In this document: piece after piece, positions 1 through 64,000 of the stretch
Position numbering within the stretch: the stretch's first letter is position 1
How the letters are laid out: each line of letters opens with the position of its first letter
Assembly: GCA_008012315.1 (NCBI GenBank)
Contig: SSEL01000012.1
Span: forward strand, 186,001 to 250,000
DNA length: 64,000 bases
Origin: Rhodospirillaceae bacterium
GTDB lineage: Bacteria > Pseudomonadota > Alphaproteobacteria > Dongiales > Dongiaceae
Reading direction: 5' to 3'
Made by a program: the position numbers and the translations under genes
Notes under the pieces: model-generated
Seen by the model: only the letters and a program-made list of their open reading frames with translations
Told to the model about the DNA's origin: nothing
Database searches by the model: none

Positions 1-653
1 GCAAGCACCGCAAGATGACGCGAAAGCGGCGTGGCGTGATGGTTCCACAGGCTCTCCAGCGCATGGGAGAGCGCATCGAGGCCGGAGCTCAAGGTAATCG
101 CCCAGGGCAAATCGACCGTCAGTTCCGGATCGATGAAGGAGGCTTCGGGAAACAGGTCCGGCCGGTCGAGCGAGAGCTTGCGGCTGTTCTCCTGGTCCCA
201 CAGGGTCGCCCAGCAGGTGACGTCGCTGCCAGTGCCCGACGTCGTCGGCACGGCGATCAGCTTCAGCGGCGCTGTCGCGGCGTCATCGGGTGGGGCATCC
301 GCTTCCAACGCGGTGAGCAGACGGTCCTGGCTGCCTTGGCCGACGGCGAGCGCCTTCGCCACATCGATGGCGGAGCCGCCACCCAGCGCCACGATCAGCC
401 CGATATCCGGGTGCTGCGCCAGAGCTTCGTTGCAGGTCCTCAGATCGTCCAAGGTGGGTTTGGGCCGGAAATCAGTAATGACGAGCGCCTGGCTGCCGGT
501 AGTGATGGCGAGCCGGCGGCCGAGATCGGCAAAGACGGGTTCCGGATAGGTCACCAGCGCATAGGGCCGGCCGGCAACCGCCGCTGCTATCTGTCCGAAT
601 GCGCCTGGGCCGACCGATAGCCGGACCGGGTTATGATATTTCCAAAGCTGCAT
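1..653 (-). CDS. Iron-containing alcohol dehydrogenase, phosphonate-associated type (partial, runs off left edge)
   Basis: The reverse strand is open from an ATG at 653 to the window edge, giving about 217 residues of the N-terminal part. It starts MQLWKYHNP and has a Rossmann-like half with the GGGSAIDVAKA nucleotide-binding motif and the VPTTSGTGSDVT segment, both standard in iron-dependent alcohol dehydrogenases (NAD(P)H-linked aldehyde/alcohol interconversion in the cytoplasm). The metal-binding C-terminal half is outside the window. AGAGGG lies about 8 nt before the ATG. It is divergent from a LysR gene of the type linked to 2-aminoethylphosphonate breakdown, so a phosphonate-associated Fe-ADH acting on phosphonoacetaldehyde-like substrates is the best guess; the substrate is inference. 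Confidence 0.8.
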   Translation of the reverse strand, partial: MQLWKYHNPVRLSVGPGAFGQIAAAVAGRPYALVTYPEPVFADLGRRLAITTGSQALVITDFRPKPTLDDLRTCNEALAQHPDIGLIVALGGGSAIDVAKALAVGQGSQDRLLTALEADAPPDDAATAPLKLIAVPTTSGTGSDVTCWATLWDQENSRKLSLDRPDLFPEASFIDPELTVDLPWAITLSSGLDALSHALESLWNHHATPLSRHLAVL

Positions 654-753
654 CTGACCCTCTGCGCCGCAACGGCAACCCGCCATCCATCCTTGGTCTG
701 GCGATTCGCGTGTTTTCAGGTGCCGTTCGGCGTCGGGTTAGACTATTCATGCA

Positions 754-787
754 ATCTTCATATCGATCCAATTGAAAGCATGAAGAT
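754..787. promoter_or_regulatory. Inverted repeat, likely LysR operator in divergent promoter
   Basis: ATCTTCAT (754-761) and ATGAAGAT (780-787) form a perfect 8-bp inverted repeat with an 18-nt spacer, between the divergent Fe-ADH and LysR genes. A TATAGT box follows at about 794, just before the LysR ATG. Position and symmetry fit an autoregulatory LysR binding site; binding itself is not shown. Confidence 0.5.
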
Positions 788-805
788 AAGATATATAGTT
801 GGTCT

Positions 806-1696
806 ATGAATGATGCTCAGCTCAGATGTTTCCACGTCGCTGCCATCGAAGGCAGTTTCTCGCGCGCCGCGGCGCGCCTGCGGCTCAGCCAGCCGACAGT
901 CTCGACCCAGATCCGAATCCTCGAAGAGGGTTACAAGGTGCAGCTTTTCCGGCGCCATGGAAGGCGGGTCGAGCTGACTGATGAGGGGCGGGAACTGCGC
1001 GCCATCACCCTGCGGCTTTATGCGGCGCAGGAAGAGGCGCGCTCCTATCTCAGCCAGCGGCGGGAATTGATCGGCGGCCTGATCCGGATCGGCGCGGTCG
1101 GGCCGCATCATGTCATGCCGGTGCTGCGGGAATTCCAGGACCGTCATCCGCAGGTCGATTTCACCCTGAAAATGGGCAATTCGAATGAAATCTTCCAAGC
1201 GGTGCTGGACCGGGACGTCGATATCGGCGTGTTGGCTGAGCCCCGCATGGGCCATGAAAATCTCTATCTCATGCCCCTGCGGACCGATCACGTGGGCTTC
1301 GCGGTTAGCGCGCGGCATCCCTGGTCGGAGAAGCAGGCGGTGACACTGCCGGAAGCGGCGCAGGAAACCCTGCTGTTGCGCGAGGCCGGATCGGTCACAC
1401 GCAGCGTTTTCATGAAGGCGCTGACGGAAGCCGATCTCAAACCTGCGAAGATCATCGAGATCCACACGCGTGAAGCGATCAAGGAAGCGGTGGCGCAAGG
1501 ATTCGGCGCGGCGCCGATCCTCCATAGTGAGGCCAGCTATGACAGTCGCGTGAAGCTCATTCCGCTCGCCGCACCGTCACCGAGCTTTACCGAATATGTC
1601 ATCTGCCAGACCGAGATGCGCGGCACCGCGACGGTGCGCGCCTTCATCGCCGCTGCCGGCGATGTCGCGGCGCGCTGGCGCGCGGCCGTTCGGTGA
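806..1696 (+). CDS. LysR-family regulator, aminoethylphosphonate-associated type
   Basis: The 296-residue protein has the N-terminal LysR winged helix-turn-helix (FSRAAARLRLSQPTVSTQI, about residues 17-35) followed by a periplasmic-binding-protein-like effector domain to the end. The length is normal for LysR. It is divergent from an iron-containing alcohol dehydrogenase. That pairing, and the sequence style of the N-terminus, resemble the LysR subfamily associated with 2-aminoethylphosphonate catabolism. It would control the divergent dehydrogenase through the inverted repeat at 754-787. No phn transport or transaminase genes are visible here, so the phosphonate link is inference; a generic LysR regulator is the fallback. 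Confidence 0.85.
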   Translation: MNDAQLRCFHVAAIEGSFSRAAARLRLSQPTVSTQIRILEEGYKVQLFRRHGRRVELTDEGRELRAITLRLYAAQEEARSYLSQRRELIGGLIRIGAVGPHHVMPVLREFQDRHPQVDFTLKMGNSNEIFQAVLDRDVDIGVLAEPRMGHENLYLMPLRTDHVGFAVSARHPWSEKQAVTLPEAAQETLLLREAGSVTRSVFMKALTEADLKPAKIIEIHTREAIKEAVAQGFGAAPILHSEASYDSRVKLIPLAAPSPSFTEYVICQTEMRGTATVRAFIAAAGDVAARWRAAVR

Positions 1697-1700
1697 CGAC

Positions 1701-2645
1701 CTATTCGAAGACGATGCGCGGAAAATAAAGTGAGACGACATGCACCGGCTTGTTGACGAGCTCGCTGATGGCGAGATCGCCGCAGACGCTCGACAACAGA
1801 TAGGCATCCATCGCTGAAACCCCGTGCAACCGCCCGAGCAGATCGATCATCTGCATCGTCGCCATGCGGGCGGCCTCGAAAAGATCCGGTGAGACACCGC
1901 AGGTGACGTGATAACCCTTGGCGTCGAGATGTCGGGAAACCGGTCCCGCCGTGGTGAATTGCGGCCCCTTGAGCCGGGCATCCTTGATGAGATCGACCTT
2001 GAGCGCGATCGCCATGGGGCTTTCCAGCGCCGTGCCGGCCAGCTCACCATTGCCTTGCGCCGCATGGGTATCGCCGACCGACAACAACCCGCCGGCGGTC
2101 TCGACGGGAAGATAGAGCACCGAGCCGGCAGAGAGATCGCGCACATCGAGATTGCCGCCGGTCGAATAAGGCGGCAGGGATGAATGAATGCCCGGCTTGC
2201 CCGGCGCCAGGCCGATCGTACCCGGAAAGGGCTTCAGGGGAACCTTGGCGATGTCGCTATACATCGCCGGCTTCAGGCAATCGCGATCGTAATGCCAGAT
2301 CTTCAGATGTGGGTCGCGGAACTGGTCGGTCAGGATGCCGTAACGCGGCGTCACCGCGCTCCAGGCCCAGCCGGACGGCGTGAAATTCAGAATGGTGATC
2401 TTCAAGGCATCGCCGGGCTCGGCGCCATCGACGGCAATCGGGCCGGTCAAGGGCACACCGCTGCTGTCATACAGCGCGTCGAGCTGATCGACGGTGGTGG
2501 CCTGCGTGATGGTTCCGCCGGAACTGTCGATCACGTCGAATTCCACCGTTTCCCCGGGCGCGATCGTGGTGACGGGTTGATGCGCCAGGCTCCAGTCGAA
2601 ATGATGCTGTCTGGCGTGGATCGTGTGGTTGCACCCAATCGGCAT
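1701..2645 (-). CDS. Acetamidase/formamidase family amidase
   Basis: This 314-residue protein matches the FmdA/AmdA family: an N-terminal HHFDW segment, the VEFDVIDSSGG strand, GPIAVDGAEPGDAL near residue 90, and the LSVGDTHAAQGNGE block near residue 190, which is the family's most conserved stretch. These cytoplasmic enzymes hydrolyse formamide, acetamide or short aliphatic amides to the acid and ammonia. The gene converges on the LysR gene with only 4 bp between stops. It is divergent from a polyamine-type binding protein across an AT-rich palindrome, which suggests joint control of a nitrogenous substrate. The exact substrate cannot be read from the sequence. Confidence 0.88.
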   Translation of the reverse strand: MPIGCNHTIHARQHHFDWSLAHQPVTTIAPGETVEFDVIDSSGGTITQATTVDQLDALYDSSGVPLTGPIAVDGAEPGDALKITILNFTPSGWAWSAVTPRYGILTDQFRDPHLKIWHYDRDCLKPAMYSDIAKVPLKPFPGTIGLAPGKPGIHSSLPPYSTGGNLDVRDLSAGSVLYLPVETAGGLLSVGDTHAAQGNGELAGTALESPMAIALKVDLIKDARLKGPQFTTAGPVSRHLDAKGYHVTCGVSPDLFEAARMATMQMIDLLGRLHGVSAMDAYLLSSVCGDLAISELVNKPVHVVSLYFPRIVFE

Positions 2646-2717
2646 CTTTCCCTCGGTGTCTGGCTGCTCGGTATCCGGCTAGCTCAATCGCCATATTGAC
2701 GAACTTTATTCACGTAT

Positions 2718-2741
2718 ATTATTTTATGTTAATAAAATAAT
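2718..2741. promoter_or_regulatory. Perfect AT-rich palindrome, likely operator between amidase and binding protein
   Basis: Two 10-bp arms, ATTATTTTAT and ATAAAATAAT, flank a GTTA loop. It lies in the 134-bp divergent region between the amidase (start 2645) and the solute-binding protein (start 2780). In such GC-rich DNA a 24-bp AT-only dyad is conspicuous and is best read as a repressor or activator site. The cognate regulator is not identifiable. Confidence 0.5.
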
Positions 2742-2779
2742 TTCGCAATAGGCCCATTTATGGGCAACGGGGAGGCATC

Positions 2780-3889
2780 ATGGTAACCGGCGACAATCAT
2801 ATTAAAATCCTTATGGCACAGGATAGACGCGGTTTTCTCAAATCGCTGGCAGCGCTCGGCCTGGGCGTTGCCGTCATGCCGTCAGTGGCCCGCCGGGCCG
2901 CGGCGGCCGATAAGGTGCAGATCTATACCTGGTCGAATTACAACGATCCGAAATTGTTTCCCGATTACGTCAAGAAGCATGGCAATCCGCAGGCGAGTTT
3001 CTTCGGCGACGAGATCGAGGCGCTGAACAAGCTGCGATCGGGCTATGTGGTCGACCTGACGCATCCTTGCAACGACGCGATCATGCGGTTCCGCAACTCG
3101 AATGTCATCCAGCCTTTCGATGCGAAGCGCCTGAAATATGTCGGGGATATGTGGCCCGAGCTGACGAACCTGCCGGGAACGGTGGACGAGCAGGGGCAGC
3201 GCTGGTTCCTGCCATTCGACTGGGGCAATTCCTCCGTGATCTATCGCACGGATCTGGTCGATCTCAAGGAACCGTCCTGGTCGGTGATCTTCACCGACGA
3301 CCGCTACAAGGGCCGGGTGGCGATGTATGATTCCGGCGAGCCGGCGATGGAAATCGCCGCACTGCTGCTCGGCTACAAGAACATCTATTCGCTCAGTGAT
3401 GACCAGCTCAAGGAATGCGCCAAGGTCCTGCGCCATCAGCGCGACAATGCACGGCTCTATTGGAGCGACCAGACCAGCGCGGAGCAGGGCATGGCCTCCG
3501 GCGAACTGGTCGCCATGTATGGCTGGAACGATGCCGTGCAGCGTCTCAAGAAACAGGGCCTGCCGGTTGCCTATATGTCACCCAAGGAAGGCATGCTCAC
3601 CTGGGTCTGCGGTCTCGTCCTGCATAAATCGGCACCGCATGTTGACCTCGCCTATGATTTCGCCAATGCCTTCACCTCGCCGGAAGCGGGCGCTTATCTG
3701 ATCGGGTCGATGGGCACCGGCCATGCCAACAAGAAGGCTTTCGACATGGTGCCGAAGGAGACATTGGAAAGCCTCGGCATCTCCAATCCGGCTGAAACCA
3801 TGAAGCGGACGAATTTCATCCAGGAGATCGCCGAGGAACGGCGCGTCAAATACAACAAGATCTTCGATCAGGTGAAAGCCGGCGGCTGA
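2780..3889 (+). CDS. Extracellular solute-binding protein, PotD/PotF-like (spermidine/putrescine type)
   Basis: The 369-residue protein has a twin-arginine-like signal (QDRRGFLKSLAALGLG, about residues 14-29) with an AAA-ADK cleavage region near residue 44. It continues with the VQIYTWSNYNDP start and the FDWGNSSVIYRTD segment typical of polyamine/thiamine-type periplasmic binding proteins (bacterial solute-binding family 1). It should capture a small cationic or amide-like substrate in the periplasm for an ABC importer, but no permease or ATPase gene lies next to it. The initiator ATG at 2780 has a GGGGAGG site 5-10 nt upstream; Met14 (2819) is an alternative that leaves a more compact Tat signal. 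The substrate is inferred only from family resemblance and from the neighbouring amidase. Confidence 0.85.
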   Translation: MVTGDNHIKILMAQDRRGFLKSLAALGLGVAVMPSVARRAAAADKVQIYTWSNYNDPKLFPDYVKKHGNPQASFFGDEIEALNKLRSGYVVDLTHPCNDAIMRFRNSNVIQPFDAKRLKYVGDMWPELTNLPGTVDEQGQRWFLPFDWGNSSVIYRTDLVDLKEPSWSVIFTDDRYKGRVAMYDSGEPAMEIAALLLGYKNIYSLSDDQLKECAKVLRHQRDNARLYWSDQTSAEQGMASGELVAMYGWNDAVQRLKKQGLPVAYMSPKEGMLTWVCGLVLHKSAPHVDLAYDFANAFTSPEAGAYLIGSMGTGHANKKAFDMVPKETLESLGISNPAETMKRTNFIQEIAEERRVKYNKIFDQVKAGG

Positions 3890-3907
3890 AGGCTCGAGCC
3901 GCCGACC

Positions 3908-3957
3908 TAAGCGGGCTCTCTCTCCATCCTTCCCGGAGATATGAGGGAGCCCGCTTA
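3908..3957. terminator. Hairpin between convergent genes (possible bidirectional terminator)
   Basis: A 14-nt left arm starting TAAGCGGGCTC (3908-3921) pairs with a right arm ending GAGCCCGCTTA (3944-3957), with one G-T mismatch and a 22-nt loop. It sits between the binding-protein stop and the convergent OmpA-like gene. There is no long T run, so termination efficiency is uncertain. Confidence 0.5.
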
Positions 3958-3997
3958 GCGCTCTATCTTATGGAGGAGAGACGGATCGGGTCCGGCT

Positions 3998-5140
3998 CTA
4001 GCGCTGGTCGAATTTCATTTCGATGCGACGGTTCTTCTTATAGGCCTCTTCGGTATCGGCCGAATCGAGCGGGTTGAACTCCGCAAAGCCGGCGGCGGCT
4101 AGATGTTCGGCGGGAATGCCACGGCTGATCAGATACTTCACCACGGCGATGGCGCGGGCCGTCGACAATTCCCAGTTTGACGGGAAGCGCGGCGTCGAGA
4201 TTGGCCGCTTATCCGTGAAACCGTCGACCCGCAGCACCCAATGGATCTCCGGCGGAATCTCCTGCGCGATCAGGATGAGCGTGGTGGCGAGGACATCGAG
4301 CTGCTGTTGCCCAGCCGGCGTCACATCGGCGGAGCCGCTGTCGAACAGCACCTCGGACTGGAAGACGAAGCGGTCGCCGACGATCTGGATATCCTGGCGG
4401 TTGCCGAGGACCTCGCGCAGGCGGCCGAAGAATTCGGAGCGGTAGCGGGCGAGTTCCGCCACCTTCGAAGCCAGAGCGGCATTCAGGCGCTTGCCCAGTT
4501 CGGTGATCTGGACATTCTGTTCCTTGCTCTTCTGCTCGGACAGATCCAGCGCCTTCGATATCTCGGCAAGCTGCTGGCGCATGGCGAGGATCTGCTGGTT
4601 CAGCAATTCCACCCGCCTCTGCGCTTCCGTCGTCAGCGTCTCGGTATTGGCGTTGGTGTCGTTCAGCTTCTTCTGCAAGTCGTCGCGCAGGCTCTGCAAG
4701 GCGGCGATATCGGTCATCAGCGCCTGGATCTTCTGCTTATCCGCATCGATCGTCTTATAGGCGTCTTCAAGCTGCTTCGCCTGGTCTTGGGTGACGGCCA
4801 GTTGCTGCTGCGCCTTGTTGCGCTCATTGGTCAGCGCCAGGACCTGATTATGAAGGTCGTCGCGCTCGGCGGTGGATTTGGTCAGCTCGCTGGAAAGCTG
4901 CTGCACCTGCGCTTTCAATTGCGCGGAATTGGATTGTTCCAGCGCCAGCATATCGGCCAGTTCGGCCAGCTGCGAATTCAGCTTGGCGAGGGCCGCATCC
5001 TTCCCGGTCAGGATCTGGCTGAGGAAAAGCTGGCCGATGACGAAGATCATCAGCACGAAGACGATGACCATCAGCAGGTTCGACAGAACGTCGACATAAC
5101 CGGGCCAGACTTCGACGTGGCGACCTCGCCGGCTGCGCAC
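3998..5140 (-). CDS. MotB/OmpA-like peptidoglycan-binding protein with coiled coil
   Basis: The 380-residue protein has one N-terminal membrane segment (about residues 17-42) preceded by an Asp in the motif WPGYVDVLSNLL, like the proton-pathway Asp of MotB/ZorB proteins. A long coiled coil follows (about 50-220), then a C-terminal OmpA domain (about 245-380). That domain keeps the peptidoglycan-binding signature: DGFTD near residue 305 and NWELSTARA near residue 322. It lies 9 nt downstream of the TolQ/ExbB-like channel gene and is surely co-transcribed with it. Together they should form an inner-membrane proton-driven stator whose arm reaches the cell wall. Such pairs are common housekeeping genes in Rhodospirillales, with no assigned role that I know of. 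Confidence 0.85.
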   Translation of the reverse strand: MRSRRGRHVEVWPGYVDVLSNLLMVIVFVLMIFVIGQLFLSQILTGKDAALAKLNSQLAELADMLALEQSNSAQLKAQVQQLSSELTKSTAERDDLHNQVLALTNERNKAQQQLAVTQDQAKQLEDAYKTIDADKQKIQALMTDIAALQSLRDDLQKKLNDTNANTETLTTEAQRRVELLNQQILAMRQQLAEISKALDLSEQKSKEQNVQITELGKRLNAALASKVAELARYRSEFFGRLREVLGNRQDIQIVGDRFVFQSEVLFDSGSADVTPAGQQQLDVLATTLILIAQEIPPEIHWVLRVDGFTDKRPISTPRFPSNWELSTARAIAVVKYLISRGIPAEHLAAAGFAEFNPLDSADTEEAYKKNRRIEMKFDQR

Positions 5141-5149
5141 GGCCGCTCC

Positions 5150-6310
5150 TTAAGTCCGCTGATCCGGGCCGGTCATGCCGGCCGCCGCGGCAATGGTCCG
5201 GGCGAGCACCTTGATCTCGCTACGCAGTTCCTGGACCGATTGATTGCGGCCATGGCTGACCTCCTGCAGCACATGGGAAAGCTGCGCATCGATATTGCGC
5301 AGATGAGCGCGGCTCTGATTATCGAGACCGAGCCCGCCGCCTTGCGCCACATCCACCAGTTTGCCGAGCACTTGGCGGATATCGCTCTGAGCATCGGCGA
5401 GGCGGCTGTGCAATTGCTGTTGATGTCGCAGTTGATCCGTCAGGCCGACCAGTTGGTCGGCCAAGGCATTGAAGCTGTGCGCCGATTGCATCCGGGTGTC
5501 CTCGGCGCGCGCCATGGTGCGCTGCAGGTTCTCCAGGCTTTCGGCGGTCTGTTCCAGCAGGGCCTGGATATAAGCGGGGATCGGTTGGTCGCTTTCGACC
5601 AGGGCGCCGCCGCCGGTCAGGCGCGTCATGCCCGACAGCCAGTCCTCGACGTCGACATAAAAGCGGTTCTGCGCCTGGCCGGCCTGCAAATCGAGATAGC
5701 CCATCAGCAGGGAACCGGAGAGGCCGAAAAGCGAGGCGGAAAATGCCGTCCCCATGCCTTCCAGCGGCCCGTCCAACGCGTTTTTCAGATCGTTGAACAT
5801 CGAGACCGGGTCATTGGCGGTCAGGTTGAGATCGCGGATCGCCGCGGCAACGGCGCTGATCGTGCTGAGCAGGCCCCAGAAGGTACCGAGCAGGCCGAGC
5901 AGGATGAGCAGGGAAATGAAGTAGCGGGAAATCTCGTGGCTTTCGTCCAGCCGGGCCTGTAACCCGTCCAGGACAGAGCGCAGGGAGGTCGCCGACATGT
6001 TCAGCCGGCCGGTCCGTTCGCGAATCATGGCAGCAAGGGGGGCGAGCAAGCGGGGTTGCTCGTGGCTGGTGGCATGACCGCCGCGCACGAAGGCTTCCAG
6101 CCAGGAAATATCGCTGTTCAGCCGGATCACCTGCCAGAACACGAAGACGATACCGATCAGCAGGACGGCGAGGATGCCGCTGTTCAGCGCGGGATTGTGC
6201 CAGAAGGCCTCGACGATCTTACTCCAGAGGAGGAAGATCAGCCCCCCGGCGGCAATCAGACCAACGACCATCCACAGCAATTGACGGGTAGGACGACTCA
6301 TCGATGCCAC
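5150..6310 (-). CDS. MotA/TolQ/ExbB-family proton channel protein
   Basis: This 386-residue protein has membrane segments near residues 10-28, 38-60, 128-152 and 195-212. It includes the conserved LLGLLGTFWGLLSTISA stretch (about 136-152) and GMGTAFSASLFGLSGSLLMG (about 190-209), the hallmarks of the MotA/TolQ/ExbB channel family. The C-terminal 120 residues are predicted to be helical and cytoplasmic, unlike the short tail of TolQ. It is the promoter-proximal gene of a two-gene unit with the MotB/OmpA-like gene, 9 nt apart. A true TolQ is encoded separately at 53649, so this is a second energised complex in the same genome segment. The driven process is unknown. Confidence 0.85.
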   Translation of the reverse strand: MASMSRPTRQLLWMVVGLIAAGGLIFLLWSKIVEAFWHNPALNSGILAVLLIGIVFVFWQVIRLNSDISWLEAFVRGGHATSHEQPRLLAPLAAMIRERTGRLNMSATSLRSVLDGLQARLDESHEISRYFISLLILLGLLGTFWGLLSTISAVAAAIRDLNLTANDPVSMFNDLKNALDGPLEGMGTAFSASLFGLSGSLLMGYLDLQAGQAQNRFYVDVEDWLSGMTRLTGGGALVESDQPIPAYIQALLEQTAESLENLQRTMARAEDTRMQSAHSFNALADQLVGLTDQLRHQQQLHSRLADAQSDIRQVLGKLVDVAQGGGLGLDNQSRAHLRNIDAQLSHVLQEVSHGRNQSVQELRSEIKVLARTIAAAAGMTGPDQRT

Positions 6311-6497
6311 CTAAGGATATCTGACAGGGATTACCCCCAAAAGGATTACTGCCGTCGCGGCGCAGCCCAGCGTTTTACCAGTTCCATCATACGCGGCCGG
6401 CACATCCTCATCAGGCATCAGGCATGGCAGACATCACGATGCCTAAGTAACATCAGCCATTGTGGCAGCAAGTCAAGCCCCGCCGCCGGTTCGGCCC

Positions 6498-8483
6498 TTA
6501 CTGCAGGCTTTCCGCCGGGACGATATCGACCCGGTCGGCGCCGCCGCCTTTCAGCCCAAGGGCCCGGACATCGATCCGCGTAGACCGAACGCCCTTGTGA
6601 TACAGATAGTTCCGGACCTGGATGCCGCGCGACAGCGACATGCGCCGCGCCTTGCTTTCGGTTTCCTCCGTGCCGGACGCGGAAGCCATGACCTGCACGC
6701 GCATATTGGGATCGGCCATCATCTTTTCCGCCAGTTGATCGAGCGCGGCCTGGCTGTCGGCCGGGATATCCGCGCTGTCGGCGGCAAAGGAAATGCTGAG
6801 CTCGACGGCCGTCGGCACCGGCGTCGGGGCCGGCTGTGGCGCCGTCGCGGTCTCGGTCGTCGTCGGCGCGGCGGTTGCTGCCGGAGCTTCCTGCGCGGGC
6901 GCTTCCTGGCTGGCCGTCGCGGTTGCCGGCGATTCGGGAACCGGCGTCTCCGTCGTTTGCGGCGTTGGCGCGGCCGCAGGGGCCGGCGGTTCGGCCGATG
7001 CGGCTGCCGTGGCAGCCGGGGCAGGAGCCGGGGCTGCTGCGGGAGCCGCCGCCGGTGCGGATGCCGGCGCCGGGCTGGCAGCGGCGGTCGCCGACGGCGT
7101 GGTCGGCGTCGTCGTGCCATCCGCATTGGGAATCGGAATGCCGGTGCCTTTCAGCATCTCGGTGGGCGAGGCAACATCGGTCGGGATATCGGTCGGCGGC
7201 GGTGGCGGCGTTTCGCCGACATCCGCCTGGGCGGTCTGTGTCGGCGCATCCGTCGTTGCCGTCGTATCCGTTGCTGTCACATCCGTCGCGGCGGTGCCTG
7301 TTGCCGTGGACTCTGGTGTCGTTTCGGTGCTTGATGCCGCCTCGGTACTCGGTGCTGTCTGGGCGACCTGTGTCGAAGCGGCGCTCACCGCGGCCAGCTG
7401 AACCGGCGCATCGGTCGCAACTGCCGGGCTGCCCGTGGCCACGGGCTCGGCTGCCGCGGCGGTGCCAACCAGGGCGACGCTATTGCCCAGTTGGGTGGTT
7501 TCCGGTTCGCTGCTTGCCGGTTCGGCGCTCGCTTGCGTGGGGGCCGCACCATCGCTGCTGTTTTGGCCGAGCGATTCCTCGGTGCCGGTCGGCGTGGCGC
7601 TGCCGGGCGTTTCCGAGGCGGGCTGTGCCGCGCCGCCAGCATCGCCGGTGCCGGCCGGGGCGGCTTGCGCGACAGCACCGGCAGCATCGGTCTTCGGCGT
7701 ATCGCTTGCTGCGGCCTGCGACTCTTGTTCCGCCGCCGCTGTTTCTGCCGCCTGTGTGGCCGCGGCCGGGACATCCGTTGCAGCCGCTTCTTCGGTCTTG
7801 GGTGTTTCGGCTGCGGCTGCGCTCTCCGTCGCCGACGCCGATGCAGCCGACGTCGATGCGTCGGCGACCGTCGTCACGGCATTGCTTGTCGCTGCATTGC
7901 TCACCGCGGTATCGGCAACTGCCTGGTCCTTCTCGGCGGCCTGCTTCTCGGCGGGCTTGTCGGTGGAAGGCGCGGTCTTGGCCGCTGTTTCAGTGGCTTT
8001 CGGTGCGGCCGCCTTCTTCTTCTTTTTGACGCCCACCGCTTTGTTCTTATGCGTGCCGGGCGCCTTCAAGCGGATGGGTTCATCCTGACCACTGGCTGCC
8101 GCGAGCGTGGAATAGGGGACGAAGCCGGGGGCAACGCCCTGTGTCCCAGCGTAGCCCTGCGTCCCGGCATAACCCGGTGCACTGCCATAGCCGGTTGTCG
8201 CATTCGCGGGGATGAAGGCCGATTTCGGCTTGGCGGCCGGATAAGTGCCGCCTTGAAGCGCAGGCGCGTAGGTACTGCCGGAATAGGCCTGCATCGTCGC
8301 CGTTCCTTGCGGCGCCGTTGCGGGCAGGCTGTCGAGCACATCGTAATTGATGGTGACCTGGCTTGATCCGCTGCCAAAGGCCTGCGCCTGAGACGACGCA
8401 GGCTGCATCATCAGCACCGTGCCGACTGCACCCGTGAGGATAGCTGCCTGCAACCAGAAAAGACGGCCAGACGTCTTCATCAT
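6498..8483 (-). CDS. Large Ala/Thr/Pro-rich secreted protein with degenerate OmpA-like C-terminus
   Basis: With the ATG at 8483 (GGGA about 8 nt upstream) the protein is 661 residues. A TTG codon at 8559-8561 also opens the frame but lacks a good site. It has a signal peptide (MMKTSGRLFWLQAAIL...), a GYxGTQGYAGTQG repeat near residue 105, a Lys-rich KKKKKAAAPK patch near 150, and a low-complexity Ala/Thr/Pro/Glu linker to about residue 560. An OmpA-like fold follows. This C-terminal domain has SKARRMSLSRGIQVRNYL but lacks the usual GHTD aspartate (ASASGTEET instead), so diaminopimelate binding may be lost. It lies upstream of the channel/MotB-like pair on the same strand with a 187-bp gap. 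A periplasm-spanning role is inference. Confidence 0.75.
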   Translation of the reverse strand: MMKTSGRLFWLQAAILTGAVGTVLMMQPASSQAQAFGSGSSQVTINYDVLDSLPATAPQGTATMQAYSGSTYAPALQGGTYPAAKPKSAFIPANATTGYGSAPGYAGTQGYAGTQGVAPGFVPYSTLAAASGQDEPIRLKAPGTHKNKAVGVKKKKKAAAPKATETAAKTAPSTDKPAEKQAAEKDQAVADTAVSNAATSNAVTTVADASTSAASASATESAAAAETPKTEEAAATDVPAAATQAAETAAAEQESQAAASDTPKTDAAGAVAQAAPAGTGDAGGAAQPASETPGSATPTGTEESLGQNSSDGAAPTQASAEPASSEPETTQLGNSVALVGTAAAAEPVATGSPAVATDAPVQLAAVSAASTQVAQTAPSTEAASSTETTPESTATGTAATDVTATDTTATTDAPTQTAQADVGETPPPPPTDIPTDVASPTEMLKGTGIPIPNADGTTTPTTPSATAAASPAPASAPAAAPAAAPAPAPAATAAASAEPPAPAAAPTPQTTETPVPESPATATASQEAPAQEAPAATAAPTTTETATAPQPAPTPVPTAVELSISFAADSADIPADSQAALDQLAEKMMADPNMRVQVMASASGTEETESKARRMSLSRGIQVRNYLYHKGVRSTRIDVRALGLKGGGADRVDIVPAESLQ

Positions 8484-8732
8484 CTTAATCCCGTGCCCAT
8501 TCCCCGAATCGCCGCCAATTAAGACCATCCCCAGCGCGGCCCGGCGACTATAACGCAACAAAATTTACCTTAACAGCCTGCTGATCCTATCGGTCCGGAT
8601 CTTGCGCGGAAACCCACCTGCAGATCCCAGGGAACAAGCCAACCGCAATGCTGCGGCGCGCCAAGATGGGGGCCCGCAGCCTTGCGGATAAGCCGGTGCG
8701 AGTCGCAAGCCGGCAGATAAGGTCGGATAGCT

Positions 8733-9527
8733 TTAGGTGGCGCTGGTTAACAAAGCCTGAAGCGGCGCATGCAGCAGCCCGTTGGTTGCCAGCACGGCGC
8801 CGCTTTCCAGCATCGTCTGGCCACCTTTCAGGTCGCTGATATAACCGCCGGCTTCCTTGACCAGCAACAGGCCGGCGGCCATGTCCCAAGCCAGCAGGTC
8901 TTCTTCCCAGAAGGCATCGAGACGGCCGGCGGCGACATAAGCGAGGTCCAGCGACGCCGCACCCCAGCGGCGCACGCCGGAGGTTTCCCGCATCATCACG
9001 CCAAGTTGCTTGGCGAAGCGGTCCGGATTGCCCTGGCCGCGGAACGGAATACCCGTACCGATCAGCGATTCGTGCAGGTTCTTGCGGCCCGAGACGCGGA
9101 TGCGCCGGTCGTTGAGAAAAGCCCCGCCGCCTTTTTCGGCGCAGAACATCTCATCCTTGATCGGGTCATAAACGACGCCGGCAACGATCTCGCCGTGCTT
9201 TTCCAGCGCGATCGAGATCGCGAAATGCGGCAGCCCGTGCAGGAAATTCGTGGTGCCGTCCAGCGGATCGATGATCCAGCGATGATCAGGATCGCTGCCG
9301 GCCACGACGCCGCCTTCTTCCAGCAGGAAACCGAAAGCCGGGCGGGCTTTCTGCAATTCCTCGCGCAGGATCTTCTCGGCCTTGATATCGGCATTCGAGA
9401 CGAAATCCGCGGGACCCTTCTGGGATACCTGGAGCTGCTCGACTTCGCCGAAATCGCGCTTCAGACCGCGCGCCGCCTTGTCGGCGGCACGGGTCATCAC
9501 ATTCAGGAGTGGGGAACGCGTCACCAT
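8733..9527 (-). CDS. suhB: Inositol-1-monophosphatase family protein (SuhB-like)
   Basis: The 264-residue protein matches the Mg-dependent inositol monophosphatase family in length and motifs. It has LEEGG (metal-binding Glu, about residue 70), WIIDPLDGTTNF (Asp87-Asp90, the catalytic metal motif), and LLAWDMAAGLLLVKEAGG near residue 217 (second metal motif). It hydrolyses inositol phosphates or related sugar phosphates in the cytoplasm; in enterobacteria SuhB also acts in rRNA antitermination. It lies 15 nt downstream of efp on the same strand, an arrangement common in Alphaproteobacteria. The ATG at 9527 is the only good start. The symbol rests on family similarity, since several paralogues exist in such genomes. 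Confidence 0.9.
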   Translation of the reverse strand: MVTRSPLLNVMTRAADKAARGLKRDFGEVEQLQVSQKGPADFVSNADIKAEKILREELQKARPAFGFLLEEGGVVAGSDPDHRWIIDPLDGTTNFLHGLPHFAISIALEKHGEIVAGVVYDPIKDEMFCAEKGGGAFLNDRRIRVSGRKNLHESLIGTGIPFRGQGNPDRFAKQLGVMMRETSGVRRWGAASLDLAYVAAGRLDAFWEEDLLAWDMAAGLLLVKEAGGYISDLKGGQTMLESGAVLATNGLLHAPLQALLTSAT

Positions 9528-9542
9528 CGTCGCGTTCCCGCC

Positions 9543-10109
9543 TCAATCCTTGGCACGTTCGACATAGGTCGCATCGGCGGTATTCACCACGATGCGCGTG
9601 CCGCTTTCGACATGCGGCGGCACCATGACGCGCACGCCGTTCTCCAGTTTCGCCGGCTTGTAGGAGGAAGCAGCCGTCTGGCCCTTGACCACCGGATCGG
9701 CTTCGACGATCTGCATCACCACGGTTTCCGGCAGCGAGACGGAGATCGGGCTGTCTTCATAGCTTTCGACCGCCACCGTCATGCCTTCCTGCAGGAAGGC
9801 GGCCGGTTCGCCGATCAGATCGGCATTCAGCGTGATCTGTTCGAAGGTCTCGCTGTCCATGAAGGTGTAGTCTTCGCCGTCGGCGAACAGGAACTGGTAT
9901 TCCTTTTCATCCAGGCGGACGCGTTCGACGGTTTCGGAAGAGCGGAAACGCTCGTTCGTCTTGGTGCCGTCGCGGATATCCTTCAACTCGACCTGCAGAT
10001 AGGCGCCGCCCTTGCCCGGCTGCGTGTGCTGCGTCTTGACCGCGCGCCACAGCCGGCCCTGATGTTCGATGATGTTGCCCGGGCGAATGGAGTTGCCGTT
10101 GATTTTCAT
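9543..10109 (-). CDS. efp: Elongation factor P
   Basis: The protein has 188 residues, the normal EF-P length, with a KOW-like N-terminal domain ([20 protein letters not shown]), the loop QPGKGGAY carrying Lys33 at the position modified in many bacteria, and two OB domains ending [19 protein letters not shown] binds ribosomes stalled on proline-rich stretches and stimulates peptide bond formation. That is relevant here, since this window encodes proline-rich TolA and OmpA-like proteins. It is the first gene of an efp-suhB unit. No epmA/epmB-type modification gene is visible in the window. Confidence 0.97.
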
Positions 10110-10321
10110 GGGATCAACCCGTAAGTCTCAGATAATTGTCGGAAAAGTGGCCGGAACCTAGCAGGAAGGCCGAATGGAGTAAACCGGTATTGCGGGCCTC
10201 CATGTTCGTTTTTTGTTCCTGTAGCGGCTAGCGGCGCAGCCGTTCCTTGCGGCATCGGTGGTGAATGCGCGCGGCACCCACCGCCCGATACCACAAAGGA
10301 AGCCTTCGATAGGAGACGGTC

Positions 10322-10984
10322 TTAGGCTTTTTTGCCAGCCTGTGCCGGCAGCATCGTCTTCGCATAGGTGATGCCGATGCCGAAGGCGCCGCCATATTTT
10401 CGGGCGAGGCCGGTGGTGAGTTCATAGGTCTCGGTGCGGGCCCAGTCGCGCTGCAGCTCCAGCAAATAGGTCATGGCGGTCAGCGGCCTTGCACCCGCCT
10501 GGATCATCCGTTCGACGGCGCGTTCATGCGCCTCGGTCGTCGAGTCACCGCAAGCATCGGTGATGACCCAGACCTTGAATCCCTGTTCCAGGGCTGAAAG
10601 AACGGGGCCGGCGATGCAGACAGAGCTCCAGAGGCCGCAAAGGACCAGGCGGTCCTTGCCGATCTTATTGACGCGATCGATGACATTCTGGTCTTCCCAG
10701 CAATTCGAGGTCGTGCGGTCGATCGCTTCCAGGCCGGGAAACGCATCCAGGACCTCGTCGAAGAGCGGACCCGCAAAGGTCTTTGAGGAAATCGTCGTCA
10801 CAATGGTGGAGATCTTGAAGCCGGCGGCCGCATGCGCGACGATCGCGGCATTCGTGCGCAGATTGGTCACATCGATCGATTTCGTTGCGAATGCCATCTC
10901 GGATTGATGATCGATCATCATCAAGATGTGATCGGCCGGGCTGAGAAGGGTGCTGGCTGGTTTCGCAATCGCTTTGATGCTCAC
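10322..10984 (-). CDS. Isochorismatase-like cysteine hydrolase (YcaC type)
   Basis: The 220-residue protein has the isochorismatase-like fold markers: MMIDHQSEM with the catalytic Asp25, and LVLCGLWSSVCIAGP with the nucleophile Cys123 followed by the VLSALEQGFKVWVITDACG segment. This subgroup (YcaC-like, often annotated as hydrolase or nicotinamidase-related) has an uncertain substrate. It lies 265 bp downstream of a LysR gene on the same strand, with the LysR divergent from a pirin. Enzyme, regulator and pirin may form one response unit; that is inference. Confidence 0.85.
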   Translation of the reverse strand: MSIKAIAKPASTLLSPADHILMMIDHQSEMAFATKSIDVTNLRTNAAIVAHAAAGFKISTIVTTISSKTFAGPLFDEVLDAFPGLEAIDRTTSNCWEDQNVIDRVNKIGKDRLVLCGLWSSVCIAGPVLSALEQGFKVWVITDACGDSTTEAHERAVERMIQAGARPLTAMTYLLELQRDWARTETYELTTGLARKYGGAFGIGITYAKTMLPAQAGKKA

Positions 10985-11249
10985 GGCAAAGTCCTTTCCT
11001 GGGGCAATGTGTGTGCCTTTTCGGCGAAGAGCCTTGGGGGAGGGGCCGGCGATCGGTGGCGATCCAGCGGGCGCCGGACGAGCGTCGGTTTACGTCGTCA
11101 CCGCGCTTCGCGGGAGACAGCATTTTGGCAAAAGTCCTTGTGCAGGATTGCGGATTGCGCCCAGCCGCCGCCGGGAAGAGATGCCGGTATTCGTTGCCGG
11201 CTTGTCGCCCGCTCCGCCAATGGCGGCGGCCCGAGGGTGATCGTGACGT

Positions 11250-12191
11250 CTAGCGCCCGATGAATCCGGTGCGGCCCCGGGGTATTTCCCGTCCCTCGAT
11301 GAAAGCGCGCTGCTCGATGATGGCTTTCGTGCAATGGGTCATGAACGCATAGACGCGGCCCGATTTGCGGATATCGGGATGGGTCAGGATCCACAATTCA
11401 TCATAGACCTCGGGCTGCACGGCGCTGAGGCGAACCAGCTCGGGAACCAGATCACCATGCATGCAGGGCAGAAAGCCGATGCCCACGTCGGCCACAATCG
11501 CGGCAGCGAGGCCGATCACGGAATCGCTGCGATAAGTGATCTTTTCTCCCGGTACATGATCCTCGACGAAACCGAAGGCCCTGAGGCCGGACAGGCCGCT
11601 GCCATAGGAGACCCAGCGATGCTGGCAGAGCTCGCCGAGCGTCGGGGAGGTGCCGATGTAATCGCTTCTGCGCCCATAGACGGCCCAGGCGATGGTAGCG
11701 GCTTTCCGGCCGAACAGATTTTCCGGCGGGGCCAGGGTCGCCCGGAAGGCGATGTCGGTTTCCCCGCGCGCAAGATTCAGGGGACTGTTGCCGACCAGCA
11801 CCTCGATCCGGATCTCCGGATTGTCCGCCTGGAAGCTGGCGATGATCGGGGTGAGGAAATCCAGCAGCAGGGCATCGCTGGTCGCTACCCGCAAATCGCC
11901 GGTATGGCCTTGTTCCTGGCTGGAGATGCGCCGGGCCACACCGAGGATATCCTTTTCGACCCGGTCACCGAGCGCGATCATTTCGGCGCCGGCGCCGGTC
12001 GCGGTATAGCCGGCACGGCGCCGGTCGAACAAGGTCACGCCCAGGGCTTCTTCAACATGCGACAATCGCCGCGAAACGGTGGAATGATTCAGGCCCAGCG
12101 CCGCTGCTGCCGCCGCGAGACCGCCGCTCTCGCCGATCGCCTTGACGATGCGCAGATCGTCCCAGAAAAGCTTTTGCAGTGGATCGCTCAT
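11250..12191 (-). CDS. LysR-family transcriptional regulator
   Basis: This 313-residue LysR protein has an N-terminal winged helix (GGLAAAAAALGLNHSTVSRRLSHVE, about residues 18-42), then an effector-binding domain with FRATLAPPENLFG near residue 150. The replacement of the usual QPAVS by NHSTVSRRL is typical of the LysR branch that controls pirin and quinone-response genes. It is divergent from the pirin gene across about 200 bp containing GTTTC/GAAAC dyads (12292-12318), so it very likely regulates that gene and itself. Confidence 0.88.
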   Translation of the reverse strand: MSDPLQKLFWDDLRIVKAIGESGGLAAAAAALGLNHSTVSRRLSHVEEALGVTLFDRRRAGYTATGAGAEMIALGDRVEKDILGVARRISSQEQGHTGDLRVATSDALLLDFLTPIIASFQADNPEIRIEVLVGNSPLNLARGETDIAFRATLAPPENLFGRKAATIAWAVYGRRSDYIGTSPTLGELCQHRWVSYGSGLSGLRAFGFVEDHVPGEKITYRSDSVIGLAAAIVADVGIGFLPCMHGDLVPELVRLSAVQPEVYDELWILTHPDIRKSGRVYAFMTHCTKAIIEQRAFIEGREIPRGRTGFIGR

Positions 12192-12291
12192 GCTGCACCT
12201 TTGATGTCGGCTGTCTCAGTGGTTGAGATTTGGCAGCGGTCTTTCGATAATGCAAGCGTCGTCGGGCAATCGCTGACAATCGGACCTGATC

Positions 12292-12318
12292 GTTTCGAAA
12301 ATTGAAACAATTCGTTTC
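12292..12318. promoter_or_regulatory. GTTTC/GAAAC dyads, likely LysR operator
   Basis: GTTTC (12292-12296), GAAAC (12304-12308) and GTTTC (12314-12318) give two overlapping dyads. The left one contains TTCGAAAATTGAA, a T-N11-A LysR-type box with TTC/GAA arms. It lies between the divergent LysR and pirin genes, about 77 bp before the pirin start. Confidence 0.5.
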
Positions 12319-12394
12319 CTTCATCTCTATTTTTCCGGGCCGCCGATCTCCCTATTTCTCACTCAACGAAGACGACTTCAGTTAGGAGACCAGC

Positions 12395-13093
12395 ATGATC
12401 GACCTTCGGCCTTTTGAGAATTTGGGTGGCGCCGACCACGGTTGGCTGAATGCGAAGCATCATTTCTCCTTCGCGGACTACCATGACCCCAGGCGGAACA
12501 ATTGGGGCAAGCTGCGCGTCTGGAATGACGACACCATCGCGCCGCGCACCGGCTTTCCGCCGCATCCCCATGCGGATATGGAGATCATCACTTATGTCCG
12601 CAAAGGTGCGATCACCCATGAGGACAGCCTGGGCAACCGTGGACGCACCGAAGCCGGCGATGTCCAGGTGATGTCGGCCGGCACCGGTATCACCCATGCG
12701 GAATATAATATGGAGGACGAGGCGACGCAGATTTTCCAGATCTGGATTCTGCCGACCAGCCGCGGCAAGTCGCCGTCCTGGGGTGCCCGTCCTTTCCCGA
12801 AAGGCGAACGCTCCGGCCGGTTCGTCACTTTGGCCAGCGGCTTTGCCGAAGATGCGGATGCCTTGCAGATCCGCACCGACGGCCGGGTCCTGGGGGCGAC
12901 CCTGAAAGCCGGCGAGACGGTCGAGTATCGTCTCGGTGCCGGTCGCAAGGGTTATCTGGTGCCGGCGGTCGGGTCGGTGGAGGTCGACGGCGTCTTCGTC
13001 AATGCACGCGACGGCGCTGCGATCAGCGATGTCGAGGTGGTGCATGTCACCGCGGTCGAGGATAGCGAGATCGTCCTCGTCGATGTGGCGTAA
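12395..13093 (+). CDS. Pirin family protein (YhaK/YhhW-like quercetinase type)
   Basis: The 232-residue bicupin has the conserved pirin metal site: PPHPHADMEIITYV (two His, about residues 56-58), HEDSLGNRG, and SAGTGITHAEYN (His/Glu, about 101-103). Bacterial pirins of this length include YhhW, which oxidises quercetin in vitro, and YhaK, a redox-sensitive protein; the physiological substrate is usually unknown. The ATG at 12395 follows GTTAGGAGACCAGC, a clear ribosome-binding site. The divergent LysR regulator and downstream isochorismatase-like enzyme suggest an inducible stress or quinone-response unit. The gene ends before a strong terminator. Confidence 0.92.
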   Translation: MIDLRPFENLGGADHGWLNAKHHFSFADYHDPRRNNWGKLRVWNDDTIAPRTGFPPHPHADMEIITYVRKGAITHEDSLGNRGRTEAGDVQVMSAGTGITHAEYNMEDEATQIFQIWILPTSRGKSPSWGARPFPKGERSGRFVTLASGFAEDADALQIRTDGRVLGATLKAGETVEYRLGAGRKGYLVPAVGSVEVDGVFVNARDGAAISDVEVVHVTAVEDSEIVLVDVA

Positions 13094-13139
13094 CGCATCG
13101 CGGCATAGATCGTCACATCATTGTTGTTGATGTGTCATG

Positions 13140-13180
13140 CGGTGGATTGAAGGTCGCGCTTCAATCCACCGTTTTTGTTT
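13140..13180 (+). terminator. Rho-independent terminator after the pirin gene
   Basis: A perfect 13-bp stem, CGGTGGATTGAAG (13140-13152) with CTTCAATCCACCG (13159-13171) and a 6-nt loop, is followed by TTTTTGTTT. It sits 46 bp past the pirin stop. This is the best terminator in the left half of the window. Confidence 0.92.
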
Positions 13181-13217
13181 TAAGACCGCATTGGCGATCA
13201 CTTTCTTGATGGCGCTC

Positions 13218-13246
13218 TTGCAAACTTTTTACGCGTAGGATATACA
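13218..13246 (+). promoter_or_regulatory. Possible sigma-70 promoter upstream of the ABC exporter
   Basis: TTGCAA and TATACA are separated by exactly 17 bp in the gap after the pirin terminator. A start near 13253 would give a leader of about 310 nt carrying the short ORF and the hairpin before the exporter gene. Confidence 0.4.
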
Positions 13247-13283
13247 GTCAGTCCTTGCACAATATTTTTCCGGGGAGGGCTGC

Positions 13284-13334
13284 ATGAAATCGGTATTGAT
13301 GCTCGTCGCTTTCCCGGCGCGTCCGCTGCACTAG
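13284..13334 (+). CDS. Possible 16-codon leader peptide
   Basis: ATG at 13284 is preceded by GGGGAGGG (6-9 nt spacing) and the frame runs MKSVLMLVAFPARPLH to a TAG. It lies on the predicted transcript of the ABC exporter and just before an 8-bp hairpin. No run of regulatory codons is evident, so a leader or attenuator role is only a suggestion; chance occurrence is quite possible. Confidence 0.25.
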   Translation: MKSVLMLVAFPARPLH

Positions 13335-13566
13335 GTCGGACCTTTCGCGAGCCGGCCACCGCCTCGCGAATTCCCCATACGAAGCAAAGCTGACCGTCGG
13401 CGAAAGCCCGGCGCCGTTCTCGTGCCTTTGGCCGCAGCTCGTCGCCTTCGCCCTCCGTCGCCCTCTTTTCTTTTTCCAACCCGTATTTTGAGGCGGTGTC
13501 CGCCCGAAGTCAGGTCCTGGATGGCTTTTGCCGTCGGAAACCCGCTTTCGGCTCACCGGAACGACG

Positions 13567-15363
13567 ATGATTTTTTCCGATTTTCGCCGGCGTGCGTTGC
13601 CTTTCCGCAACGTTCTCGGTTTCACCTTCAGTTATTGGCGCCGCCAGTCGCGGCTGGCCTGGGCCATCGCGATTGCCGTCATTTTCTCGACATTGGCCGA
13701 GGTGCTGGTGCCGGTCTATGCCGGCCATCTGATCGATGCGATCGCATCAAGTACAAGCGACCGGGACACCACATTGGCGCGTGCCGTGCAGGCGCTCGGT
13801 ATGATGATCCTGCTGGGCGCAATCATGCTGATCCTGCGGCATCTGGCTTTCATGGGTATCGTCCGCATGACGTTGCGCATCATGTCGGAGGTGGCGCAGG
13901 AGGCCTTCTGGCGCGTGCAGCGTTTCGCCACCGACTGGCATGCCAATACCTTTGCCGGCTCGGTGGTGCGCAAGGTGACACGCGGCATGTGGGCGATCGA
14001 CCAGCTCGACGATACCCTGCTGATCGCGATGCTGCCGTCGTTGGTGGTGCTGCTGGGATCGACCGTTCTGCTGGGCTTGCACTGGCCCCTGATGGGTGCG
14101 GTGGTCTTCATCGGCTCCTTCGGCTTCGTGCTGCTGACGGCAATCCTGTCGATCGGTTATGTCGGCCCGGCGGCACGTGTCTCGAATGCCTGGGACACAA
14201 GAACCGGCGGGGCTTTGGCCGATGCCGTGAGCTGCAATGCCGTGGTCAAGGCTTTTGGCGCCGAAACACGGGAAGACGACCGCCTGGCGCGGGTGGTGAG
14301 CAGATGGCGGCGGCGCACCAACCGTACCTGGATGCGGGCGACCAATAACGGCACGGCGCAGCTCATCGCTCTGCTTATCCTGCGGACGGCGGTGATCGGC
14401 ACGGTGATCTGGTTGTGGCTGGAGGGACGGGCAAGCCCGGGCGATGTCGCCTATGTGCTCACCACCTATTTCGTCGTTCACGGCTATCTGCGGGATATCG
14501 GCGTTCATATTCGCGACCTGCAGCGCTCGGTGAACGATATGGAAGAACTGGTGGCCATTCATGGCGAACCGCTCGGGATCACCGACCGGCCGGATGCCAA
14601 GCCGATCGCCATCGAGGACGGACGGATCGAGTTCGACCGGGTACGCTTCCATTATCCCGGCCATGAACACCCGCTTTATACCGATCTGTCGGTGACGATC
14701 GGGGCGGGCGAGAAGGTCGGCCTGGTGGGCCTGTCGGGGTCCGGCAAGACGACCTTCGTCAAGCTGATCCAGCGCCTGCACGATATCAATGGCGGCGAGA
14801 TCCGGATCGACGGGCAGAACGTGGCGGCATGCGCCCAGGCCAGCCTGCGCGCGCAGATCGCCATCGTGCAGCAGGAGCCGATACTGTTTCACCGGTCGCT
14901 GGCCGAGAACATCGCTTATGCCCGGCCGAAGGCGACGATGACGGAGATCGAACGGGCGGCGAAGCTCGCCAATGCCCATGACTTCATCACCCGGCTGCCG
15001 GGCGGCTATGGCACGCTGGTCGGTGAACGGGGCGTGAAGCTGTCGGGGGGCGAGCGCCAACGCGTGGCTTTGGCACGGGCCTTCCTGGCCGATGCCCCGA
15101 TCCTGATCCTGGATGAAGCGACATCGAGCCTGGATTCGGAATCCGAGGCGATGATCCAGGAGGCGACGGAACGGCTGATCGAGGGACGGACAGCGATCGT
15201 CATCGCCCACCGGCTGTCCACCGTCCGGTCGTTGAAGCGGATCCTGATCTTCGAACGGGGCCGCATCATCGAGGAAGGCGATCACCGCAGCCTGGTCCAG
15301 CGGCCGGATGGTACCTATCGCCGCCTGTTCGACCGCCAGGTGCTCGGTCTCGTCGATGCTTAA
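13567..15363 (+). CDS. ABC exporter, fused membrane and ATPase domains (MsbA/lipid A exporter-like)
   Basis: From the ATG at 13567 the protein has 598 residues; a TTG 39 nt upstream is an alternative. Six membrane helices occupy about residues 25-310. The nucleotide-binding domain has Walker A GLSGSGKT (about 388-395), the signature LSGGERQRVALARA (about 492-505), Walker B ILILDEATSSLD (about 512) and the switch IVIAHRLSTV. This is a complete half-transporter that works as a homodimer, exporting lipids, peptides or drugs from the inner leaflet of the inner membrane. The substrate is not predictable. It is followed after about 17 nt by a small ORF with a strong ribosome-binding site. Confidence 0.93.
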   Translation: MIFSDFRRRALPFRNVLGFTFSYWRRQSRLAWAIAIAVIFSTLAEVLVPVYAGHLIDAIASSTSDRDTTLARAVQALGMMILLGAIMLILRHLAFMGIVRMTLRIMSEVAQEAFWRVQRFATDWHANTFAGSVVRKVTRGMWAIDQLDDTLLIAMLPSLVVLLGSTVLLGLHWPLMGAVVFIGSFGFVLLTAILSIGYVGPAARVSNAWDTRTGGALADAVSCNAVVKAFGAETREDDRLARVVSRWRRRTNRTWMRATNNGTAQLIALLILRTAVIGTVIWLWLEGRASPGDVAYVLTTYFVVHGYLRDIGVHIRDLQRSVNDMEELVAIHGEPLGITDRPDAKPIAIEDGRIEFDRVRFHYPGHEHPLYTDLSVTIGAGEKVGLVGLSGSGKTTFVKLIQRLHDINGGEIRIDGQNVAACAQASLRAQIAIVQQEPILFHRSLAENIAYARPKATMTEIERAAKLANAHDFITRLPGGYGTLVGERGVKLSGGERQRVALARAFLADAPILILDEATSSLDSESEAMIQEATERLIEGRTAIVIAHRLSTVRSLKRILIFERGRIIEEGDHRSLVQRPDGTYRRLFDRQVLGLVDA

Positions 15364-15380
15364 CAAAAGAGGAGAAGACC

Positions 15381-15626
15381 ATGAAAATGCATGATCTGTC
15401 GGCATTCGACAGGATCGCCGGCAAGCCGGCCAATGACAATACGCTGTTGCCGGGACGCAAGCGCCGGGCATCGGTGCGGCTGGCAAAGAAGACCACCATG
15501 CCGGCATCGTCGGTTATGCGGGTTGCCATGTTCGGCGGCGGCGTGGCGATGCTGGGTGTGGCCAAGCAGGCCGATGATCTCGATGTCGAGGCGACGGCGG
15601 CAAATAAACCGCCACCGGTCGATTAG
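15381..15626 (+). CDS. Small hypothetical protein downstream of the ABC exporter
   Basis: This 81-residue ORF begins 17 nt after the exporter stop with an excellent site (AGAGGAGAAGACC before ATG). Its sequence MKMHDLSAFDRIAGKPAND is followed by an Arg/Lys-rich patch (GRKRRASVRLAKK) and a possible short hydrophobic segment (VMRVAMFGGGVAMLGVA, about residues 45-61). I recognise no family. Spacing suggests co-transcription and perhaps co-translation with the exporter. Confidence 0.6.
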   Translation: MKMHDLSAFDRIAGKPANDNTLLPGRKRRASVRLAKKTTMPASSVMRVAMFGGGVAMLGVAKQADDLDVEATAANKPPPVD

Positions 15627-15714
15627 AAAAACTTGGCGATCTCCTGCGCTGAAGGAGATTGCCAAGTTCCATCAACTCGATAATGATACGCGTCGCGATC
15701 TGGGGGGATCGGCG

Positions 15715-16260
15715 ATGCTGGAGCATATCGGTCAACATCTTGAGGCGGATGCCGCGATCAATGGCATCCTGGGTTCAGGCGCGGCAACCATCCGCGAAGC
15801 ACGCGACAGCGATGCCGCCGGGATCATCGACATGATCCGCGCGACCTATGCCGAATATCCCGGCTGTATCTTCGATCTGGAAAACGAATTGCCCGAGCTG
15901 AAGAAGCCGGCCAGCTTCTTTGCCGCGGATAAAGGCAAGCTCTGGATTGCCGAGCGGGACGGGGAGATCGTCGCCAGTTTCGGCTTCGTGCCGGCGGAGA
16001 AGGCCGGCGGTGTCGAATTGCAGAAAGTCTATCTGCGCCGCGACCAGCGGGGCAGCGGTCTCGCCGCGCGGATGTTCGAGATCGCCCGGGCCGAAGCCTG
16101 CGCCCACGGCGCCCGCTTCATCGAGCTCTGGACCGATACCCGCTTCCGGGCGGCCCATCGTTTCTACGAGAAACTCGGCTTCAAACGCATGCCCGGCGAG
16201 CGCTTGGTGAACGACCTCAGCCGGTCGAGCGAGATCCATTATCTGCTGAAACTGGCTTGA
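15715..16260 (+). CDS. GNAT family N-acetyltransferase
   Basis: From the ATG at 15715 (GGGGGGA about 7 nt upstream) the protein has 181 residues. The GNAT acetyl-CoA pyrophosphate loop is seen as RRDQRGSGLAARMFEIA (about residues 108-124), with the following strand FIELWTDTRFRAAHRFYEKLGFKR, a typical motif B. It should transfer acetyl from acetyl-CoA to an amine of unknown identity. The same reading frame is open further upstream (to 15391) but that part overlaps the small ORF and has no good site, so the shorter start is preferred. Confidence 0.88.
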   Translation: MLEHIGQHLEADAAINGILGSGAATIREARDSDAAGIIDMIRATYAEYPGCIFDLENELPELKKPASFFAADKGKLWIAERDGEIVASFGFVPAEKAGGVELQKVYLRRDQRGSGLAARMFEIARAEACAHGARFIELWTDTRFRAAHRFYEKLGFKRMPGERLVNDLSRSSEIHYLLKLA

Positions 16261-16289
16261 ACGGCAAAGACAAGTGCTATCGCTACCGT

Positions 16290-16316
16290 GGACCCTCGGA
16301 CTTGATCCGAGGCTCC
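16290..16316. repeat. Short palindrome between convergent genes
   Basis: CCTCGGA (16294-16300) and TCCGAGG (16306-16312) pair around CTTGA, with outer GGA/TCC continuing the stem. It lies between the convergent GNAT and CPT-like genes and resembles the GGACCCTCGG-type palindromic units scattered in alphaproteobacterial genomes. It may act as a weak bidirectional terminator. Confidence 0.45.
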
Positions 16317-16350
16317 ATCGGTGCGACTGATGAACGGCGGCGACGGCTTC

Positions 16351-16908
16351 CTACAACGAAAACCGGTCCTTGATGCGCTTAGCACAGTCCATCGGCGTCG
16401 CCGCGCCGGCATCGAGTTCCAGGTCATAGGCGATCCCCTGGTGGACCCGGTCATATTGCCAGCGTGCCAGGCCGATCAGCCGGTCGCCGCGCTGGCTTTC
16501 GCGGGTTTCCAGGACATCGAGCGGGGCGGAGACGCCGATGCGGAAAACCTCGAAACCCGCCAGGACCCCGGCATAATCGGCTGCGGCATCTCCCAGCAGG
16601 ACATCGTCGACGATCAGGTTGTTGCCTTGTTGCGCCATGGCGGCGATGGCGCGCCGCATGCCGCGCATCAGTCTTTCGCCGGTCGGCCCGGTCCGGATGA
16701 CGACGGAGGGCTTGCCGTTTTCAAGCTGCGTTTCAAAAGCGAAGCCGTCGGGATCGTTCAGCTTCCCCTCGGGCAGCATTTCCAGGAAGACATCCATCTG
16801 GACATGCAGGAAGGTGTCGCGGGTGATGGTCTGCAGGGCTCTGGCGATCGAGCTCTTGCCGACGCTGCCCACGCCGTTGAGCAGGACGATCCTGGCCGGT
16901 TTGGTCAT
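16351..16908 (-). CDS. Chloramphenicol phosphotransferase-like P-loop kinase
   Basis: The 185-residue protein has a Walker A loop GVGSVGKSS (about residues 12-20), a putative catalytic Asp in HVQMDVFLEML (about residue 38), and a C-terminal IKDRF helix, as in the chloramphenicol phosphotransferase-like family (CPT of Streptomyces venezuelae and many uncharacterised relatives). It would phosphorylate a small hydroxylated molecule; whether it confers antibiotic resistance cannot be inferred. It follows metF by 13 nt on the same strand and is probably co-transcribed with it. Confidence 0.82.
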   Translation of the reverse strand: MTKPARIVLLNGVGSVGKSSIARALQTITRDTFLHVQMDVFLEMLPEGKLNDPDGFAFETQLENGKPSVVIRTGPTGERLMRGMRRAIAAMAQQGNNLIVDDVLLGDAAADYAGVLAGFEVFRIGVSAPLDVLETRESQRGDRLIGLARWQYDRVHQGIAYDLELDAGAATPMDCAKRIKDRFSL

Positions 16909-16921
16909 CTGGTGTGGATCC

Positions 16922-17854
16922 TTAATCCGGCATCTGCGGGTCGCGCTGCATCGGCGGCGTGCCGGAGGAGAGGCTGGCGCGGATACCGGGGGCAGGCGCC
17001 GGCTTCAAGCCCATGCGGCGGCAGATGCCGATGATGAGATCGGCGCGGTTCAGCGTATAGAAGTGGAATTGATCGATGCCATCCGCCATGAGCGCCCGAC
17101 ATTGCTCGGTCGCCACCATGGCGGCAACCAGTTTTCGCGTTTCGGGATCGTCATCCAATCCGTCGAACAGGTCATGCAGCCAGGACGGCACCGAGGCGCC
17201 GCACATCTTCGAGAACTTGACCACCTGTGCATAGCCCGTCACCGGCAGGATGCCGGGCACGACGGCATTGTCGATCCCGGCGCGTCGGGCCCGGTCGAGG
17301 AAGGTGAGGAAGACGTGGTTGTTGAAGAAGTACTGCGTGATGGCGCGATCGGCGCCGGCATCGAATTTCCGTTTCAGGTTCTCAAGATCGGCATCGCTCG
17401 ATTGCGCCTGCGGATGCGATTCCGGGAAGGCTGCGGCGCTCACCTCGAAATCGGCGATGCGCTTGATGCCGGCGATCAGATCGGCGGCATAGGCATAGCC
17501 ATCGGGATGGGGCCGGTAGCTTTCGCCCGGGGGCGGATCGCCGCGCAAGGCGACGATATGGCGGATGCCGGCATCCCAATATTGCCGCAGCAGGTCATCG
17601 ATCTCGCCCCGGCTATGGCCGATACAGGTGAGATGCGCCGCCGGATGCATCGAGGTTTCCTCGGCGATCCGCCGGACGGTGGAGAAGGTGGTGTCGCGCG
17701 TGGTCCCGCCGGCGCCATAGGTGACCGAGACGAATTGCGGGTGCAAGGGCTCCAGGGCACGGATCGTGGCCCAGAGCTGTTCGGCCATCGGCGGCGTCTT
17801 GGGTGGGAAGAATTCGAAACTAACGCGTGGGAAATTGCTGACTCGAACCATCAT
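16922..17854 (-). CDS. metF: 5,10-methylenetetrahydrofolate reductase
   Basis: The 310-residue protein has the MetF start VSFEFFPPKTPPMAEQLW, the VTYGAGGTTRDTT segment (about residues 42-54) and ALRGDPPPGE (about 103), which binds FAD and folate. The length is normal for bacterial MetF. It reduces 5,10-methylene-THF to 5-methyl-THF for methionine synthesis in the cytoplasm. The start is one of two tandem ATG codons (17854 and 17851). The 5' region (17855-18040) shows no SAM riboswitch that I can recognise. The CPT-like gene follows within 14 nt. Confidence 0.95.
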   Translation of the reverse strand: MMVRVSNFPRVSFEFFPPKTPPMAEQLWATIRALEPLHPQFVSVTYGAGGTTRDTTFSTVRRIAEETSMHPAAHLTCIGHSRGEIDDLLRQYWDAGIRHIVALRGDPPPGESYRPHPDGYAYAADLIAGIKRIADFEVSAAAFPESHPQAQSSDADLENLKRKFDAGADRAITQYFFNNHVFLTFLDRARRAGIDNAVVPGILPVTGYAQVVKFSKMCGASVPSWLHDLFDGLDDDPETRKLVAAMVATEQCRALMADGIDQFHFYTLNRADLIIGICRRMGLKPAPAPGIRASLSSGTPPMQRDPQMPD

Positions 17855-18075
17855 TCACGCTGGTGTTGTTACGCGGGAAGCTTTCAACGAATGGCGCATT
17901 TTGAATAAGAATCATCGCTTTCAAGCTAACATCCGGCACCCTGGATCGCGAGTGCAGAATGCGCATCGGCCAAATGTCCTATGCGGCGGCGCGCAAGACG
18001 AAACTTCGGAATTGCTTCCTCACATCTTGGACGAATGTTAAATAATTGGCAGGGAGACAAGATAAGGGAGCGGTC

Positions 18076-19215
18076 ATGAACAAGGTCGTCGAGCGCGTCG
18101 CTTTGGGCGGGTTCAGTGCCGGCACACAGCGTCATCTGACGGTACATCGCTACGGGCAGCGCGGCGCACGCCCCAAGGCCTATATCCAGGCCTCGCTGCA
18201 TGCCGATGAAATCCCCGGCATGATGGCCGCACATCACCTCCTGGGCTTGCTGGACAAGGCAGCGGCGGAAGGCAAGGTCGTCGGCGAGATTGTGGTGGTG
18301 CCGGCGGCCAATCCGATCGGCCTCGCGCAGGTGGTCAACGGTTATCATCTCGGCCGCTATGACCTGGTCGGTGACGGCAACTTCAATCGCCATTGGCCCG
18401 ATCTGTTCGGCGATCTGCCGGCGCTCGTCGAAGGCAAGCTGACGCAGGACGAAACGGCGAATATCGCTACCATTCGCGCCGCGATCGGCCAGCGCCTCGA
18501 CGGCATGACGGCCCTCAGTGAAACCCAGAAATTGAAGCTGGGGCTGACGCGCCTCGCCTATGACGCGGATATCGTCCTCGACGTTCATTGCGATGACGAT
18601 TCACTGATGCATGTCTATATCCCGCCGGAACATTGGCCGGCCTATAGCGATCTCGCCGCCGAATTGGAGGCACGCGCCTGCCTCACCAGCGCCGATTCCG
18701 GCAGCTTCTGTTTCGATGAAACTTTCTATATGCCCTGGAGCAAGCTGCGGCAGGCTGTGGGTGACAAATTCCCCATTCCGTCTCCCTGTTTTGTTGCTAC
18801 CGTCGAATTGCGCGGCCAGGCCGATGTGTCCGATGAATTGGGAGCTCAGGATGCGGCCGCGCTGTTCCGCTTCCTGCAGCGTCACGGCGCGATTGCCGGT
18901 AATCCTGGCGAAGCGCCCGCCTTGCTCTGCGAGGCGACGCCTCTGGATGCGACGGACGTGGTGCAAACGCCTGCCGCCGGCATCCTCGCCTATAAGGTGG
19001 CGCTCGGCGACAAGGTGAAGGCCGGCGACCACATCGCCGATGTGATCGATCCGATGGCCGATGCTGCTTCAGCGCGAACCAGGATCGTCGCCGTCAATGA
19101 CGGTTTCGTCCTGGCCAAGCGCCTGCACAAGCTGGTGATTGCCGGCCATCGGATTGCGAAAATCGTCGGCACGCAATCCCTCAAGCATCGCCAGGCAAAG
19201 CTGATGCTGGAGTGA
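18076..19215 (+). CDS. Succinylglutamate desuccinylase/aspartoacylase family protein
   Basis: From the ATG at 18076 (GGGAG about 5 nt upstream) the protein has 379 residues; a TTG at 18046 opens the frame but is unlikely. It carries the zinc motif HADE (about residues 46-49, in QASLHADEIPGMM), the segment DLVGDGNFNRHWP, and DVHCDDDS with the third zinc-binding His near residue 174. The C-terminal part has the PAAGILAYKVALGDKVKAGD hairpin (barrel-sandwich-like) typical of this family. These are zinc-dependent deacylases acting on N-acyl amino acids or related amides in the cytoplasm. The substrate is unknown. Downstream thiE/fba genes are convergent. Confidence 0.85.
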   Translation: MNKVVERVALGGFSAGTQRHLTVHRYGQRGARPKAYIQASLHADEIPGMMAAHHLLGLLDKAAAEGKVVGEIVVVPAANPIGLAQVVNGYHLGRYDLVGDGNFNRHWPDLFGDLPALVEGKLTQDETANIATIRAAIGQRLDGMTALSETQKLKLGLTRLAYDADIVLDVHCDDDSLMHVYIPPEHWPAYSDLAAELEARACLTSADSGSFCFDETFYMPWSKLRQAVGDKFPIPSPCFVATVELRGQADVSDELGAQDAAALFRFLQRHGAIAGNPGEAPALLCEATPLDATDVVQTPAAGILAYKVALGDKVKAGDHIADVIDPMADAASARTRIVAVNDGFVLAKRLHKLVIAGHRIAKIVGTQSLKHRQAKLMLE

Positions 19216-19219
19216 GACG

Positions 19220-19831
19220 TTAGGCGATCGCCTTGGTGATGTTGCGCAAGGCGGCGAGCGGATCGGGAAGCTGCCAGATATCGGCTTTGACGGCGATGAA
19301 ATCGGCACCCGCTTTGGCGAAGCGCGTTGCTTCGTCAGGCGTCGAGGTAAAAACGATGCTGGGCACGGTCATCATCTCGTGCCACCAGCGAATGACCGCT
19401 TCGCATTCATCGGGATTTTCGCTGGAATCAAAGGCGATGTAATCGGCGCCGGTTTCGGCGGCGATTATCGCCTCATGACGTTCCAGCGGGCTGCTGACGC
19501 CGATGGAAAGATCGTTCAGTTTGCCGCGCAGGTTTTTCAGTTGCGACGGATCACTGAGATGCACGCCATCGGCATCCGTCGACTTCACGAGATCGACCCG
19601 GTCCTTCAGCAGCAAGGCGAAATCGCGCTGCTTCAGGCGCGGCAGCAGATGCTGTTCCAAAGCCGCGAGACCGGCCGCCTCCGTGCCGGTATCCACCAGC
19701 AAGGCGGCGGCGTCGGTTTCCGTGACGGCTTTGATGAGCAGGTCGCAGAAGGCATCCGGCGAAACGCCGCCCGGCAGGAAACCGGGCGGCGTCGTCAGAT
19801 AGAGGCGACAGTCTGATAGATCGGTCGCGAT
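19220..19831 (-). CDS. thiE: ThiE-like thiamine phosphate synthase with no standard start codon
   Basis: The frame reads CRLYLTTPPGFLPGG near its start, then LLKDRVDLVKSTDADGVHLSD (about residue 92, the ThiE phosphate- and metal-site region) and FAKAGADFIAVKADIW near the end. This is the whole TIM-barrel fold of thiamine-phosphate synthase/TenI, about 203 residues. However, no ATG, GTG or TTG lies in frame between the fba stop and TTG at 19702, which would cut off the first strand. An ideal AAGGAG (19840-19845, overlapping the fba stop) is 8 nt from an ATC codon at 19831, which I take as the probable initiator. The fba-thiE pair is common in Alphaproteobacteria. Whether it is a true thiazole-pyrimidine condensing enzyme is not certain. 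Confidence 0.75.
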   Translation of the reverse strand: MATDLSDCRLYLTTPPGFLPGGVSPDAFCDLLIKAVTETDAAALLVDTGTEAAGLAALEQHLLPRLKQRDFALLLKDRVDLVKSTDADGVHLSDPSQLKNLRGKLNDLSIGVSSPLERHEAIIAAETGADYIAFDSSENPDECEAVIRWWHEMMTVPSIVFTSTPDEATRFAKAGADFIAVKADIWQLPDPLAALRNITKAIA

Positions 19832-19836
19832 GACCG

Positions 19837-20757
19837 TTACTCCTTGCCCTGATAGATCTTGATGATCTGGTCGAGCATGGCCAGGGCCTCGGCGCGCGGG
19901 CGCTGGAAGGTATTGCGGCCGATGATCGAGCCGTTGCCGCCGCCGTCGCGGATGCCGCGGACTTCATCCAGCAGGCCGTTCAGGTCCTTCGACGCGCCGC
20001 CGGAGAAGACGACGATGCGTCGGCCGTTGAAGCAGGCTTGGGTGACGTGACGGATACGCGCCGCCATCGTCGAGATATCGATCTTTTCCTTCTCGTAGAC
20101 CTTTTTGGCTTCGGGCTGTTCGAGGAAGGCTGTGGGCGGCTTCACCTTGATGATATGGGCGCCGAGCAAGGCGGCCATATGGGCGGCATAGGCGCAGATA
20201 TCCATCGCCGTTTCGCCGTCCTTGGAAATCGCATCGCCGCGCGGATAGGACCAGACCACCACAGCGAGGCCGGCGGCCTTGGCTTCTTCCGCCAGCTCAC
20301 GGATCTCTTCCATCATTTCGAAGGCATAATCACTGCCCGGATAGATGGTGAAGCCGATGGCCGAGCAGCCGAGGCGCAGGGCGTCGTTCACCGTCCCGGT
20401 CACCGCCTGGTCCTTTTCGCGGGCCAGGCTGTTGGAGCTGTTGACCTTGAGGATGGTGGGGATGGCGCCGGCGAAGCTGTCGGCGCCGGCTTCGATCATG
20501 CCGAGCGGGGCGGCATAGGCGCTGAGGCCGGCTTCGATCGCCAGGTCGAAATGGTAATGCGGGTCATAGGCGTCCGGATTGGGGGCGAAGCTGCGCGCCG
20601 GGCCATGCTCGAAGCCTTGGTCAACCGGGAGAATCACCAGCTTGCCGCTGCCGCCGAGCTTACCCTGCATCAGGATACGGGCGAGATTGGCCTTGGTACC
20701 GGGATTGTCGCTTTCGTAATTGGCAAGGATCTTGCGGACCTTCTGGCTGATTTTCAT
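19837..20757 (-). CDS. Class I fructose-bisphosphate aldolase (DhnA/FbaB family)
   Basis: From Met at 20757 (MKISQKVRKIL) the protein has 306 residues; an upstream ATG at 20859 adds 34 poorly coding residues. It has LVILPVDQGFEHGP (about residue 40), HIIKVKPPTAFLEQP with the Schiff-base lysine region (about 205), and VVFSGGASKD plus GGGNGSIIGRNTFQRP (about 245-285) for phosphate binding. This is the archaeal-type class I aldolase that splits fructose-1,6-bisphosphate in the cytoplasm. It is translationally coupled to the thiE-like gene downstream. Confidence 0.92.
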   Translation of the reverse strand: MKISQKVRKILANYESDNPGTKANLARILMQGKLGGSGKLVILPVDQGFEHGPARSFAPNPDAYDPHYHFDLAIEAGLSAYAAPLGMIEAGADSFAGAIPTILKVNSSNSLAREKDQAVTGTVNDALRLGCSAIGFTIYPGSDYAFEMMEEIRELAEEAKAAGLAVVVWSYPRGDAISKDGETAMDICAYAAHMAALLGAHIIKVKPPTAFLEQPEAKKVYEKEKIDISTMAARIRHVTQACFNGRRIVVFSGGASKDLNGLLDEVRGIRDGGGNGSIIGRNTFQRPRAEALAMLDQIIKIYQGKE

Positions 20758-20873
20758 TGGTTCTTGGCTCCAGAATGGAAGGGGATGTCGGTTCTTAGCC
20801 AAGATTCCACCGGTTTTCAACGCTAGCGGACCCGACCTAGCGATTTCTTGATCATGCATTCACGGGAAATACA

Positions 20874-20911
20874 TAAAAAAACCGGCCGGAAATCGCAAAG
20901 GGTCCGGCCGG
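20874..20911 (-). terminator. Rho-independent terminator for the LivJ-like gene
   Basis: On the minus strand CCGGCCGGA (20911-20903) and TCCGGCCGG (20890-20882) form a 9-bp perfect stem, then a run of seven or eight T (20881-20874). It sits 58 bp past the end of the binding-protein gene and before fba. Confidence 0.9.
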
Positions 20912-20969
20912 AAGGGATGTCAGACAGGTTGGACTGCGTTAGCGCTATCAGGCGCCGCTCGCCCCTGCG

Positions 20970-22088
20970 TCAGGTGTTCGGTTCGACGGAGGCCTTGCCG
21001 CCATGCCAACCCCACCAGACATAATGCACTTCTTTCAAGTCGCCTTTGGCATCCCAGGAGAGGTTGCCTATGACGGTCGGATAGCTGCCGTCGTGCAGGG
21101 CAGCGGCAACCTTGGCGCCGTCGATGGTGCCGACCTTGGCCGCGGCCTCGGCCCAGGCCTGGATCGCGGCATAGCTGTTGAGCGTATAGCCTTCCGGTTC
21201 GTAATTATCGGCGCGGAACCGCTTCACCACCTCCTGGGCCGCGGGCTCGTTCACCGCCGAGGCCGCATCCGGATAGATCAGGCCTTCGCCGGCCGGGCCG
21301 GAGATCGACCAGAATTCCGCTGAATTGACCGCGTCGCTGGCAATGAACTGGCCCTGATATCCCTGGTCGCGGGCCTGCCGCACGATCAGGCCGATATCGT
21401 TGTAATAGCCACCGATGAAGACGGCATCGATCTCGGCGGCTTTCAGCTTGGAGAGCAGGGCGGAGAAATCACGCTGCTTCTGGGTATAGGTTTCCCGCAT
21501 CGCCGCTTTCAGGCCGCCGGCCTCCATATTCTTGACGACGTTATCGGCGACGCCTTGGCCATAGGCGGATTTGTCATCGAGGATGGCGACCTTCTTGCCG
21601 GCATATTTCTTGGCCAGCCAGTCGCCGGCGAAGACGCCCTGGCGGTCGTCGCGGCTGCAGGTGCGGAACAGGGTCGTGATGCCCTTGGTTGCACCTTCAT
21701 CGGTCAAGGCCGGATTGGTCGCGGAAGGCGTGATCTGGATGATGCCTTCCTCGCCATAGACATCGGAAGCGGGGATCGAGGCGCCGGAGCAGAAATGGCC
21801 GGTCACCATGGCGACTTTCTGATTGACCAGATCGTTGGCGACCTGCACCGCCTGTTTCGGATCGCATTGATCGTCGCCCAAGACCAGTTTGAGTTTCTTG
21901 CCGAGAACGCCGCCCGAGGCATTGATGTCCTGCACGGCCTTTTCGGCGCCCTTCCGCAACTGGTCGCCGAACGCGGCGAGGTCGCCGGTCATCGGTCCGG
22001 CAATGGCGATCGTGATATCCTCCGCCAAGGCCGGGGCTGCAACGAGGGTGGCGGCTAGGATCGCGCCTGCCAGAAATCCGGATTTCAT
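20970..22088 (-). CDS. Branched-chain amino acid ABC transporter substrate-binding protein (LivJ-like)
   Basis: The 372-residue protein has a Sec signal peptide (MKSGFLAGAILAATLVAAPALA, cleavage about residue 22), then ITIAIAGPMTGDLAAFG and QAVQVANDLVNQKVAMVTGHFCSGASIPASDVY, classical for LivJ/LivK type I binding proteins. It binds an amino acid or amide ligand in the periplasm for a Liv-type importer. No permease or ATPase genes follow in the window. It is 35 nt downstream of the ureohydrolase gene, so its ligand may be the substrate or product of that enzyme, which is inference. A strong terminator follows. Confidence 0.9.
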   Translation of the reverse strand: MKSGFLAGAILAATLVAAPALAEDITIAIAGPMTGDLAAFGDQLRKGAEKAVQDINASGGVLGKKLKLVLGDDQCDPKQAVQVANDLVNQKVAMVTGHFCSGASIPASDVYGEEGIIQITPSATNPALTDEGATKGITTLFRTCSRDDRQGVFAGDWLAKKYAGKKVAILDDKSAYGQGVADNVVKNMEAGGLKAAMRETYTQKQRDFSALLSKLKAAEIDAVFIGGYYNDIGLIVRQARDQGYQGQFIASDAVNSAEFWSISGPAGEGLIYPDAASAVNEPAAQEVVKRFRADNYEPEGYTLNSYAAIQAWAEAAAKVGTIDGAKVAAALHDGSYPTVIGNLSWDAKGDLKEVHYVWWGWHGGKASVEPNT

Positions 22089-22123
22089 GTTTCGCTCCCT
22101 GAAATATCGTTATTGGTTGATGG

Positions 22124-23149
22124 TCAGCGTTTCTTCTTCTTCGGTTTCGCCGCTGCCTGCTGTGTCCGGCAGCCGACGCCATAGAGGAAATTGAGCGCCA
22201 GCATGGCGCCGGTATTGGCCGTCATGTCGTTGATATCCAAAGGCGGAGAGATCTCGACGATATCGAGGCCGATGACCTTCGGATGCTGGCCGAGGCGGCG
22301 CAAGGCGCGTTGCACATCGCGGGCATCGAGGCCGCTGGCATTGGGCGCGGCGGTGCCGGGCGCCTGGCTGTGATCCAGTGCATCGATGTCGACCGAGACA
22401 TAAATGGCTTCGACGCCCTTGCCGGCCCTGGCGATGGCGGTGTCGATGATCTTGTCGATGCCGGTCTCGCGCACCTCGATATTCGAAAAAACCGTGACGC
22501 CTTGCTCGCGGGCGTATTTGAGATGCGCCGGGGCATTGCAGAAATCGGCGATGCCGATCTGCACCAGATTCCGCCCGGCGACGGGATCTTCCTTGAAGTT
22601 GAGCGCCTTGCGGAAGGGAACACCGCTGGATTCGGCGCCGAAATGCGCCTCGCGCAGATCGTGATGGGCATCGAAGTGGATGACGCCGACGCCCTGGTCG
22701 CCATAGCAGCCGGTCGCCGCTTCCAGGATCGGCCAGGCGATCGAATGATCGCCGCCGATCGTCACCGGCACGATCTTATTGCGGAAGATGAAGGACATCA
22801 CCCGGTTCAGGCGGCGGAAGCTCTCTTGCATGTTGGTGGCGATGACGGCGATATCGCCGATATCGGCCGCCTTCAGATGCCCCATAGACTTGCCGTCGCG
22901 GGTGGAGAAGGTGGTGTAATAGGCCAACGCTTGGCGCACCGCATCCGGCGCGTGGCGCGAGCCGGTGCGCACGGTGGATGCGCCATCGAACGGCATGCCG
23001 AGCAAGGCGACGTCAAGATCGGCGGTGAGCTTCCCCCATTCCAGCCATTGATTGGCGCGCTGCTCCGCCGGATCGCCCTTCAGGCTGTTGACGATACGTC
23101 CCGGCGGATTCAAATCCTGTGCGTCGAACTGGGTGACGAGCTTCTGCAT
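22124..23149 (-). CDS. Ureohydrolase family enzyme (agmatinase-like)
   Basis: From the ATG at 23149 (GGGAGAAC before it) the protein has 341 residues; an ATG at 23188 is an alternative. It has the binuclear manganese motifs of the arginase/agmatinase fold: GGDHSIAWP (about residue 141), HFDAHHDLRE (about 165) and SVDIDALDHSQAPGT (about 252), where DIDALD carries the metal Asp pair. These enzymes release urea from a guanidino compound (agmatine, guanidinobutyrate or similar). The ASG extension after APGT and a Lys-rich tail (KPKKKKR) differ from typical agmatinase, so the substrate is open. It forms an operon with the LivJ-like gene and is divergent from a LysR regulator. Confidence 0.9.
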   Translation of the reverse strand: MQKLVTQFDAQDLNPPGRIVNSLKGDPAEQRANQWLEWGKLTADLDVALLGMPFDGASTVRTGSRHAPDAVRQALAYYTTFSTRDGKSMGHLKAADIGDIAVIATNMQESFRRLNRVMSFIFRNKIVPVTIGGDHSIAWPILEAATGCYGDQGVGVIHFDAHHDLREAHFGAESSGVPFRKALNFKEDPVAGRNLVQIGIADFCNAPAHLKYAREQGVTVFSNIEVRETGIDKIIDTAIARAGKGVEAIYVSVDIDALDHSQAPGTAAPNASGLDARDVQRALRRLGQHPKVIGLDIVEISPPLDINDMTANTGAMLALNFLYGVGCRTQQAAAKPKKKKR

Positions 23150-23234
23150 GTTCTCCCGACCTGCTGATGTTCTTGCTTTTTGGCGCATGGACAGTAGGGC
23201 CGGGGCTCACTTCCAAAAATACTCGATATACGGT

Positions 23235-23257
23235 CTTTACTTCGTTATTTAGTAAAG
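23235..23257. promoter_or_regulatory. Inverted repeat, likely LysR operator for the ureohydrolase operon
   Basis: CTTTACT (23235-23241) and AGTAAAG (23251-23257) form a perfect 7-bp dyad with a 9-nt spacer, in the 150-bp divergent region between the ureohydrolase and the LysR gene. Confidence 0.5.
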
Positions 23258-23299
23258 TGATTTCCGTCAGGAATTTTGGTCGGTCATGGCATTCCAATA

Positions 23300-24220
23300 A
23301 TGGCACTGGCGCATAAGCAACGCACCGAACTCCATAACGTCGATTTGCGGCTGCTGAAGATCTTCCGCTCGGTCGTCGAACATGGCGGCTTCGCCGGTGC
23401 CCAGACCGAGATGAATGTCACCATGTCGGCGATCAGCGGCGCCATTTCCGCCCTGGAAACCCGGCTCGGTTGCCGTTTGTGCTATCGCGGCCGGGGCGGC
23501 TTTCGCCTGACCGAGGATGGCGCGCGGGTCTATGGCGCCCTGGGACGGCTGAATGCGGCGATCGATCAATTCCACCGCGAGGCGGCCCAGAGCGACCAGG
23601 CCCTGGGCGGCGTGCTGCGGATCGGCATGGTCGATGCGGTGGCGACCATCCAGCCCAATGCCCTCATCACGGCTTTCGCGCGGTTGCGGGAGAAGGCGCC
23701 GAATGTCACCCTGACATTGAAGATCGACACGCCGCAGGATCTTATTCATGCCCTGCATGAGGAGGTCTTCGACGTCGTCATCGTGCCGGTCTTCCGCCGC
23801 CTCATGGGATTGCGCGTCACCCTCATCGAGGATGACAACCTGCAGATCATCCATTGCGGTGCCGGCCATCCGCTCTTCGGCAAGAGCGATCGCGAGATCA
23901 CCTTCGACATGATCACGTCTCAAACCTTTGTCGCCCGCACCCATATGCAAGGTTGGACGCCGCCGCGCGGCCTGCGGTTCAACGAACAGGCCTGGACATC
24001 CGATATCGAGGCGATCGCGGCTTTGGTTCTCTCCGGACAGTATCTCGGCTATCTGCCGGAAATCTATTCGCTGCCCTGGGTCGAGTGCGGCCAGATGTGG
24101 CCGATGAAACGGACGCAACTTTCCTATCGCTCGCGCGTCTGTGCCGTCGCCCGCAAGACCTCGCCTTCGAAGCTGGCGAATTTGTTCTGCAGCCTGATTG
24201 CCGAGGCGAAGAAAGGCTAG
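23300..24220 (+). CDS. LysR-family transcriptional regulator of the ureohydrolase operon
   Basis: From ATG 23300 (MALAHKQ) the protein has 306 residues; a TTG 24 nt upstream with AGGAAT before it is an alternative. The helix-turn-helix is seen as GGFAGAQTEMNVTMSAISGAISALETRLG (about residues 30-58). The effector domain follows, with LRIGMVDAVATIQPNALI near residue 110. The gene is divergent from the ureohydrolase/LivJ unit across the dyad at 23235-23257, the usual layout for a LysR activator responding to the pathway substrate. Clean coding up to 24220; a palindromic repeat element follows. Confidence 0.88.
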   Translation: MALAHKQRTELHNVDLRLLKIFRSVVEHGGFAGAQTEMNVTMSAISGAISALETRLGCRLCYRGRGGFRLTEDGARVYGALGRLNAAIDQFHREAAQSDQALGGVLRIGMVDAVATIQPNALITAFARLREKAPNVTLTLKIDTPQDLIHALHEEVFDVVIVPVFRRLMGLRVTLIEDDNLQIIHCGAGHPLFGKSDREITFDMITSQTFVARTHMQGWTPPRGLRFNEQAWTSDIEAIAALVLSGQYLGYLPEIYSLPWVECGQMWPMKRTQLSYRSRVCAVARKTSPSKLANLFCSLIAEAKKG

Positions 24221-24258
24221 GCGGCTTTCTTTGTTCAAGGCTATCCGGTAAAGAAAAG

Positions 24259-24370
24259 CCCCTCACCTCAACCCTCTCCCCGCAAGCGGGGCGAGGGAGA
24301 AGAAAGCCGGATCAGCTATTGGCAACAGCGTTCCCTCGCCCCTCCGAGGAGAGGGTTGGGGCGAGGGGGG
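24259..24370. repeat. Long palindromic repeat element (copy 1)
   Basis: Two imperfect complementary arms, the left starting CCCCTCACCTCAACCCTCTC (24259) and the right ending GGTTGGGGCGAGGGGG (24370), enclose about 30 nt. Each arm carries its own smaller palindrome (CCCCGCAAGCGGGG, CCCCTCCGAGGAGAGG). A near-identical family member lies at 51745-51837. This is a REP-like or MITE-like dispersed palindrome common in proteobacteria. No ORF is inside. Confidence 0.8.
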
Positions 24371-24450
24371 TGTCTGCTGACAAAATGAGCGTCCCCGTTT
24401 TCGTCGACAGCGCTAAGCCCAAACGCTGCAACGACTTCAAACACCTGTCC

Positions 24451-24831
24451 TCAATCCGAATCGGATTTCATCAGGGATGGGTGTTGCGTCTCGATCGTGG
24501 CGCCGAGCTGGCCGGCGATGCTGCGCAATTTGTCCAGCATGACGGGCGAGCCGCGAAAACAGATGACGCGCAGACCTTCGCACATCGCGGCATGGGCAAG
24601 ATCGCCCCGGTCGCCGCAATCCAGCACGATCAGCGCCTTGCGGTCGGGGAAGGCCGCCGTCACCTGGCGTTGCAATTCGGCGAACCAGAGGACGCCATGC
24701 GTGCTGGCGGCATCCATCGGCGACCAGAAACGCAACGCGACATCGTTCGTTGCCGCCAGGCGTTCGGCGACGTCATCGAAAGTTTCGACCATACCGGCCT
24801 TGATCGGAAGCGATTCTCTTTTCGCGCTCAT
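24451..24831 (-). CDS. Hypothetical protein
   Basis: From the ATG at 24831 the protein has 126 residues (MSAKRESLPIKAGMVETF...). It has an alpha/beta look with ALIVLDCGDRGDLAHAAMCEGLRVICFRGSP (about residues 66-96), resembling the parallel-strand core of a Rossmann-like fold. I recognise no family. An ATG at 24933 extends the frame, but that part overlaps the sodC start on the other strand and is probably not translated. The gene is divergent from sodC, with start codons about 118 bp apart. Confidence 0.6.
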   Translation of the reverse strand: MSAKRESLPIKAGMVETFDDVAERLAATNDVALRFWSPMDAASTHGVLWFAELQRQVTAAFPDRKALIVLDCGDRGDLAHAAMCEGLRVICFRGSPVMLDKLRSIAGQLGATIETQHPSLMKSDSD

Positions 24832-24948
24832 GCAGGCAGTGTAGCACAAGAGAGTCGCGTACGAGAAAGGTCGCCGGAACTTTCCCTCGCTGTGGTTGTT
24901 CCCGTGGCGGGCCGATGCATAAGCGAAACCCATATGAGGAGGGCTATC

Positions 24949-25494
24949 ATGACCAAGCGTCCCGTTCTGAAACTCGCCATCGGCGTCCCTGCATTATTGG
25001 CAGGGCTGGCCTGGGCGGAAGCCGCTTTGGCTGAACGGGCGGTCGTCACGATGCATGAGATCACGCCCGAAGGCACAGGAAAGCAGCTCGGCACCATCAC
25101 GTTGACCGATACCGATGCCGGCTTGCAGCTTGCCTTCCAGTTGAAGGGCCTGCCGCCGGGTGATCACGGCATTCATGTGCATGAAAATGGCTCCTGCGAC
25201 GCGGCCTCCAAGGATGGCGAGATGCAAGCCGGGCTGGGGGCCGGCGGTCACTACGATCCCGCCCATAGCGGCCATCACCTCGGCCCCAACGGGCAGGGCC
25301 ATCTCGGCGACCTCGAATTGATCAGTGTCGATGTCAGCGGCATCGATACCGAGATCACCACGGCGAAGCGGCTGCATCTCAGCGATATTCGCGGCCGGGC
25401 GATCATCATTCATGCCGGTGGCGACAATTACGCCGACCAGCCGAAGCCGCTGGGCGGCGGCGGTGCCCGCATCGCCTGCGGCATCATCAAATAA
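24949..25494 (+). CDS. sodC: Copper/zinc superoxide dismutase
   Basis: The protein has 181 residues from ATG 24949, behind GAGGAGG (6 nt spacing). It has a signal peptide ending near residue 28 (AEAALAERA), the copper ligands GIHVHENGSC (about residues 76-85), the bridging and zinc ligands GGHYDPAHSGHHLGPNGQGHLGDL (about 100-123), and a C-terminal GGGARIACG carrying the second Cys of the conserved disulphide. It converts periplasmic superoxide to hydrogen peroxide and oxygen. All key histidines appear present. Confidence 0.95.
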   Translation: MTKRPVLKLAIGVPALLAGLAWAEAALAERAVVTMHEITPEGTGKQLGTITLTDTDAGLQLAFQLKGLPPGDHGIHVHENGSCDAASKDGEMQAGLGAGGHYDPAHSGHHLGPNGQGHLGDLELISVDVSGIDTEITTAKRLHLSDIRGRAIIIHAGGDNYADQPKPLGGGGARIACGIIK

Positions 25495-25500
25495 GCTGCC

Positions 25501-25929
25501 TCAGGCTGTCAGCGATCCGCCTTTATTGAGGACGCGGTTCAGGAAGCGATCGTTGTCGATGACCGCGCGCTCATGAAAGCCGCCGCCGATCTCCTCGATA
25601 TCGTCGCGACAGGACACGCGGAAGCGCAATTGCCGGTCGCGGATCTCGATCAGTTCGACCTCTGCCGTGACCGTCATGCCTATGGGTGTTGCCGCCGTGT
25701 GCCGGATGTCGACCAGGATACCCACCGTCCGCTGAAGCGGCAGGAGATAGGGCCGCAAGGCGGCGATGCAGGTCCATTCGATGAAACCGACCATATGCGC
25801 GGTGGCGAAGACCGGTGGCATCTCGACATCGCTGTGATACAGCGGCGCCATGGCCGGAACGGTCAGGATATCGGTGATCGGCAAGGTATCGCGATAGACC
25901 AATCCCGGCTGCAGCTGTTCCAGACCCAT
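25501..25929 (-). CDS. Hotdog-fold thioesterase, FlK-like
   Basis: The 142-residue protein has PPVFATAHMVGFIEWTCIAAL (about residues 38-58, with Thr/Glu at positions matching the catalytic Thr and Glu of fluoroacetyl-CoA thioesterase) and GILVDIRHTAATPIGM (about 69-84, with the catalytic His). It is a cytoplasmic acyl-CoA thioesterase of the FlK family, whose natural substrates in most bacteria are unknown. It is convergent with sodC, 6 bp apart, and 20 nt downstream of the aldo/keto reductase on the same strand. Confidence 0.82.
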   Translation of the reverse strand: MGLEQLQPGLVYRDTLPITDILTVPAMAPLYHSDVEMPPVFATAHMVGFIEWTCIAALRPYLLPLQRTVGILVDIRHTAATPIGMTVTAEVELIEIRDRQLRFRVSCRDDIEEIGGGFHERAVIDNDRFLNRVLNKGGSLTA

Positions 25930-25949
25930 GCCGATCTCCTTTCGGTCCT

Positions 25950-26957
25950 TCAGCGTTCGCTGTCCAGCGAGGCCATGCCGTGTTCCGGATAACGCGCACC
26001 GGCAACCGCTTCCGGCGGCACCGCCTTTTCGATGGCGGCGATATCTTCCGCCGTCAGCTTGACCTCCAGCGCACCGAGCGCCTCGGTCAGCCGATCTCGG
26101 CGCCGGGCGCCCACCAGGGGGATGATATCCGATCCGCGCGACAGCGCCCAGGCGATGACGATTTGCGCGACGCTGACGCCTTTTGCCGCCGCGACGTGGC
26201 GCAGGGCCTCGACCAAAGCGAGGTTGCGGTCGATATTCGCCGGATCGAAGCGCGGGCTATGGCCGCGAAAATCATTGGCCTCGACGCGCTGCGCCTTCGA
26301 CCAGTGGCCGCTGATCAGGCCGCGCCCCAGCACGCCATAGGCGGTGATGGCGATGCCGAGCTCACGGCAGGCCGGCAGGATCTTGTCCTCGATGCCGCGC
26401 GAGATCAGCGAATACTCGATCTGCAGATCGACGATCGGATGGACGCGATGGGCCCGGCGGATGGTCTCGGCATTCATTTCGGAGAGGCCGATATGCCGCA
26501 CATAGCCGGCCTTGACGAGATCGGCGATGGCGCCAACCGTGTCCTCGATCGGCACATTGGGGTCGAGCCGGGCCGGGCGGTAGATATCGATGTAATCCGT
26601 GCCCAGACGCTTCAGGCTATAGGCGACGAAGTTCTTGACCGCGGCGGGGCGGCAATCGAAACCGAGCCAGGAGGCGTCAGGTCCGCGCAAGGCGCCGAAC
26701 TTGACGCTGATCTGCACCTGGTCGCGCTTGACGTTGCGCAGGCCTTCCTGCAACAGCAATTCGTTATGGCCCATGGCGTAGAAATCGCCGGTATCGAGCA
26801 AGGTCATGCCGCGTTCGATGGCCATGGCCAAGGTGGCGAGGCTTTCCGTCCGGTCCGCCGGACCATAGAAATCAGACATGCCCATGCAACCAAGGCCGAG
26901 CGGGAAGGTCTTGGGACCGGTGGAACCGAGCTGACGTGGTGTCATGATGCGCTCCAT
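25950..26957 (-). CDS. Aldo/keto reductase
   Basis: The 335-residue protein has the AKR start RQLGSTGPKTFPLGLGCMGM, GMTLLDTGDFYAMGHNE (catalytic Asp and Tyr, about residues 50-66) and QISVKFG with the catalytic Lys (about 81-87). The His of the tetrad is replaced in DIYRPARLDPNVPIED, as in several AKR subfamilies. It is an NADPH-dependent carbonyl reductase of unknown substrate. The thioesterase follows after 20 nt, suggesting a two-gene unit. Confidence 0.92.
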   Translation of the reverse strand: MERIMTPRQLGSTGPKTFPLGLGCMGMSDFYGPADRTESLATLAMAIERGMTLLDTGDFYAMGHNELLLQEGLRNVKRDQVQISVKFGALRGPDASWLGFDCRPAAVKNFVAYSLKRLGTDYIDIYRPARLDPNVPIEDTVGAIADLVKAGYVRHIGLSEMNAETIRRAHRVHPIVDLQIEYSLISRGIEDKILPACRELGIAITAYGVLGRGLISGHWSKAQRVEANDFRGHSPRFDPANIDRNLALVEALRHVAAAKGVSVAQIVIAWALSRGSDIIPLVGARRRDRLTEALGALEVKLTAEDIAAIEKAVPPEAVAGARYPEHGMASLDSER

Positions 26958-27043
26958 GCTGAAAGCTGGTGATGCACAGAGCTATAGATCAGCGAAAATC
27001 CATCGCCAACAATATCATTGTATCGAGACGATCACCGGTTTCC

Positions 27044-27514
27044 TTAGCTGATCGGCCCCAGGATCCGGAAGGGGTAATAGGCATTGGGGCCGTTCTCGGC
27101 GCTCAGCGAATGAACGCGCGTTGCGGTCGCGAAGGAGGTACCACCCAGCATCACGAAGCAGGTGCCCTTCTTCCACCACACCGAACTTTTCAGGCAAAGC
27201 TGTCCGGCGGTGTTCACGCGCCAGGTACCGTCACTGACATATTGCTTCGCTCCGATGCCGGCTTCTACTTTGCGGTTTTTGTGCAGGTTGAGCCAGAAGG
27301 GGCCATCCTCATCGGTGATCTGCACGCGATGACCGCCCACATCGCCGGCATTGACGACAATCGGCGCATTGGCGTTCACCGGCTTGGCGAATTGCGGTTC
27401 ATAGCCGGCGACGGGAGGTTCTTCGGAGGATCGGAAAAACGCGCAGCCGCTCAGCAAGATCGCCGACAGGAAGAGGCTGGCGAGAAGGTTGAGTGAGATC
27501 GGTGATTTCATCAT
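27044..27514 (-). CDS. Secreted lipoprotein, function unknown
   Basis: The 156-residue protein has a lipoprotein signal (MMKSPISLNLLASLFLSAILLSGC, lipidated Cys24). After it comes a beta-rich domain with GDGPF-like repeats, ...SDGTWRVNTAGQLCLKSSVWWKKGTCF... (about residues 92-122) with paired cysteines; this part resembles DUF995-type beta domains. It would sit in a membrane leaflet facing the periplasm. Neighbours give no function. Confidence 0.75.
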   Translation of the reverse strand: MMKSPISLNLLASLFLSAILLSGCAFFRSSEEPPVAGYEPQFAKPVNANAPIVVNAGDVGGHRVQITDEDGPFWLNLHKNRKVEAGIGAKQYVSDGTWRVNTAGQLCLKSSVWWKKGTCFVMLGGTSFATATRVHSLSAENGPNAYYPFRILGPIS

Positions 27515-27595
27515 CGTCCGCTTTCTACCTGCACGTGATTCACAGTGTCTGGCACAGTTGCGCAGGAAGAGGGCTGAAACAAGCGCGTAACTGTT

Positions 27596-28474
27596 TCAAT
27601 TCGCGACAAGCGATGCCTGTTCCTTGATCCAGCTTTTGAAGCCTTGCATGGCCGATGTCATGCGCTTCGATTTCAACCAGGTGAGCCAGTAGCCACCGAC
27701 GCTGCTTTCAACCGGGAAAGGTTGAACAAGGCGGCCGTCGCGAAGTTCCTGCGCGAACATCGAGACGGGGACGAGCGCCGCGCCGGCATCCTGCATGGCG
27801 GCTTCCGCCATCAGGCGTGATGAATCGAAAACGGGGCCGCGAATGGCCGGCGCGTCGATGCCGGCGGCGGCGAACCAGCAGGGCCAGTCATCTGTGCGAT
27901 AGGGGCGCAGCAGGATTTCCCGCGCGAGATCGCCGGGCGTCTTCAAGCGCCGCGCCATGGCGGGGCCACAGAGAACCGATAGAGGGGCATCGAGCAATGG
28001 CTCGGCCTGTATGCCGGGCCAAGCGCCGTCGCCGAAGCGGATGGCGAAATCCAATCCTTCACCGGCGACATCGACGACGTTGTTATGGGTCAGCAGCCGC
28101 AGCTCGACGAAAGGATGCATCTCCCGGAATGAGGCCAACCGCGACATCAGCCAGCCGACCGCGAAGGTGCCGACGGCGCTGACCGTCAGGACCTCGGTGA
28201 CATGTCCGCTTTCGAAACGCTTGATGATCCTCTTGATCCGGTCGAAGGCATCCGACAGGACCGGCAGCAGCGCCAGGCCTTCATCTGTCAAAGCAAGCCC
28301 GCGCGGCAGGCGGCGGAACAATTGCGCGCCAAGCTGCACCTCCAATGCCCGGACCTGCTGGCTGACGGCGGCCTGGGTGACATGTAGTTCGCGGGCAGCG
28401 CAGGTGAAGCTCAAATGCCGCGCCGAAGCCTCGAAGGCGCGCAGGGCATTGAGGGGAAGGTGGGAAGAGGTCAT
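27596..28474 (-). CDS. LysR-family regulator, GcvA/AmpR type, divergent from beta-lactamase
   Basis: The 292-residue protein starts HLPLNALRAFEASARHLSFTCAARELHVTQAAVSQQVRALE, the GcvA/AmpR-branch helix-turn-helix. It continues with the PBP-like effector domain (FAIRFGDGAWPG, about residue 140). AmpR-type LysR genes sit divergent from beta-lactamase genes, and that is the arrangement here, with 113 bp between starts. It probably controls the beta-lactamase; the signal and mode (muropeptide-type or other) cannot be read. Confidence 0.88.
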   Translation of the reverse strand: MTSSHLPLNALRAFEASARHLSFTCAARELHVTQAAVSQQVRALEVQLGAQLFRRLPRGLALTDEGLALLPVLSDAFDRIKRIIKRFESGHVTEVLTVSAVGTFAVGWLMSRLASFREMHPFVELRLLTHNNVVDVAGEGLDFAIRFGDGAWPGIQAEPLLDAPLSVLCGPAMARRLKTPGDLAREILLRPYRTDDWPCWFAAAGIDAPAIRGPVFDSSRLMAEAAMQDAGAALVPVSMFAQELRDGRLVQPFPVESSVGGYWLTWLKSKRMTSAMQGFKSWIKEQASLVAN

Positions 28475-28587
28475 GGCGACTTAAAAGATTTTCTATTGGC
28501 TGCTGACAATTATGATCGTTTGTTGCTAGGCGGGATAAGCTCGATAGTCACTGCACTTAACCCCGCTTGTTAAAGTAGGAGATGAAA

Positions 28588-29496
28588 ATGGCAACAAGAC
28601 GGCAATTCGGTGCGGCCCTGTTTGGCGGCCCCTTCCTGGGCGGCCCCGTGCTGGGCCTGCTGGCCTCCGCAGCGGCCCGTGCGGAAGCGTCGGATCAGGC
28701 GCGGCTACAGGCGGAACTGGCGAAAATCGAGGCTTCCAGCGGTGGCCGTCTTGGCGTGGCGATCCGTGATACCGCGATCGGCATGACCGTGGGCCACCGG
28801 GAAAAGGAACGCTTCCCGATCTGCAGCACCTTCAAGTTCCTGGCGGCAGCGGCGGTGCTGAAGCGCGTCGACATGCATCAGGAAAACCTGGACCGCCGGA
28901 TCGTCTTCAGCCGGAAGGACCTGGTGCATTATTCACCGGTCACCGAACAGCGGACCGGCGGCGAGGGGATGACCGTGGCGGAGATTTGCGATGCCGCGGT
29001 GGCGATGAGCGACAATTCGGCGGGCAATCTGTTGCTGCGGAGCCTGGGCGGGCCGTCGGGCATCACCTTGTTCACCCGCAGCCTTGGCGACAATATGACC
29101 CGGTTGGATCGCTGGGAGACGGATCTGGGCGAAGCGACGCCGGGCGATCCGCGCGACACCACGACGCCGGCTTCGATGCTGAACAATCTGCAGAAGCTGC
29201 TGGTCGACAAGACAACGCTGTCGGAACCGTCGCAGGCGCAATTGCTCGAATGGCTGGTCGCGTGCAAGACCGGCGATAACCGGCTGCGGGCAAAATTACC
29301 GAAGGATTGGCGGGTCGGTGACAAGACCGGATCGGGCAATCATGGCTCGGCCAATGATGTCGCCATCCTGATGCCGCCGGATCGCGCGCCGATCCTGGTG
29401 ACCGTCTACCTGACGCAAACCGACGCGTCGCCGTCCGACCGGGATGCCGCTATAGCCGAGGTCGGTCATCTGATCGCCTCGGCTATAGCTGCTTAA
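28588..29496 (+). CDS. Class A beta-lactamase
   Basis: From ATG 28588 (AGGAG 6 nt upstream; an ATG at 28582 abuts the site and is unlikely) the protein has 302 residues. It carries a twin-arginine-type signal (TRRQFGAALFG). The class A motifs are all present: STFK with nucleophile Ser80 and Lys83, SDN (AMSDNSAGN, about 138), the omega-loop LGEATPGDPRDTTTP with the general base Glu, and KTGSG (about 242). It hydrolyses beta-lactams in the periplasm. The Cys next to the nucleophile (PICSTFK) has no partner near KTGSG, so the carbapenemase-type disulphide is not evident. Substrate range cannot be read from sequence. Confidence 0.95.
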   Translation: MATRRQFGAALFGGPFLGGPVLGLLASAAARAEASDQARLQAELAKIEASSGGRLGVAIRDTAIGMTVGHREKERFPICSTFKFLAAAAVLKRVDMHQENLDRRIVFSRKDLVHYSPVTEQRTGGEGMTVAEICDAAVAMSDNSAGNLLLRSLGGPSGITLFTRSLGDNMTRLDRWETDLGEATPGDPRDTTTPASMLNNLQKLLVDKTTLSEPSQAQLLEWLVACKTGDNRLRAKLPKDWRVGDKTGSGNHGSANDVAILMPPDRAPILVTVYLTQTDASPSDRDAAIAEVGHLIASAIAA

Positions 29497-29568
29497 ACTC
29501 TGTCTGGAAACTCGCTGTGTCGAGCCGTATGTCGTGTCTATCGAGAACGGCCGACACAGTAGAGTTTA
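29494..29568. terminator. Bidirectional hairpin between convergent beta-lactamase and gap
   Basis: TAAACTCT (29494-29501) and AGAGTTTA (29561-29568) are perfect complements and include both genes' stop codons; CTGTGTCG (29515-29522) and CGACACAG (29552-29559) form a second inner stem. This nested structure spans the gap between the two convergent genes. No long T run is seen, so it is only a likely transcript-end structure. Confidence 0.45.
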
Positions 29569-30573
29569 GCCCAGCTTCGCCATGGCGACGGCGGTGTCGC
29601 TCATGCGGTTGGAGAAGCCCCATTCGTTATCGTACCAGGAGAGGACGCGCACGAAGGTGCCGTCGATCACCTGGGTCTGCGACAGGTCGAAGGTCGAGCT
29701 GTGGGAGTTGTGGTTGAAGTCGCTGGAGACCAGCGGCTGGTCATTGATACCGAGAATCCCCTTCAGCGGCCCTTCGGCCGCCTTGATGATCGCGGCATTG
29801 ACCTTTTCCTTGGTCGTCGCCTTCTTGGCGACGAACTTGAAATCGACCAGCGAGACATTCGGGGTCGGCACGCGGATCGCGGTGCCGTCCAGCTTGCCGG
29901 CCAGTTCCGGCAGGACGAGGCCAACGGCCTTGGCAGCGCCGGTCGTGGTCGGGATCATGTTCAAGGCAGCGGCGCGGGCGCGATACAGGTCCTTATGCAT
30001 CGTGTCCAGCGTCGGCTGGTCGCCGGTGTAAGAATGGATCGTCGTCATGAAGCCGTGCTCGATGCCGATCGCCTTGTGCAGCACCGCCGCGACGGGGGTG
30101 AGGCAGTTGGTGGTGCAGGAGGCGTTGGAGACGATCTTATGCGTCTTCTTCAGCTTCGCATGGTTGATGCCATAGACGACGGTCAGGTCGGCATTGCTGG
30201 CCGGGGCGGAGATCAGCACCTTCTTGGCGCCAGCTTCCAGATGCTTCGAGGCCTTTTCCTTGTCGGTGAAGAGGCCGGTGCATTCCATGACGATGTCGAT
30301 GCCATGCTTGTCCCAGGGCAGCCTGGTCGGGTCGCGCTCGGCGCTGACGCTGATCCAGCCCTGGCCGACATCCATCGCGTTGTCCTTGGTCTTCACCTTG
30401 CCATTGAAGGCGCCGTGGACGCTGTCATAGCGGAAGAGATGGGCGTTGGTATCGACCGGACCGAGATCGTTGATCGCCACGACCTGCACATCCTTGCGGC
30501 CGCTTTCCATGATGCCGCGCAGAACCAGACGACCAATACGTCCGAAGCCGTTGATCGCAACCTTCACTGCCAT
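29566..30573 (-). CDS. gap: Glyceraldehyde-3-phosphate dehydrogenase, type I
   Basis: The 335-residue enzyme has the NAD-binding start KVAINGFGRIGRLVLRG, the active-site SNASCTTNCLTPV (nucleophile Cys, about residue 154), HSYTGDQPTLD and the C-terminal WYDNEWGFSNRM. It interconverts glyceraldehyde-3-phosphate and 1,3-bisphosphoglycerate in the cytoplasm. It lies 62 nt downstream of tkt on the same strand, the usual tkt-gap order of Alphaproteobacteria, though pgk does not follow here. Confidence 0.97.
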   Translation of the reverse strand: MAVKVAINGFGRIGRLVLRGIMESGRKDVQVVAINDLGPVDTNAHLFRYDSVHGAFNGKVKTKDNAMDVGQGWISVSAERDPTRLPWDKHGIDIVMECTGLFTDKEKASKHLEAGAKKVLISAPASNADLTVVYGINHAKLKKTHKIVSNASCTTNCLTPVAAVLHKAIGIEHGFMTTIHSYTGDQPTLDTMHKDLYRARAAALNMIPTTTGAAKAVGLVLPELAGKLDGTAIRVPTPNVSLVDFKFVAKKATTKEKVNAAIIKAAEGPLKGILGINDQPLVSSDFNHNSHSSTFDLSQTQVIDGTFVRVLSWYDNEWGFSNRMSDTAVAMAKLG

Positions 30574-30635
30574 TTTTTCGTTTCCTCTCTCTTTTTCGCG
30601 CGTGTTGTCCGAGCCGAAATCCCAGCCGAAATCCC

Positions 30636-32648
30636 TTAGAGGCGGGACTTGGCCGCCGCGACCGCGGCCTCGGCGGTGATGCCGAATTGCTTGTAAAGTT
30701 CAGGGGCGGGAGCGGAAGCGCCGAAGCTCTTCATGCCGACGAAGACACCCTTGTCGCCGAGATATTTCTCCCAGCCGAAACTGCCGGCGGCTTCGATGGC
30801 GACGCGAACGCCCCCCTGAGAACCATCGGCACCCAGCACATCCTTGCGATAGCTTTCCGGCTGCTGATCGAAGAGTTCCCAGCAGGGCAGGGAGACGACG
30901 GCGGTGCCGATGCCTTCGGCCTGCAGCTTCTCGCGGGCGGCGACGGCGATCTCCACTTCGGAGCCGCTGGCGATCAGCGTCACCTTGCGGTCGCCGTCCG
31001 CCGGCCGGATCACATAGCCGCCCCGGGCGCAGTGATTGGCGACCGCCGCATCGGCACGCAGCAGCGGCAGGTTCTGGCGGGTCAGCGCAAGGACCGAGGG
31101 CTGGTCCTTGGCGCTCAGGGCCAGGGCCCAGCATTCGGCCGTTTCGATCGTGTCGCAGGGACGGAAGACCAGCAGATTGGGGATGGCGCGCAAGGCGGCC
31201 AGGTGTTCGACCGGCTGGTGCGTCGGGCCATCTTCGCCCAGGCCGATCGAATCATGCGTCATCACATAGACGACACGCTGATGCATCAGGGCCGAGAGGC
31301 GGATTGACGGGCGGCAGTAATCGGTGAAGACCAGGAAGGTGCCGCCGAAGGGAATGACGCCGCCATGCAAGGCGAGGCCGTTCATCGTCGCCGCCATGCC
31401 ATGCTCGCGGATGCCGTAATAGATATAGTTGCCGGCATAATTGTCCGGCTTCACCGGCCCCGCGGTCTTGGCCTTGGTGTTGTTGGAGCCGGTGAGATCG
31501 GCCGACCCGCCGATCAGTTCCGGCATGACCGGCACCAGGGCCTCGATCACACGCTGGGATGAAACGCGGGTGGCGATCTTCGGCGCTTCGGCGGCGATGG
31601 CGCTCTTCAGCTTGTTGATCGTCTCGGCGAAATTGGCCGGCAACTCGCCCGACATTACGCGGTCGAATTCCGCGTGAGTCTTGTCGGCGTCGTGACGCTT
31701 GGTCCAGGCGGCGAAATCGGCGCCGCCGCGGGCGCCGGCCTGGCGCCAGGCATCCTGGATCTCGGCCGGGATCTCGAAGGGCGGGTAATTCCAGCCCAGC
31801 GCCTGGCGGGTGGCGGCCACTTCATCCTTGCCCAGGGCCGCGCCATGGGTGGCGGCGGTGCCCTGCTTGTTGGGGGCGCCATAGCCGATGATCGTCTTGC
31901 AGGCGATCAGGGTCGGGCGGTCGTTTTTCCGGGCGGCGGCGATCGCCTTGGTGATGGCGTCGGGATTGTGGCCGTCGACCTTGTCGGTGGCCCAGCCGCT
32001 GGCCTTGAAGCGGGCGATCTGGTCGTCCGAGGTCGACAGGTCGGTCGAACCGTCGATGGTGATGCTGTTATCGTCCCACAGGACGATCAGCTTGCCGAGC
32101 TTCAGATGGCCGGCCAGCGAGATCGCTTCCTGGCTGATGCCCTCCATCAGGCAGCCGTCGCCGGCAATGACATAAGTGTAATGGTCGACCAGGTCGCTGC
32201 CGAAACGGGCGTTCAGCAGGCGCTCGGCGAGGGCGAAACCAACCGAATTGGCGAGGCCCTGGCCCAGCGGGCCGGTCGTGGTTTCGATGCCGGTGGCATG
32301 GCCGTATTCGGGATGGCCGGCGGTCTTGCTGCCCCATTGCCGGAAGTTCTTCAGCTCATCCAGCGTCATATCGGCATAGCCGGTCAGATGCAGCAGCGAA
32401 TACAGCAGCATCGAACCATGGCCGGCCGACAGGATGAACCGGTCGCGATCGGGCCATTTCGGATGCTTCGGGTCGAATTTCAGAAACTGGGTGAACAGCA
32501 CTGTGGCGACATCGGCCATGCCCATCGGCATGCCCGGATGGCCGGAATTGGCCTTCTCGACGGCATCCATGCTCAAAGCACGGATGGCATTGGCCATATC
32601 ACGGGGGGGTACGGTCGGGGCCGAGCTGGCTTTAGCGGCAGCGTCCAT
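30636..32648 (-). CDS. tkt: Transketolase
   Basis: The 670-residue protein has [42 protein letters not shown], the thiamine-diphosphate motif [13 protein letters not shown] (about residue 155) and the pyrimidine-domain [18 protein letters not shown] and [13 protein letters not shown]. The length is full. It transfers two-carbon units in the pentose phosphate pathway. It is upstream of gap, forming a carbon-metabolism unit, and divergent from the small DUF4164-like gene and zapA. Confidence 0.97.
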
Positions 32649-32980
32649 TGCGAGTCCTTGAATTTTCAGGCGGCATTGTCAATTCGGAGCGGAACATGCC
32701 GCCTGCCCCCGCTTTGGTCAACCACCGAATCCGTCATAACACCCTATATCATCCGCTGGTTAGCGCCGGGTTTGCGCTTGCCGGGGAGATAACGCGGGAT
32801 AGGACAAGGTGCTGCAGAAAGGGCTTGTAAATTTAGTGTGTTTTGAACCGGATGCGTGCCCTTGTTGACGCGACGCTGCACTCCAGCTTTAATCTTAGCT
32901 CGTTCTGTATGCCGCAATGGGCAGTCCGCGTCGAAGAACGTTCGACGGCCAGGTCAGAACGGGGAACAAAAAGGCAGGGC
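32649..32980. other. Divergent promoter region between tkt and the zapA unit
   Basis: This 332-bp stretch has no credible ORF. It holds a promoter-like TTGACG (32865-32870) and TTTAAT (32888-32893) 17 bp apart pointing to the zapA side. The tkt promoter should lie between about 32660 and 32780 on the other strand, but I see no clear boxes. Confidence 0.4.
32865..32893 (+). promoter_or_regulatory. Sigma-70-like promoter for the DUF4164-zapA-6S unit
   Basis: TTGACG and TTTAAT are spaced by exactly 17 bp, about 90 bp upstream of the small coiled-coil gene. The boxes match the consensus well. Confidence 0.5.
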
Positions 32981-33211
32981 ATGTCAAAACTGGAACTGGC
33001 GATCAGTCGGCTGGATGCTGCGATGACGCGGCTGGATGCGGCCGTCGAGGAAAGCGTGCAGCGCGGTGCTCAAGACCGGGACGTACTCTCCGATGAACTG
33101 GCGGTGCTGCGCCAGACTTATGCCTTATTGCAGCAGGAAGCGCGTATGGTCTCCGATCGTCTCGATAATGTGATCGGTCGTCTGCACGACGTCACCAAAG
33201 ACAGCCAGTAA
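32981..33211 (+). CDS. Small coiled-coil protein, DUF4164-like
   Basis: The 76-residue protein (MSKLELAISRLDAAMTRLDAAVEES...) is almost entirely coiled coil with a heptad-like LxxAxxRLDAA pattern. It starts at ATG 32981 behind AGGCAGGG. A gene of this kind is commonly found directly before zapA in Alphaproteobacteria and is often annotated DUF4164. It is 37 nt upstream of zapA. Function unknown; a role in division-ring biology is suggested only by the neighbour. Confidence 0.75.
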   Translation: MSKLELAISRLDAAMTRLDAAVEESVQRGAQDRDVLSDELAVLRQTYALLQQEARMVSDRLDNVIGRLHDVTKDSQ

Positions 33212-33248
33212 GCGTGTTTTCAGCGCAGCGTGATATAGGGACCAACCC

Positions 33249-33569
33249 ATGCCAACAGTGACGGTCTTCCTCAACGGACGCAATTATGATGTGGCCTGTG
33301 GCCCCGGCGAGGAAACGCGAGTCCAGGAAGTAGCCGGGCGGTTGCGCCAGCGCATGGAAGGCTTGGCCAAATCCCTGGGGTCGGTCCAGGAAAACCTGCT
33401 GTTCGCGGTGACATCCCTGCTGCTGGCTGACGAACTGGAGCAGCGCGAACGTGAAGTGACCGAACTTCAGGCAATTGGCCCGACCGAACGCGAAGCGGCG
33501 TTGATTGATGTGCTGGAAAATCTCGCCGCGCAAATCGAAGCTATTGCCGCGCGGCTCGAGGCAGCTTAA
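33249..33569 (+). CDS. zapA: Cell division protein ZapA
   Basis: The 106-residue protein has the ZapA domain: VTVFLNGRNYDVACGPGEETRVQEVAGRLRQRM at the N-terminus and a C-terminal coiled coil (LLLADELEQREREVTEL...). ZapA binds and bundles FtsZ filaments at the division ring. The ssrS-type 6S RNA follows immediately, as in many proteobacteria. Confidence 0.92.
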   Translation: MPTVTVFLNGRNYDVACGPGEETRVQEVAGRLRQRMEGLAKSLGSVQENLLFAVTSLLLADELEQREREVTELQAIGPTEREAALIDVLENLAAQIEAIAARLEAA

Positions 33570-33575
33570 ATCTAT

Positions 33576-33761
33576 CCCGGGCGGAGAGCTGCAGGGTGCG
33601 ATCGGCCATAGCAATCCCTGGGGCCAATAAGGACCTCTAGGGAGCTGTCCCTGCCGGGACCGTGGTCTCGGTAAACGGCGCCCACCTGCTTTAGCAGGCC
33701 ACAGAGGATCTCTGAGCCACCGGCCCAGGCGGCGCCGCCCACCTTCCATCTCTCCTGCGGG
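33576..33761 (+). ncRNA. ssrS: 6S RNA (ssrS)
   Basis: Just past zapA the sequence folds as a long hairpin about 186 nt long. The closing stem pairs CCCGGGCGGAGAG (from 33576) with CTCTCCTGCGGG (to 33761) with one mismatch and one bulge. The inner region is GC-rich with an internal-loop layout like 6S RNA. Location directly after zapA is the known ssrS locus in proteobacteria. The RNA would bind RNA polymerase holoenzyme as a promoter mimic during slow growth. I could not run a covariance search; the ends are estimated. Confidence 0.75.
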
Positions 33762-33786
33762 TATCGCTGGAAGAAGGAAGACGTTC

Positions 33787-35325
33787 ATGGGGGATTTCCC
33801 CGCAATCGAATTTGCGAAGGGCGAGCGTTTGCACCGCTTGCCTTTGGGCCTGGGCAATCGCCACGGCCTGATCGCCGGTGCCACCGGCACCGGCAAGACG
33901 GTTTCCTTGAAAGTCCTGGCCGAAGGCTTCTCCCGCGCCGGGGTGCCGGTCTTTGTGGCCGATGTCAAAGGCGATCTCGCCGGTCTGGCCCAGCCAGGAA
34001 CCCCCAATCCTAAACTTGCCGACCGCGCCAAGCAGCTCGGTCTCGGCGACCTGGCTTTCGCCGCTTGCCCGACCGTGTTCTGGGATCTCTATGGTCAGCA
34101 GGGCTATCCGATCCGCACCGCCATCGCCGAAATGGGACCGCTGCTGCTCTCGCGGCTGTTGCAGTTGAACGAAACCCAGGAAGGCGTTCTCAATATTGCT
34201 TTCAAGGCGGCGGATGATGAGGGCCTGTTGCTGCTCGACCTCAGGGATCTGCAGGCCTTGCTCGCCTTCATGGCAGAGAACGCGGCGCAGTTCAGCGGTA
34301 CCTACGGCAATGTCTCGAAAGCCTCGGTTGGCGCTATCCAGCGGCAATTGCTGGTCCTGGAACAGCAGGGCGGCGAGGATTTCTTCGGCGAGCCGGCGCT
34401 GGACCTGCATGATTTCATCCGCACCACCGCCGACGGCCGTGGCGTCGTCAATATCCTGGCGGCGGACAAGCTGATTCAGTCGCCGCGCCTCTATGCCACC
34501 TTCCTTTTGTGGATGCTCTCGGAGCTGTTCGAAGCCCTGCCGGAAGTCGGCGATCCGGAAAAGCCGGGCCTGGTCTTCTTTTTCGATGAGGCCCATCTGC
34601 TGTTCGACGATGCGCCGAAGGCCCTGATCGAAAAGGTGGAGCAGGTAGTCCGGCTGATCCGCTCCAAAGGGGTCGGGGTCTATTTCGTCACCCAGAACCC
34701 GATCGATGTGCCGGACCGCGTGCTGGGCCAGCTCGGTCACCGGGTCCAGCATGCCTTGCGCGCATTCACGCCGCGCGACCAGAAGGCGCTGAAAGCCTGT
34801 GCCGATACCTTCCGCGCGGATAAGGGCTTCGATGTCGTCCGCGCCTTGCAGGAATTGGGCGTCGGCGAGGCGCTGGTTTCCGTGCTGGACGAGAAGGGCA
34901 CGCCGGAAGGGGTCGAGCGCGCATTCGTCTATCCGCCGGTCTCGCGCATGGGGCCGATCACCGCCGAGGAGCGCAAGGCTGCCATCGCCGCCGGTGGGCT
35001 GGAGCTGAAATATGCCACCACCATCGACCGGGAATCCGCCTATGAAAAACTGACGGCCCGCGCCGCCGACCGGCAGGCCGGTGCCGAACAGGCCCCCTCA
35101 GGACAGACGGCTGAAAGATCGGCGGGCCGGGGCCGGCCGCGCGACAGTTTCGGGGAATCGGTCTTCAAAAGTGTCGCTCGCAGCACCGGCAGTTCGCTCG
35201 GCACCCAGATCGGCCGCAGCGTCGCCAAGAGCCTGGGCGGGTCGGGTGCGGTGGCGACAATCGGCGGATCGGTCGGCCGGGCGGTGATCCGTGGCATCCT
35301 GGGGTCGATCTTCGGTGGCAGATAG
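33787..35325 (+). CDS. HerA-like ATPase, DUF853 family (YjgR type)
   Basis: The 512-residue protein has Walker [12 protein letters not shown] (about residues 30-40), a Walker B-like [16 protein letters not shown] (about 260-275), the ...[34 protein letters not shown] sensor region (about 298-333), and a Gly/Ser-rich C-terminal segment (GSIFGGR end). These helicase HerA-like, DUF853 proteins are conserved in proteobacteria but have no assigned role. The gene follows the 6S RNA and is not obviously part of an operon. Confidence 0.88.
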
Positions 35326-35338
35326 TTGACTTAGTCAA
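35326..35338. promoter_or_regulatory. Palindromic operator overlapping -35 of the MarR-GNAT gene
   Basis: TTGAC (35326-35330) and GTCAA (35334-35338) flank TTA just 40 bp before the MarR-GNAT start. TTGACT also makes a good -35 box. This is the expected kind of site for MarR autorepression. Confidence 0.5.
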
Positions 35339-35377
35339 GTAAATGGTTGATCTTTTCCGATGCGGGAGGAGATCGCC

Positions 35378-36316
35378 ATGTCCGAGCTTGATTTTGACCA
35401 GCGGGTCGCGGCCATACGCCGCTTCAACCGCTTCTATACGAAGCAGATCGGCCTGTTGCAGGAGGGGCTGCTCAAATCGCCTTTCTCCCTGACTGAGAGC
35501 CGGGTCCTTTATGAATTGGCCAACCGGCCGCAGCCGACCGCCACGGAACTGGGACGGGAACTCGGCCTGGATGCCGGGTATCTCAGCCGCATCCTGCGCA
35601 AATTCGAGCAGCAGGGCCTGATCGAACGCCAGCCAAATCTGCAAGATGCCCGGCAGAGCCTGTTGCAGCTGACGGCGGCGGGCCGGGAAAATTTCGCGCC
35701 GCTGGACGAAAGGTCGCGGGGCGAGGTGGGTGACCTGCTGGCCCGGCTGCCGGTCGGCGAGCAACGACGGCTCATTGCCGCCATGGATACGGTGACTGCC
35801 TTGCTCTCCGACCGGCCAAAAGACATGCCGGTCTCTTATATGCTGCGGCCGCACCGGCCCGGCGACATGGGCTGGATCGTCCATCGCCAGGCGGTGCTCT
35901 ATGCCGAGGAATATGGCTGGGATGAAGAGTTCGAGGCGCTGATTGCCGAGATCACCGCCAAGTTCATCCAGAACTTCAACGCCAAGCGCGAGCGCTGCTG
36001 GATCGCTGAACGGGATGGCGAGGTGGTGGGATCGATCTTCCTGGTGCGGGAGAGCGACGAGGTCGCCAAGCTGCGGCTGCTTTATGTGGAGCCGAAGGCG
36101 CGGGGACTTGGTATCGGCCGCCGCCTGATCCGCGAATGCCTGGATTTCGCTCGGCAATGCCGCTACCGAAAAATTACCTTATGGACTAACGACATATTGG
36201 ACGCAGCTCGCCATCTTTATGAGGAGGCCGGGTTCCGCTTGGTGGCTGAGGAGCGACATCATAGCTTCGGTCATGATCTTGTCGGCCAGAATTGGGAACT
36301 GGTACTCTCCGCCTGA
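35378..36316 (+). CDS. Bifunctional MarR-type regulator / GNAT acetyltransferase
   Basis: From the ATG at 35378 (GGGAGGAGA upstream) the protein has 312 residues. Residues 1-150 are a MarR winged helix (TATELGRELGLDAGYLSRILRKFEQQGLIERQ, about 56-87). Residues 160-312 are a GNAT domain with the acetyl-CoA loop EPKARGLGIGRRLI (about 240-253) and TLWTNDILDAARHLYEEAGFRL. Such fusions are widespread in proteobacteria. The regulator half probably represses its own gene at the site near 35326. The substrate of the acetyltransferase half is unknown. Confidence 0.92.
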   Translation: MSELDFDQRVAAIRRFNRFYTKQIGLLQEGLLKSPFSLTESRVLYELANRPQPTATELGRELGLDAGYLSRILRKFEQQGLIERQPNLQDARQSLLQLTAAGRENFAPLDERSRGEVGDLLARLPVGEQRRLIAAMDTVTALLSDRPKDMPVSYMLRPHRPGDMGWIVHRQAVLYAEEYGWDEEFEALIAEITAKFIQNFNAKRERCWIAERDGEVVGSIFLVRESDEVAKLRLLYVEPKARGLGIGRRLIRECLDFARQCRYRKITLWTNDILDAARHLYEEAGFRLVAEERHHSFGHDLVGQNWELVLSA

Positions 36317-36411
36317 ACTCACCCGCTGATGTCGTTCTTGGACTTGCCCTCCCGGCTGTCCTGGGCTTCTCTGCCTGATCTTCTCGGACTCGAATATTCC
36401 GGACCAAGCCC

Positions 36412-37011
36412 ATGGAAAGCCAGGAAATTACCGACCTGAAATCGGCCTTGCGCGAGGTCACATCGAAGCGGCGCGAATGGGCCTTTGCCCTCAATCCCGA
36501 TGCCGGGTGCGGTTTGGCCGAACAGTTCATGCATGCCGTGGCGATCTCGCCGGGATTGGCAGTCTCAGGCTACTGGCCCCTGGAAGGTGAGCTGGATGTG
36601 CGGCCCTTGCTGGAGAAGCTGCGAGGTTTCGGCCATTCAATCGGCCTGCCGATCGTCGTCAAACGGGGGGAGCCGCTGGTTTTCCGCGAATGGCGCGATC
36701 ACGATGATATGGTGGAAGGCAAGTTCAAGGTCCTGACGCCGCCGGATCATGCGCCGGAAGTCATCCCGGAGGTCCTGCTGGTGCCGTTGCTGGCCTTCGA
36801 TCCGAATGGCTACCGCCTGGGCTATGGTGGCGGCTTCTACGATCGGACCCTGGATAAGCTGCGCCGCCGAGCCCAACTCACTGGGCATCGGGCACCCTTG
36901 GCCGTGGGGGTCGCCTATGCGGCACAAGAGGTTCCCGAGGTGCCGCGCGGACCCTATGATCAACCTTTGGACTGGATCGTGACGGAACGGTCCGCCTTCA
37001 AGTTCACCTAG
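36412..37011 (+). CDS. 5-formyltetrahydrofolate cyclo-ligase
   Basis: The 199-residue protein has the family's N-terminal helix ALREVTSKRREWAFAL, and the ATP-binding LLVPLLAFDPNGYRLGYGGGFYDRTL (about residues 120-145). It converts 5-formyl-THF to 5,10-methenyl-THF with ATP in the cytoplasm. In many proteobacteria this gene (ygfA/fau) sits just after the 6S RNA; here two genes intervene. The start at 36412 is an ATG with no strong ribosome-binding site; Met42 is too far in. Confidence 0.9.
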   Translation: MESQEITDLKSALREVTSKRREWAFALNPDAGCGLAEQFMHAVAISPGLAVSGYWPLEGELDVRPLLEKLRGFGHSIGLPIVVKRGEPLVFREWRDHDDMVEGKFKVLTPPDHAPEVIPEVLLVPLLAFDPNGYRLGYGGGFYDRTLDKLRRRAQLTGHRAPLAVGVAYAAQEVPEVPRGPYDQPLDWIVTERSAFKFT

Positions 37012-37030
37012 AGCAGTAAAGACCAGATCA

Positions 37031-37873
37031 ATGAATTTATTGTTTTGTGGCGATTTGGTCGGCCGGGCCGGCCGTGATGTGGTGGTGGAGCGCCTGCCGG
37101 GCCTGCGCCGTGACCTGGCGCTGGATTTCGTCATCGCCAATGGCGAGAACGCGGCCGGCGGCTTCGGCATCACCCAGAAAATCTGCCAGGAGCTTTACCA
37201 GGCCGGGGTCGATTGCGTCACCACCGGCAACCACGTCTGGGACCAGAAGGAGACGATGGCCTTCATCGCTGGCGATCCGAAGCTGCTGCGTCCGGCCAAC
37301 TTTCCGGAGGGCACGCCCGGCAAGGGAGCGGCCCAGTATCAGACCCAGCGTGGCAAGAAGGTCGTCGTCATCAATCTGATGGGCCGCCTGTTCATGGATC
37401 CCCTCGATGACCCGTTCCATCAGATCGAGGAATTGCTGTCGACCTATCGTCTCGGCGGCAATGCCGATGCCATCGTGCTGGATTTCCACGGCGAGGCGAC
37501 CAGCGAAAAGATGGCGATGGGCCATCTGGTCGATGGAAGGGTCAGCCTGACCGTCGGCACCCATACCCATGTGCCGACCGCCGATCACCAGATCCTGCCC
37601 AAGGGATCTGCTTATCAGTCGGATGCGGGCATGTGCGGCGATTACGATTCCGTCATCGGCATGGAAAAGACCACGCCGATCGCCCGCTTCACCAAGAAGC
37701 TGCCGACCGAACGGCTATCCGCCGCGACTGGCCCCGGCACGCTCTGCGGCATCTTTGTCGAAACCGATGACCGCACCGGCCTTGCCAAGCGCGTGGAACC
37801 CGTCCGGGTCGGCGGCCGCCTCAGCCAGGCCGTGCCGCAGGTCCAGGCGGCCGCCAAGCTGGCCACCGCCTGA
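37031..37873 (+). CDS. YmdB-type metallophosphoesterase (TIGR00282 family)
   Basis: The 280-residue protein has LLFCGDLVGRAGRDVV (metal ligand Asp, about residue 8), FVIANGENAAGGFGI (Asn/Glu), DCVTTGNHVWDQKE (His, about 68), VGTHTHVPTADHQILP and GMCGDYDSVIGM near the C-terminus. These are conserved in TIGR00282 metallophosphoesterases such as YmdB, a cyclic-AMP/oligonucleotide phosphodiesterase in Bacillus. The gene is 19 nt after the 5-formyl-THF cyclo-ligase, a neighbour arrangement common in bacteria. Its role in this organism is not established. Confidence 0.93.
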   Translation: MNLLFCGDLVGRAGRDVVVERLPGLRRDLALDFVIANGENAAGGFGITQKICQELYQAGVDCVTTGNHVWDQKETMAFIAGDPKLLRPANFPEGTPGKGAAQYQTQRGKKVVVINLMGRLFMDPLDDPFHQIEELLSTYRLGGNADAIVLDFHGEATSEKMAMGHLVDGRVSLTVGTHTHVPTADHQILPKGSAYQSDAGMCGDYDSVIGMEKTTPIARFTKKLPTERLSAATGPGTLCGIFVETDDRTGLAKRVEPVRVGGRLSQAVPQVQAAAKLATA

Positions 37874-37883
37874 TCATTTCTCA

Positions 37884-39554
37884 TCACGCGATACGGATAT
37901 CGCGCAGGAAGGTCGTGACATCGGCCTTCAGGACTTCCGCCTGCTGCGACAGGGAACGCGCCGCGCTCAGCACCTGCGTCGAGGCTGCGCCGGTTTCGCC
38001 GGCTGCCGCACTGACGCCGGTGACATTGGCGGCGACTTCCTGGGTGCCGCTGGCCGCCTGCTGAACGTTGCGGGCGATCTCCTGGGTGGCGCTGCCTTGT
38101 TCCTCGACCGCCGCGGCGATCGTCGTGGCGATTTCACTGATCTGGCGGATGGTGCCGGTGATTTCCTGGATCGCCGTAACCGAATCCCGGGTCGCACTCT
38201 GAATGGCCTCGATCTGGCCGGTAATTTCCTCAGTGGCCTTGCCGGTCTGGTTGGCAAGGTTCTTGACCTCCGAAGCCACCACGGCGAAGCCCTTGCCGGC
38301 TTCACCGGCGCGGGCGGCCTCGATCGTCGCATTCAAGGCCAGCAGATTGGTCTGGCCGGCGATATCGTTGATCAGCCGCACGACATCGCCGATCCGGTCG
38401 ACCGCCTTGACCAGGCCCTGGACCCTGTTGTCGGTATTGCTGGCCAAGGTCACCGCCCGGCTGGTGATCTGATTGGATTGCGCCGCCTGGCGACCGATCT
38501 CGTGGATCGAGGAAGAGAGCTCTTCCCCGGCGGCGGCAACGGTCTGCACATTGGTGGAGGCTTCGGCCGTCGCGGCGGAAACCGCCTGGACCTGCTGCGC
38601 GGTCTTATCGGCGATGGCTGACATCGACTGGGCGGTGGCCTGCATTTCCGTGGCGGCGCCGGCCAATTGCTCCAGCACCCCGGAAACCCGGGCGTCGAAA
38701 CTGCGGATCAATTGATCGACATGCTGTTGCCGGCGTTCCCGCTCGGCCTGGGCGTCGGCCCGTTCCGCCTGCATCTGCTCATTGGCGACGCCGTTTTCCT
38801 TGAAGACGATGACCGCCTGGGCCATGTCGCCGATTTCATCCTGGCGGTCGGTATAGGGAACATCGACGGCATAATCGCGATCGGCGAGCCGGGCGACGAC
38901 GGTGCGCAGGGCGACGATCGGTTTGATCGTGCGCCGGTCGAAGACGAAATACAGCATGGCGAGAAAGACCAGGGCGGTCAGCGCCACCATGGCATTGACG
39001 ATGATGGTGACGGCTTCGGCGCCGCTGCGGGCCTCGGTTACTTCACGGGCGGCCCGGCTGTTCATCTTTTCCTGGAAGGCGGTGACCAGGGAAACGATCT
39101 TCGCCTTGGCGGTATCGTAATCAGCGCCGAACATCAGGTTGCGGGCCTTTTCGAAATCCTTGGCAGCAACCGCTTCCATCGCCGCTTCCTCGGTTTTGAT
39201 CAGCCCGTCGGAATTGGCTTTCGATTGTTCGATGAGGTCCAGCTCGTCGGCGGGCGCGCCCAATTCCTTCAGGCGTTCCACGACTTTGTCGCGTGTGCGC
39301 GTCTCCTTCACCTCGCGCCAATAATTGTCGAGATGGGTCTTGTCGCCGGCGATGCTGTAGCGGCGCGCTTCCTCCGTCAGGTAATCCGACGCATTGGCGA
39401 GATCGTAGCCGAGCTGACGGAATTCAGCCTGGCGCAGCAAAGCCTGGCGCTCCGCATCGACCAGGCGATTTTCCTGCCAGATGGAAACGGCAGTGAGCAG
39501 GGACAAAACGATTGTTGTTCCAAGGGAAATCTTGGTGATGAGGGCGATACGCAT
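37884..39554 (-). CDS. Methyl-accepting chemotaxis protein
   Basis: The 556-residue receptor has an N-terminal membrane helix (about residues 6-24), a periplasmic helical sensor domain (about 25-185), a second membrane helix (about 186-208), a HAMP domain ([23 protein letters not shown], about 210-232) and a signalling domain. Near residue 405 is [35 protein letters not shown], the invariant CheA/CheW-binding tip. It is a full-length inner-membrane chemoreceptor. The ligand is unknown. It converges on the ymdB-like gene with 10 bp between stops. Confidence 0.95.
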
Positions 39555-39726
39555 GGCTGGCCTCGAAAAGGCGTTTGACGTCCGTCAGGACTGCATACCC
39601 AAATATGCAATGGCAGCTTATGCGGTGAAAATTAAGGCCGTATTAATTGAGATTATTTGCCATATTTAGATCAAAAGCAGTCACTCCCGACCGCCGAAGA
39701 TATTCGATGGCAGACGTGATACGCCT

Positions 39727-40581
39727 TTATTTCATGTCGCGCATTTCGGCGACGACGGCCTCGATCAAGCCGGCTTCCAAGCGGCTCGGCGTTTCGCTCC
39801 GGCCGCGCAGGACATGCACGACGGATGAAAAGCGGGGCAGGTCGCCCTGAAGTTCAACGATGCCGGGCGCCAAGTTGCGACGCCCGAGCAAGGCGATGCC
39901 GAGGCCGTGACGCACGCCGGCACGCACACCCTCGCTGCTCGGGCATTCCAGGATGACGTTCAGTGACCGTCCTTGCTCGGCAAGGCGGTGCTGTGCTGCC
40001 TGCCGGTAGAAGCAGCTTTGATCGAAGGAGACGAAAGGGATGCTCTGTTCGGGCTGGATCGGGTGATCTTCCGCCTGCACCCAGCACAGATCCTCGCGCC
40101 ATAGCGGCCGGTCGCCATCTTCCATCTCGTCTTCGAAGGTCTGCAGGATGGCGAGATCGACCTCGCCGGATTTCAGCCAGTGCTGCAATGTCAGGCTCTG
40201 GCCGACTTTGATGCTGAGCGATACTTGCGGATGCAGGCGTTTGAAGCGGCCGAGCACGGCGGCGAGCTTCTTGCCGGTTGCATCCTCGGTCGAACCGAGG
40301 CGGACCTGGCCGGCGAGATCGGAGGAGCGGAAATGCTCGGCCGCCTCGTCATGCAGGCTGACCAGCCGGTCGGCATAGGAGAGCAGGTTGCGGCCATCCG
40401 CCGTAGGGCCGACACCGCCGGATCCCTTAATCAGCAGCGGCCGGCCGATACGTTCCTCCAGCCGCGCCAGTTTATGGCTGACCGCCGACTGGGTGAGGTT
40501 GAGCTTCTGCGCGGCGCGGGTGATGCCACCCAGTTCCACCACCGTCTTGAAGGTTCGCAGGGAATCGATATCGAGGCGCAT
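39727..40581 (-). CDS. LysR-family transcriptional regulator
   Basis: The 284-residue protein has the helix-turn-helix GGITRAAQKLNLTQSAVSHKLARLEERIGRPL (about residues 18-49) and a full effector domain (VRLGSTEDATGKKLAAVLGRF, about 94). It is divergent from the HAD/MDR/SDR operon across a 112-bp region containing an unusual symmetric dyad (40590-40639). It probably regulates that operon; the inducer is unknown. Confidence 0.9.
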   Translation of the reverse strand: MRLDIDSLRTFKTVVELGGITRAAQKLNLTQSAVSHKLARLEERIGRPLLIKGSGGVGPTADGRNLLSYADRLVSLHDEAAEHFRSSDLAGQVRLGSTEDATGKKLAAVLGRFKRLHPQVSLSIKVGQSLTLQHWLKSGEVDLAILQTFEDEMEDGDRPLWREDLCWVQAEDHPIQPEQSIPFVSFDQSCFYRQAAQHRLAEQGRSLNVILECPSSEGVRAGVRHGLGIALLGRRNLAPGIVELQGDLPRFSSVVHVLRGRSETPSRLEAGLIEAVVAEMRDMK

Positions 40582-40589
40582 TTCATCCT

Positions 40590-40639
40590 ACATGACAGAA
40601 ATCGATGGTTTTCATGAAATCATATCAGTTCCGTCATGT
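40590..40639. promoter_or_regulatory. Nested dyad, likely LysR operator
   Basis: ACATGAC (40590-40596) and GTCATGT (40633-40639) form a perfect inverted repeat. A second perfect palindrome, TTTCATGAAA (40610-40619), shares exactly the same centre (40614.5). The 50-bp element lies between the divergent LysR and HAD genes. Confidence 0.55.
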
Positions 40640-40693
40640 CGAATCCCGGATTAAGACAAGGCCATCGGATCGTTCCAACCAGACGAGGCACTC

Positions 40694-41410
40694 ATGGCAC
40701 TGCAAGATTTCAAGATTCTCACCTTCGACGTCGTCGGGACGCTGATCGATTTCGAAACCGGGATGCTGGATTATCTGCGTCCCATTGCCCGGCAGGCTGG
40801 CTTGCAGGTCGATGACGACCGGCTGCTGGCGCATTACGCGATGGCGGAAGATGAACAACACAGGTTGACGCCCGGCGAGGCCTTTCCCCAGATGATGGCG
40901 CCGGCCTATCGCCAGATGGCGAAAGAGCTGGGCCTGCCGGCCAGCGACGAGCTGGCCGAGGGGTTCCGCCTGTCCATTCCCGCCTGGCCGGCCTTTCCGG
41001 ATTCCGCCGAAGCCTTGCGGCGTCTGAAGACGCGCTTCCGCCTGGTAGCGATGACCAATTCCGACAACTGGGCGCTGGGTCATTTCGCGCAACGCCTCGG
41101 CAATCCGTTCGACGATACCGTCACCGCCGAGGATGTCGGGCTGAACAAGCCGGACCCGCAATTCTTCGCTTATGCGCGCGGCCGGCAAAGCCCGCACGGC
41201 TATAAGCTCGGCGACTACCTGCATGTGGCACAAAGCCAGTACCACGATATCGGCATCGCCAAGGCGCTGGGCTATCGTACCTGCTGGATCGAGCGGCGCC
41301 AGGGCAAGGCAGGTTTCGGCGGCACGCCGGAACCGCGGGATGTGACCAAGCCGGACTACCATTTCAGCAAGCTGGTCCAATTGGCCGATGCCGTCGATGC
41401 CGGCCGTTGA
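40694..41410 (+). CDS. HAD-superfamily hydrolase, haloacid dehalogenase-like
   Basis: The 238-residue protein has motif I LTFDVVGTLIDFE (nucleophile Asp12, with Val rather than a second Asp), motif II AMTNSDNW (about residue 117) and GLNKPDPQFF with the Lys. These match the type II haloacid dehalogenase branch, which cleaves carbon-halogen bonds, though many members have other or unknown hydrolytic roles. It is the first of three clustered genes with a zinc-type dehydrogenase and an SDR. Confidence 0.85.
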   Translation: MALQDFKILTFDVVGTLIDFETGMLDYLRPIARQAGLQVDDDRLLAHYAMAEDEQHRLTPGEAFPQMMAPAYRQMAKELGLPASDELAEGFRLSIPAWPAFPDSAEALRRLKTRFRLVAMTNSDNWALGHFAQRLGNPFDDTVTAEDVGLNKPDPQFFAYARGRQSPHGYKLGDYLHVAQSQYHDIGIAKALGYRTCWIERRQGKAGFGGTPEPRDVTKPDYHFSKLVQLADAVDAGR

Positions 41411-41426
41411 TGAGAGGAATAATGTG

Positions 41427-42485
41427 ATGCCGGAAGCCTTGCCGAAACTGATGCGTGCCGTTGCCTTGACCGGGATCGGCGAAATCGACCGGCTGCAACG
41501 GGTGGAAACCCGCGTGCCGCGCCCAATGGCCGGCGAGGTGCTGGTGAAGGTCGGTGCCTGCGGGTTGAACAATTCCGATGTGATGTTGCGGATCGGCGGC
41601 TATGGGCGCGAGGACGATCCGGCCGCGCGGACCGGATGGAAACGCGAGGCGCCGCATTTTCCCCGCATCCAGGGATCGGATATCGCCGGAACAATCGTTG
41701 CCGTGGGCGAGGGTGGCGATGACAGCCGGATCGGTGAGCGCGTCCTGGTCAATCCAACGCTCTATCTGAACGGCGGCGACGATCCGACCGAGGTCGATTA
41801 TCTCGGATCCGAACGCGACGGCGGCTATGCGGAATATTGCGCCGTGCCGGCGGAGAATGCCGTTGCCGTGAACAGCGACCTGCCTTTCGATGATCTGGCG
41901 ACTTTCCCCATCGCTTATCTGACGGCGTATCACATGCTCAATCGTGCGCGGCTCGGCAAGGACGAGCGCGTCGTCATCACCGGCGCCTCGGGCGGTGTCG
42001 GTTCGGCCATGCTGCAACTGGCGAAATTGCGCGGCGCTGAAGCGATCGCCGTGGTCAGCCGCAGCAAGGCGGATCAGGCTTTGGCCCTGGGTGCGCTCAC
42101 CACAGTCGATCGTGCGTCACCCGATCTCGAGGCCGATCTTCGCACTGCCGCGACCGGCCCCATCGATGTTGTGGCCGATGTTGCTGGCGGTTCGGCTTTC
42201 TCGGCCTTGCTGGCGGTGCTGCGCCCGGCGGGCCGCTTCGTCACCTGCGGTGCCATCGCCGGTTCCGTCGTGCCGCTCGACCTGCGCACCGTCTATCTCA
42301 AGCATCTTGAGATCATCGGCTCTTCCTATGGCACGGCGACCGAGTTCCGCGATCTGGTCGGCCTGATCGAGACCGGGCGGCTGCGGCCGCTGCGGGCCAA
42401 GACGTTTCCGCTCGATCAATTGGCCGAGGCACAGCGCGCCTTCATCGCCAAAAAGCATTTCGGCAATATCGTCGTCACACCGTAA
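41427..42485 (+). CDS. Zinc-type alcohol dehydrogenase/quinone oxidoreductase family (MDR)
   Basis: From the ATG at 41427 (GAGGAAT upstream) the protein has 352 residues. It has the MDR GroES-like start (MRAVALTGIG, VKVGACGLNNSDVMLR, HFPRIQGSDIAG) and a Rossmann motif VVITGASGGVGSAMLQLAK (about residues 171-189). The typical catalytic zinc Cys-His ligands are not obvious (ACGLNNSD in place of CGVCHSD), so it is probably a zinc-free NAD(P)H-dependent reductase. It is 17 nt downstream of the HAD gene and followed by the SDR gene after about 60 nt. Confidence 0.88.
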   Translation: MPEALPKLMRAVALTGIGEIDRLQRVETRVPRPMAGEVLVKVGACGLNNSDVMLRIGGYGREDDPAARTGWKREAPHFPRIQGSDIAGTIVAVGEGGDDSRIGERVLVNPTLYLNGGDDPTEVDYLGSERDGGYAEYCAVPAENAVAVNSDLPFDDLATFPIAYLTAYHMLNRARLGKDERVVITGASGGVGSAMLQLAKLRGAEAIAVVSRSKADQALALGALTTVDRASPDLEADLRTAATGPIDVVADVAGGSAFSALLAVLRPAGRFVTCGAIAGSVVPLDLRTVYLKHLEIIGSSYGTATEFRDLVGLIETGRLRPLRAKTFPLDQLAEAQRAFIAKKHFGNIVVTP

Positions 42486-42547
42486 CAGCGGGAAGCTGAG
42501 CGCCGGGAGGATTTGCTTTCGCCGGCGGCTGCCGCTAGGGAAGTCGT

Positions 42548-43348
42548 ATGCTTTCTTTCAGCGGAACCGGTGCGGCCATGATCTCTTCAAACCTGTTCGA
42601 CCTCTCCGGCAAGGTCGCGCTCGTTACCGGCGCCGGCCGTGGCCTCGGCTTTGCCATTGCCGAGGGGCTGGCCAAGCATGGCGCGCATGTCGTGCTGAAC
42701 GGGCGCCAGGCCGAAACCCTGGAAGCAGCCGCATCGGCCATCCGCGCTGCGGGCGGACAGGCGAGCATCGCCGCTTTCGATATCGGCGACACCGCAGCGC
42801 TGCATCAGCGGCTGGAAGATATCCTGCGGGATGTGGGGCATCTCGATATCCTGGTGAACAATGTCGGCCAGCGGGCGCGGCGCGATGTCTTCGATTTCGA
42901 TCTCGCCGAGATCAGGGCTCTGCTGGAGGTCGACCTGGTGGCGCCGATGGAGCTCAGCCGCCTGGTGGCGAAGACGATGCTGGCCGCCGTCAATGGCCGC
43001 ATCATCAACATCACCTCGATTGCCGGCCCCATCGCCCGTTCCGGCGATGCGCTCTATACGGCGGCGAAGGGCGGGCTCGATGCCTTGACGCGAGCACTGG
43101 CGGCGGAGCTGGGGCCGTCCGGTATCACGGTGAATGCGATTGCCCCCGGCTATTTCGCCACCGAAGCCAATGCCGAGATGACTTCCGATGCGGAAATCGC
43201 CGACTGGCTGGCGCGGCGCACATCACTCGGCCGCTGGGGTTCGCCGGACGAGATCGCCGGCGCGGCGGTTTTCCTCGCCTCGGATGCCGCGTCCTACATC
43301 ACCGGCCAGACCATCGCCGTCGATGGCGGCTACCTGGCCCATTTCTGA
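42548..43348 (+). CDS. Short-chain dehydrogenase/reductase
   Basis: The 266-residue SDR has the cofactor motif TGAGRGLG (about residues 27-34), NNVG (about 100), the catalytic Ser in NITSIAG and YxxxK (YTAAKGG, about 174-178), plus the C-terminal GWFGSP-like FLASDAASYITGQTIAVDGGY. All catalytic residues are present. The start at 42548 has AGGGAAGTC before it; Met11 is an alternative. It is the third gene of the HAD-MDR-SDR unit, which probably processes one carbonyl compound under the divergent LysR. Confidence 0.93.
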   Translation: MLSFSGTGAAMISSNLFDLSGKVALVTGAGRGLGFAIAEGLAKHGAHVVLNGRQAETLEAAASAIRAAGGQASIAAFDIGDTAALHQRLEDILRDVGHLDILVNNVGQRARRDVFDFDLAEIRALLEVDLVAPMELSRLVAKTMLAAVNGRIINITSIAGPIARSGDALYTAAKGGLDALTRALAAELGPSGITVNAIAPGYFATEANAEMTSDAEIADWLARRTSLGRWGSPDEIAGAAVFLASDAASYITGQTIAVDGGYLAHF

Positions 43349-43516
43349 TTAACTGATCGCGGCGGCGGCATTGGCCGTCATTCAGTCATCACGGCGTAAG
43401 GCCGATCAATGGCAGTCGGGGGTCCATCGCGATGTTGACATGGAAAGCAGAATTTACCATCTTTCGTTGAGAAACTGGCTTTGTAATATGTGTGCCAGAT
43501 CCGAAAAGGTGCTGGC

Positions 43517-44575
43517 ATGCCAGAATTTATTGAAGTCACGACAGACGAGCTTCTAGATGCGCTGCTCAGCTACGCGCCTGTACGCCCGGTCCATATAGAG
43601 GGGCCGCCGGGTTCAGGCAAAACGGAGTGCGCGAAGCTGTTTTTTGAAAATATCGGGATGCCATTCGAAGAGTTCGATGGCGGCACGACGGCGATTGAAG
43701 ACATCGTCGGACTGCCGATACCCGATCACGTCAATCAGGTCATTCGCTACTATCCACCGGTGCGCCTGAAACGTGACAAGCCATTTGGCATCATTCTCGA
43801 CGATATGCCGAATGCCAAGCTCGATGTGCTGCGGGCCTTCTACAAGATTATGCAGTTCAAGAAGACAGATTCCTTTGAAATGCCGGAGGGATCGATCGTC
43901 ATCTCGACCGGAAATCGGACGGAGGACAATGCCTATGTCGAGGCTCTTCCCGCTCCGCTGGTCAATCGAATGATGATCTTGCGGCTTGCAGATGATGTCG
44001 ATGGCTGGCTGAGACATGCCCGAGAGAGGAACTTCCATCCGCTCATTATCGACTTTATTGAGTCTCGGCCTAAGAATATTCGGAGCCCCTCAAATCCACA
44101 TGGTCGCCCATTCACGTCGAAGCGGTCCCTCCATATGCTGAGTGACGCATTGTGGCAACATAAAGAGCTCAATCCGCATCGTGTTCAGATTGCGGCCGAG
44201 GCCAGTATTGGCCTTGCTCATGCCGTGGAATTCCAGGGCTTCTACAGAACGAAGGCTGATCGGCTAACCGTGGAACGCTTGCTGAAAGGCGATATCCGGT
44301 GGCCGGGGTCCCCTGCGGATCGGCAGGAATTGTTCTTCTTGATGAATTCATTCCGCTTTTATCTGATCAAGCATCTTCCGACGACGGTAGATGCGGTGAA
44401 TGGCAGCACGCGTGAGCTCGCTCATAAGGCGAAGGCATTGCTGGCGGCACTAGCGGAAATCAGTGGCGAAATGGCCCAACACGTTATTATCCAGATCGAC
44501 GGCGAAGCAGTGCCGGATTGGTTTGTTGTGGAAGTTGCTCGGGATTTGCCCCGGATCGCGGCTAGTCGAAAATAG
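43517..44575 (+). CDS. MoxR-like AAA+ ATPase of an accessory cassette
   Basis: From ATG 43517 (AAGGTG upstream) the protein has 352 residues. It carries Walker A GPPGSGKT (residues 29-36), a Walker B-like GIILDDMP (91-98, Asp where most MoxR proteins have Glu), sensor-1-like ISTGNR (129-134), an arginine-finger candidate in PLVNRMMILRL, and a C-terminal helical lid. This is a MoxR-type ATPase, which typically acts as a chaperone loading metal or remodelling a partner with a VWA domain. Its stop overlaps the GTG start of the next gene by one base, so the two are translationally coupled. Base composition is clearly AT-richer than the neighbours, suggesting acquisition. Confidence 0.88.
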   Translation: MPEFIEVTTDELLDALLSYAPVRPVHIEGPPGSGKTECAKLFFENIGMPFEEFDGGTTAIEDIVGLPIPDHVNQVIRYYPPVRLKRDKPFGIILDDMPNAKLDVLRAFYKIMQFKKTDSFEMPEGSIVISTGNRTEDNAYVEALPAPLVNRMMILRLADDVDGWLRHARERNFHPLIIDFIESRPKNIRSPSNPHGRPFTSKRSLHMLSDALWQHKELNPHRVQIAAEASIGLAHAVEFQGFYRTKADRLTVERLLKGDIRWPGSPADRQELFFLMNSFRFYLIKHLPTTVDAVNGSTRELAHKAKALLAALAEISGEMAQHVIIQIDGEAVPDWFVVEVARDLPRIAASRK

Positions 44576-46350
44576 TGTCCGACAAAGCTAAACTTAACCC
44601 GGCAGAAGCCGCATTTCAGGATGGCTTAAATATCGTCAAGAGCCACCCGATGTTTGCGCGATTTTTTGGGCCTGTGAGCCATATTCCCATCCAAAAATGG
44701 GAAAACGCGCCAAAGGACGCTTGGTGTAAAGTTACGTCCTCTGGGATTCTGCGGTTTAATCATCGGCTCCGGGGGCAGCCGAGAGAGTGGGCATGGGTTT
44801 TGGCACAATGCCTGCTACATCTCGGCTTCGGGCATTTCAAAACTGGCAATCTTTCTCGGGTATATGTTGCTGCTTGCGATATTGTCGCCGTGAATTTTCT
44901 GAGCAATCTTAAAATTGGCACACGGCCTTTGGATATTGGGGCAGTTCCAGTTGGATTGGGATCTGGCAGTCTCCATAGCCTCCTTAATCGCCTGAGGGAT
45001 GACGGCGATGCGTTTAAATTGGCATTGACGCTGAGTACGGCGGGCCATGAAGCGACGATGGAATATGACAATACTCGCATCATCGATCATAGCAAGTCCG
45101 AGGCCGCTTTCGCTGCTGGCGTTCGAGAGGCTGCAACAACAGCCATCGGCGTGGCCAGTGGCGAAATCAAATCTATGAGTGATCGTGCAAAACAGATGAC
45201 GATCATTCGTCGAGCCTGGAAGTGGTTTATCGATCACTATCCGTTACTAGGTGGCGTGGTCGCGGCCTACGACTTAGTTGAAGACCGTGATATCTGCCAT
45301 CGGCTTAAGATTAAGATTGCTGCCGTCGATATCGGTTTGAAGGAGATTTATGCCAATCCTCTGGTGACGATGCGTTTTGAGGAATGGGTGTTCGTGATGG
45401 GCCACGAGATCCTTCACGCAGCCCTTCGGCACGACAAAAAACGAATGGGGCGAGACCCCTGGATTTGGAATGCTGCCTGTGACTTTGTCATCAATGGATG
45501 GTTAATCGAAATGGGTGTCGGGCAAATGCCCGCAGGTTTGCTCCATGACCTGACGTTCAAGGGGAAATCGGCCGTCGAGGTTTACAACATCCTCTGTACG
45601 GATATACGACGCCTCCGCAAGCTCTCGACTTTGCGTGGCGAGGGAGCCTGCGACATCATCGAAAGTGATCAGCCCTGGGAAAATGTGGATGCGGACAACT
45701 TTGTGCGGCTGGCGCTCTCCCGCGGCTTTGATATGCACTTCTCTCAAGAGCGCGGTTATTTGCCAGCCGGTCTGATTGAAGAAATCAGGGCGGCAATGAT
45801 GCCACCAATCCCTTGGGACGTTGAACTCGGGCACTGGTTCGATCGGCATTTTCGTCCGATACAAGAGGTCAGGTCCTGGCGCCGTTTCTCTCGGACTCAG
45901 GCGGTGACGCCGGATATTCCTCGGCCGATCATGATACCCTATGACACGATGAAGGATGGCCGAACCTTTGGTGTCGTGATCGATTCATCCGGCTCGATGG
46001 ATCGTAGTTTGCTCGGCAAGGCTATCGGCTCGGTGACCAGTTATTCCATTGCGAAGAAGGTCAAAGACATCCGCTTGGTCTTCTGTGACGCACATGCCTA
46101 CGATGAGGGATGGGTGAAGGTTTCCTCGATCCTTAACCGGGTTCGCGTGAGGGGCAGGGGTGGAACTGTCTTGCAACCCGGCATCGATCTGCTTGAAGCC
46201 GATCATGATTTTCCGAAGAACGCGCCGATCATGATCATTACGGACGCCCAATGTGACCACTTCAAGATAAAGCGTGAGCATGCGATCCTCATCCCGGCAG
46301 GAGCGAGAATGTCTTTTGTACCGGTGGGTGAGGTGTTTCGCATGAGATAG
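44575..46350 (+). CDS. Zinc-metallopeptidase-like plus VWA domain protein, partner of the MoxR-like ATPase
   Basis: The protein has 591 residues from GTG 44575. Residues about 60-110 form a degenerate peptidase-like copy with EWAWVLAQCLLHLGFGH in place of the zinc motif. Residues about 260-320 hold an intact HEILHAALRH (His277, Glu278, His281) followed by AACDFVINGWL, as in the PF13203-type putative metallopeptidase domain (DUF2201 family). The C-terminal part is a VWA-like domain with the MIDAS motif DSSGS (470-474). The region is AT-richer than flanking genes. A MoxR ATPase plus VWA effector pair is a known theme of metal-dependent remodelling and conflict systems; its role here is unknown. 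Confidence 0.85.
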   Translation: MSDKAKLNPAEAAFQDGLNIVKSHPMFARFFGPVSHIPIQKWENAPKDAWCKVTSSGILRFNHRLRGQPREWAWVLAQCLLHLGFGHFKTGNLSRVYVAACDIVAVNFLSNLKIGTRPLDIGAVPVGLGSGSLHSLLNRLRDDGDAFKLALTLSTAGHEATMEYDNTRIIDHSKSEAAFAAGVREAATTAIGVASGEIKSMSDRAKQMTIIRRAWKWFIDHYPLLGGVVAAYDLVEDRDICHRLKIKIAAVDIGLKEIYANPLVTMRFEEWVFVMGHEILHAALRHDKKRMGRDPWIWNAACDFVINGWLIEMGVGQMPAGLLHDLTFKGKSAVEVYNILCTDIRRLRKLSTLRGEGACDIIESDQPWENVDADNFVRLALSRGFDMHFSQERGYLPAGLIEEIRAAMMPPIPWDVELGHWFDRHFRPIQEVRSWRRFSRTQAVTPDIPRPIMIPYDTMKDGRTFGVVIDSSGSMDRSLLGKAIGSVTSYSIAKKVKDIRLVFCDAHAYDEGWVKVSSILNRVRVRGRGGTVLQPGIDLLEADHDFPKNAPIMIITDAQCDHFKIKREHAILIPAGARMSFVPVGEVFRMR

Positions 46351-46390
46351 GCAGTGGGCCTCAGCGGCGCCCCTTACACTATGCCTAACA

Positions 46391-47092
46391 TTAAATAAGC
46401 ACAGCCGCGATCACGGGCGCGGCGGCGACATTGGCGAGGCCGGCGAGGATCATGACCAGTCCGGCGATCGAGCCTTCTTCCTGGCCCAGTTCATAGGCCT
46501 TGGCGACACCGACGCCATGGGCGCCCATGCCGAACAGCGAGCCGCGTGCGAAGGCGGACCTGACCGGTAGGTATTTCAGCAGGCCGTCGCCGATCACCGC
46601 GCCGAGAAGGCCGGTGACGGCCGTACTGACCGCCGCGATCTGGGGAATGCCGCCGATGCCGCTCGCCACCGTCATGGCGAAAGGCGTGGTGATCGAATGC
46701 GGCACCAAGCTGCGTTCCAGATCGGGCGGCAGGCCGAAGGATTTGGCGAGCAGCCAGGAGCTGAAAATCGCGATCGTGCTGCCGGCCATCACGCCGACGG
46801 CGAGCACCGGCCAATGGCGGCGGATGAACTGGCGCTGCTCATAGATCGGCAAGGCAAAGGCGACGGTCGCCGGTCCCAGCAGGCTGAGCAGCCAGGATGT
46901 GCCGCGCAGATAATCGGCGTAGCTGACCTGCAAGGTGAAAGCGAGGGCGAGGCAGGCGAGCCAAGCGAGGAGGAGCGGCGAGGACCACCAGCGCCGCTTG
47001 CGGGCATAAATCAGCCGGGCCAGGCCATAAAGGCCGAGCGTGGCGACGCCCCAGAAAGCCGGCGGCAGATCATGCAGGTAAGCAAGGCTCAT
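46391..47092 (-). CDS. CidB/LrgB-type membrane protein
   Basis: The 233-residue protein has seven or so membrane helices and the LrgB/CidB signature (SLVPHSITTPFAMTVASGIGGIPQIAA..., about residues 125-155, and RGSLFGMGAHGVGVAKAYELG, about 180). It is the membrane partner of the CidA-type protein next upstream, overlapping it by 4 nt (ATGA). The pair works in the inner membrane, thought to be holin-like or an organic-acid/pyruvate transporter affecting murein hydrolysis. An upstream extension of the frame exists to 47416 but is anomalous Arg/His-rich and out of line with the family, so the start at 47092 is preferred. Confidence 0.9.
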   Translation of the reverse strand: MSLAYLHDLPPAFWGVATLGLYGLARLIYARKRRWWSSPLLLAWLACLALAFTLQVSYADYLRGTSWLLSLLGPATVAFALPIYEQRQFIRRHWPVLAVGVMAGSTIAIFSSWLLAKSFGLPPDLERSLVPHSITTPFAMTVASGIGGIPQIAAVSTAVTGLLGAVIGDGLLKYLPVRSAFARGSLFGMGAHGVGVAKAYELGQEEGSIAGLVMILAGLANVAAAPVIAAVLI

Positions 47093-47538
47093 GATTTTGC
47101 CTCTGCCGCCTTGAGCCGCTGGCGATAATAAAGCTCCACGATGAGTGCGGTGGTCGTCATGATGATCGTGGTGCCGACCACGATGACGCCCAGGATCTTC
47201 AGGCCGACCAGGCCGAACAATTCGCGGTGGCCGAGCGGCGCCATCATCGCCGGGATGAAGAACAGCAGCATATGGTTGAGCAAGCTGGCGGAACCCTGGC
47301 GCAGCCAGGCCGGGTTCACCCAACCGCTCAGCAAGGCGAGCAAGAACAGGATCATGCCGAGGGCGCTGCCCGGCATGGGCAAGCCGGTCAGCCGTGCCAG
47401 CCAGTCCGATCCCCACCAGATGGCGATCAGCAGGCCGATCTGCGGCCAGCCTTTCGGCGGCGCAATGCCATTCACCGCGAGGGCGATTTTGACTTTGATC
47501 TGGGCGAGGTCTGTCAGGGCGGCGGTCATCTGGCTCAC
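47089..47538 (-). CDS. CidA/LrgA family holin-like protein
   Basis: The 149-residue protein has four predicted membrane helices, with family features such as PIGLLIAIWW-like segments, LTGLPMPGSALGMILFLLALL (about residues 48-68) and SLLNHMLLFFIPAMM (about 84-98). It overlaps the cidB-like gene by 4 nt and is transcribed from the divergent region toward the LysR gene at 47631. Together they resemble the cidAB/lrgAB murein-hydrolase-control system or pyruvate transporters. Confidence 0.9.
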   Translation of the reverse strand: MSQMTAALTDLAQIKVKIALAVNGIAPPKGWPQIGLLIAIWWGSDWLARLTGLPMPGSALGMILFLLALLSGWVNPAWLRQGSASLLNHMLLFFIPAMMAPLGHRELFGLVGLKILGVIVVGTTIIMTTTALIVELYYRQRLKAAEAKS

Positions 47539-47588
47539 ACGGATGGGGCTTCCGTGGCCTTTTATTTAGTGCCGGAGGGTCTATAATT

Positions 47589-47613
47589 AAAATGAATTGT
47601 TTGAATTTATTTT
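47589..47613. promoter_or_regulatory. Quasi-palindrome, likely LysR operator for the cid operon
   Basis: AAAATGAATTG (47589-47599) and the AATTTATTTT half (47604-47613) form a 25-bp near-perfect dyad, in the 92-bp divergent region between the cid genes and LysR. The LysR gene starts 17 bp after it. Confidence 0.5.
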
Positions 47614-47630
47614 ATGCCAAGTTGGAATAG

Positions 47631-48512
47631 ATGGATCTCAGAACGCTGCGGGCATTTGTCGAGGTGGTGCGGCGGGGCGGCTTTTCCGCCGCGGCAACCG
47701 TCATCAACGCAACCCAGCCGACCGTCAGCAAGGCGGTGAAACAGCTGGAAGACGAGCTGGGCGGTCCGCTGCTCGACCGCCTCGGCCATCGCGTCCAGCT
47801 AACGGCAATGGGCGAGCTGGTCTATCGGCGGGCCCAGGCGATGCTGGCGGAGCGCGACAGCCTGATATCCGAGCTGGCGGATCTGCGCGGCTTGCGGCGC
47901 GGCCGCCTGCGCCTCGGCCTGCCGCAGATTGGCAGCAGCGTCCTTTTCGCACCGCTGGTGGCCAGATATCGGGCGCTTTATCCGGGGATCGAGATCGATC
48001 TGGTGGAGCAGGGCAGCAACCGGCTGAAGCAGGCGGTCCTGGCGGGCGAACTGGAATTGGGGGCTGCTTTGGCGCCGATCGAAAGTGATTTCGCCACCCG
48101 GCCGGTCCGCGACGAGCCGATGGTGGTGGTCCTGCCATCAACCCATGAACTCGCCGCGCGCAAAAGCATCAGGCTGGCGGAACTGGCAGACAGCAGTTTC
48201 GTTTTATTCGAAGCCGGCTTTACCCTGAACGAGATGATCCGCGCCGCTTGCCAAAGGCGCGGCTTCGTCGCCCGGGAAGCAGCCCATAGCGCACAGCCGG
48301 ATTTCATCCTGGCGCTGGTGGCGGCGGGGCTTGGTGTCGCGCTGCTGCCGCGCCTGGTTGCCGAGCAGCAGGTCGAAGCGCCCTTGGTCTCGATCCTGCT
48401 GGATGAAAGCGATCTGCGCTGGCAGCTCAGCCTGATCTGGCGGGCCGGCAGCATCTTGTCGCCGGCGGCAAGGGCCTGGATCGATCTGGTTGCCGCGACC
48501 ACGGTAAAATGA
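47631..48512 (+). CDS. LysR-family regulator, divergent from cid genes (CidR-like position)
   Basis: The 293-residue protein has the helix-turn-helix GGFSAAATVINATQPTVSKAVKQLEDELGGPL (about residues 17-48) and the effector domain (LRLGLPQIGSSVLFAPLV, about 93). It starts 92 bp from the divergent cidA-like gene, so it probably controls it, as CidR does in Staphylococcus. Ligand unknown. Confidence 0.9.
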   Translation: MDLRTLRAFVEVVRRGGFSAAATVINATQPTVSKAVKQLEDELGGPLLDRLGHRVQLTAMGELVYRRAQAMLAERDSLISELADLRGLRRGRLRLGLPQIGSSVLFAPLVARYRALYPGIEIDLVEQGSNRLKQAVLAGELELGAALAPIESDFATRPVRDEPMVVVLPSTHELAARKSIRLAELADSSFVLFEAGFTLNEMIRAACQRRGFVAREAAHSAQPDFILALVAAGLGVALLPRLVAEQQVEAPLVSILLDESDLRWQLSLIWRAGSILSPAARAWIDLVAATTVK

Positions 48513-48647
48513 CGGACGGGCAGGAAAATAACGGCAGGCTGACATAACGCGGACAGCGAAAAGTCGTGGGAATACGAACCGGTACTAACGTTCCGTGCAG
48601 AAGACGTAAGATGTCGCTAATCTGCCGGTGAATCGCTTGAGCATGGG

Positions 48648-49058
48648 ATGGAAATGCGTGCAATCAATATAATAAAAGTCAGTTCTGGGCGGTCCTGGCG
48701 TGTGAAATTCCTATCGGTCTTACTGGCTTCCGCCGTGGCTTTTTGCACCATGAGCCTTGCGGAGGCCGCCGCCCAGGACAGTAACGCGACAATCGGCTTC
48801 ACCGGCACGGCGAAGGATTGCCTGTTGAAAGACGGGGCGGCCAGGGATGTCTGCATGTCCATGATCGAGTCGGTCCGCGCCGCGATGAAAGACGGCCGCT
48901 CCTATGGCGACTTCCGCGCTTGTTCGCCGAACCGGATCGACGACCTGCAGGATACCCATGCCGTCATCGAATGGATCCGGCAACATCCCGATCGCCAGGA
49001 CATGGATGTCAATGCGGTGGCGCGAGAAGCGCTCTCCGATCTTTATCCCTGCTCATAA
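48648..49058 (+). CDS. Rap1a/Tai-family-like secreted protein
   Basis: The 136-residue protein has a signal peptide (hydrophobic segment VKFLSVLLASAVAFCTMSLAEAAAQ, about residues 19-43). The mature part has a Cys pair and the C-terminal pattern CSPNRIDDLQDTHAVIEWIRQHPDRQDM...ALSDLYPC, similar to the Rap1a/Tai domain, which includes type VI secretion immunity proteins. No type VI genes or toxin gene are seen nearby, so it is probably a stand-alone periplasmic protein. A bidirectional hairpin follows at 49071. Confidence 0.7.
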   Translation: MEMRAINIIKVSSGRSWRVKFLSVLLASAVAFCTMSLAEAAAQDSNATIGFTGTAKDCLLKDGAARDVCMSMIESVRAAMKDGRSYGDFRACSPNRIDDLQDTHAVIEWIRQHPDRQDMDVNAVAREALSDLYPCS

Positions 49059-49070
49059 GGTTGATACAGA

Positions 49071-49098
49071 AAACCCGGCGAAAGCCGGGTTTCAAGTT
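49071..49098. terminator. Rho-independent terminator between convergent genes
   Basis: AAACCCGGC (49071-49079) and GCCGGGTTT (49084-49092) form a perfect 9-bp stem with a GAAA tetraloop; T-rich flanks (GTTTC) follow. It sits 13 bp past the Rap1a-like stop and just before the end of the convergent small gene. Confidence 0.75.
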
Positions 49099-49113
49099 TC
49101 GAGGAGGGGAAAT

Positions 49114-49410
49114 TCAGCGATTTTGGTTTTGGTCGAGATCGATGATCTGGGCGTGCTCGGCGACGCTCATGAAGCGGCCGATTTCCGATTGCATGATTTC
49201 GGCCCGGCAGAGCAGGTCGTTGGCGACGTCGCGGACATGGTCCGGCGCACCGGGGCGACCTTCGGCGGCCAGAGAAAGGGCGGCGGTCACGGCCTGCAAT
49301 CCGGTTTCCCGTGCCACATCGAAGACCATCTCGGCCATACGGTCGATTTCGGCCTGCAAGCTATGAATGCTCTGCTGTTCCGCATCGCTAAGATGAATGG
49401 CTTCGGACAT
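49114..49410 (-). CDS. Small helical hypothetical protein
   Basis: From the ATG at 49410 (GGGGATCC 8 nt upstream) the protein has 98 residues, MSEAIHLSDAEQQSIHSL..., predicted all-helical with DVARETGLQAVTAALSLAAEG in the middle. I recognise no family. Earlier starts (49422, 49485) are possible but have weaker sites. Confidence 0.6.
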   Translation of the reverse strand: MSEAIHLSDAEQQSIHSLQAEIDRMAEMVFDVARETGLQAVTAALSLAAEGRPGAPDHVRDVANDLLCRAEIMQSEIGRFMSVAEHAQIIDLDQNQNR

Positions 49411-49737
49411 CCGGATCCCCATACCCGACAGGAAAGGTTGATCACCAAAGCGGCCGATCGGGCAGTGCGATCTCAATGCCGCCAAGACTATCTTCCGAAG
49501 ACGCCGTTAAAATTTAGTAAAATGGGTTCCCTGCCGTGAATTCACAGTCAGGTGAGGGGGCATCACAGTACGGTGAGGGCTTGGCGGGAGGGCGAATTGT
49601 GCTAAAAGGCTTCCAAATCCGTCGCTTACCAGCGGCTTTGCGACACAAGGCTAAGTCCCACCTTGCTTGTCGCTTCGCAAGATGTGGTAGGATGTCGCGG
49701 AAACCCAACTCAATAACTGGAATTTAGAGTCGCGACC
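49411..49737. other. Gene-free region upstream of yebC
   Basis: This 327-bp stretch shows no convincing ORF. It contains two tandem imperfect copies of a 21-nt unit (TCACAGTnnGGTGAGGG, 49542-49562 and 49563-49583). A CTTGTC-N16-TAGGAT pair around 49660-49690 is a possible but weak promoter for yebC-ruvC. No start of a small gene with a good ribosome-binding site was found. Confidence 0.35.
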
Positions 49738-50502
49738 ATGGCTGGTCATTCACAATTCAAGAACATCATGTACCGCAAGGGCGCGCAGGATGCGAAGCGC
49801 GCCAAAGTCTTCACCAAGATCATTCGCGAATTGACCGTGGCGGCGAAATCCGGCCAGGCCGATCCCGATGCCAATCCGCGTTTGCGCTCGGCGATCATCG
49901 CCGCCCGCGAGGCGAATATGCCCAAGGACACGATGGAGCGCGCGATCAAGCGCGGCGCCGGCGGTGAAGACAACACCAATTATGATGAAGTCCGGTATGA
50001 GGGCTACGGCCCGGGCGGGATCGCCGTCATCGTCGAGGCCCTGACCGACAACCGCAACCGTACCGCCTCGGAAATCCGCACCGCCTTCGCCAAGGCCGGC
50101 GGCAATCTCGGCGAAACCAATTCGGTTTCCTTCATGTTCGAACGCAAGGGTGTGGTCGTCTACCCCACCAAGACCGCGAAAGGGGCGGCGATCAGCGCCG
50201 ATGCCGTTTTCGAGGCGGCCCTGGAAGCCGGCGCCGACAATGTCGAGAGCGACGAGGAAACCCATATGGTGACCTGCGCGACGGATGATTTCTCGACTGT
50301 GCGCGATGCCCTGGAAGCCAAGTTCGGCGAGGCCAAGGAAGCCAAGCTGCAATGGCTGCCGCTGAACGCCACCCAGGTCGATGCCGATACCGCACAATCG
50401 CTGATGAAGCTGATCGACGTCCTGGAAGACAATGATGACGTGCAGAACGTCTATGCCAATTTCGAAGTCTCCGACGAGACATTGGCATCGCTGACGGCAT
50501 GA
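49738..50502 (+). CDS. YebC/PmpR family transcriptional regulator
   Basis: The 254-residue protein has the family's invariant start [27 protein letters not shown] and full length. YebC/PmpR proteins bind DNA or, in recent work, rescue ribosome stalling at proline runs. The gene precedes ruvC by 66 nt, the usual yebC-ruvC-ruvA-ruvB order. Confidence 0.96.
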
Positions 50503-50568
50503 GGCGGGGTGGCCTGTCGCGGCGATTGTGCGGCGACAGGGCAGTGAAAACAGCGCGATGGACGGTCG

Positions 50569-51093
50569 ATGCGTCTGCTAGGGCTTGATCCGGGATTGCA
50601 GCATACCGGCTGGGGCATCGTCGATGCCCATGGCAATCCGCCCGGCTCGCGGCTGAGCTTCGTGGCGGCCGGTACCATTCATACCGACGCCAAGCAATCC
50701 CTGGCCGAGCGGCTGGTGGAGATTCATGACGGGCTCAAGCAGGTGATCGATCTCTATCAACCGACCGAGGCCGCGGTCGAGGAAACCTTCGTCAACAAGA
50801 ACCCGAACTCGACCTTGAAACTGGGGCTGGCGCGCGGCGTCGTCCTGATGACGCCTGCTTCCTATAAACTGCCGGTGGCGGAATATCCCGCCAATCTCGT
50901 TAAGAAATCCGTGGTCGGTGCAGGCCATGCGGGCAAGGATCAGGTGCAGATGATGGTGCGGGTGCTGCTGCCGGCCAGCTCGGCCGAAAGCCCCGACGCC
51001 GCCGATGCCTTGGCCGTGGCGATCTGCCATGCCCATCACCTGAGTTCGCTGCGCCGTTGGGGCGCCAAGGACTTTCGTGAGGTGGCGCGGTGA
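50569..51093 (+). CDS. ruvC: Holliday junction endonuclease RuvC
   Basis: The 174-residue protein has the catalytic Asp in LLGLDPGLQHTGWGIV (Asp7), Glu in VEETFVNKNPNST (about 67), and the C-terminal DAADALAVAICHAHH with the last acidic pair. It cuts Holliday junctions symmetrically as a dimer with RuvAB. It overlaps ruvA by 4 nt (ATG at 50569). Confidence 0.97.
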   Translation: MRLLGLDPGLQHTGWGIVDAHGNPPGSRLSFVAAGTIHTDAKQSLAERLVEIHDGLKQVIDLYQPTEAAVEETFVNKNPNSTLKLGLARGVVLMTPASYKLPVAEYPANLVKKSVVGAGHAGKDQVQMMVRVLLPASSAESPDAADALAVAICHAHHLSSLRRWGAKDFREVAR

Positions 51094-51719
51094 TCGGCAA
51101 GCTGACGGGCAAAGTGGACAGTATCCAGGGCGATGCGGTGATCGTCGATGTCGGCGGCGTTGGCTATGTCGTGCATGCCGCGAACCGCACGCTGCAACGG
51201 CTCGGGGTCAGCGGGACGGCGGTCTCGCTGCTGATCGAAACCCAGGTGCGCGAAGATGCGATCAACCTGTTCGGCTTCCTCGACCAGGCGGAGCGCGACT
51301 GGTTCCGGCTGCTGACGACGGTGCAAGGTGTCGGCGCCAAGGTGGGCCTCGCCATCCTCGGCGTGCTCGGGCCTGACGACCTGACTACCGCCATCGCCGC
51401 CCAAGATAAGACGGCGATTACCCGGGCGCCCGGCGTCGGCCCGAAACTGGCGGCGCGCATCGTTTCCGAATTGAAAGACAAGGTCGGCAGCCTCAGTCTC
51501 GGCACGGCGGCGCTGAAAACAGCGGCGACGGGCGAAAGCGGCAAGGCGGCCAGCGGCAAGCCCAACGCGCTGATCGAGGACGCAGTTTCCGCGTTGGTCA
51601 ATCTCGGCTATCGCCGGGCGGAGGCTTTCACCGCCGTCGCCAAGGCGCAGCATGAGGCCGATGGCGCCGCCGGCCTGGATCATCTGATCCGCGCCGGATT
51701 GAAGGAGTTGAGCCAGTGA
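51090..51719 (+). CDS. ruvA: Holliday junction DNA helicase subunit RuvA
   Basis: The 209-residue protein has an OB-fold N-terminus (MIGKLTGKVDSIQGDAVIVDVGGVGYVV), helix-hairpin-helix motifs (VQGVGAKVGLAILG, APGVGPKLAARIVSELKDK), and a C-terminal RuvB-contact domain (ALVNLGYRRAEAFTAV). GTG at 51090 overlaps the end of ruvC, a typical coupled start. It recognises the four-way junction and docks RuvB. Confidence 0.97.
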   Translation: MIGKLTGKVDSIQGDAVIVDVGGVGYVVHAANRTLQRLGVSGTAVSLLIETQVREDAINLFGFLDQAERDWFRLLTTVQGVGAKVGLAILGVLGPDDLTTAIAAQDKTAITRAPGVGPKLAARIVSELKDKVGSLSLGTAALKTAATGESGKAASGKPNALIEDAVSALVNLGYRRAEAFTAVAKAQHEADGAAGLDHLIRAGLKELSQ

Positions 51720-51744
51720 TTGGAACACCCAGTTGTCGCTTCAA

Positions 51745-51837
51745 CCCCTCACCCCGACCCTCTCCCCAGAGGGGCGAGGGAGTAAAGGGGAGCGTTTTTC
51801 TCCCTCGCCCCTCTGGGGAGAGGGTCGGGGTGAGGGG
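51745..51837. repeat. Long palindromic repeat element (copy 2), inside the ruv operon
   Basis: A 38-bp left arm beginning CCCCTCACCCCGACCC (51745-51782) and its exact complement ending GTCGGGGTGAGGGG (51800-51837) enclose 17 nt. It belongs to the same family as the element at 24259-24370. It lies in the 147-bp space between ruvA and ruvB and could form a strong hairpin on the operon transcript, possibly affecting expression or acting as a partial terminator. Confidence 0.85.
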
Positions 51838-51866
51838 CAAGACATCTCGGTTTAAAAGGCCATCGC

Positions 51867-52940
51867 ATGGCTGAAGACCAACGTCTGACGGATGGCATCC
51901 GCAGCGAAGAAGATGCCGGCGAGCAGTCCCTGCGGCCTTTGGCGCTGACCGAGTTTATCGGCCAGGAGAAGCTGCGCGAGAATCTGGCGGTCTTCGTCGC
52001 GGCGGCGCGCGAACGGGGCGAGGCCCTGGATCATGTGCTGTTCCATGGCCCGCCCGGCCTCGGCAAGACGACCCTGGCGCAGATCGTCTCACGGGAACTC
52101 GGCGTCGGCTTTCGCGCCACATCTGGGCCGGTGATCGCCCGCGCCGGGGATCTCGCTGCGCTGCTCACCAATCTGCAGCCCAATGACGTGCTGTTCATCG
52201 ATGAAATCCATCGCCTGTCGCCGGCGGTGGAGGAAATCCTCTATCCGGCGATGGAGGATTATCACCTCGACCTGATCATCGGCGAGGGGCCGGCGGCCCG
52301 CTCGGTGCGGATCGATCTGCCGAAATTCACCCTGGTCGGCGCGACAACGCGGCTCGGTTTGTTGTCGACGCCGCTCCGCGACCGTTTCGGCATTCCGCTG
52401 CGGCTCAATTTCTATACCCCGGCAGAGCTGGAAACCATCGTCCGGCGCGGCGCCCGCGTCATCGGGCTCGATCTCGCCGCCAGTGGCGCCACGGAGATCG
52501 CCCGCCGGTCGCGGGGCACGCCGCGCGTCGCCGGCCGCCTGCTGCGCCGGGTGCGGGATTTTGCCCTGGTCGCCAAAGCAGGGCAGGTGGATGCCAAGGC
52601 GGCGGATGCGGCCTTGGCCCGGCTCGATGTCGATAAGCTCGGCCTCGATGCGATGGATCGCCGTTTCCTGCAATGCATCGCCGAGAATTATGGCGGCGGC
52701 CCGGTTGGCGTCGAAACCCTGGCGGCGGCTTTGGCCGAACAGCGCGATACGATCGAAGAGGCGATCGAGCCTTATCTGATCCAGCAGGGCCTGCTGCAGC
52801 GGACGCCGCGCGGCAGAATGCTGACAGCCAACGGCTTTAAATATCTTGGTCTGACGCCACCGCGGGGTGCGGCGCAATTCGATCTGCTGAGTGCTGCATC
52901 CGATGGGGGCGCCGCCGAGGATATGGCCGATGAGGATTGA
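51867..52940 (+). CDS. ruvB: Holliday junction DNA helicase RuvB
   Basis: The 357-residue ATPase has [19 protein letters not shown], Walker [12 protein letters not shown] (about residues 59-69), Walker [18 protein letters not shown] (about 110), sensor-1 region [20 protein letters not shown], arginine finger in [20 protein letters not shown] and the C-terminal winged helix ([13 protein letters not shown]). It drives branch migration with RuvA. It is preceded by the palindromic repeat, and the tol cluster begins about 120 bp further on. Confidence 0.98.
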
Positions 52941-53060
52941 CGATTTCTTATCGAAACTACGGCATCCTGGCGCAGCCCTTCGGTATCGGGGGGCAGCGCC
53001 AAGCTGCCACATTCTTGCCATCCTCCGGGTAGATGAATAGGGCCGATTTCGAGTTCAGCC

Positions 53061-53549
53061 ATGCATGAGTCGAGCAGGACAGGCCCTATCTGGACAAGCC
53101 AATCCGGCGCGGTTATCCACCGCCATCAGATCCGCGTCTATATCGAAGATACCGACTCGGGCGGGATCGTATATTACGCCAACTATCTGCGGTTCGCCGA
53201 AAGGGCCCGGACCGAGATGTTGCGGTCGGCCGGTATTTCCCATGCCCTGATGATGGCGGAAGACGGCTTGGTCCTGGCGGTGCGACGCTGCGAGGTCGAT
53301 TACCTGCGTCCGGCACGGCTGGACGACGAATTGCTGGTCGAGACCACGGTCACCGGGCTCGGCGGTGCGACGATCGATCTGGCGCAGCGTATCTGCCGGC
53401 TCGATGACGGTGATGAGGTCGAACTGGTGCGTTTGGCGGTCAAAATCGCCTGCATCGGCGCGGCGGGGCGGGCGACACGATTGCCTGAAGATCTGCGGAA
53501 TGTTTTGCAGCAGGCACGGCCGTCGGCCGAAGAAGTTGGGAATGATTAG
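53061..53549 (+). CDS. ybgC: Tol-Pal-associated acyl-CoA thioesterase YbgC
   Basis: The 162-residue protein has the YbgC catalytic block RVYIEDTDSGGIVYYANYLRFAERARTE (about residues 26-53), with Asp and the hydrogen-bonding Tyr/Asn. Hotdog-fold YbgC enzymes act on short or long acyl-CoA and are encoded first in tol-pal operons. Here it is directly before tolQ (99 nt). The start is ATG 53061. Confidence 0.95.
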   Translation: MHESSRTGPIWTSQSGAVIHRHQIRVYIEDTDSGGIVYYANYLRFAERARTEMLRSAGISHALMMAEDGLVLAVRRCEVDYLRPARLDDELLVETTVTGLGGATIDLAQRICRLDDGDEVELVRLAVKIACIGAAGRATRLPEDLRNVLQQARPSAEEVGND

Positions 53550-53648
53550 GAATTTTATCGCTCGTGGCCGGTTTCCGATGGATCGGGTGCCGGTGGTACG
53601 AACATAGCGGCGCGGAATGTCGACAACGACGGAAGAGTGAGATAGCGA

Positions 53649-54440
<792 letters not shown>

Positions 54441-54442
54441 CC

Positions 54443-54943
54443 ATGGCGGTGAAGCTCGGCACCGGACCCAAACGGGCGCGCGGCGGCCGCCGTCGCGCGG
54501 CGCCGATGGCGGATATCAACGTGACGCCGATGGTCGACGTCATGCTGGTGCTGCTGGTCATCTTCATGATCACCGCGCCACTGCTTACCGTCGGGATTCC
54601 GGTCGATCTGCCCAAGACCAAGGCCGAGGCGATGCAGGATCCCGACGAGCCCCTGGTCATCACCATCAACAAGCAGGGAAAGATCTATCTGCAGGAAACC
54701 GAATTGCAGTTGGACACGGTGGGTCCACGGCTCAGCGCCATCACCAACAACAATCCCGAAGCCAAGATCTTCATTCGTGGCGACAAGGGCATTGATTACG
54801 GCACGGTGATGCAGGTGATGGGTGAACTGACTTCGGCCGGTTTCCGCGCCGTATCCCTGATCGTCGAGACGCCCGGCGGCGATAACAGCCAGTCCGGCAA
54901 TAAGGCCGATACCGGCAACGGCCAGAAAAAATCGACCAATTGA
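54443..54943 (+). CDS. tolR: Tol-Pal system protein TolR
   Basis: The 166-residue protein has a single N-terminal membrane helix with the conserved Asp in DINVTPMVDVMLVLLVIFMI (about residues 25-44), and a C-terminal periplasmic domain (TAPLLTVGIPVDLPKT; MQVMGELTSAGFRAVSLI). It is the proton-pathway partner of TolQ. Confidence 0.97.
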   Translation: MAVKLGTGPKRARGGRRRAAPMADINVTPMVDVMLVLLVIFMITAPLLTVGIPVDLPKTKAEAMQDPDEPLVITINKQGKIYLQETELQLDTVGPRLSAITNNNPEAKIFIRGDKGIDYGTVMQVMGELTSAGFRAVSLIVETPGGDNSQSGNKADTGNGQKKSTN

Positions 54944-54954
54944 GGGTAAATTAG

Positions 54955-55908
54955 GTGAACAAGCCGTCGTCGCCCAGTCAGCGCCCCTTCGGCTTCGGGC
55001 TGATCTTCTCCATCATGCTGCATGTCGGCGTGCTGGGGCTGGTGGTGCTTGGCCTGCCGGTGTTCTGGGAACCGGAACCACTGCCGGAAGCGATCGGCGT
55101 GCAATTGGCGCAATTGTCGGACATCACCGCTGCGCCCAAGGCAAACAAGGTCAATAACGAGAAGATCGTCAAGAAACCGGACGCGCCGAAGGCCGACCAG
55201 CCGAAGAAGGAAGAGCCCAAGAAGGAAGCACCGCCGCCGCCCAATCCGCAGACGGCCGCGCCGCCACCGCCGAAGCAGGAAGAGAGCAAGCCGACACCGA
55301 CGCCGCCCACACCGCCCAAGGAAGAGGAAGCGGAAAAGATTCCCGATCCGGAGAAGAAGCCGGAAGAGAAGAAGCCTGAGGAAAAGAAACCGGAAGAAAA
55401 GAAGCCGGAGAAGAAGGTCGAGAAGAAAAAGCCGGACGAGCCGAAGAAGAAGCCGGACAAGAATGCCGACAAGGAGCTCGATGCCCTGCTGCAGAACGTG
55501 CTGAAGGACACGCCAGCGCCGGAGACCCAGGAGAAGACCAAGAAGAAATCTGCGCCCGCGGCGTCTGAGCAGTCCGAAGGGCCGCAAGCGTCCCAGGTGT
55601 CGGAAATTCCGCTGACGGCTTCCGAGGAAGACGGTATTCGCGCCCAGGTGGAGAAGAACTGGAATCTCGGCAGCCTCGCCGGGTCGCCGAACATGGAAAA
55701 TATCCTGGTGGAGATCCGTGTGACGTTGCAGCCCGACGGCACGGTTACCAATGCCCAGGTCATCAACAGCCAGTCCGACCCGTTCTTCAAGCAGGCCTCG
55801 GAAAGCTGCCTGCGGGCGGTCCGCATGAGCAGCCCGCTCAAGCTGCCGCCGGGCAAGACTTATAACACGATGGTGCTGCGGTTCCGGCCGTCCGAGGTCA
55901 GCTTCTGA
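54955..55908 (+). CDS. tolA: Tol-Pal system protein TolA
   Basis: From GTG 54955 (GAGGG about 10 nt upstream) the protein has 317 residues. It has one N-terminal membrane helix (LIFSIMLHVGVLGLVVLGL, about residues 14-32), a Pro/Lys/Glu-rich extended domain with KKPEE repeats (about 70-175), and a C-terminal TolA-III-like domain (about 215-317) that ends FRPSEVSF. It spans the periplasm to contact Pal and TolB. The last 108 bp are nearly identical to the 3' end of the following lipoprotein gene. Confidence 0.93.
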   Translation: MNKPSSPSQRPFGFGLIFSIMLHVGVLGLVVLGLPVFWEPEPLPEAIGVQLAQLSDITAAPKANKVNNEKIVKKPDAPKADQPKKEEPKKEAPPPPNPQTAAPPPPKQEESKPTPTPPTPPKEEEAEKIPDPEKKPEEKKPEEKKPEEKKPEKKVEKKKPDEPKKKPDKNADKELDALLQNVLKDTPAPETQEKTKKKSAPAASEQSEGPQASQVSEIPLTASEEDGIRAQVEKNWNLGSLAGSPNMENILVEIRVTLQPDGTVTNAQVINSQSDPFFKQASESCLRAVRMSSPLKLPPGKTYNTMVLRFRPSEVSF

Positions 55909-56008
55909 TTATAGCAATCAGCGAGACGATCTTGGCTGGCGAGGTCGACCCGATTCTGGTTATCCTGTCGCCATATTGAGCTTTGTACCTTTGGGGGAGG
56001 GACGCAAA

Positions 56009-56530
56009 GTGCGATACTGGCTAATTGCGCTGCTGGGCCTGCTTGCGGCCTGCACATCGACAGGCAAGTCGAACCCGAATACCAGCTCCGACCAAGACTT
56101 CGAGGCGATGATCCAGAAGTTGGAGAAGGATAAATCGGCGTTCGATTCTTTGGCCGATCCCCAGACGAAATCGGTTTCTTTGGCGGATGAGCAGTCCGAA
56201 GAGCTGCAGGCTTCTGTTGCCCCGGAGATTCCGCTGACGGCTGCCGAGGAAGCTGTGATTCGGGCTCAGATTGAGAAGAACTGGGATCTGAGGGGCACCA
56301 CCGGGGCGCCCGGTTTGGAGAATATCCTCGTGTTAATCCGCGTGGCACTGAAGCCTGATGGCACGGTCATCGAAGCCCAGATCATCAACGACGTGGTCGA
56401 TTCCTATGTCCGTGCGGTTTCGGAAAGCTGTCTGCGGGCGGTCCACATGAGCAGCCCGCTCAAGCTGCCGCCGGGCAAGACTTATAACACGATGGTGCTG
56501 CGGTTCCGGCCGTCCGAGGTCAGCTTCTGA
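56009..56530 (+). CDS. Lipoprotein with a TolA C-terminal domain, tandem paralogue of tolA
   Basis: The GTG at 56009 (GGGGGAGGG 10-15 nt upstream) starts a 173-residue lipoprotein: MRYWLIALLGLLAAC with the lipobox LLAAC (Cys15), a short Asn/Ser/Asp linker, then EIPLTAAEEAVIRAQIEKNWDL... which matches TolA's EIPLTASEEDGIRAQVEKNWNL region and the identical end LKLPPGKTYNTMVLRFRPSEVSF. So it is a TolA domain III anchored by lipid rather than by a membrane helix. It sits between tolA and tolB in the operon. I know of no described counterpart; it could sit in the inner or outer membrane (residue 16 is Thr, 17 Ser, giving no inner-membrane retention Asp). Confidence 0.85.
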   Translation: MRYWLIALLGLLAACTSTGKSNPNTSSDQDFEAMIQKLEKDKSAFDSLADPQTKSVSLADEQSEELQASVAPEIPLTAAEEAVIRAQIEKNWDLRGTTGAPGLENILVLIRVALKPDGTVIEAQIINDVVDSYVRAVSESCLRAVHMSSPLKLPPGKTYNTMVLRFRPSEVSF

Positions 56531-56829
56531 ACTTATCCTGCCCCGCGTCCCGTTCGAGCCTGCGGCAACCGCTCTGTTCCGGCCGGAATGGGGCGGATTT
56601 GAGCCATATTTAGGTCACAATAAAACGGCAATCATTAACCGGACCTGATGCAACCGCGCCGCGTGACGCGGTTCGGTTGCGGTGACCGGGAACAATTCGC
56701 CGCGCGTGGCGTTTGCCCTGCACGGTGCTTTGGGTGGGCTGCCTCTGAAAAGGGCTGCTTGCGAATCCGTGTCCGCCGCTCTAGTGAGAATCGGGATTGT
56801 AAATGCGTGGCGCGACTCTGGGGATCAAT

Positions 56830-58161
56830 ATGAGAGACGAAAGAATGAAGCGGCTTCGGCACTTTCTGATGATCATGGTGGCGGTGGCGATACCGGCCGC
56901 AATAACAGTGGCGGGAAGCCCGGCCAAGGCCGAGCCGGTGATCGATATCACCAAGGGCAATATTGAACCGATGCCCATCGCCATCCCGGATTTCTACGGC
57001 AGCCAAGCCGGTAGCGATATCGCCCGGGTGGTCTCGGCCGATCTTGAACGTTCCGGCCTCTTCAAGCCGATTTCTCCGCAAGCCTTCATCCAGGACAATG
57101 CCTCCCTGCAGCAGGGACCGCGTTTCCAGGACTGGCGGGTGCTGAATGCCCAGGCGCTGGTCAGCGGTGCCGCGCAATCGACCGCCAATGGCCAGATCCA
57201 GGTTCAGTTCCGCCTTTGGGACGTCTATGGCGAATCCCAGATGACCGGCTTCCAGTACAATGCCTCGCAGAATAACTGGCGCCGCGTTGCCCACCAGATC
57301 GCCGACGAGATCTATAAGCGTATCACCGGCGAAGAAGGCTATTTCGACAGCCGTATTGTCTATGTTTCGGAAAGCGGCCCGAAAAATGCGCGGGTGAAAC
57401 GCCTGGCGATCATGGACCAGGACGGGGAAAACCATCGCTACCTGACCGATGGCTCGGCCCTGGTGCTGACGCCGCGTTTCTCGCCGGTCAGCCAGGACAT
57501 CACCTATATGTCCTTTTACAATAATAAGCCGCGCGTTTACTTGTTTAACATCAATACTGGGCAGCAGGAGATCCTGGGCGATTTCCCCGGCATGACCTTC
57601 GCCCCGCGCTTCTCGCCGGACGGCTCCAAGGTCATCATGAGCATGGCCCAGAGCGGCAATACCGATATCTATGAGATGGATACCCGGACCCGCCGGTCGC
57701 GCCGTTTGACCGACAATCCGGCCATCGACACCTCGCCGTCCTATTCGCCGGATGGCAGCCGCATCGTCTTCAATTCCGACCGCGGCGGCGAGCAGCAGCT
57801 CTATGTGATGAACGCCGATGGCAGCGGGGTCCAGCGCATCAGCAAGGGTCAGGGGCGTTATGCGACGCCAGTATGGTCGCCCCGCGGCGACCTCATCGCT
57901 TTCACCCGGATGGCACAGGGCCAGTTCTATATTGGCGTGATGCGTCCGGACGGTTCGGGGGAGCGTCAATTGTCCTCCGGCTGGCTGGTCGAAGGGCCGA
58001 CCTGGGCGCCCAATGGTCGCGTTTTGGCTTATTTCGTGTCGGATCCAAGCGGTCGGACTCAGCTGCACTCGATCGACCTCACGGGCTACAACGAACGTGT
58101 GATGAAAACGCCACTGGACGGCTCCGATCCTGCTTGGTCTCCCTTGCTAAGTAGCCAGTAA
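56830..58161 (+). CDS. tolB: Tol-Pal system beta-propeller protein TolB
   Basis: The start is taken at ATG 56830 (GGGGATCAAT upstream), giving 443 residues; 56803 and 56845 are alternatives. A signal peptide (about residues 1-35, ending AKAEP) leads to the N-terminal alpha/beta domain, then six-bladed propeller repeats with [10 protein letters not shown] and SPDGSRIVF patterns. TolB is the periplasmic partner of Pal and the Tol machine. Confidence 0.96.
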
Positions 58162-58315
58162 TGAAGTAAGTTTTCCGCCGATTCCGGGGGCTTGACAGCC
58201 CATGTTTAGGCTTCACGACAGCACGGAATATCGGGATACAAGTTGGCTTTCGTCTTAGTTGTGGAACTAGGACGCAGCGAGCTTGTTGAGACAAGTGAGA
58301 GGATGAGAGGACAAC

Positions 58316-58816
58316 ATGCGTATTCAACTGATCTCGGCCGTTGCGGCGGCCCTTCTTCTGGCGGCTTGCTCGTCTGACGACGCAGCCACCGGTAACACTG
58401 CCGGCACCAACACCACGGGTACCGATAACAGCCAGGTTGCGGCTGCTTCGGTTGCGCCGGGTTCTGCCGAAGACTTCAAGCAGAATGTCGGCGACCGGGT
58501 TTTCTTTGCGCTCGACCGCTACGACGTATCGGCTGAAGCCCAGCAGCAGCTCCAGAAGCAGGCTGCTTGGCTGCAGCAGTATCCGGCTGTGACCGTCACC
58601 GTCGAAGGTCATGCCGACGAACGCGGCACCCGCGAATACAACCTGGCGCTCGGTGAGCGTCGCGCGAACTCGGTTGCCAACTACCTGACCGCCCTTGGTG
58701 TCGACAAGAGCCGCCTCAGCGTCATTTCCTACGGCAAGGAACGGCCGGAATGCACCGAGTCCAACGAGGCTTGCTGGTCGCAGAACCGCCGCGCCGTGAC
58801 CACGATCAACCGCTAA
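58316..58816 (+). CDS. pal: Peptidoglycan-associated lipoprotein Pal
   Basis: The 166-residue lipoprotein has a signal with lipobox LLLAAC (Cys18) and the OmpA domain with DRVFFALDRYDVSAEAQ, the GHADERGTREYNLALGERRA peptidoglycan-binding core (about residues 97-117) and the C-terminal ECTESNEACWSQNRRAVTTINR. It ties the outer membrane to peptidoglycan and binds TolA and TolB. Confidence 0.97.
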   Translation: MRIQLISAVAAALLLAACSSDDAATGNTAGTNTTGTDNSQVAAASVAPGSAEDFKQNVGDRVFFALDRYDVSAEAQQQLQKQAAWLQQYPAVTVTVEGHADERGTREYNLALGERRANSVANYLTALGVDKSRLSVISYGKERPECTESNEACWSQNRRAVTTINR

Positions 58817-59183
58817 TCAGCAGCTGATCGATTACTTACGGGGATTGAATCCCGATTAAGTAAACGGTGAAATAAAAGAACGCCGGTGTGCAGATGGGGC
58901 ACACCGGCGTTTCTTTTTGCCGATGGTTTCTTTTTGCCGATGTTTGTGTGCCGGCTCGCTTCTTGGGGCGCGTGAGTGGAGCGGCCCATGCGGTTCGGCG
59001 ACATGGTATCGTTCCCGGGCGGTTACTTGCTTCCGAGCGAGTCTGTCTGGCATTTTGCCGGTTAACATCTTGTCCCTTTGCAACTGCAACGTGGTCCGGT
59101 GTTGAAAACAGGTGAGGCAGGCAAAAGCGCCTGCCATAATTTCGCCCTGAACGGGCGGGACAGTTGACAGGCCAGAGACAGCG
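58817..59183. other. Intergenic region between pal and ybgF
   Basis: This 367-bp stretch holds the pal terminator (58881-58919), then a tandem direct repeat TTTCTTTTTGCCGATG (about 58910-58925 and 58927-58942), then AT-poor DNA with no good ORF. A ribosome-binding site for ybgF is not obvious just before 59184. Confidence 0.5.
58881..58919 (+). terminator. Rho-independent terminator after pal
   Basis: CGCCGGTGTG (58881-58890) and CACACCGGCG (58900-58909) form a perfect 10-bp stem around a 9-nt loop, followed by TTTCTTTTT. It ends the tol-pal transcript, so ybgF must have a separate promoter or be reached by read-through. Confidence 0.9.
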
Positions 59184-60308
59184 ATGACGGACGGTATGAG
59201 CAATCGATTTGCAATGACAGCCGGGACTATTCTTTCAGCGAGGCGGCCGGGCGCCCTTGGCCTCTCCGTGGCCGGGGGACGGCCAGCGAAAGGCTGGGTG
59301 CTGTCCGCCGTGCTCGGTGCCTGTCTCCTGGGTAGCAGTCTCCTGGGCAGCGCCATTTTGCCGCAGTCGGCCCAGGCCGACGAAGTTGACGACCTGCGTG
59401 CCGAAGTTGCCCAGTTACGCCAGCAGTTGCAGGCCATGCAAGGCGGTGGTGGCGGCAACGTTGCCGCCAGCCAGGAAGTCCGGCTGCAGCAGATGCAGCA
59501 GCAGATGGCGACGCTGGAAGGCCAAGTTGAACAGGCCCAGCTTAAATTGAACGATCTCAGCGACAAATTCGACCGGGCGCAGAAGGATAATGAATTTCGG
59601 TTGAACGCGCTGGAAGGCGGCCAGGGTGGCGCCGGCGGCACGGGCGCCATGCCGCAGGCCGGCAACAACCAGCCCGCCAATCCCGATGCCGGCGGCCAGA
59701 ATCCGGCTGCGGCGTCCGGTCAGGCAGCCGGTGCCAATCAGTCCGCTGGCGGCCAGCCGGCGCAAAGCAATGAGCCCCGTATCCTCGGCACGCTGAGCAA
59801 GAACGCGACCTTGCCCCAGGCGCCGGCCGGCGCCGCCGAAGCGGCTGCCGCTGCTGCGGGTGGGACGGCGGCCGCCAATACAGGCAATGCCAATACGGGC
59901 GGCGGCAATATCGTGCTGCCGGGCGAGACGCCGCGCGAGCAATATGAATATGCCACCAGTCTGCTGCAGAAGGGTTCTTATGCCGAAGCGGAAGTGGCGC
60001 TGAAGACCTTTGTCCAGGAACATCCGAACGACGCGCTGACCGGCAATGCGCAATATTGGATCGGCGAGACGTATTACGCCCGCAAGGATTTCAAGAATGC
60101 GTCGGTCGCTTTCGCCGAAGGTTACCAGAAATATCCGAACAGCCCGAAGGCGGCGGACAACCTGTTGAAGCTCGGCATGTCGCTGGGCCTGAGCGGGCAG
60201 AACCAGAATGCCTGCGTCGCCTTGAAGCAGCTCGACAAGAAATTCCCCGATGCCTCCGGCGCCATTAAGGATCGTGCCGGCCGGGCGAAGCAGCGTTTCG
60301 GCTGCTGA
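59184..60308 (+). CDS. ybgF: Cell division coordinator CpoB (YbgF)
   Basis: The 374-residue protein has an N-terminal hydrophobic segment (about residues 39-60) that may be a signal, a coiled coil (ELRAEVAQLRQQLQAMQ... about 70-145), a Gly/Ala/Asn-rich linker (about 145-255), and TPR-like repeats (QYEYATSLLQKGSYAEAEVALKTFVQEHP, about 255-283; YARKDFKNASVAFAEGYQKYPNS). It is the usual last member of the tol-pal cluster and links Pal function to peptidoglycan synthesis. Confidence 0.93.
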   Translation: MTDGMSNRFAMTAGTILSARRPGALGLSVAGGRPAKGWVLSAVLGACLLGSSLLGSAILPQSAQADEVDDLRAEVAQLRQQLQAMQGGGGGNVAASQEVRLQQMQQQMATLEGQVEQAQLKLNDLSDKFDRAQKDNEFRLNALEGGQGGAGGTGAMPQAGNNQPANPDAGGQNPAAASGQAAGANQSAGGQPAQSNEPRILGTLSKNATLPQAPAGAAEAAAAAAGGTAAANTGNANTGGGNIVLPGETPREQYEYATSLLQKGSYAEAEVALKTFVQEHPNDALTGNAQYWIGETYYARKDFKNASVAFAEGYQKYPNSPKAADNLLKLGMSLGLSGQNQNACVALKQLDKKFPDASGAIKDRAGRAKQRFGC

Positions 60309-60316
60309 CACCTCGG

Positions 60317-61771
60317 ATGAACCCGGCCAAGCAGGATCCGGCCGACCTTGATCTGATTCAGAAAGGTGCAGCCGGCAACGAACCGGCCGCGCCGTTGCGT
60401 CCCGACGAATTCACCGACCTGATGCTGCAGCTCGGGCCTTTTGAGAAGGGCCTGCATCTGGCCGTTGCCGTTTCCGGCGGCAGCGACAGTCTGGCCTTGG
60501 CCTTGCTGCTGGCGGAATGGGTCGCCGCACGAGGCGGCCGGCTCAGCGTGCTCAGCGTCGATCACGGCTTGCGTCCGGCCGCGGCCGGAGAATGCCGTCG
60601 GGTCGGTGAGATCCTGGCGGCGTATGCGGCGCGGGCGCATCTCCAGCCGATCGACCACCATATCCTGACCTGGACCGGCGCGAAGCCGGCAACCGGCATC
60701 ATGGCGGCGGCGCGCCATGCGCGTTACGCCTTGCTCACCGACTGGTGCCGCCGCCACGACATCCTGCACCTCGCCGTCGCGCATCAGGCCGAGGATCAGG
60801 CGGAAACCTATTTGATGCGCCGAGCCCATGGCAGCGGCATGCATGGACTTGCCGCCATGCCGGCCGTCAGGCCCCTCGAGGGCGTCAGGTTGCTGCGCCC
60901 GTTGCTCGGGATCGGCAAGGCGCGGCTGATGGCTTCCTTGCGGCAGCGTGGGATTGGTTGGATCGAGGACCCCAGCAATGCCTCGCTGCGCTTCGAGCGG
61001 GTGCGCTGGCGCAGCCGGCCAAACGCGGCCGCGGATCTGCCGGCATTGCTCGATGCCGTTGGCGCGGCGGGCATCACACGCGACAAGACGGAGCGGGAAG
61101 GCGCCGCCTGGCTGGCACGGCATGGCCATATCGATGCCGCCGGTTATGCCGTGCTGGATCGCATGGCCTTGAATGCCGTGCCATCGGCCATCATGCAATC
61201 CGTCCTGCGAGACCTTATGTATATGATTGGTGCTGCAGATTTTCCGTTGGCGCCTGACAGGCTTGCGGCGCTCCTGGCGCAGCTCGGCATGACGGCGAAA
61301 GGCGCATTGACATTGGCAGGTTGCCATTTGGACTGGTCGGGCGGGAAGATCGCGATCTACCGCGAAGCGGCGGGGTGCGACGCGCCACGCGCGGTTGAAG
61401 CGGGCGAAATCGTTCTTTGGGATAGGCGCTATCGCGTAAATTTGATGGGACCTTTACCGGCGAATGCCGGATCCTGGTTGCTTGCGGCCATTGGCGAATG
61501 GGGTTTGGCCAATCGGCCGGTTCCCCAGGACGTACGATGCTTACCCTTGCGCGCCCGGCAAGCATTACCGGCCCTTTGGCAGGATGGTCAGGTAGCTGTC
61601 TGGCCGCGTGTGGAAGCGGCGGGGCTGGGACCACAAGCGGAACTGGGACGACAAAAGGTCGCGGTGACGGAATTGCCTCAGTTCCCCAGGTTAGATGTGG
61701 CATTTTTACCCCGGCAGGGGCCAACATCTTGCGGCTTTCCAGTTGTCAGACCGCAAAAGCGCATTATCTAA
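60317..61771 (+). CDS. tilS: tRNA(Ile)-lysidine synthetase TilS
   Basis: The 484-residue protein has the PP-loop AVSGGSDSLALALLL (about residues 54-68), and AHQAEDQAETYLMR (about 156). It makes lysidine at the wobble base of tRNA-Ile(CAU). The start at 60317 is 8 nt after the ybgF stop, so it is in the same transcript. The C-terminal domain is long and Trp/Leu-rich but typical. Confidence 0.93.
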   Translation: MNPAKQDPADLDLIQKGAAGNEPAAPLRPDEFTDLMLQLGPFEKGLHLAVAVSGGSDSLALALLLAEWVAARGGRLSVLSVDHGLRPAAAGECRRVGEILAAYAARAHLQPIDHHILTWTGAKPATGIMAAARHARYALLTDWCRRHDILHLAVAHQAEDQAETYLMRRAHGSGMHGLAAMPAVRPLEGVRLLRPLLGIGKARLMASLRQRGIGWIEDPSNASLRFERVRWRSRPNAAADLPALLDAVGAAGITRDKTEREGAAWLARHGHIDAAGYAVLDRMALNAVPSAIMQSVLRDLMYMIGAADFPLAPDRLAALLAQLGMTAKGALTLAGCHLDWSGGKIAIYREAAGCDAPRAVEAGEIVLWDRRYRVNLMGPLPANAGSWLLAAIGEWGLANRPVPQDVRCLPLRARQALPALWQDGQVAVWPRVEAAGLGPQAELGRQKVAVTELPQFPRLDVAFLPRQGPTSCGFPVVRPQKRII

Positions 61772-61871
61772 TTGTGATCGAAGCCGGATTTCTTGCAAAG
61801 CCCGGCATTAGCGCCTAAGCATTGACCGGCCAGGTTGTAGCTTGGCCGCAGAAAGGAATGAGGAACGGGAC

Positions 61872-63788
61872 GTGAATATCGGCAAAAACCTGTTGATCTG
61901 GGTTGCCATTCTGGTGCTGCTGGCGGTTCTGTTCCAGATGTTCCAGTACAATTCCAGTCGCGATCAGCAAGCAATGGACTATTCGTCCTTCCTGACGGCG
62001 GTCAATGACGGCCAGGTCAAGGACGTCACCATTCGCGGCCAGGACATCACGGGTCATCTCGAAGGCGGCCGCGACTTCTCGACTTATGCGCCACAGGATC
62101 CCAAGCTGGTCGATACCCTGCGCGGCAAGGGCGTGGCGATCAAGGCCGCGCCGGCTGAAGAAGGCAACACCTTCCTGTATCTGCTGGCGCAATGGGGCCC
62201 GATCCTGTTCCTGGTCGGCGTCTGGATCTTCTTCATGCGCCAGATGCAGTCCAATGGCGGCAAGGCCATGGGCTTCGGCAAGTCGCGCGCCCGGCTGCTG
62301 ACCGAGCGCCAGGGCCGCGTGACGTTTGACGACGTGGCCGGCATCGAGGAAGCCAAGACCGAACTCGAAGAAATCGTTGAATTCCTGCGTGATCCGCAGA
62401 AGTTCCAGCGCCTGGGCGGCAAGATCCCGAAAGGCTGCTTGCTGGTCGGCCCTCCGGGTACCGGTAAGACCTTGCTGGCCCGCGCCATCGCCGGCGAAGC
62501 CAATGTGCCGTTCTTCACGATTTCCGGTTCCGACTTCGTGGAAATGTTCGTCGGTGTCGGCGCCAGCCGCGTTCGCGACATGTTCGAACAGGGCAAGAAG
62601 AACGCGCCTTGCATCATCTTCATCGACGAAATCGATGCGGTTGGCCGTCATCGCGGCGCCGGTCTCGGCGGCGGCAATGACGAGCGCGAGCAGACCCTGA
62701 ACCAGTTGCTGGTCGAGATGGATGGTTTCGAAGCGAATGAGGGCGTCATCCTCATCGCCGCGACCAACCGTCCGGACGTGCTCGACCCGGCGCTGCTGCG
62801 CCCCGGCCGTTTCGACCGCCAGATCACCGTGCCGAACCCGGACATCAATGGCCGTGAGCACATCCTGAAGGTGCATATGCGCAAGGTGCCTTTGGCGCCG
62901 GACGTGGATGCCCGCACGATCGCCCGCGGTACGCCCGGTTTCTCCGGCGCCGATCTCGCCAATCTGGTGAACGAGGCGGCTTTGCTGGCCGCGCGCCAGG
63001 GCAAGCGGGTTGTCACCATGCTCGATTTCGAACAGGCCAAGGACAAGGTCCTGATGGGCGCGGAACGCCGCTCCATGGCCATGTCGGATGACGAAAAGCT
63101 GGCGACCGCGTATCACGAGGCCGGTCATGCGATCGTGAATATTGAAATGCCGGAGTCCGATCCGCTGCATAAGGTGACCATTATTCCACGCGGCCGGGCC
63201 CTGGGTGTCACCATGTCGCTGCCGGAAAAGGACCGGCTTTCCATGTCCAAGATCTGGATGGAAAGCAAGATCGCGATGTGTTTCGGCGGCCGCGTGGCGG
63301 AGCAGCTCATTTATGGCGAGCAGCATCTGAACAGTGGTGCCTCGAACGACATCCTGCAGGCAACGAATATCGCCCGCCGCATGGTGACCGAATATGGCAT
63401 GAGCGAAAAGCTCGGGCCGCTGCGGTATTCGGAGAATGAAGAGGAAGTGTTCCTCGGCCATTCGGTGACGCAGCGCAAGAATATCTCGGATGACACGGCG
63501 CGGCTGATCGACGAGGAGATCCGCCGTCTGGTCGAAACCGGCGCGCAGCGCAGCCGGGAAATTCTCGGCCGCAATGTCGATGCCCTGCACCGGATCGCCA
63601 AAGCCCTGGTGGAATATGAGACGCTGAGCGGTGACGAAGTGAAGGCGTTGCTGAACGGCGATGACATCCGCCGCAATGACGGCCGGGATGCCAGCTCCAG
63701 CCGGCCGCGCTCCTCGATCCCCAGCAGCGGATCGACGGTCGGCAAGCCGAGCGGCGGTTTCGAACCGAAGCCGCAGCCCGGAGCCTGA
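61872..63788 (+). CDS. ftsH: ATP-dependent zinc metalloprotease FtsH
   Basis: The start is taken as GTG 61872 (AGGAACGGG upstream), giving 638 residues. It has two N-terminal membrane helices (about residues 6-26 and 105-123), AAA+ Walker A GPPGTGKT (about 198), Walker [12 protein letters not shown] (about 250), and the zinc site HEAGH (about 417) with the peptidase domain. It degrades unneeded membrane and regulatory proteins. It follows tilS by 100 nt in the same orientation and ends before a strong terminator. Confidence 0.97.
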
Positions 63789-63842
63789 CCTCGGCGGCTG
63801 ATAACAGCCTGGGACAGGGCTGGAATAAATTCGTGACCATGC

Positions 63843-63873
63843 AAAGCCCCGCTTCCGCGGGGCTTTCGCTTTT
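63843..63873 (+). terminator. Rho-independent terminator after ftsH
   Basis: AAAGCCCCGC (63843-63852) and GCGGGGCTTT (63857-63866) form a perfect 10-bp stem with a TTCC loop, followed by CGCTTTT. Confidence 0.9.
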
Positions 63874-64000
63874 CCGATTTGCGCTTTATGACGGATGACG
63901 AATATGGTTTGGCGTTGCCCGTTCCATCCAGGCCGTAGAATGGAAAGGGCAATTGCCTTCTAAGCAATTGGTTGGCGGAGCGATCTTTGACTCCATTTCA
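63874..64000. other. Right end, no gene recognised
   Basis: The 127 bases after the ftsH terminator contain no convincing ORF, tRNA or hairpin. They probably hold the promoter of a gene to the right of the window. Confidence 0.4.

What the first reader, a model, noticed from the sequence alone, without database searches (positions are those of the whole stretch)
3998..8483. A second energised envelope complex next to a repeat-rich OmpA-like protein
A TolQ/ExbB/MotA-type channel and a MotB/OmpA-type stator arm are co-encoded, separately from the true TolQR. An upstream gene on the same strand encodes a secreted protein with about 400 residues of Ala/Thr/Pro linker and a degenerate OmpA-like end. 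The channel-arm pair resembles the ZorAB core of the Zorya anti-phage system, but without ZorC/D/E. This may be an uncharacterised wall-linked machine.
Basis: partly seen in the sequence, partly recalled or inferred. Interest (0 to 1): 0.5.

Follow-up and report, generated by a model that had tools for sequence, protein, structure and literature searches.

The report
Zorya-like cell-wall motor of Alphaproteobacteria
The locus encodes a probable ion-driven motor gripping the cell wall, conserved across much of one large bacterial class and most closely related to an anti-phage motor, beside a frequent but separable third protein whose role is unknown.

Summary
The three genes are real. Channel (5150-6301) and arm (3998-5140) are a tight pair; the pore Thr/Ser are invariant in 94 channels and the TM Asp in 86 arms. 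The arm is NCBI's 'peptidoglycan -binding protein' PRK09039. The channel is not TolQ, ExbB or a flagellar MotA: a pore-region tree puts it with ZorA, as sister to type III (DUF802) ZorA. It is not filed as Zorya: none of nine flanking genes is a Zorya accessory gene, and the pair usually sits in housekeeping synteny (efp-suhB-[third]-channel-arm). The channel matches in 96 of 142 genomes sampled across the class. The third gene belongs to a conserved, unnamed family: signal peptide, N-terminal motif, Ala/Thr/Pro linker, and a Pal/OmpA fold that keeps the peptidoglycan-contact Asp in only 5 of 64 members. It is separable: 33 of 96 channel genomes lack it and 18 genomes have it without the channel, although its rate of evolution covaries with the channel's. 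Best reading: a core wall-anchored 5:2 motor, probably acting in envelope constriction or cell separation. Probable orthologues in Komagataeibacter hansenii ('MotAB') are polar, and overexpression gives long chained cells. The function is inferred, not shown.

The parts
3998..5140 (-). Arm subunit (380 aa): one TM helix with Asp17 (WPGxVD motif), periplasmic coiled coil, C-terminal OmpA-type peptidoglycan-binding domain with canonical TD (D310) and Arg329
   Evidence: NCBIfam NF006543 'peptidoglycan -binding protein' 470.1 bits over cut-off 305; Pfam OmpA 58.2 bits; D17 in 86 of 86, D310 and R329 in 84 of 86 homologues, the other two gapped
5150..6301 (-). Channel subunit (383 aa; listed ORF runs to 6310): probably four TM helices, pore Thr140 and Ser190, predicted helical cytoplasmic tail of about 150 residues
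   Evidence: AlphaFold pLDDT 82.2; closest solved structures TolQ, ExbB, ZorA, MotA; T140 and S190 in 94 of 94 homologues; clade with DUF802 ZorA
6498..8483 (-). Third gene (661 aa): signal peptide, short N-terminal motif, about 540-residue Ala/Thr/Pro-rich linker, OmpA/Pal-fold domain lacking the peptidoglycan-contact Asp
6498..6818 (-). Variant OmpA-like C-terminal domain of the third gene (family motif ARRLSLSRALAVRS.LI..GVRSTRIDVRALG...DRVD)
   Evidence: A3 alignment of 39 rows; model pLDDT 91.8; best PDB match Acinetobacter Pal, TM 0.80, E 2.1e-8
8733..9527 (-). suhB-type inositol monophosphatase: conserved syntenic neighbour, not proposed as a part of the machine
   Evidence: Pfam Inositol_P 218.4 bits; suhB upstream on the same strand in 68 of 94 neighbourhoods, some of the others being cut by contig ends
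9543..10109 (-). efp, elongation factor P: conserved syntenic neighbour
   Evidence: NCBIfam TIGR00038 236 bits; 62 efp frames found in the 94 neighbourhoods

Best explanation
The channel and arm form an ion-driven 5:2 inner-membrane rotary motor of the ZorAB type. Ion flow past Asp17 of the arm and Thr140/Ser190 of the channel turns the arm dimer within the channel pentamer. The coiled coil carries the OmpA domain across the periplasm, where it grips peptidoglycan. The channel's helical cytoplasmic tail is shorter than that of ZorA. This is a core, largely vertically kept machine of Alphaproteobacteria, sister to the type III Zorya motor. Its most likely job is housekeeping: working on, or sensing, the wall and envelope during constriction or cell separation. 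The third protein is an optional periplasmic partner: a secreted, long, flexible protein whose Pal-like domain has probably given up canonical peptidoglycan binding and may dock on another partner. Shown: genes, families, invariant residues, synteny, distribution, tree position. Predicted: fold. Inferred from known relatives: stoichiometry, rotation, ion use, peptidoglycan binding by the arm. Inferred more weakly: the division role and the third protein's role.
For: Tree: clade with DUF802 ZorA at 100/99, and with ZorA1/2 against TolQ/ExbB/Mot at 100/100. Profile comparison with DUF802 97.9% and E 3.3e-13, above ZorA1 (76.5%), TolQ/ExbB (80.4%) and MotA (15.7%). T140 and S190 in 94 of 94, D17 in 86 of 86, canonical TD/Arg in 84 of 86 arms. 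Arm adjacent in 86 of 94 loci, with 70 of 86 gaps at most 30 nt. In 6 of the 8 genomes without an adjacent arm, an arm-family hit of 212 bits or more lies elsewhere. Channel in 96 of 142 class genomes, usually in housekeeping synteny with efp-suhB upstream and, in 47 of 94 loci, a recurring gene of about 620 aa on the other strand downstream. S. meliloti has suhB-channel-arm next to an ABC transporter gene and rpmE. No match in 50,697 phage records and 5 in 72,556 plasmid records, all on replicons of 3.5-4.6 Mb. Probable orthologues in aflagellate K. hansenii: MotA/MotB-GFP polar, overexpression gives elongated chained cells. Third-channel rate covariation 0.57 against 0.63 for channel-arm, and 0.12-0.24 for third versus rpoB, efp and suhB.
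Against: No loss-of-function data. K. hansenii orthology was not tested by sequence here, and overexpression of a channel protein can elongate cells non-specifically. The closest relatives by tree are a system reported to defend against phages. The tree rests on 89 columns with long-branch warnings. Structure comparison does not separate ZorA from TolQ or ExbB (Z 11.4, 12.0, 11.8) and these Z values lie in the range the tool warns about. An unrelated control pair, rpoB-suhB, covaries in rate at 0.52 and rpoB-arm at 0.44, and the third-channel correlation nearly vanishes when per-genome rates are removed (0.11; 0.07 partial). Several genomes of 0.6-1.4 Mb have no channel hit, for example G017, G023, G031, G038 and G055.
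Confidence: 0.55

Rival explanations
1. It is an unrecognised Zorya-type anti-phage system: the motor senses envelope damage by phage at the wall, and an effector encoded elsewhere, or the motor itself, acts.
For: Sister to type III Zorya channels; the arm's best PADLOC hit is ZorB3, E 2e-23; a type III Zorya system reduced plaquing of at least one phage in E. coli (PMC8565338, passages).
Against: No DUF3348 or DUF2894 hit in the own genome (the DUF3348 control rang nowhere). No Zorya accessory gene among nine flanking proteins. Mostly one copy per genome, in housekeeping synteny and broad across the class, unlike patchy defence islands.
Confidence: 0.17
2. It is a second Tol- or Ton-like energiser, with the third protein as its TolA/TonB-like transducer that carries force to an outer-membrane target.
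For: Closest solved structures are of the TolQ/ExbB/ZorA/MotA type; the third protein has a hydrophobic N-terminus, a long Pro-rich linker and a C-terminal alpha/beta domain, reminiscent of TonB; rate covariation.
Against: A site matching a loose AxA-type cleavage pattern follows the N-terminus in 43 of 51 full-length homologues (no shuffled control), so it is probably cleaved. The third is absent from 33 of 96 channel genomes and present without the channel in 18. The channel does not group with TolQ/ExbB.
Confidence: 0.13
3. About the third gene only: it is a mere neighbour, an independent wall- or outer-membrane-associated protein kept beside suhB, with no role in the motor.
For: In 14 of the 18 genomes with the third but no channel it has efp and suhB upstream (in one of them about 4 kb away), the other four being two without suhB in reach and two at contig ends. 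Median gap to the channel is 62.5 nt against 9 nt for channel-arm. Row-centred correlation with the channel only 0.11.
Against: Adjacent in 64 of 94 channel loci, one of them doubtful; rate covariation with channel 0.57 and arm 0.41, but 0.12-0.24 with suhB, rpoB and efp.
Confidence: 0.4

Closest known systems
Zorya type III ZorA/ZorB (DUF802 channel with DUF3348 and DUF2894)
   Same: Closest channel clade and closest arm profile, ZorB3; channel followed by an OmpA arm, as in all 11 fetched DUF802-type loci (DUF802 itself checked by Pfam in two)
   Different: No DUF3348 or DUF2894 found; channel about 380 aa instead of frames of 698-1117 aa; arm longer, with a long coiled coil; housekeeping synteny
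PRK09039 'peptidoglycan -binding protein' (NCBIfam NF006542-NF006546)
   Same: The arm is a member by score, 470.1 bits over a 305 cut-off; the S. meliloti arm too
   Different: The models name only the arm and give no function, no partner and no link to Zorya
Komagataeibacter hansenii 'MotA/MotB' (PMC6570709)
   Same: Adjacent genes in an aflagellate alphaproteobacterium; channel of 348 aa with four predicted TM, one-TM OmpA arm of 321 aa; listed BLAST hits in Rhizobium, Rhodospirillum and Magnetospirillum (abstract and several sections read)
   Different: Named as flagellar stator homologues; orthology with the window not tested by sequence here
TolQR-TolA-Pal
   Same: TolQ is among the closest solved structures of the channel model; the third's domain folds like Pal
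   Different: The genome has its own TolQ; the pair falls in another clade; the arm carries its own OmpA domain; no TolA or TolB seen among the neighbours

Membership tests
Zorya type III | ZorA and ZorB homologues in one operon | tested here: met
   Homologues by partial PADLOC hits (ZorB3 2e-23, ZorA1 2.6e-11, ZorA3 4.8e-10), profile and tree; gap of a few nt between channel and arm
Zorya type III | DUF3348 (ZorF) and DUF2894 (ZorG) genes flanking the pair | tested here: not met
   No hit in the own genome; neighbours are efp, suhB, acetamidase, solute-binding protein, LysR. The DUF3348 search had no ringing control, but the model detects ZorF in L304 and L309
Zorya type I/II | ZorC/ZorD or ZorE next to ZorAB | tested here: not met
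   of nine flanking proteins only an ABC transporter matches PADLOC models at 1e-5, none of them Zorya
Zorya | phage resistance | not testable with these tools
   needs plaque assays
TolQ/ExbB | channel falls in the TolQ/ExbB clade and passes TIGR02796/TIGR02797 | tested here: not met
   Neither model listed for the channel at E up to 1; outside the clade at 100/100
Flagellar MotAB stator | channel falls in the MotA/PomA clade and passes MotA models | tested here: not met
   No MotA model listed for the channel; a separate MotA and a PomA-like protein exist in the genome
PRK09039 peptidoglycan -binding protein (arm) | score above the curated cut-off | tested here: met
   470.1 bits, cut-off 305
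OmpA/Pal domain (third gene) | OmpA-like fold and Pfam gathering score | tested here: met
   34.0 bits, cut-off 27.2; TM 0.80 to Pal
OmpA/Pal domain (third gene) | peptidoglycan-contact Asp of the TD motif and Arg | tested here: not met
   Asp in 5 of 64 homologues (Ser 22, Ala 14, Gly 10; Ser in the window), Arg in 64 of 64; in the arms aligned with them Asp and Arg in 84 of 84. The role of these residues is recalled
5:2 ion-driven motor | TolQ/ExbB/ZorA/MotA fold of the channel | tested here: inconclusive
   The first 23 rows by Z are all TolQ, ExbB or ZorA, MotA follows at 9.6, but Z up to 12.0 is in the range the tool calls possibly only a common arrangement for helical proteins
5:2 ion-driven motor | pentamer:dimer assembly and ion conduction | not testable with these tools
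   Inferred from homology and invariant residues

The most novel reading that the evidence does not exclude
A core alphaproteobacterial cell-wall motor, distinct from Tol-Pal, drives a late step of envelope constriction or pole maturation. It belongs to the same clade as the type III Zorya motor, so that a 'defence' motor and a housekeeping wall motor share one origin. A dedicated periplasmic protein with a non-canonical Pal-like domain works as its coupling partner in most lineages that have it.
Probability: 0.25. Interest if true: 0.8.

Novelty: new variant of a known kind. Interest (0 to 1): 0.5.

Why it matters
If right, a motor family known from phage defence has a large, mostly vertically kept housekeeping branch in Alphaproteobacteria. 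That makes it testable whether Zorya-like motors began as envelope machines that were later armed, or the reverse. It would also give well-studied bacteria (rhizobia, acetic acid bacteria, magnetospirilla) a second wall-gripping motor beside Tol-Pal, and would warn that tools which look for ZorAB-like pairs can mistake it for defence, and that annotations can mistake it for a flagellar stator.

Tried and rejected
Rejected: a flagellar stator (wrong clade, separate MotA and PomA-like proteins present) and ordinary ExbB/TolQ.

TonB-like anchoring of the third protein was considered and marked down because of the AxA-type cleavage sites (loose pattern, no shuffled control). A strict three-gene machine was marked down because of the 2x2 table. 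That table is not corrected for phylogeny; Fisher p is 0.028, 0.004 and 0.001 at 45, 60 and 80 bits.

Led nowhere: profile search of the PDB with the channel alignment returned only coiled-coil noise. Fold comparison cannot separate ZorA from TolQ/ExbB. Paper searches: PRK09039 gave two papers (one searched for the term, which there names a domain of a blue-light receptor table entry; the other not opened); suhB/efp/OmpA, polar growth, DUF802 with OmpA and one search gave none. The S. meliloti Rgs paper, the DalA paper and the Brucella envelope review were searched only for terms and hold nothing I could tie to the pair. The promoter/terminator scan found nothing above chance. The neighbour clustering used stop-to-stop frames, so antisense frames appear among its clusters.

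Mirror-tree: strong raw correlations come from per-genome rates; after row-centring, third-channel is 0.11 (0.07 partial) and channel-arm 0.28 (0.19). In the rate test the unrelated pair rpoB-suhB also reaches 0.52.

A mistake mended: I first read the wrong column as the Asp position (it is the Thr of the T-D motif), with the arms as reference, gives the figures used here.

Dropped rows and labels: rate covariation used 43 of 94 loci, those with all six proteins; the rpoB version used 53 of the 64 loci with pair and third. The pore tree used 60 rows: 21 of the 85 channels of the alpha group (itself cut to 290-420 aa out of 94), 6 further channels, 11 DUF802-type, 2 ZorA1 and 5 ZorA2 rows (labelled by PADLOC model hits only), 9 of 18 TolQ/ExbB-group and 6 of 7 MotA-group rows; of these two groups only some members were scanned by NCBIfam, the others were grouped by me. 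Only 2 of the 11 DUF802-type loci were checked by Pfam. Three channel hits counted in the 96 are weak (G089, G094, G032); one search also gives the table without these and G030 (62, 30, 19, 31). The 64 adjacent thirds include L140, which is doubtful (40 bits).
Full report
What is there. On the minus strand the order is efp, suhB, third gene, channel, arm. The arm is a member of NCBIfam NF006543, 'peptidoglycan -binding protein', at 470.1 bits against a cut-off of 305. The channel is a divergent relative of the MotA/TolQ/ExbB family, below Pfam's cut-off (19.8 against 22.9 bits). The third gene is a secreted protein with a long Ala/Thr/Pro linker and an OmpA-like end. The genome has in addition a TolQ inside the window, an ExbB, a MotA and a PomA-like protein, the last below its cut-off, so this is a fifth system of the superfamily.

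How widespread and how tight. The channel gives a match in 96 of 142 genomes drawn evenly from the class (three of these are weak), and the arm family passes its curated cut-off in 86 of 142. I fetched 94 channel neighbourhoods. The arm is adjacent in 86 of 94, with a median gap of 9 nt and 70 of 86 gaps at most 30 nt. Of the 8 without an adjacent arm, 6 have an arm-family hit of 212 bits or more elsewhere (read); in the other two none was found. The surroundings are mostly housekeeping: suhB upstream in 68 of 94 and 62 efp frames, and in 47 loci a gene of about 620 aa on the opposite strand downstream, which in S. meliloti corresponds in position to an ABC transporter gene followed by rpmE. 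In a sample of 299 genomes of the phylum, 76 match: 59 in the class and 17 outside it, of which 5 are strong and 12 weak. The channel has no match in the phage collection and 5 matches in 72,556 plasmid records, all on replicons of 3.5-4.6 Mb.

What the channel is related to. Of the 12 weak matches outside the class, 11 are long channels (frames of 698-1117 aa) with an OmpA arm next to them. The two that I checked by Pfam carry DUF802 in the channel, DUF3348 upstream and DUF2894 downstream, which is the layout named Zorya type III (PMC8565338 and PMC11890865, passages read). A profile comparison of the window family with the DUF802 channels gives 97.9% and E 3.3e-13, against 76.5% for ZorA1 (two sequences), 80.4% for TolQ/ExbB and 15.7% for MotA. 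A tree of 60 pore regions puts the window family and DUF802 in one clade at 100/99, and these with ZorA1 and ZorA2 opposite TolQ/ExbB/Mot at 100/100. The alignment shows why: the RY/PY-GLLGTF-G and GM-TAF-SS-G-S patterns are shared with ZorA. Limits: 89 columns, long-branch warnings, and structural comparison of the AlphaFold model (pLDDT 82.2) ties TolQ (Z 12.0), ExbB (11.8) and ZorA (11.4), with MotA at 9.6, in a range where the tool warns that helical proteins may match by arrangement alone.

Is the motor likely to be live. Thr140 and Ser190 of the channel are kept in 94 of 94 sequences, Asp17 of the arm in 86 of 86, and the TD aspartate and the arginine of the arm's OmpA domain in 84 of 86, the other two being gapped. 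That these positions match the ion- and peptidoglycan-binding residues of known motors is recalled knowledge. The arm's length runs from 323 to 911 aa apart from three shorter ones, mostly through the coiled coil, and the channel comes in two size classes, near 300 and near 380 aa.

The third gene. Homologues share a signal peptide, an N-terminal motif (36 of 51 full-length sequences against 2.3 expected by shuffling, with a pattern that I drew from the same sequences), a low-complexity linker, and a C-domain with the signature ARRLSLSRALAVRS.LI..GVRSTRIDVRALG...DRVD. The C-domain folds like Pal, but the Asp of the TD motif is kept in only 5 of 64 members (Ser 22, Ala 14, Gly 10), while the Arg is kept in all 64; in the arms aligned with them both are kept in 84 of 84. 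It lies next to the channel in 64 of 94 loci (one of them, L140, is doubtful). Over 142 genomes and at 60 bits, 63 have both, 33 the channel only, 18 the third only and 28 neither. Of the 18, 14 have efp and suhB upstream of it, in one case about 4 kb away, and no channel was found in those stretches. So the unit breaks in both directions. Yet its per-genome divergence tracks that of the channel (0.57) nearly as well as channel tracks arm (0.63), while it tracks rpoB, efp and suhB at only 0.21, 0.24 and 0.12 (43 loci). Against this, the unrelated pair rpoB-suhB reaches 0.52 in the same test, the test is not independent of phylogeny, and pairwise distances after row-centring show little (0.11).

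What it does. The published hint is in Komagataeibacter hansenii, which has no flagellum. [quoted passage not shown] overexpression in E. coli changed nothing in cell shape (PMC6570709: abstract, first part of the results, the localisation section and the discussion read). I could not compare the sequences, but architecture, adjacency and the listed BLAST partners fit this family. I read this as weak support for a role in cell separation or pole maturation, and commit to a wall-anchored 5:2 motor of the envelope at 0.55.

Zorya or not. It works like ZorAB as far as anatomy shows. It is not filed as Zorya: the accessory genes that define types I, II and III were not found, with the caveat that the DUF3348 search had no ringing control and that types I and II were tested among nine neighbours only; phage resistance is untested.

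In print. In the listings (one search showed 30 of 578, one search showed 15 of 42) I saw no paper that treats this alphaproteobacterial pair as a ZorAB relative or describes the third family; the library lacks most subscription papers. The MotAB phylogeny paper (PMC12505986) and the force-transducer paper (PMC12204202) hold no occurrence of 'Alphaproteobacteria' in the term searches (passages).

Noticed in passing
L304 4930-9108 and L309 4490-8602: DUF3348-DUF802-OmpA-DUF2894 clusters, the layout called Zorya type III; 11 genomes of the 299 sampled in the phylum carry a similar long channel with an arm, so whether these are core or defence genes deserves its own check.
   Followed up: partly
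window 6498-8483 and homologues: Mature N-termini of the third family often begin with a V-I-G-G stretch followed by S-V-E-V-N/D-x-x-V-L-D; a possible short binding motif for an outer-membrane partner.
   Followed up: partly
L080, L092, L114, L122, L132, L134, L136, L149: Examples of loci with suhB directly before the channel and no third gene found between, so the third gene has been lost or never gained there.
   Followed up: partly
L232, L193, L188, L234: Records titled Mesoflavibacter, Gammaproteobacteria, Rhodanobacteraceae and Betaproteobacteria carry copies of the pair that look alphaproteobacterial; probably mislabelled or contaminated genome bins.
   Followed up: no
L196 and L197: The same contig matches in both orientations with identical locus coordinates, which suggests an inverted duplication made by assembly.
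   Followed up: no
L318: A divergent channel (573-aa frame) with the arm gene before it and efp downstream, in a family of genomes whose other listed members had no channel match.
   Followed up: no

Follow-up and report, generated by a model that had tools for sequence, protein, structure and literature searches.

A putatively lipid-anchored paralogue of TolA domain III between tolA and tolB in a Dongiaceae genome, and its recurrence among Alphaproteobacteria

TolA is the motor-driven protein that holds the bacterial outer membrane in place, and the widely conserved Tol-Pal system to which it belongs has been described with a single energised TolA. At the molecular level, domain III of TolA binds the N-terminus of TolB, which is disordered, through beta-strand augmentation (PMC7066135). 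This contact is weak, with a Kd of about 40-200 uM; force from the TolQR motor is transmitted through it to free Pal (PMC7066135, PMC7391070). Whether and how cells regulate the release of Pal has been raised as an open point (PMC7391070), and a survey of Tol and Ton transducers reports that species typically carry a single tolA (PMC12204202). Detached versions of the domain have been employed as a tool: periplasmic protein is released from E. coli by co-expressing TolAIII fused to a signal sequence (PMC6195910), and exported TolAIII in this organism is traced, as cited in that paper, to Wan and Baneyx 1998. The same paper calls TolAIII a 'pore' and observed cytoplasmic leakage as well, and the mode of action is left unsettled there (PMC6195910). 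Among natural proteins, VreA (PA0674) of Pseudomonas aeruginosa is exported, has no inner-membrane anchor and bears a TolA/TonB-like C-terminal domain (PMC2729926), and CpoB/YbgF, an exported accessory of tol-pal, occurs as a lipoprotein or as a soluble protein depending on the phylum (PMC12204202).

The window, that is, the whole stretch of 64,000 nucleotides analysed here, contains an intact tol-pal cluster with an additional gene placed between tolA and tolB. The closest named relatives of the genome are Dongia species, which places it in Dongiaceae or very near that family. The features of the cluster are as follows.

53649..54440, plus strand: tolQ, 263 aa (TIGR02796, 283.6 bits, over the cut-off)
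54443..54943, plus strand: tolR, 166 aa (TIGR02801, 138.6 bits, over the cut-off)
54955..55908, plus strand: full-length tolA, 317 aa, with N-terminal TM helix, KKPEE/proline-rich domain II and domain III (TIGR02794, 50.2 bits; TonB_C, 22.9 bits; sequence)
56009..56530, plus strand: putatively lipid-anchored TolA domain III paralogue, 173 aa, GTG start (ORF, sequence, profile scans, AF2, Foldseek)
56009..56053, plus strand: its signal peptide and lipobox, VRYWLIALLGLLAA followed by Cys15 (56051-56053), which is putatively lipid-modified, with Thr at +2 (sequence and lipobox pattern)
56054..56221, plus strand: its linker, residues 16-71 (AF2 confidence profile, alignment)
56222..56527, plus strand: its TolA domain III, residues 72-173, predicted as helix-strand-strand-helix-strand (AF2, Foldseek)
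56803..58161, plus strand: tolB, an ORF of 452 aa in which a later ATG in the same frame may be the real start (TIGR02800, 469 bits, over the cut-off)
58316..58816, plus strand: pal, a lipoprotein of 166 aa (TIGR02802, 150 bits, over the cut-off)
59184..60308, plus strand: cpoB/ybgF-like gene, 374 aa (position after pal; repeat-rich C-terminus of the translation)

The GTG start of the paralogue is preceded, a few nucleotides upstream, by a strong Shine-Dalgarno-like sequence, GGGGGAGGGA. The encoded N-terminus, VRYWLIALLGLLAAC-TSTG, constitutes a short signal peptide that ends in a canonical lipobox, LAAC, matching the pattern at Cys15, and the n-region, the h-region and the lipobox with its cysteine can all be recognised by lipoprotein criteria. 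This cleavable-type segment occupies the place of the N-terminal inner-membrane TM helix through which TolA is coupled to TolQR, and the translation is otherwise free of hydrophobic segments and lacks a KKPEE arm. The initial annotation had described an anchor unlike that of TolA on these same grounds, a description that the sequence bears out. In place of the long periplasm-spanning domain II and its KKPEE/proline-rich arm there is a linker of about 56 residues, modelled with low AF2 confidence except for a possible helix at residues 28-45; the distal part of the linker still aligns as a homologue of the end of TolA domain II. The +2 residue, Thr instead of Asp, would fit sorting to the outer membrane by the E. 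coli rule, which may not hold in the Dongiaceae group, and the mature protein is most likely exported, lipidated and located on the inner leaflet of the outer membrane.

As regards the C-terminal part, sequence and structure prediction confirm that the last ~100 residues are TolA domain III, in agreement with the initial proposal of a 173-residue lipoprotein ending in this domain. Residues 20-173 of the paralogue align with the TolA of the window at 59% identity, and the AF2 model of the protein reaches a mean pLDDT of 86-96 per ten-residue block from residue 81 to 170. The first seven PDB matches of this model found by Foldseek (2x9a, 6s3w, 3qdp, 3qdr, 1lr0, 1s62 and 4g7x) are all TolA domain III structures from Pseudomonas, E. 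coli and Vibrio, and some of them are complexes, with a TolB peptide (6s3w), with g3p of a phage or with colicin. For a strongly diverged lipoprotein from a different Dongiaceae genome, AF2 predicts helices and strands in the same order. Profile scores are low: 27.2 bits against NCBIfam TIGR02794 (tolA; cut-off 59.45 bits) and 22.3 bits, barely above the cut-off of 22, against Pfam TonB_2. Since the window's true TolA also falls under the TIGR02794 cut-off, this model reaches these bacteria poorly; a search of the genome that carries the window with PF06519 gave no match because that model does not reach alphaproteobacterial TolA.

Compared with the described systems, the paralogue shares with TolA the operon and the fold and sequence of domain III, but it lacks the TM helix and the periplasm-spanning domain II and carries a lipoprotein signal of its own. 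It resembles VreA in being exported with a TolA/TonB-like C-terminal domain and no inner-membrane anchor, whereas VreA has an N-terminal signalling domain, acts in cell-surface signalling, is encoded outside tol-pal and is only ~9% identical to TolA (PMC2729926); Pfam and NCBIfam scans revealed no N-terminal secretin/TonB signalling domain in the paralogue. Like CpoB/YbgF it would be an accessory of the system, but CpoB/YbgF is a TPR/coiled-coil protein that has an unrelated fold and whose gene lies after pal. The divisome lipoprotein DalA of Alphaproteobacteria was also considered as a relative and rejected, its paper naming TolA in a reference only. In the open-access literature, most subscription papers lying outside its scope, no description was found of a second TM-less TolA-III inside tol-pal, which is in line with the initial statement that no described Tol component of this kind was known.

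The origin of the gene can be read from its comparison with tolA. The two genes share two direct repeats, both spaced by 622 nt, one of 230 nt at 73% identity and the other of 111 nt at 98% identity, a pattern that excludes a chance likeness. Against this 73% background, the two genes end in an 85-nt stretch without a single difference, and beyond the stop codon they are no longer alike:

55824..55908, plus strand: identical 85-nt 3' tract, tolA copy (tolA/paralogue comparison)
56446..56530, plus strand: identical 85-nt 3' tract, paralogue copy, over the last strand and the C-terminal tail (tolA/paralogue comparison)

Taken together, the repeats and the identical tract indicate that the paralogue arose by tandem duplication and that its 3' end was recently replaced by the tolA sequence or has been kept matched to it. 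As judged from sequence, it derives from tolA, having lost the TM helix together with the greater part of the arm and gained a lipoprotein signal in their place, and the tract would be a sign of recent gene conversion. This tract spans the region that receives the N-terminal strand of TolB in the solved complex (PMC7066135). Outside it, the tolA/paralogue pair of the window displays a dN/dS of 0.40-0.42. In trees, the paralogue groups with its own TolA (100/98, and 93/92 after leaving out the C-terminal tract), with a terminal branch of 0.36 versus 0.004 for TolA.

The distribution of such genes was addressed by a census in which a TolA domain III profile was run on 389 alphaproteobacterial genomes, complemented with follow-up searches; its counts are a lower bound at the sensitivity of the profile, which missed a second, very diverged lipoprotein in the tolA-tolB gap of genome G163. 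Exported, TM-less TolA-III genes linked to tolA were found in 14 genomes of 7 alphaproteobacterial families, 10 of which belong to the 389-genome sample:

Dongiaceae: the window (lipobox); G003, which corresponds to Dongia deserti (via L073), L031:5734-6153 (lipobox); G010, L032:5339-5782 (lipobox)
Family f36: G243 and G163 (both lipobox)
Family f160: G387 (plain signal peptide)
Family f6: G429 (plain signal peptide)
Family f76: G189, G268 and G472 (plain signal peptide); G092 and G470 (lipobox)
Family f142: G238 (plain signal peptide)
Family f63: G178 (EF-hand-like fusion)

The copies of G003 and G010 are lipoproteins of the same build as that of the window and also lie between tolA and tolB; according to the alignment, the G003 protein has Arg in place of a nearly invariant Trp. 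A 4-nt overlap of the TolA-III gene with each of its neighbours, tolA and tolB, is seen in G243, G092, G470 and G238. For G429, the 2.6 kb that were fetched yielded no tolB. Asp is absent from the +2 position of the listed lipobox-bearing relatives, a feature to be read with the E. coli rule, which may not hold here. The usual arrangement is that of tolB directly after tolA. A tolB match was present in 37/40 fetched regions downstream of tolA, the other three having none within the fetched stretch, and none of the 37 offered both the space and an open frame that a TolA-III gene ahead of tolB would need, the widest gaps holding a frame of at most 69 codons; these 40 regions follow the strongest profile matches and serve as a check, not as an unbiased rate. 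A motor-less TolA-III after tolA is, consequently, a minority arrangement, and the idea of a gene that always follows tolA, raised in the initial annotation, was rejected, linked copies being present in 3/17 genomes of the family and 10/389 of the sampled class. Neither is the gene absent from all relatives, as a recent and unmaintained duplication could be: linked copies recur, mostly by independent duplication. The initial emphasis on the lipid anchor stands for the window copy, which has a lipobox, but not as a defining trait, given that 7 of the linked copies carry a lipobox and 6 a plain signal peptide, both types occurring in one genus. A tblastn search of plasmids for the paralogue gave no match.

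Two of these loci show peculiarities of their own. In G163, two consecutive small lipoprotein genes lie between tolA and tolB (L069, 1902-1486 and 1489-1055, minus strand), the first a clear TolA-III and the second very diverged (branch 3.1). In G178 (L061 / L092), the exported second copy after tolA has an EF-hand-like N-terminal part and differs very little in domain III from the TolA encoded before it.

In trees, linked copies pair with the TolA of their own genome (G387, 100/98; G429, 99/100; G238, 100/98). As this holds for most of them, either the arrangement arose repeatedly or conversion repeatedly homogenises the copies. A single gene inherited within Dongiaceae was rejected, since monophyly of the three linked copies fails the AU test (p = 0.0098), also without the C-terminal tract, further gene conversion being possible. 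The linked copies of five species of genus g82 form one clade (100/99), and this clade is soluble in three species (L093, L095, L100) and lipid-anchored in two (L094, L099). This variation within the clade indicates that what is conserved is an exported TolA-III without a motor, not the lipid, and the switch within one genus offers a natural experiment on the role of membrane attachment. Across all pairs of the five species, the dN/dS of the linked copies is 0.24-0.33, a sign of purifying selection, though of a weaker constraint than the one acting in the same genomes on TolA-III (mostly 0.10-0.16) and TolB (0.02-0.06). Two other members of the genus, G394 and G471, have no linked copy.

Such patchiness, both in the genus and in the 3/17 and 10/389 counts above, together with the separate origins favoured by the trees and the AU test even inside Dongiaceae, would fit a duplicate that is short-lived, poorly maintained and of little or no function, the repeated duplications being the noise of a recombinogenic gene. 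We regard this explanation as unlikely. Every linked copy has kept its reading frame and gained an export signal, and dN/dS stays well below 1 over the five species. Moreover, the window copy has remained open for 173 codons at ~27% divergence, although this is weak evidence alone, a rough simulation of neutral evolution in the divergent part putting the probability of no stop at ~0.09. The repeated rise of motor-less copies in several families suggests a useful role.

Our preferred explanation for this role, advanced tentatively and at somewhat less than even confidence on the basis of sequence, modelling and analogy, is that of a motor-less TolA-III that would bind TolB without pulling it, compete with TolA and tune the mobilisation of Pal. 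The protein has no motor coupling and could not be driven by TolQR, and it keeps the predicted TolA-III fold together with the C-terminal beta strand, the docking element for the TolA box of TolB. The predicted fold and the preserved last strand point to this N-terminal box of TolB as its likely ligand. Pal is unlikely to be bound directly. The paralogue may thereby compete for TolB, or park it near the outer membrane, away from TolQR-driven TolA; competition with TolA had been put forward in the initial annotation and is plausible on mechanistic grounds. The pull of the motor-driven TolA would then be damped, and both the release of Pal from TolB and the tightness of the tie between outer membrane and wall might be tuned. 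It is from the match between the natural paralogue and the engineered exported TolAIII that we infer this tuning. The natural soluble versions share an export signal and domain III with the tool, which is artificial, over-expressed and soluble, whereas the window protein is natural, chromosomal and putatively lipid-anchored. Counting against this reading are the looser constraint on the g82 copies relative to TolA-III and TolB, the lack of a copy in G394 and G471, the Arg-for-Trp change in G003, and the pore and cytoplasmic leakage described for the engineered tool. Preferential retention of the strand that docks TolB is suggested, and only suggested, by a median C/N identity ratio of 1.38 in paralogue comparisons versus 1.04 in TolA pairs, which come from few independent lineages and in which gene conversion could cause the likeness. 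With still greater reserve, these genes might be viewed as a convergent Tol-Pal accessory of Alphaproteobacteria, in which a motor-less TolA-III, lipid-anchored or soluble, would act as a brake or buffer on TolB-Pal mobilisation and set outer-membrane tethering or vesiculation. A competitor of this sort within the tol operon would make the regulation of Pal release, outer-membrane tethering and vesicle shedding testable.

The divergence of the paralogue can also be read in a different manner, as that of a neofunctionalised adaptor that has kept the TolA-III fold for a partner other than TolB, e.g., CpoB, a cell-wall enzyme, the box of a TonB-dependent receptor or an outer-membrane protein. The long terminal branch of the window copy and the weaker constraint in genus g82 agree with this somewhat improbable alternative, as do the unlinked TolA-III-like exported proteins found elsewhere in Dongiaceae genomes and the TolA-III-like lipoproteins encoded away from tolA in other Proteobacteria. 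It accounts less well for the position of the linked copies directly after tolA, often with 4-nt overlaps with tolA and tolB, and for the gene conversion that keeps the last strand of the window copy identical to that of TolA. A decoy for invaders is, in our opinion, very improbable. Strand augmentation is how colicins and the g3p protein of filamentous phages attach to TolA-III (PMC7391070), the predicted fold of the paralogue matches their complexes, and a patchy, repeated origin would fit an arms race in which the decoy binds filamentous phages or bacteriocins without energising their import. However, the paralogue had no match to PADLOC defence models up to E = 1, no prophage or defence genes were seen adjoining it, and the C-terminal part of the window copy has not diverged from TolA.

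Outside Alphaproteobacteria, PF06519 identified unlinked lipoproteins that, like the paralogue, combine a lipobox with a TolA-like C-terminal domain, but their genes lie away from tolA and tolB and the domain is strongly diverged; no literature on proteins of this type was found:

L145:3059-3454: TolA-III-like lipoprotein
L146:2946-3368, minus strand: TolA-III-like lipoprotein
L148:2829-3365, minus strand: TolA-III-like lipoprotein

Small unlinked exported TolA-III-like proteins, some of them with a lipobox, also occur in other Dongiaceae (L037:3555-3947, L038:3051-3416, and L039:3954-4358 and 6812-7222). Finally, contig 5 of G545 carries a TolA-III-like exported protein in three copies with identical match scores, ~12-15 kb apart, one of which is L147:3212-3715.
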